A program made the position numbers and the translations under genes. Positions 1-42,293 of a stretch of DNA of 42,293 nt are shown piece by piece. Within the stretch, counting starts at the first letter, position 1. The number at the start of each line of letters is the position of its first letter. The notes beneath the pieces are model-generated. The model did not search any database. It was not told where the DNA came from and worked only from the letters and a program-made list of their open reading frames with translations. The DNA is from a bacterium (GTDB taxonomy: Bacteria > Actinomycetota > Acidimicrobiia > Spongiisociales > Spongiisociaceae), in contig JAPPGU010000006.1 in the NCBI GenBank assembly GCA_028821265.1, positions 1-42,293 on the forward strand, written 5' to 3'.

Positions 1-1
1 C

Positions 2-259
2 CCGGTGCTGGCGGCCTTCGCCATCTTCCAGTTCCTGTGGACCTACAACGACTACCTGATCGCGGTCACCATGCTGGGAGGCGCGGGGCAGAACTTCCCG
101 GCCACTGCTCGGATCGCGGCTCTCGCCGGCGAATTCGGCCAGGCCGAGCACCTCCTGACCGCCGGCGCCTTCCTGTCGACGCTGCTACCGATCATCGTCT
201 TCTTCGCCCTCCAGCGTTTCTTCGTCACCGGCATCCTCGCCGGCTCCGTGAAGGGCTGA
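2..259 (+). CDS. Carbohydrate ABC transporter permease, C-terminal part (5' truncated by window edge)
   Basis: This is the last 85 or so codons of an inner-membrane permease of the MalG type. The reading frame is open from base 2, so the gene begins outside the window. The visible part has two hydrophobic stretches (FAIFQFLWTYNDYLIAV and LLPIIVFFALQRFF) and the ending RFFVTGILAGSVKG, which is typical of MalG-family permeases just before the stop. The family imports oligosaccharides together with a binding protein, a second permease and an ATPase, all presumably upstream of the window. The GH1 and GH13 glucosidases at 6.2-9.1 kb and the dehydrogenase that follows suit a glucoside uptake locus. 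It ends 6 nt from the convergent dehydrogenase gene. Confidence 0.88.
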   Translation, partial: PVLAAFAIFQFLWTYNDYLIAVTMLGGAGQNFPATARIAALAGEFGQAEHLLTAGAFLSTLLPIIVFFALQRFFVTGILAGSVKG

Positions 260-265
260 GCCAGG

Positions 266-1339
266 CTAGACCAGCACCTCGGTCATCTCGACGAGGCGGT
301 GTTCCTCTATCGAGCGCTGGGCGGCTACGCCCATGGCTACGGCGAGGTACCCGTCGTAGGCGCTGACCTGGGGCGGGGTGCCGTTGCGGATGGCGCTCTG
401 GAACTCCAGGTGCTCCAGGTACGACGCGCCATGGTGGCCGCCGGTGTGGGCGATCCGGTCATCGGTGGCGGTCTCGACCGTAGGGGAGAACCACTCCCCG
501 TCCCTGAGACCGGTGAGCACCAGGCCGGACGGTAGGCGGGCCTCCACCTTGCCGCGGTCGCCGACCGCCACCAGTTCCTCCTGGTTCTCTCCGCCTTCGG
601 CGAACATGCACAGGTCGAGCATGGCCCGCTGACCGTCCCGGTAGTCCACTATCACGTAGGCGTTGTCGAGGATGTCGGGTCGGTGCCCGCCGTAGCGCTC
701 GTCCAGGTGGTTGACCGCCTGGCTTCCCGAGGCGTGGACCCGCACCGGGGGGTTACCGATGATGTGGTTCATCAGGTCGAAGTGGTGGCAGCACTTCTCC
801 ACCAGGGTCCCTCCGGAGTTGGCGTTGAACCGGTTCCAGTCGTTCACCTTGGGCAGGAACGGGAAGCGGTGCTCCCGGATGGCCAGCATCTTCAGGTCGC
901 CGACCGTGCCCCTCCGGACCTCGGCGATCAGCCGGGCGGTGGCAGGCATGTAGCGGTACTCCATCCCGACCCAGAGAACCTGTTCCCGCCGCCGCTGAGC
1001 TTCTACCACCCACCGGCAGTCCTCGATCCTCGTGCATAGGGGCTTCTCGACCAGCAGGTGCAGATCGGTCTCCATCAGGTCGCGGAGCAGATCGATGTGG
1101 GTCATGTTGGGGGTGGCCAGCACCACCGCATCGCACAACTCGGAGTCGATGAGGGCGCGGTGGTCCTCGAAGACCGCCAAGTCCTGGTCCGCCAGCGCCT
1201 CAAGGGCTGCCTGCCGCGAAGGAAGGTGCGGATCCGCCACCGCTGCCACCTCGGCGCCGGGCAGGGCCCGGATGTTCCCGATGTGCTCGATGCCCATCAT
1301 CCCGGTACCGACGATCCCGTACCGGACGGTCACGCTCAT
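266..1339 (-). CDS. Gfo/Idh/MocA family NAD(P)-dependent oxidoreductase
   Basis: A 357-aa two-domain sugar or inositol dehydrogenase-like enzyme, probably cytoplasmic. The N-terminus has a Rossmann dinucleotide-binding fold (YGIVGTGMMGIEHIG, then VAAVADP). The EKPLCT segment carries the conserved lysine of the family, and the C-terminal half has the substrate-binding sheet, including a GGTLVEKCCHHFDLM stretch that is common in this group. Family members oxidise sugars, inositols or amino sugars; the substrate cannot be read from the sequence. It is convergent with a sugar permease and lies in the same neighbourhood as two glycosidases, so a role in processing an imported sugar is likely. The ATG at 1339 fits the start of the Rossmann fold closely. 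Confidence 0.88.
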   Translation of the reverse strand: MSVTVRYGIVGTGMMGIEHIGNIRALPGAEVAAVADPHLPSRQAALEALADQDLAVFEDHRALIDSELCDAVVLATPNMTHIDLLRDLMETDLHLLVEKPLCTRIEDCRWVVEAQRRREQVLWVGMEYRYMPATARLIAEVRRGTVGDLKMLAIREHRFPFLPKVNDWNRFNANSGGTLVEKCCHHFDLMNHIIGNPPVRVHASGSQAVNHLDERYGGHRPDILDNAYVIVDYRDGQRAMLDLCMFAEGGENQEELVAVGDRGKVEARLPSGLVLTGLRDGEWFSPTVETATDDRIAHTGGHHGASYLEHLEFQSAIRNGTPPQVSAYDGYLAVAMGVAAQRSIEEHRLVEMTEVLV

Positions 1340-1491
1340 GGGCCTGCCCCATCCTCGCGGCGGCTGGGACTCCGCTTCATCATCGGGCGGATGATCGGGT
1401 CCACCATCACCTGCCCAACCCGTTCACCGGATTCTCAAGCTCGCGCACTAGCACCTAGGCTTGCACACCCCGTAGAGGAGAAGGAGCGGAG

Positions 1492-3438
1492 ATGACAGTT
1501 GTAAGACATAGGCGAACCTTGGCGATCCTTGCCGGGCTAGCGCTACTGGCCGGGATCCTGGTATCAACACCCTCGGCCGGGATAGCGCAGGATACAGGCG
1601 ACGAGGGATTCACCCTTACCATCCTGCACAACAACGACGGCGAGTCGAAGCTCCTTCCCGACGAGAACGCCGATCCCGGCGTAGCCCGGTTCGTGGCGCT
1701 CATGAAGCAGCTGCAGGCCGGGGCTTCCGGTACGGGAGTGGTGACGCTGACCTCGGGGGACAACTTCCTGGCATCCCAGGAGCTGGGCGTATCCCTGGCC
1801 CGTGAGGGTGCTCTCTATGACTCCATTGCCTTGAGCGGTATCTACGACGCCATGGCCCTCGGCAACCACGACTTCGACCTGGGTCCCGAGGTCACAGCCC
1901 GGTTCGTGACCGGCTTCTCGCCGGCGGTGACCTTCCTGTCCGCCAACGTGGACTTCTCCGGGGAGCCGATGCTGCAGGCGCTGGTGGACCAGGGCCTCAT
2001 CGCGGGTAGCACGGTTATCGAGACCGGCGGCGAGCGGATCGGCGTGATCGGCGCCGTCACCCCGATGCTGCCCAACATCTCCACTCCGCGGAACGCGGTC
2101 GTATCCCCGGTCCTGCCGGCGGTGACGGCGGCGGTGGAGAGCCTGACCGGCCAGGGAGTCAACAAGATCATCCTGGTCAGCCATCTCCAGGATGTGGCCG
2201 AGGAGATTGAGCTGGTCGGGAGCCTCTCCGGAGTCGACGTGGTGATCGCCGGAGGAGGCGACGACCTCCTGAAGAACGAGGGCGACACCTGCCTGGCCGA
2301 GGAGGAAGCGGTGGCGCCGTACCCGATCATGGTGGAGGATGCCTCAGGGACGATGGTGCCGGTCATCACCGCCCCGGGCGGGTACCGCTGCATCGGTGAG
2401 CTGAACGTCACCTTCGACGCCGCCGGCAACGTGACCGCGGCGGTTGGACGGTCGATCGGGGTGGGCTTCGACGTGGAGCCCGATCCCACGGTCCAGGCCG
2501 AGGTCATCGAGCCCCTGTCGGCGGCGGTGGCGCTGATCGACGCCCAGGTTATCGGGACCAGCGAGGTGGCGTTGGACGGCCGCCGTCCGCAGATCCGCAT
2601 CATGGCGACCAACGAGGGCAACCTCATGGCCGACGCGCTACGAGCCACCGCTACCAACCTGGCCGAATCGTTCGGTATCCCGGTAGCGGACGTGGCGATC
2701 CAGAACGGCGGGGGTATCCGCAACAGCTCGCTGATCCCGCCGGGAGAGATAACCGTCGGCACCACCTGGGACATCGCTCCGTTCAGGAACTTCGTCGTGG
2801 TGGCCGAGGTGTCACGGGAGATCTTCCATGTCCTGCTGGAGCAGGGCTTGGACCGCCTGCCCGGCGCCGGGGGCCAGTTCGCCCAGGTATCAGGGTTCAC
2901 GCTCACCTACGATCCGGCCGCTCCTGCCCGGGAGATCGCCCGCGACGGCGACTGCTCCCTGGTCGGCAATCCCGGAGAGCGGGTGAGAGAGGTCGTCCTC
3001 GACGACGGCACGGTGATCGTCAGTGATGGGCAGGTGGTGGCCGGAGGTCCGGTCGCTCTGGCCACGATCGACTTCCTGGCAAACGGCGGGGACTGCTACC
3101 CGTTGGCCGACATCGCCTTCACCAAGCTGGGCGTCAGCTACCAGCAGGCTCTGGCCAACTACATATCGATGGATCTCGGAGGCAAGATAACGGCCGCGGA
3201 CTACCCGGCCGGTGGCGGGGGCAGGATCATCGCCCTCGAGCCCGAGCCCGAGACCACCGGGGTAATCGTCCGGGCGGGCGACACCCTGCGGAAGATCGCC
3301 ATGACCCACCTCGGGGACGAGAACCGCTGGCCCGAGATCTTCGCCCTCAACGAGGGGCAGGTTCAGGCCGACGGCCGGTCCTTGACCAACCCCGATCTGA
3401 TCCACATCGGCTGGGTCTTGAAAGTACCCGCCATGTAG
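1492..3438 (+). CDS. Secreted 5'-nucleotidase/UshA-like metallophosphatase with C-terminal LysM domain
   Basis: A 648-aa exported phosphohydrolase. Residues 1-33 form a signal peptide (RHRR, a hydrophobic core, then GIAQD). Residues 40-330 are the metallophosphatase domain (LHNNDGES, TSGDNFLAS, GNHDF at 124-128, VSHLQD). Residues about 350-570 are the 5'-nucleotidase C-terminal domain (ATNEGNLMADALR, QNGGGIRNSS, FLANGGDCYP). Residues about 590-648 are a LysM module (RAGDTLRKIA...LGDENRWPEIFALN...LIHIGWVLKVP), likely tethering the enzyme to peptidoglycan. Compared with UshA, the first metal motif reads NDGE rather than NDxH, and the usual GGH motif reads AGGGDD, so some metal ligands differ. 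This may be a natural subfamily. A strong AAGGAG-type ribosome site precedes the ATG. With the next gene it could release phosphate and nucleosides from DNA. Confidence 0.86.
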   Translation: MTVVRHRRTLAILAGLALLAGILVSTPSAGIAQDTGDEGFTLTILHNNDGESKLLPDENADPGVARFVALMKQLQAGASGTGVVTLTSGDNFLASQELGVSLAREGALYDSIALSGIYDAMALGNHDFDLGPEVTARFVTGFSPAVTFLSANVDFSGEPMLQALVDQGLIAGSTVIETGGERIGVIGAVTPMLPNISTPRNAVVSPVLPAVTAAVESLTGQGVNKIILVSHLQDVAEEIELVGSLSGVDVVIAGGGDDLLKNEGDTCLAEEEAVAPYPIMVEDASGTMVPVITAPGGYRCIGELNVTFDAAGNVTAAVGRSIGVGFDVEPDPTVQAEVIEPLSAAVALIDAQVIGTSEVALDGRRPQIRIMATNEGNLMADALRATATNLAESFGIPVADVAIQNGGGIRNSSLIPPGEITVGTTWDIAPFRNFVVVAEVSREIFHVLLEQGLDRLPGAGGQFAQVSGFTLTYDPAAPAREIARDGDCSLVGNPGERVREVVLDDGTVIVSDGQVVAGGPVALATIDFLANGGDCYPLADIAFTKLGVSYQQALANYISMDLGGKITAADYPAGGGGRIIALEPEPETTGVIVRAGDTLRKIAMTHLGDENRWPEIFALNEGQVQADGRSLTNPDLIHIGWVLKVPAM

Positions 3439-3458
3439 GACCCTCCCGTACGTCGGGA

Positions 3459-3491
3459 GAAGGTGCCCCGGCCGCCGGCCGGGGCACCTTC
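3459..3491 (+). terminator. Strong GC-rich stem-loop after the 5'-nucleotidase gene
   Basis: A perfect 15-bp inverted repeat (arms 3459-3473 and 3477-3491, arm sequence GAAGGTGCCCCGGCC) with a 3-nt loop, 20 nt after the stop codon. There is no long T run, as is common for high-GC terminators. The hairpin contains the upstream GTG (3463) of the next reading frame, which argues against that codon as the start. Confidence 0.7.
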
Positions 3492-3606
3492 CGTCAGCGG
3501 ACTCTGGAGCAATGATGAGACCAGGACCATTCCCTCGCGATTCGGCGTCGATTGCACGTCGACGGTCGGCACGTCGCATGCACACGCCAGCCGGGAAGGC
3601 TTTGAC

Positions 3607-6183
3607 TTGACACGCCTCTCCGCCGGCGCCCGGGCCGCACTGGTCCTGATGGTTGCCTGGTTCACCGTGGTCGGGGCCGGACCGGCCCACGCATCCGTAC
3701 CGGCGTTCGCCGACCAGGTGCGCCGCTCCGACGCGCCGGCCACCGCCACAGCCTCTCCCGAACTGCTGCGCATCTCGCAGATACAGGGCAGCGGAGCGAC
3801 CGTCGCGATCACAGGACAGGTTGCGGTCGAGGCGATAACCACTTCCCTGTTCGAGCGGGATGACGTGTTGAGTGGCTTCTTCCTCCAGGAGGAGGACGCC
3901 GACAGCGACGGCGACCCGGAGACCTCCGAAGGCATCTTCGTCTACTGCTCCACCGCGTGCCCGGCCGGCCTGTCCGTGGGCGACAGCGTGGCAGTGGTCG
4001 GGACGGCGGGGGAGTTCGGCGGCGCCAGCCAGATCAACGCTTCCGCCGGAAGCGTCACGGTCCGCTCGTCCGGAAACGATCTCCCGACCCCGACGGCAGT
4101 GATGCTTCCCGCCCCCGGCAGCACCCGGGCGGAGGGAACCTTCGAGAACCTCGAAGGCATGATCGTCACGTTCCCCGGCAAGCTGGTGGTCAGCGAGTAC
4201 TACTGGCTCGCCCGGTACGGCGAGCTGATACTCACTGCCGGGCGGCGGCCGTACCAGTTCACGCACGGACACATGCCGAGCGCAACGGGATACGCCGCGT
4301 TCCTGGCAGATCTGGCCACCAGGCGCATCATCCTCGACGACAGCAACGGCGACCAGAACGATGCCATCTTCGGGCCGGAGGACGAGGCCTACCCGTATCC
4401 GAGTGGCGGGCTGAGCAGTACCAATCGCTTCCGGGGCGGGGATTCGATCAGCGGCTTGGGTGGCGTGATGCACTGGGCATTCGACGCCTGGCGGATCCAG
4501 CCCGTACTGGAGCGGTTCGACTACACCTTCACCGCGGACAACCCGCGGCCCGCCGCTCCCGCCGATGTGGGCGGCCGCCTCAAGGTGGCCGGCTTCAACG
4601 TTCTGAACTATTTCACCACGATCGATGACGGGACGCCGCGATGCGGGCCGGGCGGCGGCGTCGGCTGCCGGGGCGCAGACTCGGCGGCGGAACTGGGCCG
4701 GCAACTGGACAAGATCGTCGCCGCGATGGTCGCGATCGACGCCCATGTCTTCGGGGTGGTGGAGCTGGAGAACAACGCCTCGGCCTCGCTTGCCGGTCTG
4801 GTCGCCGGCCTCAACGCCGCCGCGGGCCTCGGAACCTACGCCTACATAGACACAGGGGCCCTCGGTAGCGATGTCATCAAGGTCGGGCTGATCTACCGGC
4901 CGGCCTGGGTGACGCCCGCCGGCCCGCACGCCATCATCGACTCGTCGGTCGATGCGACCTTCTCGGACACGAAGAACCGGCCCGCTCTGATCCAGACGTT
5001 CGAGGAGGTGACGACCGGAGAACGCTTCACGGTTGCCGTCAACCATCTCAAATCGAAGGGATCGAGCTGCGAAGAGTTGGGCGATCCGGATCTCCGGGAC
5101 GGCCAGGGCAACTGCAACGGCATCAGGACTGCGGCCGCCGCAGCCCTCGCCCGGTACCTCGCCACCGATCCGACCGCCAGCGAGGATCCTGACGTCCTGA
5201 TCATCGGCGATCTGAACGCCTACGCCAGGGAAGATCCGATCAGGGCGCTGGAGGCGGCCGGCTATACCGACCTGATCAGGCGGTTCGTGGGAACCGACGC
5301 CTACGGGTACCTGTTCGACGGCCAGCTCGGATACCTGGACTACGCCATGGGCAGCCCGTCGATGCTGCGCCAGGTCACCGGGGTAGCCGGGTGGTACATC
5401 AACGCCGACGAGCCTCCGCTGTTCGACTACAACGACGATGTCCGTGACCCGGGCGAGCGGGCGTACGAGCGGGAATCGGCAGCCCTACCGATCTACGAGG
5501 CCAACGCCTTCCGGTCATCCGACCACGATCCGGTGATCGTCGGCCTGCAGCTCGGGAACCCCACGGCGGACGGAGGGGCTCCGGCGGGCGAGGCTCCGGT
5601 GGTAGAGACGCCATTCACCGATCTCGGGCAGGCTTCGGACGCCCACCGTGACGACATCCGCCGCATCTACGGGCTCGGTGTCACGGCAGGCACCTCGGAC
5701 ACCACCTTCTCCCCGCGCACGCTCCTGTCGCTGCCACAGGCGGCTTCCTTCCTCGCCCGGCTGTTCAGGGCCGTGCAGGGCGAGGACCCTCCCCTGGCCG
5801 AGACGCCCTTCACGGATCTCGGGGAGGTCTCGGACGCCCATCGGGACGACATCCGGGGCTTGTACGGGCTCGGCATCATCGCAAGTGAGCCGTTCACGAG
5901 CATCTCGTCCGATGCATGCGTGGCCCGCGGCCGGATGGCGACCCTCCTGGCCAGGTTCCACGCCGTGGTGACGGGAAGACTCGCTCCCGTGGTTGCGACC
6001 CCCTTCACGGACCTCCACGGGGGAGATACGGCGGCGAGCGGAGACATCGGCCGCATCTACGGGCTGGGTTTGACGGAGGGCACCTCGGGGACGACCTTCT
6101 CCCCCGATGCCTGCACGACCCGCCAGCAGATGGCCTCGTTCATGGCCAGGGCCTACCGGGCCGCGACAACCGCGATTCGCTAG
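3607..6183 (+). CDS. ExeM/NucH-type extracellular nuclease with three SLH-like C-terminal repeats
   Basis: About 858 aa. The frame is open from a GTG at 3463, but that codon lies inside a terminator hairpin. A TTG at 3607, seven nt after GGGAAGG, gives a textbook signal peptide (TRLSAGARAALVLMVAWF...AHAS), so I place the start there. Order of domains: an OB-like region at about 45-330 that includes a low-complexity EEDADSDGDPETSEG segment; an endonuclease/exonuclease/phosphatase domain at about 340-660 (VAGFNVLNYF, VVELENNAS, VNHLKSKGSSC, IIGDLNAYA, SSDHDPVIVG, which supply the metal and catalytic Asp/His/Asn residues); and three repeats of about 60 aa starting TPFTDLG or TPFTDLH with YGLG...FSP signatures. 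These resemble SLH modules that hold proteins at the surface. Likely role: digestion of extracellular DNA, paired with the upstream nucleotidase. Confidence 0.85.
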   Translation: MTRLSAGARAALVLMVAWFTVVGAGPAHASVPAFADQVRRSDAPATATASPELLRISQIQGSGATVAITGQVAVEAITTSLFERDDVLSGFFLQEEDADSDGDPETSEGIFVYCSTACPAGLSVGDSVAVVGTAGEFGGASQINASAGSVTVRSSGNDLPTPTAVMLPAPGSTRAEGTFENLEGMIVTFPGKLVVSEYYWLARYGELILTAGRRPYQFTHGHMPSATGYAAFLADLATRRIILDDSNGDQNDAIFGPEDEAYPYPSGGLSSTNRFRGGDSISGLGGVMHWAFDAWRIQPVLERFDYTFTADNPRPAAPADVGGRLKVAGFNVLNYFTTIDDGTPRCGPGGGVGCRGADSAAELGRQLDKIVAAMVAIDAHVFGVVELENNASASLAGLVAGLNAAAGLGTYAYIDTGALGSDVIKVGLIYRPAWVTPAGPHAIIDSSVDATFSDTKNRPALIQTFEEVTTGERFTVAVNHLKSKGSSCEELGDPDLRDGQGNCNGIRTAAAAALARYLATDPTASEDPDVLIIGDLNAYAREDPIRALEAAGYTDLIRRFVGTDAYGYLFDGQLGYLDYAMGSPSMLRQVTGVAGWYINADEPPLFDYNDDVRDPGERAYERESAALPIYEANAFRSSDHDPVIVGLQLGNPTADGGAPAGEAPVVETPFTDLGQASDAHRDDIRRIYGLGVTAGTSDTTFSPRTLLSLPQAASFLARLFRAVQGEDPPLAETPFTDLGEVSDAHRDDIRGLYGLGIIASEPFTSISSDACVARGRMATLLARFHAVVTGRLAPVVATPFTDLHGGDTAASGDIGRIYGLGLTEGTSGTTFSPDACTTRQQMASFMARAYRAATTAIR

Positions 6184-6236
6184 TTGCTAAGTCGTCTTAG
6201 AAATCGCTGAACACCACCCACCTGCCGGGCGTCGGG

Positions 6237-7568
6237 TCAGACGGCGTTGCGGGCGATGACATCCCGGTACCAGTAGGCCGAGGCCTTGGGAGTTCGCCGC
6301 TGGGTGGCGTGGTCCACATGGACGAGGCCGAAGCGGCGCGAGTAACCGAAGCCCCACTCGAAGTTGTCCAGCAGGGTCCAGGCGAAGTAGCCCCGGAGCG
6401 GAACGCCGTCATCTATCGCCCTGGCAGCTTCGACAAGATGGCGCTCCAGGTAGGAGCGGCGATCCTCGTCCTCGACACGGTCCCCGTCCCGGATCGTGTC
6501 GGGGTAGGCGGCACCGTTCTCGGTTACGTAGACGGCGCGGGCGCCGTACCCCGCCAGCATCCGGAGCATCGCGCCCAGGCCTTCGGGTGTCACGGGCCAG
6601 CCCATCTCGGTCGCCTCGGCGGCCGGGTCGCGAAGCGGAGGCGGCCGGTCGCAGTCCCTGAGACCCGGGTGTCCGACCACGTCGGTGCGGTAGTAGTTGA
6701 GGCCGATCGAATCGGGCGTGCGGCCGATGATCTCGAGATCGCCATCGGCGACCGCCGACGCCGACCAGCCCGCAACGGCCAGGAGGTCGTCCGGGTACCG
6801 TCCGAGAAAGAGCGGGTCCAGGAACCACCGGTTCATCAGGCCCTCCTCGAGGGCGGCCGCGTCGCGGTCCAGTGGATGATCCGAGCGCGGCATCCGGGGC
6901 TCGAGATTGAGAGCGATACCCACCTCGTGGCCGGAGTGCCCGGCCCGCAGCGTCTGGGATGCCAGGCCATGTCCGAGCAACTGGTGATGGACCACGTCCA
7001 GTTCCGCCCCCGAGCCGACCAGGCCGGGGGCGTGCTGACCGGTACGGTGGCCGAGGTGCGCCACCACCCAGGGCTCGTTGAGGGTCATCCAGTGCCGCAC
7101 TCGGTCCCCGAGCCGGGACTCGACGGCCGCGGCGTAGTCGGCGAAGGCATGCGCCGTTCCCCGCACCCTCCACCCGCCCTCATCCTCGAGGCACTGCGGG
7201 AGATCCCAGTGGAACAGGGTGACGAACGGCTCTATTCCCGCTTCCAGTAGCCCGTCCACCAGCCGGTCATAGAAGTCCAGGCCGGCCTGGTTGGCGGGGC
7301 CCCTGCCGCTAGGCACCACCCGGGGCCACGCCACCGAGAAGCGATAGGCCGACAGCCCCAGGTCCTCCATGATCCGGATGTCGTCGCGCCATCTGTGGTA
7401 GTGATCGCAGGCCACATCACCGGTGTCGCCGTTGAGCACCCGTCCGGGAAGCCGGCAGAATCGATCCCAGACGCTCTCTGACCTCCCGTCCTCGGCCACC
7501 GCCCCCTCGATCTGGTAGGACGCCGTGGCGGCGCCCCACAGGAAACCCTCCGGGAACCGCCGGGTCAC
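6237..7568 (-). CDS. GH1 beta-glucosidase
   Basis: A 443-aa glycoside hydrolase family 1 enzyme of normal length and with no signal peptide, hence cytoplasmic. It starts FPEGFLWGAATASYQIEGA, the usual family entry. The acid/base glutamate is E165 in TLNEP and the nucleophile is E350 in VTENG. RFSVAWPRVVPSG and the C-terminal GYFAWTLLDNFEW are also classical. GH1 enzymes hydrolyse beta-glucosides, beta-galactosides or beta-fucosides with retention; the exact sugar cannot be told. The ATG overlaps the end of the GH13 gene by 4 nt (7565-7568), so the two are translated together. Confidence 0.95.
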   Translation of the reverse strand: MTRRFPEGFLWGAATASYQIEGAVAEDGRSESVWDRFCRLPGRVLNGDTGDVACDHYHRWRDDIRIMEDLGLSAYRFSVAWPRVVPSGRGPANQAGLDFYDRLVDGLLEAGIEPFVTLFHWDLPQCLEDEGGWRVRGTAHAFADYAAAVESRLGDRVRHWMTLNEPWVVAHLGHRTGQHAPGLVGSGAELDVVHHQLLGHGLASQTLRAGHSGHEVGIALNLEPRMPRSDHPLDRDAAALEEGLMNRWFLDPLFLGRYPDDLLAVAGWSASAVADGDLEIIGRTPDSIGLNYYRTDVVGHPGLRDCDRPPPLRDPAAEATEMGWPVTPEGLGAMLRMLAGYGARAVYVTENGAAYPDTIRDGDRVEDEDRRSYLERHLVEAARAIDDGVPLRGYFAWTLLDNFEWGFGYSRRFGLVHVDHATQRRTPKASAYWYRDVIARNAV

Positions 7569-9148
7569 GAAGCCAGGACCGCTCCGTCGAGACCATCCAG
7601 AGCCAGGACACCGCCGATCGGACCCTTCGCACCCGTGCGGGTAGCCGCCAGCATGGTCCCTTCCGCCGGGAGCCGGACCGGTTCGTCACCGAAGTTGAGG
7701 TAGACGCGCACCGTTTCGCCTCCGGAGCGGCGGCGGTAGGCGAACACGGTCTCCGGCAGGCCCTCGATGGCTTCGTAGCAACCCGTTCGGAGCGCCCGGG
7801 AGCCCTTCCGCACCTCAATGAGGCGGCGGGTGAGGCCGAGCATGGAGTCCGGATCGCCTAACTGCGCCTCGACGTTCCTGGTGCCGTCGGGGTCGACGGT
7901 GGCCAGCCACGGCCGGCCGGTCGTGAAGCCGGCGTACTCGCCGGCGGTCCATTGCATGGGGGTGCGGCATCCGTCCCGTCCCAAGCCGGGTTGGCGACGG
8001 CCCCACGGATCCTGCTGCTGATCCGGCGGGATGTCGGCCTGGACCATGCCCAGCTCGTCCCCGTAGTAGAGAGTCGGGGTTCCCCGCAGGGTGAGGAGCA
8101 TCATGGTGGCGAGGCGGGCCCGGCGCTCCCCGTACCGGGTTGCGATCCGGATCTCGTCGTGGTTGCCCACGACGTGGTTGGGCCACGCTCCCGGCCGTAG
8201 GACCTCTTCCTGGGTCTCGACCACCTGGCGGGCCCACGAGGCGGTCCAGTCCCCGTGGAGCATCCCGAAGTAGTACGGCATGTGGAGCTCGTCCCCGTCG
8301 CCGTAGTAGGAGGCCCACTCCTCGCCCTCCAGGTGTATCTCCCCGACCGAGAACCGGGGTTGCTCCGCCGAGAACCCGTCAAGCACGGCCCGGACCTCCC
8401 GGAACAGGCCGTGGATGTCGGGGTGACCCCGGTCGTAGACGTGATCGAGGGAGTCGTACTCGCCGAGGTTCTTGTAGCCGTGTCTGGGAGTTTCCAGCAC
8501 CGGGTTGGATCGGTAGAGGGGGTCCTTCATCGAGAAGTGGCAGGCGTCGAGGCGGAACCCGTCCACACCCCGGCGCAGCCAGAAGCGGAGCGTATCGAGC
8601 ATCGCCGCCCGGGTCTCGTCGTTGCGCCAGTTGATATCGGGCTGCTCGGGCAGGAAGCTATGGAGGTAGTACTGGCCGGTGTGGTCGTCGAGGGTCCAGG
8701 CCGGGCCGCTGAAGACCGAGATCCAGTTGTTGGGCGGCGAGCCGTCGGGCGCCGGGTCCTTCCACACGTACCAGTCGCGCCTGGGATTGTCGCGGGAGGA
8801 GCGGGACTCCAGGAACCAGGGGTGTCGGGACGAGGAATGGTTCGGTACCCAGTCGATGATGACCTTCATGCCCCGTTCGTGGGCGCCATCCACGAGAGCG
8901 TCGAAGTCGGCGAGCGTGCCGAACATGGGGTCCACATCGGTGTAGTCGGCCACGTCGTACCCGAAATCGGCCATCGGGGAGGGATAGAAGGGCGAGATCC
9001 ACAAGGCGTCGACGCCGAGCGTGCCGGACAGGTAGTCGAGCTTGGAGGTGATACCGGCCAGATCGCCGATCCCGTCCCCGTTCGAGTCCATGAAGCTGCG
9101 GGGATAGATCTGGTAGAAGACAGCCTCCTGCCACCACTCGTATGTCAC
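7565..9148 (-). CDS. GH13 alpha-glucosidase (oligo-1,6-glucosidase type)
   Basis: About 527 aa with no signal peptide. The start TYEWWQEAVFYQIYPRSF followed by DSNGDGIGDL (metal loop) is typical of GH13 alpha-glucosidases of the oligo-1,6-glucosidase group. Conserved regions: DWVPNHSS (I), GFRLD with nucleophile D201 (II), SVGE with acid/base E270 (III), and NHD at 329-331 (IV). I chose the GTG at 9148 because GGAGG sits 5 nt upstream; an in-frame ATG at 9196 would add 16 residues of unconserved sequence. It cleaves the non-reducing alpha-glucosyl ends of imported oligosaccharides such as maltose or isomaltose; specificity is not resolved. It is co-transcribed with the GH1 gene. Confidence 0.93.
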   Translation of the reverse strand: MTYEWWQEAVFYQIYPRSFMDSNGDGIGDLAGITSKLDYLSGTLGVDALWISPFYPSPMADFGYDVADYTDVDPMFGTLADFDALVDGAHERGMKVIIDWVPNHSSSRHPWFLESRSSRDNPRRDWYVWKDPAPDGSPPNNWISVFSGPAWTLDDHTGQYYLHSFLPEQPDINWRNDETRAAMLDTLRFWLRRGVDGFRLDACHFSMKDPLYRSNPVLETPRHGYKNLGEYDSLDHVYDRGHPDIHGLFREVRAVLDGFSAEQPRFSVGEIHLEGEEWASYYGDGDELHMPYYFGMLHGDWTASWARQVVETQEEVLRPGAWPNHVVGNHDEIRIATRYGERRARLATMMLLTLRGTPTLYYGDELGMVQADIPPDQQQDPWGRRQPGLGRDGCRTPMQWTAGEYAGFTTGRPWLATVDPDGTRNVEAQLGDPDSMLGLTRRLIEVRKGSRALRTGCYEAIEGLPETVFAYRRRSGGETVRVYLNFGDEPVRLPAEGTMLAATRTGAKGPIGGVLALDGLDGAVLAS

Positions 9149-9266
9149 CGCATCCTCCAAGAGGCCACACGTTACCGCCCCAGAGCGCGTGAACATTCGC
9201 GGAGGGCTTGTGGTGAGTTGGGTGGTCTGAAGGCGGTGGGGCGGATGTTGCCCGGAAGACTTGGGG

Positions 9267-10631
9267 TCAGGGTGGTGCTCGGCCGAAGTTCGTGGGGAGG
9301 GCTCGGAGTATGGCGAGCGTGTGAGGGTCAGGGGCGGGGGGATGGTATCCGCAGCTCCGGGACGTGGGTAGCAGCCGGCGTCGCTGCGGTGGGGATTGGG
9401 GGTCGATGCGCATGCCCCGGCGGTGGACGGCTACGTGGTGGTGCCACCAGCAGAGGGTGGTGAGGTTCTCGGGGGCATGGGTTCCGCCTTTGGACACGGG
9501 GATGATGTGGTGGACCTCGAGCCGGTAGGTGGAGTTGCATCCGTCGACGGTGCATCCGTCGTCCCGTGCCAGCACGGCTCTCCTGGTAGCCGGCCGTATC
9601 GAGGTGCGGGAACCGTGGTGGATGATGTCCTGCCCTGCCAGGGTGATGAGTTCCGTGCGGCCTGAGCACCGGATGAGGTCCACGTTGTCGGGTCCGACCC
9701 GCTGCCCGGCCAACACGGCGACCCCCTGCTCGAATCCGGAGCCCTCGGCCACGGGGTTGCGGGCCAGGACCATGAGTAAGGGCTCCCTCCGGTTCCGTCC
9801 TGGCGAGGCGGCGTCCGGCGACCGGGCGCCGGGGGCGGTGCCGTTGTCGAGCTGATCGTGGCAGAGAGTGGTGAGCGCCAGCGCTCTGCGGAGTCCGGGG
9901 TCGGGACGGGCTTCGCCTGCCGGCACGAGTTGCTCGCCCCTGCGGTCGAGTCCCTGGCGGCATACCTCCGCCTCGGCCGCCCCTAGGCGGCCCGAGACCC
10001 GTACGTGCGTCCCGTCGAGGGAGGGCTGGAAGGCCACGTACTGGCTCTCGAAGGTGTGCCTCTCGCGGTCCCGGGTCATCTTCTTGTACTGCTGGGCGAC
10101 CCGGCCCGCCTTGTCGAGGTCTAGCTCCCGGCTGCGTTCGATCTCATCCTGGGGGGCGCCCGCTTCCTGGAGCCGGGTCTCCTCCAACACCCGCCCGTAG
10201 GAGACCGCCCCGTCGCGTATCCGCTCCACGGTCTCTACATCCAGGCGCTCGGCGAGATACACCAGCTCGCGGGCGGTCGAGCGGCGCACATCGGCTCGGG
10301 ACACGACGTAGTCGACCGCGCTCCGGCAGCCGACAGACACGGCGCTTCGGTTCAGCAAGAAACTCTTGATCCATCGAAGCTGTTCGCCGCGAGCACGGCT
10401 GATCTGGGCCTCGGCCCGGACCAGCGCAGCCTCGGTCTTGGCATCCTCCACCTCGGCGTGCCGGTAGCCGTCTCTCCGGGTCATGTGCTCCGCCCGGCCG
10501 TACACCCGCTGCCGGTGCTGCTGGTAGGCCGACATGAACAACCGATCCTCCGGCAAGGCCCACCCGGCCCAATGCGAGACGTCGGGCCGGATCGTGCCCT
10601 CTTCCGGGTAGTCGAGCAGCTGTTCGTACAT
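9267..10631 (-). CDS. DUF222 / 13E12-type HNH endonuclease domain protein
   Basis: A 454-aa protein with a helical DUF222 region (about 60-330: many Arg/Glu helices, RSAVDYVVSRADVRRSTAREL, then RLGAAEAEVCRQGLD) and a C-terminal HNH module (about 360-430: CTVDGCNSTYRLEVHHIIP, NLTTLCWWHHHVAVH, with Cys pairs and the HH metal centre). It belongs to the 13E12-like repeat family that is abundant in actinomycetes and often linked to mobile DNA or the SOS response; the biochemical role is not established. A LexA-like box covers the start codon and a TATGAT -10 ends 8 nt before the ATG, so the transcript is likely leaderless and SOS-controlled. Confidence 0.88.
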   Translation of the reverse strand: MYEQLLDYPEEGTIRPDVSHWAGWALPEDRLFMSAYQQHRQRVYGRAEHMTRRDGYRHAEVEDAKTEAALVRAEAQISRARGEQLRWIKSFLLNRSAVSVGCRSAVDYVVSRADVRRSTARELVYLAERLDVETVERIRDGAVSYGRVLEETRLQEAGAPQDEIERSRELDLDKAGRVAQQYKKMTRDRERHTFESQYVAFQPSLDGTHVRVSGRLGAAEAEVCRQGLDRRGEQLVPAGEARPDPGLRRALALTTLCHDQLDNGTAPGARSPDAASPGRNRREPLLMVLARNPVAEGSGFEQGVAVLAGQRVGPDNVDLIRCSGRTELITLAGQDIIHHGSRTSIRPATRRAVLARDDGCTVDGCNSTYRLEVHHIIPVSKGGTHAPENLTTLCWWHHHVAVHRRGMRIDPQSPPQRRRLLPTSRSCGYHPPAPDPHTLAILRALPTNFGRAPP

Positions 10632-10638
10632 ATGTTCG
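10625..10638 (-). promoter_or_regulatory. LexA (SOS) box overlapping the start codon of the DUF222-HNH gene
   Basis: On the minus strand the sequence reads CGAACATATGTACG, one base off the actinobacterial LexA consensus CGAAC-N4-GTTCG. The ATG (10629-10631) lies inside it. A -10-like TATGAT is at 10645-10640 on the minus strand, so LexA would sit over the transcription start. Confidence 0.62.
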
Positions 10639-10759
10639 TATCATACCACATCTCTGTGATATAAACCAGCGGAAATCGTTTCTAATTCGCTATAGAATTA
10701 AGAAAACCGTGATCACGAACTCCGCGACAGCCCTACATAGGCAGGAGCTAGATCTCCCC

Positions 10760-11392
10760 TCAGTAGGCCAGATCGATATCAACCCGCATCGAGCGGCCCA
10801 GACGGTGGACTTCGCCGATATGCACGGCGCGCCCTTCTGCGAGCGTCTCCCAACGCCCCGCGAACAGGGGAGCACCCACCCCTCCGGCCAGTAGCGGGCC
10901 GTAGTAGAGGACAGCCCGGTCGATCAGACCGCCATCGAGGAACGAGCGGAACAGGCTGGCCCCTCCCTCCAGCATGATGGTCGCTATCCCAAGCGAGCCC
11001 AACCGGTCGAGGCCGTTCGCGAGGTCTACGCGGTCACCCGTCGAGTCGGGCGCCACGATCAGCCGACCGGGTAGGTCCAGTTCCCTCGGCGCCAGCACGA
11101 CGGCATCACGGCGGAACAACTGCGCTCCGGTCGGAAGTGGCCCCGATCCGGCCACGATCACAGGGATCGGTTGCGCCACCCCCTCGCCGCTCTCCGCGGG
11201 CAGCCTTACCGTCAGCCGGGGATCGTCTGCCCGGACGGTTCCGGCACCGACGATCACGGCATCGACTCGTGCCCTCAGCCGGTGAGCATCCCGGCGCGCC
11301 TCCGGCGAACTGATCCACTGTGAGGTTCCGTCCGCCGCAGCCAACTGCCCATCGAGGGTCATGGCCGCCTTCATGATGACGGTAGGCCGCAT
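10760..11392 (-). CDS. RibD C-terminal-domain reductase (dihydrofolate reductase-like)
   Basis: About 210 aa from the ATG at 11392. The frame extends upstream to 11590, but that part is unconserved and overlaps the next gene. The fold is that of the RibD reductase domain: PTVIMKAAMTLDGQLAAADG, SSPEARRDAHRLRARVDAVIVGAGTVRADDP, and MLEGGASLFRSFLDGGLIDRAVLYYGPLL. Family members reduce 5-amino-6-ribosylaminouracil phosphate in riboflavin synthesis, or act as stand-alone NADPH reductases of unknown substrate. There is no deaminase half and no other rib gene nearby, so a true RibD function is uncertain. Confidence 0.85.
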   Translation of the reverse strand: MRPTVIMKAAMTLDGQLAAADGTSQWISSPEARRDAHRLRARVDAVIVGAGTVRADDPRLTVRLPAESGEGVAQPIPVIVAGSGPLPTGAQLFRRDAVVLAPRELDLPGRLIVAPDSTGDRVDLANGLDRLGSLGIATIMLEGGASLFRSFLDGGLIDRAVLYYGPLLAGGVGAPLFAGRWETLAEGRAVHIGEVHRLGRSMRVDIDLAY

Positions 11393-11525
11393 CACCGGAG
11401 GGTAGTGCGGCTTGGGCTCCGATCCCTGGCCTCCAGTGACCTGCTGGCAATAGCCGTCTCGTGATCGATCATGATGAGACAGGTGCAGGTTGAGGCGTTC
11501 GCCATGGCAGTCACGCCAGGTCAAG

Positions 11526-11876
11526 TCAGATCCAGAAGACTGACTCTCTTTCGTTGTTGTGGAAGCGGAGCAAGTCCCCGTACCGTTCACGAAGGATCCG
11601 TTCGACCTCTTCGATCCTGCAGTTACCAGTAGGCATCACAATGACCTTGGGCGGATCTCCTAATTCGCGACTCTGCTTAGGAAAGCCCTTGTCAGTGGTA
11701 ACTACAGCAAATCCGTGTCTCCTGGCATAGACCAAAATCTCGTCGTCATAAGTCTTATTGTCGGCATCTATGAGCCCGAGGCTGGGATCCCTGACGTGGC
11801 AGGACCCGGGCCAGAGATCGTCCAGCCTCTCCATTAGGTCATCAGACGACAGGTTCTGATCGAACAGGAGCTTCAT
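11526..11876 (-). CDS. DUF5615 PIN-like protein (toxin-type nuclease fold)
   Basis: A 116-aa protein starting MKLLFDQNLSSDDLMERL, with conserved acidic and Asn residues near the N-terminus (D6, N8), then SCHVRDPSLG, DDEILVYARRHGFAVVTTDKGFP and PPKVIVMPTGNCRIEEVE. This matches the DUF5615/Mut7-C-like PIN fold, whose members are usually partnered with a DUF433 antitoxin. No antitoxin is visible. Instead the ATG overlaps the ogt stop codon (ATGA), making it the third gene of a coupled operon. Its G+C content is visibly lower than that of its neighbours, which suggests transfer. RNase activity is only inferred from the family fold. Confidence 0.8.
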   Translation of the reverse strand: MKLLFDQNLSSDDLMERLDDLWPGSCHVRDPSLGLIDADNKTYDDEILVYARRHGFAVVTTDKGFPKQSRELGDPPKVIVMPTGNCRIEEVERILRERYGDLLRFHNNERESVFWI

Positions 11877-12472
11877 ACCGATATCGCCCTTTCGTGGTCG
11901 AGCAGCAGTCGTTTGCGGTCGAGGCCGCCGGCGTATCCGTGAAGCCGTCCGTCCGAAGCCACCACCCGGTGGCAGGGGAGGACGACGGGGATCGGGTTGG
12001 CGCCCAGCGCCCGCCCCGTGGCGCGGGCCGCCTTGGGGTTTCCGGCCAGGGAGGCCACCTGCCCGTAGGTGCGGACCTCGCCCAGTGGGATGGCGGCGGT
12101 GGCGGCTAGCACGCGTTCCTGGAAGGGCGTGATCAGGGAGTGATCAAGGCCGGGCATGGGTGGGGGACGGCCGTCGAAGTAGGAGTCGAGCCAGGAACGC
12201 ACCTGTCCGATCGCCGACGGCGCCCGGACGATGCAGGGGGACACCTTGGTCGCCACCGACTCCATGATCCGATCCAGGTCATCGGTTTCGAACGCGAGGG
12301 CAAGTAGGCCTCGTGGGGTCACGAGGGCGGTCAGATCACCGATAGGAGACTCAACCGCGCTGAAGGCGACCCGGGCCGATCCCCGCTCGACCGCGCGGCG
12401 CGCGAAGCGATCCACAGCTGCCGTGTGACCACCTGATGGCAGATTTCTGATCCGGTCGGCAACTTTGCTCAT
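11873..12472 (-). CDS. ogt: Methylated-DNA-[protein]-cysteine S-methyltransferase
   Basis: A 199-aa suicide DNA repair protein that moves alkyl groups from O6-alkylguanine to its own cysteine. The active-site PCHRVV motif is present, preceded by TPFQERVLAATAAIPLGEVRTYGQVA (the helix-turn-helix and arginine finger region) and ARATGRALGANPIPVVLPCHRV. An N-terminal extension of about 40 residues is basic and unassigned. Its start overlaps the end of the ECF sigma gene by 4 nt and its end overlaps the DUF5615 gene by 4 nt, so the three are probably made together, perhaps as an alkylation-stress response. Confidence 0.93.
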   Translation of the reverse strand: MSKVADRIRNLPSGGHTAAVDRFARRAVERGSARVAFSAVESPIGDLTALVTPRGLLALAFETDDLDRIMESVATKVSPCIVRAPSAIGQVRSWLDSYFDGRPPPMPGLDHSLITPFQERVLAATAAIPLGEVRTYGQVASLAGNPKAARATGRALGANPIPVVLPCHRVVASDGRLHGYAGGLDRKRLLLDHERAISV

Positions 12473-12927
12473 ATGAAGTCCTTTCGGAGGGAGGCCAACC
12501 CGGCGCGGACATTTTGTCGGGCGGCCGGCTCGCTGATGGACATCACCGAGGCTACATCCGCATAGGGCAGATCGCCCAGGTACCGCAACGTGACCGCGGT
12601 GCGCTGCTTGGGCGGCAGGCGGGCCACCCGGTTCCAGAGGTCGGTATCTCTTACGGTCTGGGGTGGTGAGGCGCGGTCCGGGGGAGAGGGAGATGGGATC
12701 TCCTTGGCGTACCTTCGCACGTGATCGATGCCCTTGCGATGGGCGATCGTGAACAGCCAGCCTCTCAGATTCCCGTCATGGCTCAGACCGTTGTAGGCCC
12801 GCAACGCCGCCAGAAGGGTCTCCTGCAGGCAGTCGTCGGCCGCCACCGGGCCGACCATTCCGCACAGGAAGCGATACAGCGACCTGGCGTGCTCGTCGAC
12901 GAGCGTCTGGAAGGGAGGCAGGTTCAT
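12469..12927 (-). CDS. ECF-type RNA polymerase sigma factor
   Basis: A 152-aa sigma-70 family protein with region 2 at about 10-75 (SLYRFLCGMVG, ADDCLQETLLAALRAY, LRGWLFTIAHRKGIDHVRRY) and region 4 at about 95-150 (RLPPKQRTAVTLRYLGDLPYADVASVMSISEPAARQNV, helix-turn-helix). No anti-sigma gene is adjacent; the next gene downstream, overlapping by 4 nt, is ogt. It diverges from the zinc transporter operon across a 120-nt gap that also holds a metal-regulator box. It could direct a DNA-damage or metal-stress regulon; the signal is unknown. Confidence 0.9.
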   Translation of the reverse strand: MNLPPFQTLVDEHARSLYRFLCGMVGPVAADDCLQETLLAALRAYNGLSHDGNLRGWLFTIAHRKGIDHVRRYAKEIPSPSPPDRASPPQTVRDTDLWNRVARLPPKQRTAVTLRYLGDLPYADVASVMSISEPAARQNVRAGLASLRKDFI

Positions 12928-12998
12928 CTACCTATTCAACGGTAGAGGTTCGCGATTCGTGAGATCGATTCGACCTGCACTACGGAGGACGCTAAAAG

Positions 12999-13011
12999 GA
13001 GAATGATTCTC
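12999..13011 (+). promoter_or_regulatory. Fur/Zur-like operator before the zinc transporter operon
   Basis: A perfect 6-1-6 palindrome, GAGAATGATTCTC, followed by CATTTTCATTTTC, 39 nt before the start of the AztC-AztD gene. The shape and AT-rich core fit Fur-superfamily operators. The core GAGAATGATTnTCA recurs at 18426-18440. Zinc control by Zur is the natural inference for this operon. Confidence 0.7.
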
Positions 13012-13050
13012 ATTTTCATTTTCCCCTACGGACTGGAAAGGAAACGTGGA

Positions 13051-15486
13051 ATGTTGACGGTGCGAGATCGCAGCATAGGTTTTGGACGTCTGGCCCGGGC
13101 ATTGACTGTGGGCCTTCTCATGTTCGGTGTGGCCTTACTGGTTGCCTGCGGAGGTGACCAGGACACGCCGGCAACGGAAGCCCCACAACCGACTGCTGCA
13201 GCGGAGAGCGCAACGGCTGCCGGGGAGGGTGCCACACCCTCCGGGCCGCCGATCCAGGTGGTGGCGACCACCAACTTCGTGGCCGACTGGGTTCGAGAGG
13301 TAGGTGGAGAAAGGGTAGAGGTTTTCGGCCTGCTGCCGGCGGGTGGCGATCCGCACTCATTCCAGCCGGGAGCGCGCGACGTCGCCAGGGTGGCGGATGC
13401 GGATGTCGTGTTCACCGTCGGTCTCGAGCTCGAGGCCGCCTGGCTGGAGGATCTCTTACACAGCGCCAGTGCGGATGAGTCCCGGATAGTCGCGCTTGGT
13501 GACGTTGTCGATCCCATCGAGTTCGCGGACGACCACGACGATCATGATGATCACGCCGATGACCACATGGACGATCATGATGATCACGCCGATGACCACG
13601 CGGATGACCACGCGGATGACCACCATGGCGAGATGACCATGGGGCGCCTGCTCGTTGCGGATTCGGCAGAAGCGCACCTCTCCGTCATCGATCTATCGAC
13701 CGATGACGTTGACAGCGGAGTCTTCGAGGTCGCCGCCCCCGGCGCCACCGTGTACCCCAGTCCCACCCACCGCTACGGCATCGTCCTCGCCCGGGGGCCG
13801 GAGGATGACGACGATCGGATCCACGTCTTCGACGGCGGCGTCTTTCTCGTTCCGCACGGCGATCACTACGACCTTGTCCAGGAGCCGGTCTCTCGCCATG
13901 CGTTGGAGATCGCCGAAGAACAGCCGATCCACTACGTCAACACCTACGGCTGGACCACGATCTTCGCCGACACCAACGGCCACGTGATCCTGATCAACGA
14001 GCAAGATCTGACCGACTCGACGGGCGACTATGAACCAATCGTGCTCGAGGTTGGGCCGCAACATGGGGCAGCTCTGGTGATCTCTGAGGGACACGTCGCC
14101 GTCTCGACTCCGCATCCTGAGTACGCCGAAAACCCCGGCTTCTGGAACATCCTTCCGGAAGGTGTTGAAGTGCGTACGTTTGGCAACGAACTCGTCTTCG
14201 ACGCGGGAGCCTGCTCTCGCCTGCACGGCGAATCGCACAACGCGCACGGCGCCGTCTTCGGCTGCTGGGACGGAACGCTCTTCCTGCACGCGCACGACGG
14301 CGAGTACGAGCGTGAGCTCATCTCATATCCACCGGAGGCCGGTGAATACGGAGAGTTCGCGATCGGCCAGTACTTCGGTCACCATCACAGCGAGCACTTC
14401 TTCGGCCAATCGACCCTATTCCCCGGCGGAGAGTGTTGTGTTCAGGGCGGCGTCTGGCTGGTGGACGTGGGCCACGGCGAGATGCACGAGGTGTTCCCCG
14501 AGCCCAGTGCTGCGGCTGCGTTCTCGAGCGACGGAGAGACCTTCTACATGCTCGCGGCTGACGGCGTTCTGCGCGCGTTCGACGCTCACGACGGCGAACT
14601 GGTCGGCACCATGCAGTTGGTCGACCCGTTCGAGATGGTGTTCGGGAGTCCCTCACCCGCGATGATCGTCGTCGGCGACATGATGTACGTCGCCGATCCG
14701 AACAGCGGTCATGTCCTCGGGGTCCATCTCACGCACATGGAGATCGAAGAGGAGTGGCACGTCGGCGGCGCACCGTCGAGCCTGGCGTTCGTCGGTGTCG
14801 CCGACTCGGGCGGCGCGCCCGATCAAGGTCACGATGACCACGACGATCACGATGATCACGCCGATGACCATGCGGATGATCATGATGATCACGCCGACCA
14901 CGATGATCACGATGACCACGCGGACGAAGGGGACGGCCACGCTCACCACCATCACGGCACTCATGATCCGCACTTCTGGTTCGATCCGATCCGGGTAAAG
15001 ATCGCGGTCAACGAGATCGCCGCTCGGCTTGCGGCCATAGACCCCGAGAACGCGGACTTCTACCGTCAGAACGCCTCGGAGTATGGGAAGAAGCTCGACG
15101 AGCTTCACGCCTGGACCCAGGAGCAGGTCAGTGCGGTGGCGCCGGAACGCAGACTGCTGGTTACGTCGCATGACAGCCTCTCCTACTTCGCCGAGCTCTA
15201 CGGGTTCGAGATAGTCGGCTTGGTGATACCGTCCTTGGCGACTGATGTGGAGCCCTCTGCGGCGCACATTGCGGGACTGGTCGATGTGATACGGGAACAC
15301 AACGTGCCGGCACTGTTCGGCGAGACGACAGTCAGCGACAAGTTGGCGCAAGCCGTTGCAAGGGAGACCGGCGCGACGGTGGTCCAGCTCTACTCGGGCT
15401 CCCTCGGGGAGGAAGGCAGCGGCGCTGACACGTACCTCGGCATGGTACGGAGCAACGTGGAACGCATCGTTGAGGCACTGAAGTGA
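13051..15486 (+). CDS. Zinc ABC transporter binding lipoprotein AztC with an internal AztD-like metallochaperone domain
   Basis: About 811 aa from the ATG at 13051; an ATG at 13003 lies inside the operator. Residues 1-33 are a lipoprotein signal ending LVAC33. Residues 68-158 are the N-lobe of a cluster A-I (ZnuA/AztC) protein, with the first Zn ligand H102 in PHSFQP. A first Asp-His tract covers 160-193. Residues about 195-590 match the AztD type: VADSAEAHLSVIDL, then repeated strand blocks and GHHHSEHFF, consistent with a beta-propeller. A second Asp-His tract covers 593-636. Residues 637-811 complete the binding protein: DPHFWFDP with H641, TSHDSLSYF with H707, FGE758. The usual Asp ligand position near the end reads LYSGSLG (G783). 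AztC and AztD are separate proteins in the known aztABCD system, so this is a single-chain fusion. The aztA gene overlaps its stop. Confidence 0.85.
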   Translation: MLTVRDRSIGFGRLARALTVGLLMFGVALLVACGGDQDTPATEAPQPTAAAESATAAGEGATPSGPPIQVVATTNFVADWVREVGGERVEVFGLLPAGGDPHSFQPGARDVARVADADVVFTVGLELEAAWLEDLLHSASADESRIVALGDVVDPIEFADDHDDHDDHADDHMDDHDDHADDHADDHADDHHGEMTMGRLLVADSAEAHLSVIDLSTDDVDSGVFEVAAPGATVYPSPTHRYGIVLARGPEDDDDRIHVFDGGVFLVPHGDHYDLVQEPVSRHALEIAEEQPIHYVNTYGWTTIFADTNGHVILINEQDLTDSTGDYEPIVLEVGPQHGAALVISEGHVAVSTPHPEYAENPGFWNILPEGVEVRTFGNELVFDAGACSRLHGESHNAHGAVFGCWDGTLFLHAHDGEYERELISYPPEAGEYGEFAIGQYFGHHHSEHFFGQSTLFPGGECCVQGGVWLVDVGHGEMHEVFPEPSAAAAFSSDGETFYMLAADGVLRAFDAHDGELVGTMQLVDPFEMVFGSPSPAMIVVGDMMYVADPNSGHVLGVHLTHMEIEEEWHVGGAPSSLAFVGVADSGGAPDQGHDDHDDHDDHADDHADDHDDHADHDDHDDHADEGDGHAHHHHGTHDPHFWFDPIRVKIAVNEIAARLAAIDPENADFYRQNASEYGKKLDELHAWTQEQVSAVAPERRLLVTSHDSLSYFAELYGFEIVGLVIPSLATDVEPSAAHIAGLVDVIREHNVPALFGETTVSDKLAQAVARETGATVVQLYSGSLGEEGSGADTYLGMVRSNVERIVEALK
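13531..13565 (+). repeat. Direct repeat, copy 1, within the first Asp-His tract
   Basis: 35 nt coding for DDHDDHDDHADD-type sequence. It matches 14836-14870 at 34 of 35 positions. The longer His/Asp-coding tract runs from about 13526 to 13629. Confidence 0.9.
14836..14870 (+). repeat. Direct repeat, copy 2, within the second Asp-His tract
   Basis: The partner of 13531-13565. The two copies are 1305 nt apart, exactly 435 codons, and bracket the AztD-like domain. The surrounding Asp-His tract runs from about 14826 to 14960. Confidence 0.9.
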
Positions 15487-16238
15487 TCGCCGCGCCGATC
15501 TCTCACAGGGCGAGCATGTCCCTTCAGGACGTGTCTGTGGAGATCGGCGGGCACCTGGCCCTGAGCAACGTCACCTTCGACGTGGAAGCAGGGACCCTCA
15601 TGGGCGTCGTAGGACCTAATGGAGCCGGCAAGAGCACTCTCTTCAATGCTATTGCCGGTCTCCTCCCCGTTCGCCAAGGCACGGTATCCCTTCACCGTGC
15701 GGGACAGGAGAGCGGAGGGTTGGCATACGTGCCTCAACGAGAGAGCGTCAACTGGCGGCTCCCGGTGACCGTGATGGATGTCGTAATGATGGGCCGTTGC
15801 TGCAGGCTGGGATGGTTCCGGCGGCCCGGGAGGCGAGATCGAGAGATCGTGAAGGCGTGCCTGGGCCGTGTGGGCCTGTGGGATCATCGCTCCGCTCTGA
15901 TGACGGAGCTGTCCGGAGGGCAGAAGCAGAGGGTATTCGTCGGCAGGGCGCTGGCCCAGGAGGCAAGCGTGCTCCTGCTGGACGAGGCTTTCAGCGGGGT
16001 TGACGTCGCCGCCCAGGAAGCCCTGGTCGAGGTCCTCCAGACCCTACGGGACGAAGGGCGAATCGTGCTCCTGGCGACGCACGACCTGACCAACCTGACC
16101 GGTCGCTTCGACCAGGTGCTGTGCCTGAACCGCCATGTGTGCGCCTGCGGGCCTCCTGAGCAGGTTTTCACGCCCGAGGTCATGGAACAGATGTACGGCG
16201 CCCACGGCGTGCGTCTCACGACCGACGGAGAGCGTTAA
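15483..16238 (+). CDS. aztA: Zinc ABC transporter ATP-binding protein (AztA/ZnuC type)
   Basis: A 251-aa cytoplasmic ATPase that powers zinc import. Walker A is GPNGAGKST, the signature is LSGGQKQRV, Walker B is VLLLDEAF followed by SGVDVAAQEAL, and the switch histidine is in LLATHDL. QRESVNWRLPVTVMDVVMMGR is typical of cluster A-I metal importers. The GTG at 15483 overlaps the upstream stop codon (GTGA); an ATG at 15516 is an alternative. The symbol follows its place next to the AztC-AztD protein. Confidence 0.9.
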   Translation: MIAAPISHRASMSLQDVSVEIGGHLALSNVTFDVEAGTLMGVVGPNGAGKSTLFNAIAGLLPVRQGTVSLHRAGQESGGLAYVPQRESVNWRLPVTVMDVVMMGRCCRLGWFRRPGRRDREIVKACLGRVGLWDHRSALMTELSGGQKQRVFVGRALAQEASVLLLDEAFSGVDVAAQEALVEVLQTLRDEGRIVLLATHDLTNLTGRFDQVLCLNRHVCACGPPEQVFTPEVMEQMYGAHGVRLTTDGER

Positions 16239-16248
16239 CCAACTCGAC

Positions 16249-17067
16249 GTGATTGATCTTGTCGGCGCGCCACTAGAACACGGGTTCATGGTGAGAGCCC
16301 TTATCGGCGCGATCCTTGTGGGCGTGATGTGTCCGCTGGTCGGCTCGTACGCCGTCACCAGGAACCTCGCCTTTATCGGCGACGCTCTCGCCCACGCCGT
16401 GCTTCCGGGAATAGTGCTCGGGTACATAGTCGGCATCAACCCGGCGATAGCCGCAGTCCCGACCGGTGTCGCCGTCGCCCTGCTGGTCAGGGCAGTGAGC
16501 CGGCGTGCGGGCCTCAGTTCGGACACTTCCATAGGCATACTGTTTGCGACCATGTTTGCGCTGGGACTAGTCATGCTGGCAAGGTCAACGACGATTAAGG
16601 TCAACATTGAAGACCTGCTTCTCGGTCAGATCCTGGCAATAACCCCCACCGGCATCTATGTGTCTCTCGGGATAACGGTGATGGTCATCCTGGGGCTATT
16701 CACCTTCCACCATTGGCTGCTCTTCGCGAGCTTCGACCCCCTGGGAGCGCAGGTAAACAGCACACGAGCCAACGTTGCCGACTACGCCTTCCTGGTCATG
16801 CTCGCCCTCGTCGTGGTGATCGGGATTCAGGCGGCGGGCATCGTTCTCGTCCTGGCAATGCTGGTAACACCCGCCGCTACGGCGTACCTGTTGGTGAGGC
16901 GCTTTGTCTCGATCATGATTACCGCCGCGGCTTTGGGGGCCGCGGCCGCCGTCACAGGCCTCTATGTCTCCTACTACCTCAACCTTTCGGCCGGTCCGGC
17001 CATGACCCTGGTGGCGAGCGGGATTTTCGTACTGGCGCTCGCATTCAAACGAAGAGCGCCGGCCTGA
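16249..17067 (+). CDS. aztB: Zinc ABC transporter permease (AztB/ZnuB type)
   Basis: About 272 aa with 8 or 9 hydrophobic helices. VRALIGAILVGVMCPLVGSY and RNLAFIGDALAHAVLPG are hallmark segments of the ABC-3 permease family, as is the later GIQAAGIVLVLAMLVTPAATAYLL. The frame extends upstream to 16135 but there overlaps aztA and loses similarity, so the GTG at 16249 is chosen; ATG 16288 is also possible. It is the last gene of the operon and ends at a hairpin, facing the LivJ-like gene. Confidence 0.9.
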   Translation: MIDLVGAPLEHGFMVRALIGAILVGVMCPLVGSYAVTRNLAFIGDALAHAVLPGIVLGYIVGINPAIAAVPTGVAVALLVRAVSRRAGLSSDTSIGILFATMFALGLVMLARSTTIKVNIEDLLLGQILAITPTGIYVSLGITVMVILGLFTFHHWLLFASFDPLGAQVNSTRANVADYAFLVMLALVVVIGIQAAGIVLVLAMLVTPAATAYLLVRRFVSIMITAAALGAAAAVTGLYVSYYLNLSAGPAMTLVASGIFVLALAFKRRAPA

Positions 17068-17082
17068 GAATTTCCCTTCTCG

Positions 17083-17111
17083 AGAGCGGGCGTCGCTACC
17101 GCCCGCGCTCT
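17083..17111. terminator. Hairpin between aztB and the convergent LivJ-like gene
   Basis: AGAGCGGGCG (17083-17092) pairs with CGCCCGCGCTCT (17100-17111) with a 2-nt bulge and a 7-nt loop, in the 63-nt gap between two convergent genes. It could serve both directions. Confidence 0.5.
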
Positions 17112-17130
17112 GCTGAAGGGTGCGCCGGTG

Positions 17131-18402
17131 CTACCGGTCGCCGGGTCCGGCCTCGTAGACCACGCTCTGGCGGGTGGCCTCGATGTCGGTGGAGTCGAGG
17201 TGCTCGTGGATCACCACCCCCGCGCCACCACAGTCCCCGAATTCGTCGCAACTCAGCACCCCGGTCACGCCCTGGAATCCGGAGAGGTTGTCCAGGTACT
17301 CGCGCACTCCGGCCCGATCGATTACGAGCGTTCCATCGTCCGACCTCACGTAGGAGGCGGCGCGGATCGCATCGAGTAGCAGGACGGTGGCGTCGTAGGC
17401 ATGGCCCCAGTACGTCCCGGTGGGTGACCCTCCCACCGTCTCCTCGAACCGGGCCCGGAGGCCGGGCGCGCTCTGGCCGGTGGTCTGGTTGGTGTTGTTC
17501 CCGAAGCGGCTGTCGGGGCCGGACACGTAGGTGCCCTCGCTCTGCGGCAGGCTCAGGAAGTCGTCGTTGAGCAGACCGTCCGCCGTCGCGTACACGGTCC
17601 CGGAGAAGGCGGGCATTTCCGCGGCCTGTTCCACCAGATAACCGCCGGTCGGCCAGAAGATAGGAAAGAACAGGGCATCGGGACTGCCCGCTGCTATCTC
17701 GGTGAGCACCGGCACCAGATTCTCGTCCTCGCGGTCGACCTCCCAGGTACCGGTGATGACGCCTCCATGTCCGGCGAACGCGTTGGAGAAGGCGGTGGCC
17801 AACCCTTGGGTGTAAGGACCGCCGTCGTGAACCACCGCCGCGCTCATCACGCCCTTTCCGGACAGGAAGTGGGCCACGGATTCGCCCTGGATCAGGTCGT
17901 TGTGGGCCGTCCGGTAGTAGCCGGCGAAGTGGTCTTCCCCCTCGTTGCCGACCAGATCCGAGGTCAGGGACGGCGCCGTGTTGCCCGGCGAGATAAGGAC
18001 CATGCCCGCCTTGGTGATGAGGGGCGACGCATGGGCCGCCGCCACCGAGCAGTTCGTGCCGACGACACCGACTACATCCCCCTCCGCCACCACCTGTGAC
18101 CCGGTGATCATGCCGCCTTCGGGCGAGCACATGTCGTCGAGCCCGACTCCGAGGTTTACGGCAAACCCGTGGATGCGACCGTAGTCCGCCACGGCGAACA
18201 CGATGGCACGCTCCGCCGAGTTACCGAACAACGTGAGGTCTCCGCCGTTGGTGTAGACGGAGCGGATCTGGATCGCCTCACCGCGGGCAACCTCCACAGT
18301 GCCTAGCGAACCGTCGCCCAGGCTGTCTCTCGGCGTATCGGCGCAAGCCGCGGCCAGCAAACCGAAGGCCGAGATGGAAACCAGCAGCAGCCGCCAGGGC
18401 AT
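17131..18402 (-). CDS. LivJ-like substrate-binding lipoprotein (type 1 periplasmic binding fold)
   Basis: About 423 aa from ATG 18402, which gives a clean lipoprotein signal (PWRLLLVSISAFGLLAAAC). The frame is open to 18450, but that stretch is the metal-type operator. The mature part has IQIRSVYTNGG, AVADYGRIHGFAV, VVGTNCSVAAAH, GMVLISPGNTAPSLT, a Tyr/Arg-rich binding region and GHAYDATVLLLDAIRAAS, as in ABC branched-chain amino acid (LivJ/LivK) binding proteins. No permease or ATPase of the Liv type is nearby. Ligand unknown. The Fur/Zur-like box in front suggests that it is made under metal limitation, so the ligand could be a metal complex or an amino acid used as a chelator; this is an inference. 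Confidence 0.82.
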   Translation of the reverse strand: MPWRLLLVSISAFGLLAAACADTPRDSLGDGSLGTVEVARGEAIQIRSVYTNGGDLTLFGNSAERAIVFAVADYGRIHGFAVNLGVGLDDMCSPEGGMITGSQVVAEGDVVGVVGTNCSVAAAHASPLITKAGMVLISPGNTAPSLTSDLVGNEGEDHFAGYYRTAHNDLIQGESVAHFLSGKGVMSAAVVHDGGPYTQGLATAFSNAFAGHGGVITGTWEVDREDENLVPVLTEIAAGSPDALFFPIFWPTGGYLVEQAAEMPAFSGTVYATADGLLNDDFLSLPQSEGTYVSGPDSRFGNNTNQTTGQSAPGLRARFEETVGGSPTGTYWGHAYDATVLLLDAIRAASYVRSDDGTLVIDRAGVREYLDNLSGFQGVTGVLSCDEFGDCGGAGVVIHEHLDSTDIEATRQSVVYEAGPGDR

Positions 18403-18425
18403 GCCGGGCGTAGGAGTCAGGGTAC

Positions 18426-18440
18426 TGATAATCATTCTCA
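18426..18440 (-). promoter_or_regulatory. Fur/Zur-like operator before the LivJ-like gene
   Basis: The plus strand reads TGATAATCATTCTCA, a 7-1-7 palindrome with one mismatch. The minus-strand core GAGAATGATTATCA differs at one position from the core before the zinc operon (GAGAATGATTCTCA). It lies 24 nt before the chosen start. Confidence 0.7.
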
Positions 18441-18521
18441 TAACAACCATGCTACGTAACTCAGTGGTCTATCGGCGCCTTCACCACCGGCGCCTGGGCT
18501 GGGTGCCCAAAACAGACTCGG

Positions 18522-19697
18522 CTACCCGAGCGAGGCTTCGAACTTCGACACCGCCTCGTCGGTCTCGTCCTCCGTGATTACCAGAGGAGGAGTGAAGCGC
18601 ACGGTGTCCGCGGTCACGTTGTTGACCAGCAACCCGTTGGCGAGGGCTGCCGCGTTGACCTCGGCGGCCCGGGGGGAGTCGAGCACCGCTCCCAGCATCA
18701 GCCCCCGGCCCCGGACAGCGCTGACCCCAGGGATTGCGCTCAGGAGCGAGACGAACTGCCGGCTCCGTTGCCGACAGTTGGCGAGAAGATCGCGTTGTTC
18801 GATCTCGTCCAGCACGGCCAGCGCCGCCGTGGTGACCACGGGGCCGCCGCCGAAGGTGGTGCCGTGATCCCCGTAGTCGAACACCGCCGCCCGCTCGGTC
18901 GAGAGGCAGGCGCCGATCGGCAGGCCGTTGGCCAGGGCCTTGGCCAGGGTTGCGATGTCGGGTTCGATCCCCAGGTCCTGCCAGGAGAACCACGATCCGG
19001 TGCGTCCCATACCGGCCTGGATGTCGTCGAGAATGAGCAGCACGTCCCGTTCGTCACAGAGCTCCCGCAGCTCCCGGAGGTAGTCCGAGCGGAGCGGACG
19101 GATTCCGCCCTCGCCCTGCGTCGTCTCGACCATCACGGCCGCGGTCTGCGGACCGACCACCCCGGCCATGGCTTCGATGTCGTTGGCCGGTACCTGGATG
19201 AACCCTGGGGGAAGGGGCTGGAAGACCGCCTGCTTCTTGGGTTGGCCGGTGGCGGCCAGGGCGCCAAGCGTGCGTCCGTGAAACGAATCCAGCAGGGACA
19301 CGATCTCGTAACAGTCGGGACCCCGGGTCTTCTGGCCCCAGCGCCGGGCCAGCTTGATGGCGGTCTCGTTGGCGGTGGCGCCGCAGTTGGCGAAGAACAC
19401 GCGGTCCAGTCCGGAGAGAGCCGTGAGCCTCTCGGCCAACTCGACCTGCGGAACCATGTAGTAGAGGTTGGACACGTGGACCAGCCGGGTCATCTGGCGC
19501 GCCACCGCCGCGGCGACCGCGGCATTCGCATGCCCGACGGACGCCACCGCGATGCCGGCCAGGCAGTCGAGGTAGTCGTTGCCGTCCTCGTCGTACAGGC
19601 GGCAGCCGTCGCCGCGCACGAAGGTCACCGGGGATCGGCCGTAGGTCTGGATAATCGAGGCGGCCTCCCGCTCGGGGATGGTCAGGGAGTTGGTCAC
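18522..19697 (-). CDS. argD: Acetylornithine aminotransferase
   Basis: A 391-aa PLP enzyme converting N-acetylglutamate semialdehyde to N-acetylornithine in arginine synthesis. It has DGCRLYDEDGNDYLDCLAGI, the FFANCGATANETAIKLAR substrate region, ILDDIQAGMGRTG (Asp that holds PLP) and LAKALANGLPIGAC with the PLP lysine. The GTG at 19697 overlaps the argB stop (GTGA) and has CGGAGG 6 nt upstream. The frame open to 19826 is a shadow of argB. Class III aminotransferases of this type may also act on succinyldiaminopimelate. Confidence 0.94.
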   Translation of the reverse strand: MTNSLTIPEREAASIIQTYGRSPVTFVRGDGCRLYDEDGNDYLDCLAGIAVASVGHANAAVAAAVARQMTRLVHVSNLYYMVPQVELAERLTALSGLDRVFFANCGATANETAIKLARRWGQKTRGPDCYEIVSLLDSFHGRTLGALAATGQPKKQAVFQPLPPGFIQVPANDIEAMAGVVGPQTAAVMVETTQGEGGIRPLRSDYLRELRELCDERDVLLILDDIQAGMGRTGSWFSWQDLGIEPDIATLAKALANGLPIGACLSTERAAVFDYGDHGTTFGGGPVVTTAALAVLDEIEQRDLLANCRQRSRQFVSLLSAIPGVSAVRGRGLMLGAVLDSPRAAEVNAAALANGLLVNNVTADTVRFTPPLVITEDETDEAVSKFEASLG

Positions 19698-20599
19698 GAT
19701 TTGCCTCCGGGTGTGATCATGGTTCCGATTCCTTCCGGGGTGAATACTTCCAGGAGGACGGCGTGCTGGATCCGGCCGTCGAGTATGTGGGCCTGGGGAA
19801 CACCGTCTTCCAGTGCCCTGATGCACGACCTGAGCTTGGGGAGCATCCCCGCGGAAACATTACCGTTCCCCAGGAGTTCCCGTAATTCGTCGAGGAACAT
19901 CGCCTCGATCAGGCTGTCCTCGTCATCGAGGTCGCGGAACAGTCCCTCGACATCGGTGAGGTAGATGAGCTTCCGGGCTCCCAGCGCGGCGGCGAGCGCG
20001 CCTGCTGCCGTGTCCGCGTTGATGTTGTAGTCGTGGCCGTCCGTGCCGCGCGCCAGGGGCGCCAGTACGGGCACCATGCCGTGGCTCAGCAGGTTGCAGA
20101 TCGGGCCGGTGTTCACGTCCACGATCTCACCCACGAAGCCCAGGTCGGGATGGAGTTGGCGAGCGACCAGCAGGTCGCTGCCGAGATCGGTGAACCCGCG
20201 TGCCTCGGCGCCATGATCGAGTAACAACGCGACGATGTCGGGATTGATCCGGTACCCCAGCGTCGTCCGGACAACGCCCAGTGTCTTCTCGTCGGTGACC
20301 CGCAGCCCGTCCACCCAGCGGGGCTCGATGCCGGCCCGAGCCATGGCGCGCGAGATGTGGGGACCGCCGCCGTGAACCACCACCGGCCGGAGGCCCAGCA
20401 GCCCCAGCAGGGTGATGTCGCGGGCGAAGCTCGACCTAAGCATGTCGTCCACCATCGCCGAACCCCCGTACTTGATCACCACGGTCTTGCCGGCGAACGC
20501 CCGGATGTAGGGCATGGCCTCGGTGAGGACCTTGGCCTTGGCCATGGCGGCGGCGATACGCGAGCGGTGCGGGGTAGGAGCGGTGTGGCCGGTCGTCAC
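19694..20599 (-). CDS. argB: Acetylglutamate kinase
   Basis: About 301 aa. It phosphorylates N-acetylglutamate, the regulated step of arginine synthesis in many bacteria. GKTVVIKYGGSAM is the ATP-binding entry, VVVHGGGPHIS the substrate glycine loop, and NINADTAAGALAAAL the C-terminal nucleotide site. The N-terminal helix typical of arginine-sensitive hexameric kinases (ITEAMPYIRAF type) is present, so feedback inhibition by arginine is likely. The start is GTG 20599, overlapping the argC stop, or ATG 20608; the longer open frame is a shadow of argC. Confidence 0.94.
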   Translation of the reverse strand: MTTGHTAPTPHRSRIAAAMAKAKVLTEAMPYIRAFAGKTVVIKYGGSAMVDDMLRSSFARDITLLGLLGLRPVVVHGGGPHISRAMARAGIEPRWVDGLRVTDEKTLGVVRTTLGYRINPDIVALLLDHGAEARGFTDLGSDLLVARQLHPDLGFVGEIVDVNTGPICNLLSHGMVPVLAPLARGTDGHDYNINADTAAGALAAALGARKLIYLTDVEGLFRDLDDEDSLIEAMFLDELRELLGNGNVSAGMLPKLRSCIRALEDGVPQAHILDGRIQHAVLLEVFTPEGIGTMITPGGKS

Positions 20600-21615
20600 G
20601 GCAACCATCCGACCGCGGTCAGCCCGCTCGCCTCGGGGAGCCCGAGGGCAAGGTTGGCGCATTGGATCGCCTGGCCGGCGGCGCCCTTTCCGAGGTTGTC
20701 GATCGCAACTGTGATGATCGCCCGTCCGGTGGGAGCGTCCTCGGCTGCGTGTACCAGGGCACGGTTGGAGCCCACCACCCAGCGGGTTTCGGGAGGCACG
20801 TCGATGACGTCCACGAAGGCCGTCCGGTCGTAGGCCGCCCGGAGCACCGGATCGATCGCGCCCGCCCGGGTGAGTGTGGCGGAACAGGTGGAGAGGATGC
20901 CGCGCTGCATGGGCACCAGGTGGGGGGTGAACTGAACCGGTGCGTGGGCACCGGTGGCAGCCTCCAGCCCCATCTCGATCTCGGGACGGTGGCGGTGGGT
21001 GGTCACCCCGTACGCCTTGACACTCTCGTCGACCGCTCCGTAAAGGAGCCCGGCCTTCAGCCCGCGCCCCGCTCCGGTAACTCCGGACATGGAGTCCACC
21101 ACGATGGGACCCTCGATTAGGCCGGCAGACAGGAGCGGGGCCAAGCCCAGCAGCGCCGAGGTCGGGTAGCAGCCGGGGACCGCCACCCGGCGAGCGCCGG
21201 GGAGGGTGTCGCCGAACAGTTCGGGCAGCCCGTACAGCCAGGAGGGCAACTCGGCGGGAAGGGGGTGAGGGCTCCCGTAGGCGGCCTCGTATCGCTTCGG
21301 CGTGTCCATCCGGTAGTCGCTCCCCAGATCGAACACCGCCACTCCGGCCTCTGCCAGGAGATGGGCCGGCTCCCATGACGAGCCGTGCGGCAGGGCGAGG
21401 AAGGCGAGGTCGATCCGGTCCGGGAGGTCGGAGCGGATCGGCTCCAGCCGGCGGGCGGCGCCACCAAGGTGCGGGTGGACGTCGCCCAGCCGGGATCCGG
21501 CCCGGCTGTGCGCGCCGAGGTAGGCGATCTCCATCTCCGGATGGTCGTCCACCAGCCGGATGAGTTCGCCCCCGGCGTACCCGGAGGCGCCTAGTACCGA
21601 AACCTGCAGTGTCAT
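20596..21615 (-). CDS. argC: N-acetyl-gamma-glutamyl-phosphate reductase
   Basis: A 339-aa NADPH-dependent reductase for the third step of arginine synthesis. VSVLGASGYAGGELIRL is the Rossmann loop and VAVPGCYPTSALLGL holds the active-site cysteine; THRHRPEI carries the conserved His. The start is ATG 21615, with a second in-frame ATG at 21633. TATAGT at 21630-21625 (minus strand) is a good -10 only 9 nt from the ATG, so the message is likely leaderless. It is first in argC-argB-argD; argJ, usual between C and B, is absent. Confidence 0.94.
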   Translation of the reverse strand: MTLQVSVLGASGYAGGELIRLVDDHPEMEIAYLGAHSRAGSRLGDVHPHLGGAARRLEPIRSDLPDRIDLAFLALPHGSSWEPAHLLAEAGVAVFDLGSDYRMDTPKRYEAAYGSPHPLPAELPSWLYGLPELFGDTLPGARRVAVPGCYPTSALLGLAPLLSAGLIEGPIVVDSMSGVTGAGRGLKAGLLYGAVDESVKAYGVTTHRHRPEIEMGLEAATGAHAPVQFTPHLVPMQRGILSTCSATLTRAGAIDPVLRAAYDRTAFVDVIDVPPETRWVVGSNRALVHAAEDAPTGRAIITVAIDNLGKGAAGQAIQCANLALGLPEASGLTAVGWLP

Positions 21616-21639
21616 GGCTGCATGACTATACACGTTTGA

Positions 21640-21653
21640 TGCATAAGAATACA
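21640..21653 (-). promoter_or_regulatory. Candidate ARG box upstream of argC
   Basis: The plus strand reads TGCATAAGAATACA, 11 of 14 matches to the classical ArgR half-palindrome TGAATAAAAATTCA. It lies 10 nt upstream of the -10 TATAGT of argC, where it would cover the -35 region. The arginine repressor gene is not in the window. Confidence 0.5.
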
Positions 21654-21672
21654 GCCAGAAGGGCGGAGGCGG

Positions 21673-22638
21673 TCAAACCCGGTTGACGGCGGCTGGAACC
21701 GGCTCGCCCATCAGCCCCGCCACCACCGCCTCGGCGACGTGCAGACCGGCCTTGTCCTGGGCCTCGGCCGTGGATGCCCCCAGGTGGGGGGTGAGCACCA
21801 CTTGGGGTAGGTCGACCAGTGGCCCGCCGACCAGGGGTTCGGTTGCGAAGACGTCCAGCGCGGCGCCGGCGACCCGTCCCGAGCGGATAGCCGCCGCCAG
21901 GGCATCCTCATCGATGATCCCGCCCCGGGAGGCGTTGACGATCCGCACCCCCGGCTTGACCTTGGAGAAGGCGACCGCGTCGAGCAGGTTCTCGGTCTCC
22001 GGGGTCCTCGGGAGGTGGAGGGAGATGAAGTCCGACTCCGCCAGCAGCGAGTCGAGGTCCCGGAGCTCCCCTCCGGCCTGCCGGGCCTGGTCGGCGGTGA
22101 TGTATGGATCGTAGGCCAGCACGCTCATCCCGAACGCCAGAGCCCGATGCGCCACCAGCGCACCGATCCTGCCAAGACCCACCAGGCCCAGGACCTTGCC
22201 GTCGAGTTCCACCCCGCGGAAGGCCGCCCGATCCCACCTACCGGCCCGGATGGTGGCATCGGCCCGGGCGATGTTGCGGGCCTGGGAGAGCATCAGCCCG
22301 AAGGCGTGCTCAGCAGCCGACACGCTGTTGGCCAGCGGAGCGTTGGCCACCAGGATGCCGCGGCGGGTGGCCTCGTCGAGATCGATGTTGTCCACGCCTA
22401 CGCCGGCCCGGCCGACCACGCGTAGCCGGGGAGCGGCCTCCAGGAGCTCCCGGTCGACCCTGGTGCCGCTGCGTACCACCAGCCCCTCGGCATCCGAGAC
22501 CAGGCTCAAGAGTCGCGACCTGGGCTCCCCGGCGGCCTCTACCACTTCGCAGGTGTCCCGCAGGTACTCCGCGCAACTTGCCGCCAGCACCTCGGCGATC
22601 ACCACTACGGGTCGGGTTCCTGCGGCCACTTTCTCCAC
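21673..22638 (-). CDS. serA: D-3-phosphoglycerate dehydrogenase, short form
   Basis: A 321-aa D-2-hydroxyacid dehydrogenase. VVGRAGVGVDNIDLDEA and GKVLGLVGLGRIGALVA form the NAD site; NASRGGIIDEDAL holds the catalytic Arg region and LTPHLGAST the catalytic His. The match to SerA is best around the N-terminus and PVPAAVN, the usual end of the catalytic core. The regulatory ASB and ACT domains found in most actinobacterial SerA proteins are missing, so it should not be inhibited by serine through ACT. It could instead serve another 2-hydroxyacid. The sequence after the stop shows no ACT-like frame. Confidence 0.82.
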   Translation of the reverse strand: MEKVAAGTRPVVVIAEVLAASCAEYLRDTCEVVEAAGEPRSRLLSLVSDAEGLVVRSGTRVDRELLEAAPRLRVVGRAGVGVDNIDLDEATRRGILVANAPLANSVSAAEHAFGLMLSQARNIARADATIRAGRWDRAAFRGVELDGKVLGLVGLGRIGALVAHRALAFGMSVLAYDPYITADQARQAGGELRDLDSLLAESDFISLHLPRTPETENLLDAVAFSKVKPGVRIVNASRGGIIDEDALAAAIRSGRVAGAALDVFATEPLVGGPLVDLPQVVLTPHLGASTAEAQDKAGLHVAEAVVAGLMGEPVPAAVNRV

Positions 22639-23083
22639 TCCCCTGCTCGCTGGTCGCGATTGTGCCCAACCAGGCTACGATCCACAACCCGGCCCCATGC
22701 CGTAGCCCCGATTATTCATGGTGGGGGTTTGTCCGGGTGACGAGAGTGGATGCTGCATACTCCTTGGCCTGGGGTTTTGGCCGTCTGACAGCCCTTCTTC
22801 CGGTCGGTGCGGAATCAGCCGCAGGGTGAAGGGTGGCAGCTTGTGCAAATCATGTGGTTGAAGTGGCCTGATCCGCATTTGGTGTGCTGGGAACAGGAAT
22901 AATCAGGGCTAGGTACCGGCGGTGTGTCACGTCGCCGGAGGTGGGGAGCTGCCGGTGGGCGCCGTTGTCCGGTGCCGTAGACTGACCGGCGTGGCACCGG
23001 TGCGCGACCCCGAGGATGCTGAGGCGCGGATGGCGCGGGCACCCGTCGGTGCGGTCGAGCGCCGTCTGAGGATGGCTTCATAA
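22639..23083. other. 445-nt intergenic region, no gene seen
   Basis: A gap between divergent serA and fhaB. I see no convincing reading frame, tRNA, or repeat. It must hold both promoters, but I cannot place them with confidence. Confidence 0.5.
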
Positions 23084-23497
23084 ATGCCCGCGGCGATCCT
23101 GGTCGCTCTGAAGTTCATCTTCGTGGCCCTCGTCTACCTGCTGGTCTGGAGGGTGGCTACCGCGGTGGCCGAGCATGTCGGCGCCAAGCCCTGGAGGGTC
23201 CTGGGCGGTCCCGGTACCGGGCTGACCGTGGTGAGGAGCGATACCCAGAACGGGCTGGAATTCGATGTCCGCCGCCCGATCGTGCTGGGAAGCGGCAGCG
23301 AGGCGGACGTACGCATCGACGACGCCTACGCGTCGGACCTCCATGCCCGCCTGGATCCCGAGGAGGAATCGCTCACGCTGGAGGACCTGGGTAGCCCCAG
23401 CGGTACCTACGTGAACGGAAAGCGGGTGACCGCGGTGGTGGCGCTGAGCCGGGGTGACTCCATCCAGATCGGCAAGACCGTACTGGAGGTGAAGTGA
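23084..23497 (+). CDS. fhaB: FHA-domain membrane protein (FhaB/FipA type)
   Basis: 137 aa. Residues 4-28 are a transmembrane helix (ILVALKFIFVALVYLLVW), followed by a linker and a forkhead-associated domain at about 45-137 (LGSGSEADVRIDDAYASDLHARL, LGSPSGTYVNGKRV, LSRGDSIQIGKTVLEV), which has the Gly/Arg/Ser/Asn pattern that reads phosphothreonine. In actinomycetes FhaB is a target and reader of PknA/PknB in cell division and cell-wall growth. It is first in a run of overlapping genes (ATGA-type overlap with pstP). The usual partner fhaA is not upstream; a 445-nt gap and serA are found instead. Confidence 0.9.
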   Translation: MPAAILVALKFIFVALVYLLVWRVATAVAEHVGAKPWRVLGGPGTGLTVVRSDTQNGLEFDVRRPIVLGSGSEADVRIDDAYASDLHARLDPEEESLTLEDLGSPSGTYVNGKRVTAVVALSRGDSIQIGKTVLEVK

Positions 23498-24219
23498 GGT
23501 TCGTCTGGGCGTCCGGAACCGATACCGGCCGCAGACGTCCCAAGAACGAGGACTCGATCCATCCGGAGCATGACGGCCGGACGTCCGGCGTGCTACTGGT
23601 GGCGGTGGCTGACGGCTTGGGGGGCCATCGCGGGGGTGACGTGGCCAGCAGCGTGGCCGTCAAGGAGGCGGTCAGCGCCGGCGGGACCCCCGAGGATCGG
23701 GTGCGGGCGGCCAACGAGGCCATCCTGGACGAAGTTCTCGAGCAACCCCAACTGGTCGGGATGGGGACCACGCTCACGGTCGCCGAACTGCGTCCCGACG
23801 GCGAGGTCACCGTGGCGCATGTGGGGGATAGCCGGGCCTACCGGTGGCATGCCGCCCGCTTCAAGCAACTCACGGTTGACCACACCTTCGTCCAGGAGGA
23901 GGTCGATGCCGGACGGCTGGACCCGGCACAGGTTCACAGCCATCCCGAGCGGTCCGTCCTCACGAGGGCGCTGGGATTCGGTCACGGTCTGGAGGTCGAC
24001 CTTGTTCGGCTGAAGGTCTCGGTGGGTGACCGCCTGCTGCTGTGCTCCGACGGTCTTACATCGATGGTCAGGGATGATCGGATCGCCGCCATCCTGGGGA
24101 GTGGGGCGCCATCGGAGGCGGTGTGGGAGCTGATCGAAGCGGCCAACCGGTCGGGAGGTCTGGACAACGTGTCCGTAATCGTGGTGGCGATCGCAGAGGA
24201 CGAAGCGAGCGGGGATTGA
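23494..24219 (+). CDS. pstP: PP2C-type serine/threonine phosphatase
   Basis: A 241-aa metal-dependent phosphatase that opposes PknB. Metal-binding motifs are NED (D20), AVADGLGGHRGGDVA (D40), VGDSRAY, LLCSDGLTSMV and LDNVSV. The order fhaB-pstP-rodA matches the actinobacterial cluster. Unlike mycobacterial PstP there is no transmembrane segment or outer tail: the protein stops after the catalytic domain, so it should be cytoplasmic. Confidence 0.93.
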   Translation: MRFVWASGTDTGRRRPKNEDSIHPEHDGRTSGVLLVAVADGLGGHRGGDVASSVAVKEAVSAGGTPEDRVRAANEAILDEVLEQPQLVGMGTTLTVAELRPDGEVTVAHVGDSRAYRWHAARFKQLTVDHTFVQEEVDAGRLDPAQVHSHPERSVLTRALGFGHGLEVDLVRLKVSVGDRLLLCSDGLTSMVRDDRIAAILGSGAPSEAVWELIEAANRSGGLDNVSVIVVAIAEDEASGD

Positions 24220-24286
24220 ACGGATCACCCCGTCCGCTCCCGATGGTCCCTGGGGCATGGCGCGGACGTCCGGAAGGCCCGACCCG

Positions 24287-25543
24287 ATGAGCCGTCCGGC
24301 GGAAATCGTATTCGTCTGCGCGTCAGGTGGCCTGGCCGCCTTCGGAGTCCTGCTCGTCAACCTGGCCCGCGAGGAGGTCCGGGCCATGCCGGCACTGGCG
24401 GCGTTCCTAGTGCTGGCCGTGGCGTTCGGGTTGTTCCTCGTGGCGATCCGTGCGTGGGCGCCGGACGCCACCCCCCTCCTGATTCCCGCCGCTTCCATCC
24501 TGGCCGCGGTGGGCTTCGTCACCATCTATCGCTTGGACGAGAACCTGGCGAGCCTTCATGGCTGGTGGCTGCTGCTCAGCGCCACCATGTCCGCCCTCTG
24601 GCTCTACGCCGTCTCGGAGAAGGGTCTGGGCCATCGGGGCGGTGGATGGTGGCCTCTCCTGGCCCTCGCGGCCGGACTGGTCGCGATCCCTTCCCTGGGC
24701 GCGGATGGTGGCACGATCTGGGTGGCGTGGAGGTCGGCTCCGGCGGTGGTTCTCAACCCCGGCGAGATCGTCAAGTTTGTGATGGTGGCCCTCTTCGCCA
24801 TCCTCCTGGCCGAGAGGCAGGCTTTTTTCTCCGCCGGAGGTCGGTACACGGCCCCGCTCCGCCCGGCCCGGGTCACGACGGTCTGGCAGTCCATCCTGCT
24901 GCTGGGACTCGTCCTGGTCGGCGTCGCCGTTCGGGATTCCGCAACGGCCATGATCGTGGTGGGGATGTTCTGCGTGATGGCCTACATGGCCACCAACCGG
25001 TCCGCCTACCTGGTTGGCGGGTTCGGCGCCGGAGTCCTCTGGCTGGTTGCCGGTCCCTGGCTGTCGGAGGGTCTCCAGACCCGGATAACGGTATGGACGG
25101 ATCCGTGGACCCAGCCGGAGGGTCCGGGTAACCGGCTCGCCGAGGGCCTGTTCGGGCTGGCGGCGGGCAGCCTTTCGGGTACCGGCTTCGGTCTTGGCGA
25201 CCCCGACCTGATACCGGAGTCCACCACCAGCCTGGTGTTCGCGGCCGTCGGCGAGGAGATGGGCCTCGCAGGGACCGTGGTGGTGCTGGCCGCGTACGCC
25301 CTGATGGTGGTCACCGGGTTCGGAATCGCGCTGCGGGCCAGGGAGGTGTTCCACAAACTCCTCGCAGGCGGGCTGTCGCTGCTCCTTGGTGGACAGGCCG
25401 TGATGTCCGTGGCCGGGGTGGTTGGGCTCCTGCCCGGCACCGCCATGCCGATTCCCTTCCTGTCGTACGGGTTGTCCCTGACGATGGCCGGCTTCGTCAT
25501 TCTCGCCGTTCTGGCCCGCGTAAGTCACGAGGAGCGGGTATGA
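24287..25543 (+). CDS. rodA: FtsW/RodA/SpoVE-family glycosyltransferase
   Basis: About 418 aa with ten or so membrane helices. This SEDS-family protein polymerises lipid II into glycan strands. Conserved SEDS segments are present: FVTIYRLDENLA, NPGEIVKFVMVALFAILLAERQ, GTGFGLGDPDLIPESTTSLVFAAVGEEMG, and VVGLLPGTAMPIPFLSYG. The ATG at 24287 has GGAAGG 9 nt upstream; an ATG at 24257 is also open. The stop overlaps the start of the PBP gene, its normal partner. Confidence 0.93.
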   Translation: MSRPAEIVFVCASGGLAAFGVLLVNLAREEVRAMPALAAFLVLAVAFGLFLVAIRAWAPDATPLLIPAASILAAVGFVTIYRLDENLASLHGWWLLLSATMSALWLYAVSEKGLGHRGGGWWPLLALAAGLVAIPSLGADGGTIWVAWRSAPAVVLNPGEIVKFVMVALFAILLAERQAFFSAGGRYTAPLRPARVTTVWQSILLLGLVLVGVAVRDSATAMIVVGMFCVMAYMATNRSAYLVGGFGAGVLWLVAGPWLSEGLQTRITVWTDPWTQPEGPGNRLAEGLFGLAAGSLSGTGFGLGDPDLIPESTTSLVFAAVGEEMGLAGTVVVLAAYALMVVTGFGIALRAREVFHKLLAGGLSLLLGGQAVMSVAGVVGLLPGTAMPIPFLSYGLSLTMAGFVILAVLARVSHEERV

Positions 25544-26670
25544 ACGGGCCGATCCGCCGGGTGGTCCTGGTTCTCGGCGTCGTCTTCCTGGTTCTCGTGG
25601 TGGACCTCACCTACTGGCAGGCCATCGCCGCCGACCGGCTTCGCGAGAACCCGCGGAACCCGCGGGTGGAGCTGACCCGGTCGGGTCGGGAACGCGGCGA
25701 GATCCTCTCCGCGGACGCGGTGGTGCTGGCCAGATCGGTGCCCGATCCTCTCGATCCCGGCGCTTACCGGCGCGAGTACCTGTACGGGTCGGTATACGCG
25801 CACGTGGTCGGCTTCTCGTCGGCCCTGTTCGGGGACCGGGGCGTGGAAGCCGCCCACGCCTCGCTTCTCAGATCGCGCCGCGACCTGACCACCTCGGGGA
25901 TTATCAACGCGCTGCTCGGCGACGACCTGCGACCCCGATCGATCCAGCTCACGCTGTACCACGAACTTCAAGCGACCGCCGCCCGAGCCCTGGGTGATCG
26001 GCGCGGGGCGGTGGTGGCCCTGGATCCTGCCACCGGTCAGGTGCTGGCGATGGTCAGCTCGCCGTCGTTCAATCCCAATTCCCTGGTCGGGACGAACGCC
26101 GCGGTGGTTTGGGAAGCCCTGACCGAGAGCACCGACGGCCCCCTCGACAACCGCGCCATCGCAGGGTCATTGCCCGAACTGCTCACCTCTGAGGGAACGA
26201 TCACTCTCGACGAGATGGATCCGCTTTCGGCGCTTGGGATCGCCTCGCGCGTGGCCGCGGCCGGCCAAGACGGGCTGATGATGCGCCCGTACCTAACCGC
26301 TGGGGTGTTCGACGCCGATTCCAGTCAGGTCTCGCGAACGGATCCGGAACCCATGGCCGAAACCTTCGGCTACGAAGCAGCCCTGTCGCTCTACGGAGAG
26401 AGCAGCCCGGTGGCGGTCGGCGGCGCCTCGCAGGATCGGCCGCCGGAGGCTGTCGGCAACTCCGGAGTCACCGAGACCGGTGCGGGCGAGCCGGCCGGGT
26501 GGTTCTTCGGCGTCTGGCCCGCCACCCGTCCCACCATCGTGGTGGCGGTGGTCGTGTATTCCGACGGGCCCGGCGGGGGCGGGCCGAGCAGAGCGGCGGC
26601 GGCCTCCGTCGGTCGAGCAGTGCTGGCCGCCTGGATCGAAATGATCCCCACCAGCGTCCCAGACGGGTAG
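25540..26670 (+). CDS. Penicillin-binding-protein homologue lacking the catalytic motifs
   Basis: 376 aa; family members of the PbpA type have about 480-490. There is an N-terminal membrane anchor (VVLVLGVVFLVLVVDLTYWQ), a short dimerisation region ending HVVGFSSALFGDRGVE, and the start of a transpeptidase fold (GAVVALDPATGQVLAMVSSPSFNPN). Where an active enzyme has NRA...GSTFK, this reads NRAIAGSLPELL with no SxxK. The stretch up to the SxN motif is deleted. The text resumes at DPLSALGIASRVAAA...MMRPYL, and the KTGT site reads VTETGAGEPAGWFFG. The C-terminal strands (TIVVAVVVYSDG) remain. The frame is intact, so it looks like a maintained pseudo-enzyme, perhaps an activator of RodA, rather than a broken gene. 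Confidence 0.85.
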   Translation: MNGPIRRVVLVLGVVFLVLVVDLTYWQAIAADRLRENPRNPRVELTRSGRERGEILSADAVVLARSVPDPLDPGAYRREYLYGSVYAHVVGFSSALFGDRGVEAAHASLLRSRRDLTTSGIINALLGDDLRPRSIQLTLYHELQATAARALGDRRGAVVALDPATGQVLAMVSSPSFNPNSLVGTNAAVVWEALTESTDGPLDNRAIAGSLPELLTSEGTITLDEMDPLSALGIASRVAAAGQDGLMMRPYLTAGVFDADSSQVSRTDPEPMAETFGYEAALSLYGESSPVAVGGASQDRPPEAVGNSGVTETGAGEPAGWFFGVWPATRPTIVVAVVVYSDGPGGGGPSRAAAASVGRAVLAAWIEMIPTSVPDG

Positions 26671-26671
26671 C

Positions 26672-26823
26672 TCCAAGTGGTCAGTGGTCAGTGGTCAGTG
26701 GTCAGCGAATGTTGTGACCCAGGATGACACGGACAATTACCTCAAGGGCCACAGGGAACCTGCCTACCCCCAGATTGCCCACTGGCAACTGGCTACCGGC
26801 CACTGGCCCGTGGCCACTGACCA
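26672..26823. repeat. Heptamer-based repeat element, copy 1
   Basis: About 150 bp. It opens with four tandem AGTGGTC units (26676-26703) and closes with related units on the other strand (CACTGGC/CACTGAC), so its ends are inverted and could fold together. It aligns with 29996-30138: shared landmarks are TCCAAG-GGTCAGTGG, TGTTG, TGACAC-G-ACAA, GGGAAC-TG-CTAC and CCGGCCACTGG. It fills most of the 264-nt gap between the PBP and pknB genes. Confidence 0.75.
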
Positions 26824-26934
26824 GACCTCTCGACAAACAAACGCTAAGGGGCTCGCCCGTGGCAAACTACCTGGTATGAAAGTGGTCGGCCACCATCCGA
26901 GCCCCATGTGCGCGGTCTAGTGGTGCATTCCTGA

Positions 26935-29052
26935 ATGGTTACCCCGAACTCGCTGGGCCGTTACGAATTGACCGCGCAGATCGCGCGGGGCGGCATGTCG
27001 GATGTGTTCGAGGCTCGGGATCGTCTCCTCGACCGCAAGGTGGCCGTCAAGATCCTGCACGACCGGTTTGCGGAGACGGATACCTTCGTGGCCCGATTCC
27101 GCAAGGAAGCCCGGGCGGTCGCCAACCTGAGCCATCCCAACGTAGTGTCGGTCTACGACTGGGGCGAGGAGGACGGCACCTACTTCATGGTCATGGAGCT
27201 GGTGAGGGGGCGGTCCCTGCGCGACATCATCCAGGCCGAGGGCAAGCTGCTGCCGCGTCGAGCAACCGAGATAGCAGCCGAGATCGCCAAGGCGCTTGAC
27301 GCCGCTCACCGCAGCGGTGTCATCCACCGCGACATCAAGCCCGGCAACGTCCTCCTGACCACGGACGGCACCGTCAAGGTGACCGACTTCGGCGTGGCCC
27401 GGGCCCGCAACGCCTCCGAGGGACTGACCAAGGTGGGATCAGTCATCGGAACGGCCACCTACTTCAGCCCCGAACAGGCCAGTGGCGACCCGGCCGACGA
27501 GCGGTCGGACATCTACAGCCTGGGAGTGGTGCTCTACGAGATGCTGGTGGGGCGTCCCCCCTTCAGAGGGGAGAGCGCGGTGTCGGTGGCGTACCAGCAC
27601 GTCACCGCCGAAGTCGTTCCGCCGAGCCGGCTCAATACCGACGTGTCGCTAGAGCTCGAGAACGTGGTGATGCGGGCTCTCGACAAGGACCCTGATCGAC
27701 GCTACGAGACGGCCGCCGACATCCACCATGACCTTCTCGTGCTGCTACAGGGCCGGTCTTCGCACAGCGGTCAGGCCCCGGTCGCTCCTCCCGCCCGCGC
27801 CCAAACCGCTCAGGACCTGCCGCCTCCCCCGCCGCGGGACGACGATGCCTACCGCCGTATGCGGGGCCAGCCCCGCCAGCCCTCGCAGCTTCCCTTCATC
27901 CTCACCGCTGTTCTCCTGGCGGCCGGAGTGGTGCTCGGCGCATACCTCCTGCTCAACAGCCTCTCGAACGATCCGGCGCCGTCGACCACCGTGCCGGTCG
28001 TGACCATTGCTGTTCCCGACGTGACCGGCCAATCCGAGGAGGAGGCGCGCATCGTGCTCCAGGAGGCGGGATTCCTGGTCACGACGAGCAGGGAGTCCAG
28101 CGAGGCTCCGGAGGACTCGGTGATCCGGACCGAGCCGGCGGCCGGAACGGTCGCCGAGGAGGAGTCACCGGTCAATGTGGTCGTCTCCGACGGGCCGGCC
28201 CTGCTGCAGATTCCCACTGTGGTCGGCTCTACCAGGGAGCGCGCCATCGGGCAGCTCCGGGGTCAGGGCTTCGCCTTCACGGAGCGTACCGCCCGCCACG
28301 ACACGATAGGGGCGGGTTTGGTGATCAGCCAGGATCCGGCGGGCGAGGCCAGAGCCCCGGTCGGATCGGTGGTCGAACTGGTGATCTCGGCCGGTCCGCA
28401 GCCCATCGAAATGCCCCGGGTGATCGGACTGAGCCGCGATCGAGCGGAGGGAATGCTCGAAGGCCTTGGTCTGGAGGTCTCGACAACTCTGACTCGCAAC
28501 AACGACGTACCGCCCGGGGTGGTGGCCCGCCAGGACCCTGCTCCCGGGGCGGACGTGAACCCCGGATGGAGCGTTCAGTTGGTGATCTCCGAAGGTCCGG
28601 ACTTGTTCGTACTCGAGGAACTGGCCGGCCAACCGGTTGCCGATGTGATCATCCTTCTCGGGGAGGCCGGCATGCAGGTCCAGGTCATCGAGGAGCCCAG
28701 CCCGAGCCACGAGGTGGGCATGGTCATCCGCACCGATCCGCCGGGGGGGACGGAACTGCAGGTGGGCGACACGATCACCTTGTACGAGTCTACGGCACCG
28801 GATCTGGTGGTGGTTCCCGACCTCACCGGTGCCACCCCTGAGGAGGCGGAAGCCACCCTGGCCGGGCTGGGTCTGATACTTGAGGTTGCCGCCTCCAGGG
28901 CTGCGGTCGACACGCCCGAGTTGGAAGGGAGGATCGCCCGCCAGGCTCCGGGTCCGGGCGAGGAGTTCTCGCCAGGCGAGACGGTGCTGGTGGTGCTCGG
29001 CGACTACACTGCCCCGGTGGTGGACTCCGAGACCGAGAGTTCGGAATCGTAG
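26935..29052 (+). CDS. pknB: Serine/threonine protein kinase with five PASTA domains
   Basis: A 705-aa membrane receptor kinase. The kinase domain (10-275) has the glycine loop IARGGMSDVFEA, K39 in VAVKIL, HRDIKPGN with D133, DFG at 151 and GTATYFSPEQ. A proline-rich linker precedes one membrane helix at about 321-343 (FILTAVLLAAGVVLGAYLLL). Outside are five PASTA repeats (about 355-692) with VPDVTGQ, IPTVVGS, MPRVIGL, VLEELAG and VPDLTGA entries and DPAPG-type turns. PASTA domains sense muropeptides or lipid II and control division and peptidoglycan synthesis. Mycobacteria have four PASTA repeats; five is a little longer. pknA is absent from this cluster. Confidence 0.96.
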   Translation: MVTPNSLGRYELTAQIARGGMSDVFEARDRLLDRKVAVKILHDRFAETDTFVARFRKEARAVANLSHPNVVSVYDWGEEDGTYFMVMELVRGRSLRDIIQAEGKLLPRRATEIAAEIAKALDAAHRSGVIHRDIKPGNVLLTTDGTVKVTDFGVARARNASEGLTKVGSVIGTATYFSPEQASGDPADERSDIYSLGVVLYEMLVGRPPFRGESAVSVAYQHVTAEVVPPSRLNTDVSLELENVVMRALDKDPDRRYETAADIHHDLLVLLQGRSSHSGQAPVAPPARAQTAQDLPPPPPRDDDAYRRMRGQPRQPSQLPFILTAVLLAAGVVLGAYLLLNSLSNDPAPSTTVPVVTIAVPDVTGQSEEEARIVLQEAGFLVTTSRESSEAPEDSVIRTEPAAGTVAEEESPVNVVVSDGPALLQIPTVVGSTRERAIGQLRGQGFAFTERTARHDTIGAGLVISQDPAGEARAPVGSVVELVISAGPQPIEMPRVIGLSRDRAEGMLEGLGLEVSTTLTRNNDVPPGVVARQDPAPGADVNPGWSVQLVISEGPDLFVLEELAGQPVADVIILLGEAGMQVQVIEEPSPSHEVGMVIRTDPPGGTELQVGDTITLYESTAPDLVVVPDLTGATPEEAEATLAGLGLILEVAASRAAVDTPELEGRIARQAPGPGEEFSPGETVLVVLGDYTAPVVDSETESSES

Positions 29053-29057
29053 ACGGA

Positions 29058-29948
29058 TTGGGGGCTGCCGTGGCATCTGTCGAGGCCCGGAGCCAAGACG
29101 CTAAGGGGGCCGACGGACCGGCGGTGACGGTGCAGGACGCCGTGTTCCGCTACGGCTCCAAGACGGTCGTCGGGCGGTCCAGCGTCGACATCCCGGCCGG
29201 ATCGATCACGGCGCTTATCGGCCCCAACGGCGCAGGCAAGTCGACCCTGCTCAATGCCTTTGCCGGACTGGTCCAGCCGGCGTCGGGCAGCGTCACGGTG
29301 GGATCCAGGAACGGACGGACCTACCGCACTTCCTACGTGCTCCAGGAGACCAAGGTCAATCCTTCGCTACCGGTCACCGTCCGGGAGGTGGTCAGCATGG
29401 GCCGCTATGGGGGCCGCCGGCCGCTGCGCTTTCTTACCAAGGAGGATCGCCGGATGGTCGACGAGGCGATGGAGAGGACCAACATCACCCACCTCGCCAT
29501 GCGGCACCTCTCCCGGCTCTCGGGCGGGGAACGCCACCGGGTGCTACTGGCCCAAGGGCTGGCGCAGGACCACGACATCCTGCTGCTGGACGAGCCTGCC
29601 ACCGGCCTCGATGTGGTGTCCATCCAGGCGGTCCGGGACACCATCCGCTCGGAGAACGAACACGGATGCACGGTCATCGTCACCACTCACGACCTGACCG
29701 AGGCCTGGGATGCCCACTACGTGGTCCTCCTGGCAGGGCGCGTCGTTACCGCCGGGCCGCCCGCGGAGGTCCTGAGGGCGTCCCACATGACGGCCGCCTA
29801 CGGCTTGGGCCTGATGAACGTGGAGGGCACCCACCTGTTCCTCGATGATCCTCATCACGACGAGACGGACGGGCACCACTCCCACGAACGATCCATCCAC
29901 CTGGAGTCCGATCCGGTCGACCTTCACCACGACGAGCACAACCACTGA
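29058..29948 (+). CDS. Orphan metal-type ABC ATPase with His-rich C-terminal tail
   Basis: A 296-aa ATP-binding subunit of the AztA/ZnuC group: Walker A GPNGAGKST, the metal-importer segment LQETKVNPSLPVTVREVVSMGR, signature LSGGERHRV, Walker B ILLLDEPATGLD, switch TTHDLTEAW. The last 40 residues are rich in His and acid (DDPHHDETDGHHSHE, HHDEHNH), suggesting metal binding or sensing. It begins 5 nt after pknB (TTG 29058; GTG 29070 is an alternative), but no permease or binding protein follows; the next genes are trpG and crgA. The permease may be AztB at 16.2 kb or a gene elsewhere. In the conserved actinobacterial cluster no such gene lies here, so it is an insertion. Confidence 0.85.
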   Translation: MGAAVASVEARSQDAKGADGPAVTVQDAVFRYGSKTVVGRSSVDIPAGSITALIGPNGAGKSTLLNAFAGLVQPASGSVTVGSRNGRTYRTSYVLQETKVNPSLPVTVREVVSMGRYGGRRPLRFLTKEDRRMVDEAMERTNITHLAMRHLSRLSGGERHRVLLAQGLAQDHDILLLDEPATGLDVVSIQAVRDTIRSENEHGCTVIVTTHDLTEAWDAHYVVLLAGRVVTAGPPAEVLRASHMTAAYGLGLMNVEGTHLFLDDPHHDETDGHHSHERSIHLESDPVDLHHDEHNH

Positions 29949-29995
29949 GTGCGCCGCGGTCCGAGAACCGGGCCGCGGGCACTAGACGATTAGTT

Positions 29996-30138
29996 CCAAG
30001 GGGTCAGTGGTCAGTGAAGTGTTGCGGCGCGGGACTGACACGAACAACTCGACAGCCCTAGGGGCCGATGGGAACTTGACTACCGCCGAGTCGCTCACTG
30101 GCCGCTGGCGACCGGCCACTGGCCACTACAACTGGCAA
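29996..30138. repeat. Heptamer-based repeat element, copy 2
   Basis: It has the same layout and orientation as 26672-26823 (opening GGTCAGTGGTCAGTG, closing CCGGCCACTGGCCACT), with several shared inner blocks but diverged. It runs right up to the trpG stop codon. The two copies bracket pknB and the orphan ATPase. Confidence 0.7.
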
Positions 30139-30705
30139 CTAGGACCGGCCGGTCAGGAAGTTGTCGAGTAGGGCCATCCCCTCGTCGGTGAGCACGCTCT
30201 CCGGATGGAACTGCACGCCGTGGATGGGAAGCTCCCGGTGCCTGACTCCCTGGACGACATCGTCCTCGCTCCAGGCGCACGGCTCGAGCACGTCGGGCAA
30301 TTCGCTGGCCGCCAGCGAGTGGTATCTCGTAGCGACGAAGGGATTCCTCAGACCGGAGAAGACGTCCTTGCCGTCATGGCGGATCGAAGAGGTCTTGCCG
30401 TGCATGATCCGGGGGGCGAGGTCGATGGTGCCGCCGAATTTGGTGACGATGGCCTCATGGCCGAGGCAGACGCCGAGGATGGGCACCAGGCCGGCGAAGT
30501 GCCCGATGTACGACTCCGTATAGCCGGCGTTCTCGGGGCGTCCGGGTCCCGGTGAGATGACCAGCCGTTCCGGATCGAACCGGGCGGCGGCGGGCGCGTC
30601 CATCTCGTCATTGCGGATCACGGTCGGCTCGGCGCCGAGTTCGCCCAGGTACTGGACCAGGTTGAAGGTGAAGCTGTCGTAATTGTCCAGAACCAGCACT
30701 CGCAT
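30139..30705 (-). CDS. trpG: Anthranilate/aminodeoxychorismate synthase glutamine amidotransferase subunit
   Basis: A 188-aa class I glutamine amidotransferase that supplies ammonia for anthranilate or p-aminobenzoate. LVLDNYDSFTFNLVQYLGELG is the usual start; the catalytic triad is C80 in GVCLGHEAI with H167 and E169 in VQFHPES. SPGPGRPENAG is the oxyanion loop. Its place beside crgA and pknB matches the mycobacterial trpG/pabA gene; trpE is not nearby, so it may serve tryptophan, folate or both. Confidence 0.94.
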   Translation of the reverse strand: MRVLVLDNYDSFTFNLVQYLGELGAEPTVIRNDEMDAPAAARFDPERLVISPGPGRPENAGYTESYIGHFAGLVPILGVCLGHEAIVTKFGGTIDLAPRIMHGKTSSIRHDGKDVFSGLRNPFVATRYHSLAASELPDVLEPCAWSEDDVVQGVRHRELPIHGVQFHPESVLTDEGMALLDNFLTGRS

Positions 30706-30797
30706 CGCCCGCCAAGCCTACCGAACCGCCGCATGGAACTGCCGCCACCGCGACCCGGCCGGGCCTGCTCGTAACGGGCGGTGGTAGCCTGGTCTGC

Positions 30798-31046
30798 ATG
30801 CCGCAATCCAAGGGACGTCGTAAGTCCAAGACGGCGGGTCGTCCGACACCGCCCAAGAGCGCGGCGAGCCGCGGGAAGAAGGCCAAGGAATCATCGAAGC
30901 TCTACGTGGCCGTGATGTTCGGTCTCATGGGTCTCGGGGTCCTGCTGGTTGTGACCCGGTACGTGCTCGACACGCCTTCGTGGTTGTTGCTGGTCGGGCT
31001 CGCTGCCATGGGCGGCGGCTTCCTGATGACCACCAACTATCACTGA
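30798..31046 (+). CDS. crgA: Cell division protein CrgA
   Basis: An 82-aa protein with a basic N-terminal tail (SKGRRKSKTAGRP) and two membrane helices (LYVAVMFGLMGLGVLLVV and WLLLVGLAAMGGGFLM), then TTNYH. This is the CrgA pattern; CrgA recruits and stabilises divisome and PBP proteins at the septum. It diverges from trpG and ends the conserved cell-wall cluster. A hairpin follows directly. Confidence 0.9.
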   Translation: MPQSKGRRKSKTAGRPTPPKSAASRGKKAKESSKLYVAVMFGLMGLGVLLVVTRYVLDTPSWLLLVGLAAMGGGFLMTTNYH

Positions 31047-31075
31047 AGCCCGGGCTGCTCCGATCTTCCCGGGCT
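31047..31075 (+). terminator. Hairpin after crgA
   Basis: AGCCCGGG (31047-31054) and CCCGGGCT (31068-31075) form a perfect 8-bp stem with a 13-nt loop, beginning right after the stop codon. Confidence 0.6.
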
Positions 31076-31186
31076 CCCCTGTGCCGCGCCCGCCATCCCG
31101 CCACCGAGAGACGAGCGCCCGCGATACGTGGAATGCGCTCCTGGCCTGCCAGACCACTAGTTACAGCCCTGTAGTTCTCCCCGGAG

Positions 31187-31206
31187 TTATCCACAGCTGG
31201 GGATAA
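31187..31206. other. Pair of inverted DnaA-box-like sites
   Basis: TTATCCACAGCTGGGGATAA: TTATCCACA (31187-31195) is a perfect DnaA box on the plus strand, and TTATCCCCA (minus strand, 31206-31198) is one base off. They share a near-palindrome in the gap between convergent crgA and the small zinc-ribbon gene. Confidence 0.55.
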
Positions 31207-31242
31207 CCGGGGTGACTGGGTGAGCTGCCCGTCCAGGCGGGC

Positions 31243-31488
31243 TCAGGTGACCGGGACCTCGTCCATCTCCTCGCGGCAATGACGCGGCGGGTTCGAGGCG
31301 GTGGTGTTGGTGACCGTCATCGTCACCTCGGTGCCGCAGAGGCTGCACCGGAAACGCCGGCGGGTTTCCACCACGTCGTCTGGATCGACATCCGGTGGGG
31401 GATTGGCCACCGCCCGGATCACCGCCATCGAGGCGGTCCAGATGGCGGCCCCGATCGCCACAGCGATGATGATGTTGAGAAGCGTCAT
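31243..31488 (-). CDS. Small membrane-anchored protein with a Cys-rich ribbon
   Basis: 81 aa. One N-terminal membrane helix (LLNIIIAVAIGAAIWTASMAVI), a proline-acid linker, then FRCSLCGTEVTMTVTN and PPRHCREEM, which look like a single zinc ribbon (Cys-x2-Cys plus His-Cys). I do not recognise a named family. It has normal codon use for the region and follows the thiolase gene on the same strand after 72 nt. Confidence 0.65.
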   Translation of the reverse strand: MTLLNIIIAVAIGAAIWTASMAVIRAVANPPPDVDPDDVVETRRRFRCSLCGTEVTMTVTNTTASNPPRHCREEMDEVPVT

Positions 31489-31560
31489 CCGTCAGTGGCC
31501 GGTGGCGGTGGAGGTCTTGCCGGGGCTTGCGGTGCCATCCCGGGATTCTTCGGCAGCGTT

Positions 31561-32739
31561 CTACGCGGCCCGCTCGAGAATCATGGCGTTGGCCATGCCC
31601 CCACCCTCGCACATCGTCTGGAGTCCGTAGCGAGCCTGCCGGCGCTCCATCTCGTGGACCAGCGTCGCGGTCAGCTTGGCGCCCGTTCCACCCAGCGGGT
31701 GGCCCGTGGAGATCGCCCCGCCGTTCACGTTGGTCCGCTCCCATAGGGCGTCCGGGTCGGACCCGCCGTTCTCGGCCAGCCAGATCCCGACCACGGAGGC
31801 GAAGGCTTCGTTCACCTCGAACAGGTCGATGTCGTCGATGCTCAATCCGGCCCGCTCCAGGGCGCGGGCGGTGGCCGGGATCGGTCCGGTGAGCATGCTG
31901 ACCGGGTCCACGCCCGCCATTGCGAATTGCCGGAAGTAGACCTTGGGTTCCAGCCCGAGTGCAACGGCCTTGTCCTCCGACATGATCAGCACGGCCGCCG
32001 CGCCGTCCGAGATCTGGGATGAGTTGCCGGCGGTGACCACGCCGTCCGCTTTGAAAACCGGTGGAAGCCCGGCCAGGATCTCCGGGGACGTGTCCGGACG
32101 GATGCCCTCGTCGGTGGTCACCGTCTCTGTGGCGCCGTTCGCCCGGGTCTCGACCGGGACGATCTCGCGGGCGAACCGGCCTTCGTCCGTGGCCCTGGCG
32201 GCTCTCATGTGGGAGCGGTAGGCGATCCGGTCGAGGTGCTCCCGCGACAGGCCCCACTTCTCGGCGATGAGTTCGGCCGAGATCCCCTGGGGCACCAGGC
32301 TGTTGGCGTAACGTTCTTCCATGCGGGGCCCGAACGGCCGCCCGGGTCCTTGGTGGGCCGTGATCCCCATCGGCACCCGGCTCATCGACTCCACGCCGGC
32401 CGCGATGGCCACGTCGTAGGCGCCTGCCATCACTCCTTGAGCGGCGAAGTGGGAGGCCTGCTGCGCCGAGCCGCACTGGCGATCCACGGTCGTGCCCACC
32501 ACGTCCTCGGGGAAGCCGGCCGCCAGCGCCGCATTCCGGCCCACGTTGAAACTCTGCTCCCCGGTCTGCGTCACGCAGCCCATGATCACGTCATCCACCA
32601 GGGCCGGGTCGAGTTGGTTGCGCTCCACCAGGGCTCGCAACGGGATGGCGGCCAGGTCGACCGGGTGGTAACCCTGCAGGCGGCCGTTCCGCTTGCCGGT
32701 GGGTGTTCTCACTGCGTCGACGACGACTGCCCGGTGCAT
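31561..32739 (-). CDS. Thiolase / acetyl-CoA C-acyltransferase
   Basis: A 392-aa enzyme of full length. The nucleophilic C89 is in TTVDRQCGSAQQ, the His in GAISTGHPLGGTGAK, and the second Cys in QTMCEGGGMANAMILE. VNEAFA is also present. It either cleaves 3-ketoacyl-CoA in beta-oxidation or condenses acetyl-CoA units; the family signature does not decide. The glutaryl-CoA-type dehydrogenase 1 kb upstream supports degradation of acyl-CoA. Confidence 0.93.
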   Translation of the reverse strand: MHRAVVVDAVRTPTGKRNGRLQGYHPVDLAAIPLRALVERNQLDPALVDDVIMGCVTQTGEQSFNVGRNAALAAGFPEDVVGTTVDRQCGSAQQASHFAAQGVMAGAYDVAIAAGVESMSRVPMGITAHQGPGRPFGPRMEERYANSLVPQGISAELIAEKWGLSREHLDRIAYRSHMRAARATDEGRFAREIVPVETRANGATETVTTDEGIRPDTSPEILAGLPPVFKADGVVTAGNSSQISDGAAAVLIMSEDKAVALGLEPKVYFRQFAMAGVDPVSMLTGPIPATARALERAGLSIDDIDLFEVNEAFASVVGIWLAENGGSDPDALWERTNVNGGAISTGHPLGGTGAKLTATLVHEMERRQARYGLQTMCEGGGMANAMILERAA

Positions 32740-32792
32740 GCCTGTCTCCCCTCGTGTGCGGATGACCTCAGAGTCCCCAACCCGGCGACCGG

Positions 32793-32865
32793 TGGAGGTG
32801 ATCGGATTCGAACCGACGACCTCCTGGTTGCAAACCAGGTGCTCTGCCGACTGAGCTACACCCCC
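32793..32865 (-). tRNA. tRNA-Ala (anticodon TGC)
   Basis: 73 nt on the minus strand. Acceptor GGGGGTG pairs with CACCTCC, D-arm GCTC...GAGC, anticodon stem CCTGG/CCAGG around the loop TTTGCAA, T-arm GTCGG TTCGAAT CCGAT, discriminator A. CCA is not encoded. A -10-like TAGACT lies 10 nt upstream (32881-32876). Confidence 0.96.
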
Positions 32866-32890
32866 GGGATCCTGCAGTCTACTTGGACCA

Positions 32891-33715
32891 CTAACCCAGG
32901 ATGATCAGCGCGAGGGCGACGATCGCCACCCCGAACCCGGCACGCTGGATGCGGGTGGTGCGCTCTCCGGCGAAGAGGACCTGGAACAGGACCGTGACAC
33001 CGTAGGCCATCTGGAAGAACAGGCCGGCCACGGCCAGGTTGACCTGGGCGGCCAGCGTGAAGGTCGCGAGCCCGATCCCGCCCAGTATGCCCACCATGAC
33101 GGCTTGAGGAGTGGTGCCCCGGTGGGGCCAAGTCGCTTCCCTGCGGATGAGGATCAGCAGCAGGACGAATGCCACAGCGACCACCCTCCCCGGCACCACC
33201 GGCCAGGTCCCCGCGTCATCACTTGTCAAGCCCAGCAATGTGGCGGTGATGCCGAACAGGACACCTGAGGCCAGGCCGTGTTTCATGGCGATGAGATCCC
33301 ATTCCGCTCCAGGGTCCTTCATGCCGATCAGCCAGACACCGATAAGGCCCACCACCAGTCCCGAGCCGACCACCATCGAGGGGAGGCCCGACACGACGGT
33401 GTCCACCCCGATCGGGACCACCGCTCCCGTTACCGCGGCCACCGGCCCCACTATTCCCGTGCCCCTGGTGGTGTAGCCCCGGTAGAGCTGGATTAGACCC
33501 ATTCCGGAGGACACGCCGGAGCAGCCGCCGAGCACCAGGTCGGGAACGGTGGGGCTTCCGCCCCACCAGACCGCCAGGATCAGCGTCGACAGCAAGGTGA
33601 AAACGTAGATCGCGAGCACGGTGGCCAGAAGGCGCCCGCGCCGGCCCACGTTGGTTCCGATGTGATCGGCCAGCCCGATGGACAGTGGGGCGAGGAGGCC
33701 GATGAAGATGGTCAT
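32891..33715 (-). CDS. DMT-superfamily (EamA-like) transporter
   Basis: 274 aa with about ten hydrophobic helices in two similar halves, the layout of drug/metabolite transporters (for example SGMGLIQLYRGYTTRGTG in half 1 and NLAVAGLFFQMAYGVTVLFQVLFAGERTT in half 2, the usual end of EamA domain 2). Substrate unknown. It lies 21 nt downstream of the acyl-CoA dehydrogenase gene on the same strand, so the two are likely one operon. Confidence 0.8.
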   Translation of the reverse strand: MTIFIGLLAPLSIGLADHIGTNVGRRGRLLATVLAIYVFTLLSTLILAVWWGGSPTVPDLVLGGCSGVSSGMGLIQLYRGYTTRGTGIVGPVAAVTGAVVPIGVDTVVSGLPSMVVGSGLVVGLIGVWLIGMKDPGAEWDLIAMKHGLASGVLFGITATLLGLTSDDAGTWPVVPGRVVAVAFVLLLILIRREATWPHRGTTPQAVMVGILGGIGLATFTLAAQVNLAVAGLFFQMAYGVTVLFQVLFAGERTTRIQRAGFGVAIVALALIILG

Positions 33716-33736
33716 TGGGGGGTGGCCGCGGCCCTC

Positions 33737-34933
33737 CTACGTGAAGGCCTGGAATCCGGTGAGGGATTGGCCGAGGATCAGGGTATGGATCTCGTTGGTG
33801 CCCTCGTAGGTGATCACCGATTCCAGATTGTTCATGTGGCGCATTACCGGGTAGTCGAGGGTGATGCCGTTCGCTCCCAGCACGGAGCGGGCGGTCCGGG
33901 CGACATCCAGCGCCATCCGGACGTTGTCGAACTTGCCAAGAGACACGTGCTCGGAGCCGGCATGACCCCGATCCTTCATACGGCCGATATGGAGGGCGAG
34001 CAGCAGTCCCCGGTTCACAGAGACCATCATCTCCACCAGCTTGCGCTGGGTGAGTTGGAACGCGCCGATCGGCCGGCCGAACTGCTGCCTGGTGGTGGCG
34101 TAGTCGAGAGCCGCCTCGTAGCAGGAGCGGGCGGCGCCCATCACTCCCCAGACGATGCCGTACCGGGCTTCGGTCAGGCAGGACAGCGGGCCACGCATCG
34201 AGGACACGCCGGGCAGCGCCGCTTCTCTCGGAAGCCGTACGTCGTCGAGGGTCAGCTCGGAGGTATGGGAGGCCCTGAGTGAGAGCTTGCGCGGGATGTC
34301 GCGGGCTGCGAATCCTGGAGTATCGGTGGGGATGATGAACCCTCGCACTCCATCCTCGGCTCGGGCCCAGATGATGGCCACGTCCGCCACCGACCCGTTG
34401 GAGATCCAGGTCTTGGTGCCGTTGAGGATCCAATCCGGACCGTCTCGGCGTGCGGTCGTGCGCATCGAGGCGGCATCGGAGCCGGAATCGGGCTCCGTGA
34501 GGCCGAAACACCCCAGAACCTCGCCCGAAGCCATCCGTGGCAACCACTCCCGGCGTTGATCCTCCGACCCGTACTCCCGGATGGGGAACATGGCCAGCGA
34601 ACCCTGGACCGACACCATGCTGCGGAGTCCCGAGTCGCCCGCCTCGAGTTCGAGGCAGGTCAATCCGTACTCGACCGCGGACGCGCCCGGGCACCCGTAG
34701 CCGTCCAGGTGCATCCCCAGCAGGCCCAGCCCGCCCAGTTCGGTGGCCAGCTCCCTGGGCAGGATTCCCTCGACGAACCAGTCGCCGATCGACGGGAGTA
34801 CCCGGTCGCCCACCCACCGGCGAACCGTGTCCCTGAGCAGGCGTTCCTCAGGACCGAGGAGACGGTCCAAGCCGAGGAAGTCTTTCGGGTCGGGCGGGGC
34901 CGGCCGGTTGGCGGTTGACATGGTGGTGCTCAC
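33737..34933 (-). CDS. Acyl-CoA dehydrogenase, glutaryl-CoA dehydrogenase type
   Basis: 398 aa. FAD enzyme with CFGLTEPDSGSDAASMRT and WISNGSVADVAIIWA (FAD-binding strands), and catalytic E377 in VITYEGTNEIHTLILGQSLTG, the ending characteristic of glutaryl-CoA dehydrogenases, which oxidise and decarboxylate glutaryl-CoA to crotonyl-CoA in lysine/tryptophan breakdown. The start is GTG 34933 with AGGAAA upstream; ATG 34921 is an alternative. With the thiolase downstream, an acyl-CoA catabolic function fits. Confidence 0.9.
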   Translation of the reverse strand: MSTTMSTANRPAPPDPKDFLGLDRLLGPEERLLRDTVRRWVGDRVLPSIGDWFVEGILPRELATELGGLGLLGMHLDGYGCPGASAVEYGLTCLELEAGDSGLRSMVSVQGSLAMFPIREYGSEDQRREWLPRMASGEVLGCFGLTEPDSGSDAASMRTTARRDGPDWILNGTKTWISNGSVADVAIIWARAEDGVRGFIIPTDTPGFAARDIPRKLSLRASHTSELTLDDVRLPREAALPGVSSMRGPLSCLTEARYGIVWGVMGAARSCYEAALDYATTRQQFGRPIGAFQLTQRKLVEMMVSVNRGLLLALHIGRMKDRGHAGSEHVSLGKFDNVRMALDVARTARSVLGANGITLDYPVMRHMNNLESVITYEGTNEIHTLILGQSLTGFQAFT

Positions 34934-35135
34934 GGTTTCCTGAGGCGGCTACAAGTCTCATTGTGGCAGGCGGAGACTCGGGCGAAAGCAGGGTGCCTCC
35001 CATGTGACACGGTTCTCGGATCGGGGCCGGAACTCGCAGGCCGGCTGTGGGCATCGGGCGCCGCGAGCGTGTACCGTTCTGCGTTCCGGCAGTACCCGCG
35101 ATCGAGCCTAGGTTGGCTAGGCGGAGGAGTAGTCG

Positions 35136-36497
35136 ATGACCGTACCGACCAAGATCCTGCTCGACGAGTCGGACATCCCGACCCATTGGTACAACATCAT
35201 CCCCGATCTGCCGGCGCCGCCCCCTCCGGTGCTCCACCCCGGAACCCTCGAGCCGGTGGGCCCGGGTGACCTGGCGCCGCTGTTCCCGATGGACCTCATC
35301 CTGCAGGAGGTCTCGCAGGACAGCTACATCGAGATCCCGGAACCGGTCCGGGACATCTACCGCCTGTGGAGGCCCACCCCGCTGTACCGGGCGCACCGGC
35401 TGGAGAGGGAGATCGACACGCCGGCCCGCATCTACTACAAGTACGAGGGTGCCAGCCCGGCCGGATCCCACAAGCCGAACACGGCGGTCGCCCAGGCCTA
35501 CTACAACGCTCAAGCAGGTGTCAGGAAGCTGACCACGGAGACTGGCGCCGGCCAGTGGGGGAGCGCGCTCGCCCTGGCCTGCCGGATGTTCGGCCTCGAG
35601 TGCGAGGTCTGGCAGGTGGCGGCCTCGTTCGACCAGAAGCCCTACCGGGGCTCCATGATGCGCACGTGGGGAGCCACGATCCACTCCAGTCCCTCGGAGG
35701 TGACCAACGCCGGCCAGGCCATTCTCGCCAAGGATCCCCACAGCACCGGCAGTCTGGGCATCGCCATCTCCGAGGCTGTCGAGGTGGCGGCCACCAACGC
35801 GGACGTGAACTACTCGCTCGGCTCGGTGCTGAACCATGTGCTCCTGCACCAGACGGTGATCGGCCAGGAGGCCGCAGCCCAGCTTGCCAAGGTGGACGAG
35901 ACACCGGACGTGATCATCGGCTGCACCGGGGGCGGTTCCAACTTCTCGGGCCTGTCGTACCCGTTCATGCGGGAGAAGCTGGCCGGGAACATCAACCCCA
36001 CCATCCGGGCGGTGGAACCGGCGGCATGCCCCTCGATAACCAAGGGTGAGTACCGCTACGACTTCGGGGACGCCATCGGCATGACGCCGCTCATCAAGAT
36101 GCACACCCTGGGGCACGGGTTCGTACCGGATCCGATCCATGCGGGAGGGCTGCGGTATCACGGGATGTCACCGCTGGTCTCCCACATCGTCGAACTCGGG
36201 CTGATGGAGGCGGAAGCGATCGGCCAGGTGGAATGCTTCGAGGCCGCCCTGCAGTTCGCTCGGACGGAGGGGATCATCCCTGCCCCCGAACCGACCCACG
36301 CCATCGCGGGGGCGCTCCGGGAGGCCAATGAGTGCCGGGAGTCCGGTGAGGAGAAGGTGATCCTCATCGCACTGTGCGGCCACGGCCACTTCGACATGGC
36401 CGCCTACGACACGTTCCTGTCGGGCGAGCTGCACGACTACGAGTACCCGTCCGAGGCCATCGCGGCGGCGCTGGCGGAGGTGCCGGTGGTCGCCTGA
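35136..36497 (+). CDS. TrpB2-type tryptophan synthase beta-like protein
   Basis: A 453-aa PLP enzyme. [17 protein letters not shown] carries the PLP lysine (K113), [20 protein letters not shown] is the indole/serine site, and [11 protein letters not shown] binds the phosphate. The length, the long N-terminal part with [13 protein letters not shown] and the sequence around the lysine mark the TrpB2 branch, which acts without a TrpA partner on serine plus indole. No trpA lies nearby, in line with this. It is a single gene with its own upstream gap of 200 nt. Confidence 0.92.
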
Positions 36498-36504
36498 TGC
36501 TGTC

Positions 36505-36542
36505 CGGTCCGGCCGTCCGGGCTTTCTCCCGCGGCCGGACCG
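36505..36542. terminator. Hairpin between convergent trpB2 and radical SAM genes
   Basis: CGGTCCGGCCG (36505-36515) and CGGCCGGACCG (36532-36542) form a perfect 11-bp stem with a 16-nt loop, 8 nt after the trpB2 stop and 11 nt before the end of the facing gene. It could serve both directions. Confidence 0.65.
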
Positions 36543-36552
36543 CGGTGCTCGA

Positions 36553-37566
36553 TCAGGCGAACAGGGCGAGTTGGGGGTCGGGTTGTTTCCGGGGTGTCGC
36601 ATCGCGGGGCGGCCGGCGTTCCCCGCCCGGAGCGCCGTGGGCACTCTTCGCGCGCCCGATCGTGCCCCCGAGACGCCGGCGCATGGCCGGCGGAGCGTAG
36701 GACCTGGTTCCGTAGGTGTGCCGGTAGAACCGTGACAAGTGGGGGTAGTCCTGGTCTATCCACCCCAGCACGTGGTCCTTGAGCGGTCCCCGTACATGCA
36801 GGTATCCGCCCATGATGAACCGGGCCCCGGCCTCGGCGGCTCCCCTGACCAGCTCCTCCACCTGCTTCGGATGGTCGGAGATTCCGGGAAGGATGGGCAT
36901 CATGAGCACGCCCGAGGAGATGCCCGCCTCGTTGAGCCGCCGGACCGCGTCGAGACGCTTGCGGGGGTGGGCCGTTCCCGGTTCCGAGCGTGACCAGGCA
37001 TCGGTGTCGAGGGTCCCGATCGAGAAGTTGACGCTGATCTCGGCGGTCTCAGCAGCCCGGGTCAGGACGTCCAGGTCCCGGAGCACCAGAGGCGACTTGG
37101 TGAGGATCGAGAACGGGTTACCCCGCTCGGCGAGTATCTCGATGATCTGGCGGGTCAGCTTGTACTTGCCCTCGGCCGCCTGGTAGGGGTCGGTGTTGGT
37201 GCCCATCGCGATCGGATGGCCCGCCCAGCGCTGCGGGGCGGTCTCGTGGCGCAGGACCTCGGGTGCGTTGATCTTGACCACGATCTTGGTGTCGAAGTCG
37301 CGCCCGATGCCGAGGCCTAGATAATCGTGGGTGGGTCGGGCGAAGCAGTAGGTGCATGCGTGGCTGCAACCGCGGTAGGCGTTGATGGTGTATTCGAAGG
37401 GCAACGCGGACGATTGAGGTATCCGGTTGATGATGGTGCGCGACTCCACGTGGAGGAACTCGAGTCCCGTGTAGGCACCCCGACCGATCCGCCGCTCGAC
37501 CACCGCGTCGAACAGCGCACTCTTGTTGCCGGGCGCGTCGGTCGTGGTCCAGCGAAGTTCTGCCAT
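36553..37566 (-). CDS. Rv2578c-family radical SAM protein
   Basis: About 337 aa from ATG 37566 (ATG 37593 falls inside the SOS box). The 4Fe-4S cluster motif is YRGCSHACTYCFARPTH (C67, C71, C74). NPFSILTKSPLVLRDLD, SIGTLD and GVLMMPILPGISDHP fit the SPL-like radical SAM group, related to spore photoproduct lyase. Its mycobacterial relative Rv2578c has no settled role. Promoter: TATACT -10 at 37582-37577 (minus strand), next to a perfect LexA box. This points to a DNA damage function. Confidence 0.9.
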   Translation of the reverse strand: MAELRWTTTDAPGNKSALFDAVVERRIGRGAYTGLEFLHVESRTIINRIPQSSALPFEYTINAYRGCSHACTYCFARPTHDYLGLGIGRDFDTKIVVKINAPEVLRHETAPQRWAGHPIAMGTNTDPYQAAEGKYKLTRQIIEILAERGNPFSILTKSPLVLRDLDVLTRAAETAEISVNFSIGTLDTDAWSRSEPGTAHPRKRLDAVRRLNEAGISSGVLMMPILPGISDHPKQVEELVRGAAEAGARFIMGGYLHVRGPLKDHVLGWIDQDYPHLSRFYRHTYGTRSYAPPAMRRRLGGTIGRAKSAHGAPGGERRPPRDATPRKQPDPQLALFA

Positions 37567-37584
37567 GGACCAAGGCAGTATAGA

Positions 37585-37598
37585 CGAACACATGTTCG
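37585..37598 (-). promoter_or_regulatory. Perfect LexA (SOS) box before the radical SAM gene
   Basis: CGAACACATGTTCG matches CGAAC-N4-GTTCG exactly. It sits 2 nt upstream of the -10 TATACT of the radical SAM gene, so LexA would block its transcription. The next gene on that side, hicB, ends 49 nt away, so the box belongs to the radical SAM gene. Confidence 0.82.
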
Positions 37599-37646
37599 CT
37601 AGGAGGGTTCTGAAAGATGTCCAGTTGGCCCGCAGACCGGCTTCCG

Positions 37647-37865
37647 CTACACGGCTGGTCGGACCAACTCGGTGGGAGTGGGAGGCTGCTCGCCGGCGGC
37701 TTGCACATCAATGGCGACCTCGTCGACCAGCCGACGGATTCCGGCCATTGCCTCGTCGATTGTTGGCGCCAACCAGGAAAGCGACGGGAACTCATTGCAG
37801 AGACCGACGTGCTCCCCGTCTTCTGGAGACCAGATCACCCGGTATGTGTAGAGGTCAGTAGCCAT
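37647..37865 (-). CDS. hicB: HicB-type antitoxin
   Basis: A 72-aa protein: YTYRVIWSPEDGEHVGLCNEFPSLSWLAPTIDEAMAGIRRLVDE, the partly degraded RNase H-like fold of HicB antitoxins, with a short C-terminal tail. No DNA-binding domain can be seen. It overlaps the end of hicA by 11 nt and follows it, the usual order. It would bind and block HicA. Confidence 0.75.
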   Translation of the reverse strand: MATDLYTYRVIWSPEDGEHVGLCNEFPSLSWLAPTIDEAMAGIRRLVDEVAIDVQAAGEQPPTPTELVRPAV

Positions 37866-38106
37866 GCTCCTGCAACTTTCTGATTGCCTTCAGGACCTGC
37901 CGCACCTGGTATGCCTTCGCCATGCCTTGGCTGTCTTGTATGTTCACCCGCGGATCTCCCGGCCACGGTGTGCGGTATACCCGATGGCTGCCGCCGGTCT
38001 GCCGTGATGGTCCGAAATGCTCGTCACACACCTCGGCAAGGTCGGCGAACCGGACACCCGTCGGGTTCTTGCGCATGGCCTTGAGAATCGCCGCTGTGGT
38101 TCCCAT
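37855..38106 (-). CDS. hicA: HicA-type mRNA interferase toxin
   Basis: About 83 aa from ATG 38106 (a TTG at 38142 would give 95). The dsRBD-like fold with catalytic His is suggested by QTGGSHRVYRTPWPGDPRVNIQ and the following helix GMAKAYQVRQVLKAIRKL. It is somewhat longer than a classical HicA. It is first in a two-gene operon with hicB. The lower G+C suggests acquisition by transfer. Confidence 0.72.
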   Translation of the reverse strand: MGTTAAILKAMRKNPTGVRFADLAEVCDEHFGPSRQTGGSHRVYRTPWPGDPRVNIQDSQGMAKAYQVRQVLKAIRKLQEHGY

Positions 38107-38333
38107 ACCATAGTGACTACCTTCAACGATGCTTAGAGTCAAGAGGCCTGTTTCGAGAGGTTCCAGCGAGTCACCTCTCTTTCGGTCGCCTCGATGAGTG
38201 GCGCGATGCAGGCGGTGGGGGTGACGCGTTACCTCGGCGGCGGCCTCCGGACTGGATCGGAGCGCCTGGAGGATGGCCGTGAGCCCGGCGAATCCGGGTA
38301 ACGTCGGAGCATCGAGTACGCGGACCGGGACGG

Positions 38334-39980
38334 ATGATGCCTGATCGCCCTACGCACTCCTTTGCCCTTGGAAGCCTGACCAACCGGGTTCACGACCGGT
38401 TGGCCGCATGGGCAGAACAGAACTACGCGGTGCGGATGTGGGACAGGGATCACACCCTGTGGTCCGCTGAGGACATACCTGACCTTGCCAACCGGCTGGG
38501 GTGGCTCCGGCTGCCCTACGAGACTAAGCAGCTGCCCGCTATCAGGGCCTTCGCCGAGGAAGCGCGCGCCGGAGCCGACCGGGTGGTGCTGCTCGGGATG
38601 GGCGGGTCGAGCATGGCGCCGGCGGTGTTCGCCAACACGTTCGGGAGCGCCTCCGGCCATCCCTTGCTGACCGTCCTGGACAGCACCCACCCCGAGGCCG
38701 TGCGGGCGGTGTCCGCCGTTGTCGATCCGTCCCGGACCCTGTTCCTGGTGGCCTCCAAGTCGGGAGGCACCATCGAGACGCTGTCACTGTTCCGCCACTT
38801 CTGGGGTGTGGTGTCGGGCGTCCATGATCGCCCGGGCGACCGGTTCGTGGCCCTGACCGATCCGGGTTCGGGCCTGGAGGCTCTGGCCCGCGAGCGGCGA
38901 TTCCGCCGGGTCTTCGCCACGCCGCCCGAGGTCGGCGGGCGCTACTCGGCGCTCACGCCGTTCGGTCTGGTTCCGGCTGCCCTGATCGGCATGGACATCG
39001 AGAGCCTTCAGGCGAAGGCGAGCGTCATGGCCGTCGAGTGCGGGCCGGACCGCCCGGTGGCCGCGAACCCGGGACTCCGGCTGGGCGCGGTCATGGGTGA
39101 GTCGGCGCTGGCCGGCCGGGACAAGCTCACGTACGTCTGCTCACCCGCGATAGCCGGTTTCGGAGCCTGGGTCGAGCAGCTGGTAGCGGAGAGCACCGGT
39201 AAGAACGGCACCGGGATTGTCCCGGTGGCGGGTGAGCCTCTGGGAGATCCGGCGAGCTACGGGCAGGATCGCCTGTTCGTCTTCATGGCGCTCGAAGGAG
39301 ATCGGCCATCCGAGTGGGAGGTGGCCCAAGCCGGGTTGCGCCGGCGCGGCCATCCGGTGGTCGAGGTAAACCTCCATCACCTGGACGAGTTGGGGGCGGA
39401 GATGTTCCGCAGCGAGATGGCGGTGGCGTCCGCCGGATCCATCCTCGGGATCAACCCCTTCGACCAGCCCGATGTCCAGGTGGCCAAGGACCTGGCTCGC
39501 CAGGCCATGTCGCCGGAAGGCTTGGAGGGCAGCGTCGAGGAGACATCCAGCGACTCCCCCCGGCTAGCGGGTGCGCTGCGGGCCTGGGCGGCGACGATCG
39601 AGCCGGGTGACTACGTCGGAATACACGCGTACCTTCCCATGGGCGGTCCGGCCGCGCCCGTTCTGGACTCGCTCGTGCCGCTTCTACGGGATCGGCTTCG
39701 GGTGCCGGTCACGCTCGGCTACGGACCCCGGTTCCTCCACTCCACCGGCCAGCTCCACAAGGGCGGCGCCAACAACGGGGTGTTCCTCCAGCTGGTGGAT
39801 TCCCCGGGTCCCGACATCGATGTTCCGGAGGCGGACTTCAGCTTCGGGGAGTTGCTCGAAGGTCAGGCGGCCGGCGACTACCAGGCCTTGACCGGCCGGG
39901 ACCGCCGGGTGCTGCGGGTCCGGCTCGCCGGTGATCCCCGCTCCGCGGTCGAGACGGTCGCGGGCTTGCTTGGAGGGTAG
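38334..39980 (+). CDS. pgi: Glucose-6-phosphate isomerase of the transaldolase-fusion type
   Basis: 548 aa. RVVLLGMGGSSMAPAVF and LVASKSGGTIETLS are the sugar-phosphate binding segments; RFLHSTGQLHKGGANNGVFLQL is the catalytic His/Lys end. This sequence type matches the isomerase half of the transaldolase-PGI fusions of actinobacteria and cyanobacteria rather than ordinary Pgi, but here it is alone and no transaldolase lies upstream. It interconverts glucose-6-P and fructose-6-P. It is 6 nt from zwf, so the two form an operon feeding the pentose phosphate pathway. Confidence 0.85.
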   Translation: MMPDRPTHSFALGSLTNRVHDRLAAWAEQNYAVRMWDRDHTLWSAEDIPDLANRLGWLRLPYETKQLPAIRAFAEEARAGADRVVLLGMGGSSMAPAVFANTFGSASGHPLLTVLDSTHPEAVRAVSAVVDPSRTLFLVASKSGGTIETLSLFRHFWGVVSGVHDRPGDRFVALTDPGSGLEALARERRFRRVFATPPEVGGRYSALTPFGLVPAALIGMDIESLQAKASVMAVECGPDRPVAANPGLRLGAVMGESALAGRDKLTYVCSPAIAGFGAWVEQLVAESTGKNGTGIVPVAGEPLGDPASYGQDRLFVFMALEGDRPSEWEVAQAGLRRRGHPVVEVNLHHLDELGAEMFRSEMAVASAGSILGINPFDQPDVQVAKDLARQAMSPEGLEGSVEETSSDSPRLAGALRAWAATIEPGDYVGIHAYLPMGGPAAPVLDSLVPLLRDRLRVPVTLGYGPRFLHSTGQLHKGGANNGVFLQLVDSPGPDIDVPEADFSFGELLEGQAAGDYQALTGRDRRVLRVRLAGDPRSAVETVAGLLGG

Positions 39981-39986
39981 GTAGCC

Positions 39987-41495
39987 GTGGAATCACTGCC
40001 GACGATCGGGTCCGGAGCGGTCGACCGGCACTTGCTGGTGGTGTTCGGCGCCACCGGAGACCTGTATCACCAGAAGCTGGCGCCGGCCCTCTATCACCTG
40101 GTCCGCCAGTACGGGTTGGTCGATCGGTGCCTCATCCTCGGCGTCGCCCGTGCGGCGCTCGGCGACCAGGAGTTCCGGGCCCACTCCCGCGACGCCATCG
40201 AGAAGGCCTCACCCGGCCAGATGCCGCTGGACACCCCCGGCGCGGGTCCGGCCGACTGGTGTGAAGCGGTGATGCACTACCACCAGCTCGGAGCGGACGG
40301 ATATGACGGGTTGAGGCGCCGCATCGAAGCCCTCGAGCGAGACCACGGTCTGCCGGGCAACCGCATCTTCTACCTGGCCCTACCCCCGGCGGCTTTCGGC
40401 CCCACCGTGAGGGGCCTGGGCGCATCGGGCCTGGCCGGCGGTGAGGGCTGGACCCGTCTTGTCGTGGAGAAGCCTTTCGGTGTCGACCTGGATTCCGCAG
40501 TGGCGCTGAACTCCGTCCTCCACGAGACCTTCGACGAGAGCCGGATCTACCGGATCGACCACTACCTCGGCAAGGCCACGGTCCAGAACCTTCTGGTGTT
40601 CCGGTTCGCCAACCCTCTGTTCGAGTCGGTCTGGAATCGTGATCGGATCTCCAATGTACAGATCACCGTCGCCGAGGATCTCGGCATCGGATCGAGGGCG
40701 GGCTACTACGACCGGTCCGGGGCTCTCCGCGACATGGTCCAGAACCACCTCACCCAGGTCCTGAGCCTCGTGGCGATGGAGCCGCCGGTGTCGTTCGACG
40801 CCGAGGCGATCCGCGACGAGAAGGTGAAGGTGCTGCAGTCGATCCGGACCCTCACACACGACGACGTGGTGCTGGGCCAGTACGCGGCCGGCAGGATCAG
40901 CGGACGCAGGGTTCGCGGCTACCGGGACGAGCCGGGGGTGGGCGAGGAGTCGGGTACCGCCAGCTATGCGGCGCTGCGGGTTTTCGTCGACAGCTGGCGC
41001 TGGCACGGGGTGCCCTTCTACCTGCGGACCGGGAAGCGACTGGCGACCCGCCTGACCCAGGTGGCGGTCACATTCCGCGAGCCGCCGGTGCCGCTCTTCA
41101 AGTCCTTCGACCGGAGCCGCCACCAGGGAAACGTCCTCTTCGTCCGCCTCCAACCTCACGAGGGCTTCGAACTGCTGTTCGATGTCCAGGTACCGGGCGA
41201 CCATCCCGAGCTGGCCACCAAGCCGCTGTCGTTCGCCTACGAGGAGGCGTTCGGCGACCTTCCCGACGCCTACGAGACCTTGCTGTACGACGTCATGTGC
41301 GGCGACCGCACCCTGTTCGTCCGATCCGACGAAGTCGAGCAGGCGTGGCGGCTCTACACGCCGTTGCTCGAGGCGGATCTCTCGCCCGCCCCCTACCCGG
41401 CGGGCTCGTGGGGTCCCCGGGAAGCCGACGCCCTGCTGTCGGTCCGAGCCGATAGTTGGCGGGTGCGGCTCCCCAACGGTGATGATCCGGCGTAG
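39987..41495 (+). CDS. zwf: Glucose-6-phosphate dehydrogenase
   Basis: 502 aa. VVFGATGDLYHQKLAPALYHL is the NADP loop, RIDHYLGKATVQN is the substrate site with catalytic His, and VPFYLRTGKRL and FDVQVPGDHPELATKPL are usual. It oxidises glucose-6-P to the lactone and makes NADPH. GTG 39987 is preceded by GGAGG. The normal arginine/lysine in GDLxxRKL is replaced by a YHQK stretch. Confidence 0.95.
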   Translation: MESLPTIGSGAVDRHLLVVFGATGDLYHQKLAPALYHLVRQYGLVDRCLILGVARAALGDQEFRAHSRDAIEKASPGQMPLDTPGAGPADWCEAVMHYHQLGADGYDGLRRRIEALERDHGLPGNRIFYLALPPAAFGPTVRGLGASGLAGGEGWTRLVVEKPFGVDLDSAVALNSVLHETFDESRIYRIDHYLGKATVQNLLVFRFANPLFESVWNRDRISNVQITVAEDLGIGSRAGYYDRSGALRDMVQNHLTQVLSLVAMEPPVSFDAEAIRDEKVKVLQSIRTLTHDDVVLGQYAAGRISGRRVRGYRDEPGVGEESGTASYAALRVFVDSWRWHGVPFYLRTGKRLATRLTQVAVTFREPPVPLFKSFDRSRHQGNVLFVRLQPHEGFELLFDVQVPGDHPELATKPLSFAYEEAFGDLPDAYETLLYDVMCGDRTLFVRSDEVEQAWRLYTPLLEADLSPAPYPAGSWGPREADALLSVRADSWRVRLPNGDDPA

Positions 41496-41531
41496 GGCAC
41501 CGGGGGCTGGTCGCTCCACCTGGGGTTCTTC

Positions 41532-41537
41532 TACAAT
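41532..41537 (+). promoter_or_regulatory. -10 element of the tRNA-Val promoter
   Basis: TACAAT, 12 nt before the 5' end of tRNA-Val. No good -35 is seen. Confidence 0.4.
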
Positions 41538-41549
41538 GCAGCGTTCCCA

Positions 41550-41623
41550 GGGCGTTTAGCTCAGCTTGGGAGAGCGCTTCCCTTACAAGGAAGAGGTCGG
41601 CGGTTCGAGCCCGTCAACGCCCA
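41550..41623 (+). tRNA. tRNA-Val (anticodon TAC)
   Basis: 74 nt. Acceptor GGGCGTT pairs with AACGCCC, D-arm GCTC...GAGC, anticodon stem CTTCC/GGAAG around the loop CTTACAA, T-arm GGCGG TTCGAGC CCGTC, discriminator A. CCA is not encoded. The 3' end is the likely attachment site of the integrase element that starts 174 nt downstream. Confidence 0.96.
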
Positions 41624-41797
41624 CAGTGGTTTCATAGGGATTCACAAGATACCTCAAACCGCCATTTACCAGGGCTTTTGGTCCCTAAACCCAGGCCCCA
41701 CGGTTGCAGAGGCACCCGTCTTGTTTCACATAATTCCACCGATTATGTAACATCATAAGTAACATCATACCGACTAGCTCTACATGCGAGGGTGAAA
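41624..41797. other. Left end of a putative integrative element: AT-rich with repeats
   Basis: Between tRNA-Val and the integrase gene. It holds two direct repeats GTAACATCAT (41747-41756 and 41759-41768, 12-bp period) and an inverted repeat ACATAAT/ATTATGT (41728-41734 and 41742-41748). Arm-type integrase binding sites near attL look like this. Base composition is clearly more AT-rich than before the tRNA. Confidence 0.5.
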
Positions 41798-42293
41798 ATG
41801 CGCCGGCCCAAAACGCTCACAGCAGCCTTCTGTAAGACCATTTCCGTGCCGGGAACTTACGGCGACGGGCGCGGTGGCTTTGGTTTGACCCTCCGAGTCA
41901 AGCAAACTCGCAACGGTCGGCTGTCAAAAGCTTGGGCCCAACGGGTTGTGATCGGTGGCAAACCTACCTACCTGGGGCTCGGCACCTATCCGACCGTCAC
42001 GCTGGCCGAGGCCCGACGAGAAGCGCTCAAGAACCGCCGCGAGATCCAGGCAGGCAGGGACCCGCGAGGCGGAGGGATCCCAACCTTCGCGAGGGCCACC
42101 GACAAGGTGATTGCCCTGCACCGCGACGGCTGGAAGCCGGGTAGCCGAACAGAGTCGGCGTGGCGTAACGGTTTCAGCCGCCATGTGTATCCGAAGCTCG
42201 GCCCCAAGCGAGTAGACGTGATCACGACCGCAGACGTGTTTGAGGTTGACCCGCTTTGGTGGACACTCGAGGACTTGGGACGATGGTCCCGGG
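41798..42293 (+). CDS. Tyrosine recombinase (DUF4102-type integrase), N-terminal part, cut by window edge
   Basis: The frame is open from ATG 41798 to the window end. KTLTAAFCKTISVPGTYGDG then GGFGLTLRVKQT, then KAWAQRVVIGGKPTYLGLGTYP and VTLAEARREALKNRREIQAGRDPR are the signature of the P4-type integrase arm-binding domain. A SAM-like core-binding segment follows (ARATDKVIALHRDGWK, SRHVYPKLG, VITTADVFEV). The catalytic R-H-R-Y half lies outside the window. The last codons (WTLEDLGRWSR) do not look typical, so the very edge should be treated with care. Placed behind a tRNA, it marks a genomic island. Confidence 0.85.
   Translation, partial: MRRPKTLTAAFCKTISVPGTYGDGRGGFGLTLRVKQTRNGRLSKAWAQRVVIGGKPTYLGLGTYPTVTLAEARREALKNRREIQAGRDPRGGGIPTFARATDKVIALHRDGWKPGSRTESAWRNGFSRHVYPKLGPKRVDVITTADVFEVDPLWWTLEDLGRWSR

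Follow-up and report, generated by a model that had tools for sequence, protein, structure and literature searches.

The window analysed here, a stretch of bacterial DNA of 42,293 nucleotides, carries on its forward strand a single open frame (13051-15486) that runs without a stop through 811 amino acids; an in-frame ATG further upstream, at 13003, would give an alternative product of 827 amino acids. The frame encodes a cluster A-I binder with an AztD-like beta-propeller inserted between two Asp/His tracts, and genes for an ABC ATPase and a permease follow it on the same strand.

12999..13017, +: Fur/Zur-like operator of 19 bp, 15/19 to the Fur box (consensus scan)
13051..15486, +: fused gene, lipoprotein binder with inserted AztD-like propeller, 811 aa (Pfam and NCBIfam profiles, orthologues)
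13051..13149, +: putative signal peptide with lipobox LLVAC (residues 29-33) and lipid-bearing Cys33 (by eye)
13240..13527, +: N-lobe of the cluster A-I binder, ZnuA profile 1-98, ligand His102 (profile, alignment)
13528..13632, +: Asp/His tract 1 (composition, alignment)
13633..14805, +: AztD-like beta-propeller, residues 195-585 (AztD profile, crystal sequences, fold)
within 13633..14805, +: propeller site 2 (His269, His272, Asp274), site 1 (His294, His338, His392), Cys388 and Cys405
14827..14962, +: Asp/His tract 2 (composition, alignment)
14963..15483, +: binder C-lobe, ligands His641 (in DPHFWFDP) and His707 (in TSHDS) (ZnuA profile, alignment)
15483..16238, +: ABC ATPase, AztA/ZnuC-like, ABC_tran, its start overlapping the stop of the fused gene (Pfam)
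16204..17067, +: ABC-3 permease, AztB/ZnuB-like, the mechanical ORF beginning at 16135 (Pfam)

Domains, ligands and neighbours of the fused gene

The Pfam ZnuA profile (PF01297) matched the 811-aa protein with an E-value of 5.6e-79 and 265.8 bits, above its curated cut-off of 29, in two stretches on either side of the insert (profile positions 1-98, then 97-263; 13258-13593 and 14899-15477 on the DNA), so that the profile breaks at the loop. The NCBIfam AztD profile matched residues 202-581 over its full length (positions 1-354 of 356; E 1.2e-31), and the AztD crystal sequences matched the insert with E-values of 2e-14 and 1e-11. The scores of the ZnuA and AztD matches lie far beyond chance. 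The earlier note had read the gene as one unbroken frame composed of an N-lobe, an Asp-His tract, AztD in residues 195-590, a second Asp-His tract and the rest of the binder; the translation, the profile and crystal-sequence matches, the fold and the ligands all agree with it. One of the results that the note named as refuting, a failure of residues 195-590 to match AztD in profile searches, did not occur. Its label, 'AztC-AztD fusion', stands for the architecture and falls for the plain names, since both domains miss the curated NCBIfam cut-offs: AztC (NF040870) scored 256 bits against 350, still the best binder family and followed by MntC of Deinococcus with 244 bits, and AztD (NF038015) scored 110 bits against 400 despite its full-length match. 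We therefore call the domains AztC-like and AztD-like.

The two tracts are 34 and 44 amino acids long, consist to 76-77% of Asp, Glu and His, and give the protein the His-rich loop of AztC. GC content is alike in the lobes and the insert (62-67%, and 74-79% at third positions). The window genome, which is 84.6% complete, contains one AztD match only, that of the fused gene. The predicted structure of the 811-aa protein, a check proposed in the earlier note, resembled AztD and AztC-type binder folds in a fold search, the AztD beta-propeller being recognized in the model. Both tracts are long and disordered in this model, whose pTM of 0.51 does not fix the placement of the propeller relative to the binder. 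The best binder fold matches include Mn binders at tied Z, and zinc specificity therefore rests on the His ligands and the tracts.

Ligands were counted in an alignment of 35 of the 37 distinct fused proteins compared, the other two (L182 and L183) being read by eye instead. His102, His641 and His707, which we take to be the cleft ligands, are present in all 35 aligned proteins, and Glu758 is likewise invariant; the fourth ligand of Paracoccus AztC, Asp279, may correspond to Gly783 by way of a PsaA alignment (the Paracoccus protein itself stood outside the alignment). The window's propeller possesses all six ligands of sites 1 and 2 together with both disulfide cysteines, and the fourth site 2 ligand of AztD, a C-terminal His, has no assignable counterpart in the fused chain. 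Donor site 2 and the three His of the binder are invariant in 35 of the 37 proteins, the window's included. By eye, the remaining two have degraded zinc sites (one site 1 His is gone in L182; all three site 1 His and the site 2 His272 are gone in L183), so the zinc sites are not required in every member. Where dN exceeded zero, dN/dS was 0.05-0.37 in all three domains (28 pairs, 8 of the 35 proteins); this excess of synonymous over amino-acid change in every domain points to purifying selection, by which the fused protein is kept functional.

The ATPase and permease genes of an AztABCD operon are both found in the window. Among the clade A fused loci with flanking sequence (L024-L027, L036, L037, L040 and L041), the ATPase lies directly downstream in 8 of 8 and the permease is the next gene in 7, lying about 3 kb further on in L025. 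In clade A2, two of five loci (L149 and L151) have an ATPase after the fused gene; no B locus with flanking sequence does, and seven B3 loci (L033, L045, L137, L138, L140, L142 and L143) have only a convergent permease-like ORF of 36-40% identity. Since the ATPase and permease partners are missing beside many Chloroflexota fused genes, the operon argument is limited to the window's lineage.

The plus strand of the 42 kb window was scanned with what we take to be the Fur box consensus, which is unable to separate Fur from Zur; two sites only reached at least 15/19, namely 12999-13017 and 18421-18439. Near the start of the fused gene, a box of 15-18/19 was found in L024, L025, L026 and L037 (4 of 16 loci, all close relatives), and the best box in the other 12, all from Chloroflexota, reached only 9-13/19. 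The window's best site (16/19), at 18421-18439, lies across the mechanically called start of a gene of the Peripla_BP_6 family (17131-18450, minus strand) beside the azt genes; the amino-acid-type binder that it encodes may thus be part of one zinc or iron regulon with them.

Fused, unfused and stand-alone forms

The same fusion, which the earlier note proposed to look for elsewhere in the lineage, was found in 37 distinct proteins from 35 genomes of Acidimicrobiia and Chloroflexota, with two fused proteins each in G538 and G539; to go by the style of their names, many of these MAGs are presumably sponge-derived. Among 149 relatives (window genome included), the insert was matched in 16, with the full order of N-lobe, propeller and C-lobe in one frame in 7; in G007 this order is interrupted by contig ends within the propeller, and the other 8 have stand-alone propellers or weak partial matches. 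In Dehalococcoidia, the class of genome G535, 33 of 294 genomes gave a match and 23 of these the fused order; among the remaining 10 are 7 with propellers that lack an in-frame C-lobe (in 3 of these the propeller begins at a contig end or close to it) and 3 left unclassified (G695, G623 and G780). Ten matches among 400 genomes of the phylum of G535 brought two further fused forms, L182 and L183. A sample of 396 genomes from the window's own phylum contained 22 matches, with the fused order by profile in the window's genome only (L064-L066 gave no profile match) and with the binder and the propeller as separate frames of one locus in 11 genomes. When plasmids were searched with the whole protein (tblastn), 1394 of 72,556 records matched, none with one place covering at least 80%, and the 15 plasmid matches listed were separate aztC and aztD, or single parts.

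An assembly chimera, in which separate aztC and aztD were joined through their shared Asp/His repeats, retains next to no credibility, being already contradicted by these data. The tracts are indeed repetitive, and contig ends interrupt the window genome's second binder inside such a tract; however, the longest exact match between tracts 1 and 2 is 20 bases, no stop separates the parts, and no signal peptide was seen by eye at the insert. The number of fused proteins and genomes also contradicts such an origin, though some of the MAGs come from shared sample series, as do contigs of up to 924 kb bearing the fusion and produced by two kinds of assembler, judged by contig names. The fusion is confirmed as real and is not an assembly artefact.

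Two further observations concern interrupted genes. On contigs C60 and C63 of the window genome lie L004 and L002, which break at the contig ends in an Asp/Glu/His loop; to judge by these two halves, they form a second ZnuA-like binder, and a Fur-like box is visible upstream of its N-part. A genome of the same genus, G006, has a similar binder as a single frame whose loop contains a run of N (L176). In G093, a stand-alone AztD-like frame (L014, 1314-2649; 34% to the window) is interrupted by a TAA, which marks either a pseudogene or an assembly error.

Comparison of occupied and empty loops locates the difference at the DNA level. Genome G535 contains an unfused binder, L155, and elsewhere the fused protein L038. 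Over about 12 kb, the DNA around L155 is collinear with that of the fused L137, L140, L142 and L045 (76-81% identity). The alignments break at the loop, which spans 185-239 bases in L155 and 1187-1223 in its fused counterparts, a net difference of about 1.0 kb that equals the propeller (about 1.17 kb) minus the longer tract of the unfused L155 loop (about 150 aa). Other gaps in these alignments lie outside the gene, and L143, L138 and L033 agree with this comparison. L139, L136 and L038 match L155 only in or beside the gene and represent a different locus. In G533, the fused L029 and the unfused L095, the latter with a loop of about 170 aa, lie on one contig; their C-lobe proteins are identical by eye, with 93% identity of the C-side DNA over 781 bases and 79% of the N-side DNA over 465 bases. 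Gain and loss are inseparable in each case, because direct tracts permit in-frame deletion as easily as insertion.

The propellers that end without a C-lobe nest within the fused ones; L030 and L035 are complete, and L031 and L034 are cut on the N-side by contig ends. A 994-aa frame (L039, 4230-7212) consists of two AztD-like propellers joined by an Asp/His/Glu tract, with no binder lobes. The unfused binders L085 and L095 have loops of about 150-170 residues made largely of Asp/Glu/His repeats, with Gln as well in L085; known ZnuA loops are far shorter. In G008, of the same genus as the window, a close orthologue of the window's binder is found in pieces (L180, L181 and L166), with two N-lobe copies; its tracts extend to or near contig ends, and this genome gave no propeller match. 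The orthologue may be an empty version within the genus.

Histories of the binder and the propeller

The trees inferred for the binder (57 rows) and for the propeller (49 rows) conflict. The window's propeller groups with those of L028, L029, L032 and L033, which have Chloroflexota binders, and with stand-alone AztDs (support 100/100). The propellers of L036, L040 and L041 stand outside this group and adjoin it with weak support (89/78), and their binders group with the window's binder (100/100). Eighteen loci with parts of proteins represented elsewhere were dropped from the binder set, one-lobe proteins (e.g. L002, L004, L013, L023, L089 and L097) are in no binder tree, and the final tree retains 57 of 58 rows after removal of one long branch. 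The first propeller tree comprised 63 of 65 propellers, L130 and L134 being the same proteins as L154 and L153; in it L013, really a fused gene cut by a contig end, was labelled stand-alone. Fourteen distant stand-alone propellers were then dropped to leave 49 of the 63. L182 and L183, found later, are in no tree.

Constrained trees were compared for groups chosen after the first quick trees, each defined by the tree of the other domain or by whether the protein is fused. The propeller data rejected a shared descent of the two domains, since holding the binder's clade together in them cost 233 log units (p-AU 1e-67). With the binder data, holding Acidimicrobiia and L028 together cost 342 log units (p-AU 1e-4). 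A single origin, with all 35 fused binders as one clade, was rejected by the binder data (p-AU 5e-10), and so was the same clade with the unfused L085 and L095 added (p-AU 0.005). On the binder tree, the fused label needs five changes, at least four of them on well-supported branches.

Pairwise comparison gives the same picture from both sides: L183 shares 83% identity with the window in the C-lobe and 33% in the propeller, whereas L028 shares 36% and 78%, respectively. At the DNA level, where matches of at least 80 bases were considered, L029 matches the window only over 13642-14799 (82%), and L028 over 13637-14852 (79%) and over 125 bases at 14880-14994 around tract 2. L183 matches at 13245-13566, in a weak stretch of 82 bases at 13576-13657 and at 14953-16369, and L182 at 13237-13562 and 14953-16416; for these two there is no DNA match in the propeller past its first bases. 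L036 and L040 match the window throughout. The borders of DNA similarity thus lie in or beside the tracts. Close relatives, too, may show a synonymous divergence of the insert that departs from that of its flanks: the values for N-lobe, propeller and C-lobe were 0.05, 0.18 and 0.06 between L006 and L009 and 0.07, 0.23 and 0.05 between L011 and L012, and they pointed in the opposite direction in other pairs such as L006 and L008 (0.18, 0.12 and 0.19).

The data support an exchangeable cassette: several different binders have gained, lost or substituted the propeller in their loops, and its boundaries lie in the tracts. Going further, we lean towards a mobile protein cassette for which the in-frame, repetitive Asp/His tracts would be recombination landing sites. 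In two phyla, at least three distinct binder lineages would have taken up, given up or exchanged the whole folded domain, and the cassette would also have been released in the form of stand-alone lipoproteins and double-propeller proteins. If so, low-complexity metal-binding loops would be sites of domain exchange, and every insertion would turn a two-protein metal hand-over into an intramolecular one. The conflicting domain histories tell of different host proteins that traded a folded domain in frame, the borders of the exchange falling in low-complexity tracts, and this route of domain insertion is traceable here at the DNA level.

A divergent binder lineage (L124-L126; branch of 1.8 in the binder tree) carries the same propeller in its loop and may be a further independent host.

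Proposed zinc transfer and known systems

We consider it likely, and somewhat more so than the mobile cassette in its full extent, that the fused gene encodes the anchored zinc lipoprotein of the downstream ABC importer, with an AztD-type chaperone in the flexible Asp/His loop (D-loop) of the binder, hand-over of zinc within one molecule and an exchangeable propeller. In Paracoccus, zinc is donated to AztC by site 2 only (PMC6689063), transfer requires the AztC D-loop, and formation of the AztD-AztC complex limits the rate, with 575-1330 per M per s (both PMC6689063, PMC7463823). Site 2 is located on an extension composed of the N- and C-terminal strands and the blade 2 hairpin (PMC6689063). 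It follows that a propeller with its two ends built into the D-loop is attached to the binder at the donor end, a geometric argument that rests on the published AztD structure, because the placement of propeller and cleft is unreadable from a model with this pTM.

We infer that zinc passes from the propeller to the cleft intramolecularly. The propeller would capture zinc at site 2, at the end of AztD where the N- and C-terminal strands meet and which the tracts would tie into the loop, and would then hand the zinc on to the molecule's own three-His cleft, with an intramolecular step in place of the slow association of separate AztD and AztC. The tracts would serve as flexible tethers and perhaps also as low-affinity zinc collectors. 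A Gaussian-chain estimate from the tract lengths, to be read as an order of magnitude and not as a measurement, gives an effective concentration of 6-39 mM and about 3-50 transfers per s, compared with about 0.001 per s for separate partners at 1 uM. An active relay by the tracts is disfavoured by the finding that the His-rich N-terminal motif of Paracoccus AztD has no role in transfer (PMC7463823). The loop-in-pore docking proposed for Paracoccus could be disrupted by a domain inserted in the D-loop.

The propeller and tracts might instead act as a buffer or store that holds zinc at the cell surface, the cleft loading from free zinc without direct hand-over. Site 1 and the tracts have largely been retained, even though Paracoccus AztD donates from site 2 only (PMC6689063), the Paracoccus protein is thought to accumulate periplasmic zinc (PMC7731109), and the very long tracts of the unfused L085 and L095 suggest that zinc enrichment alone may be selected. 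This explanation is nevertheless unlikely, although it is the strongest of the alternatives, as all 35 fused proteins checked have retained site 2 and the propeller sits in the very loop that direct transfer requires. It is improbable that the propeller mainly binds something else, be it a metal complex or a ligand of host or matrix, and that its zinc sites are structural, in which case swapping would alter what is bound and not how zinc moves. Propellers are common interaction folds (PMC6689063), the insert has been replaced by versions just 33% alike, and L183 exemplifies members with degraded sites; against this, the AztD zinc ligands are near-invariant in the main group, and the window's lineage has importer genes downstream and a Zur/Fur-like box. 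Cleavage of the chain after export, to work as a non-covalent AztC-AztD pair, can hardly be credited: the long disordered tracts on both sides would be accessible to proteases, but cutting them would part the N- and C-lobe as well, so that the fold would have to survive, and reading without a predictor gave no hint of a cleavage site.

The direct passage of metal from one protein to another is difficult to study, because the partners meet slowly and transiently. A natural single chain in which the donor site is fastened to the transfer loop of its acceptor would make the transfer step directly measurable, and the fused protein would test the mechanism proposed for AztD and AztC.

The earlier note considered the fusion undescribed, and in the literature searched, outside of which most subscription papers lie, no published description of AztD within the AztC loop was found. 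The parts are known; relative to the papers found, their covalent nesting is not described. AztABCD of Paracoccus denitrificans shares with the window both folds, the ligands of sites 1 and 2, the cleft His and the adjacent ATPase and permease genes; its AztD, however, is made as a protein of its own and depends on the AztC loop for transfer (PMC6689063, PMC7463823), whereas the window's sits covalently inside that loop, between two Asp/His tracts. The separate aztC and aztD neighbours in 11 genomes of the window's phylum have the same parts adjacent, but as two genes. ZnuA proteins with a long His-rich loop carry a low-complexity zinc-binding loop at the same position, with no folded domain there; the second binder of the window genome, present in pieces, is of this kind. 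AdcA of streptococci is likewise a single lipoprotein that unites a zinc binder with a chaperone-like zinc domain, the former ZnuA-like and the latter ZinT-like (PMC7858048 and PMC6689063). No ZinT domain was found in the window protein with Pfam, and the NCBIfam AdcA profile gave 130 bits against 700, its best stretch (profile 119-322 of 517) lying in the ZnuA part; ZinT has no structural similarity with AztD (PMC7731109). The domains of AdcA are discrete and globular, joined by a linker of 11 aa (PMC7858048), whereas the window's second domain lies within the loop of the first. AdcA is thus the nearest precedent, with a different chaperone in a different place.
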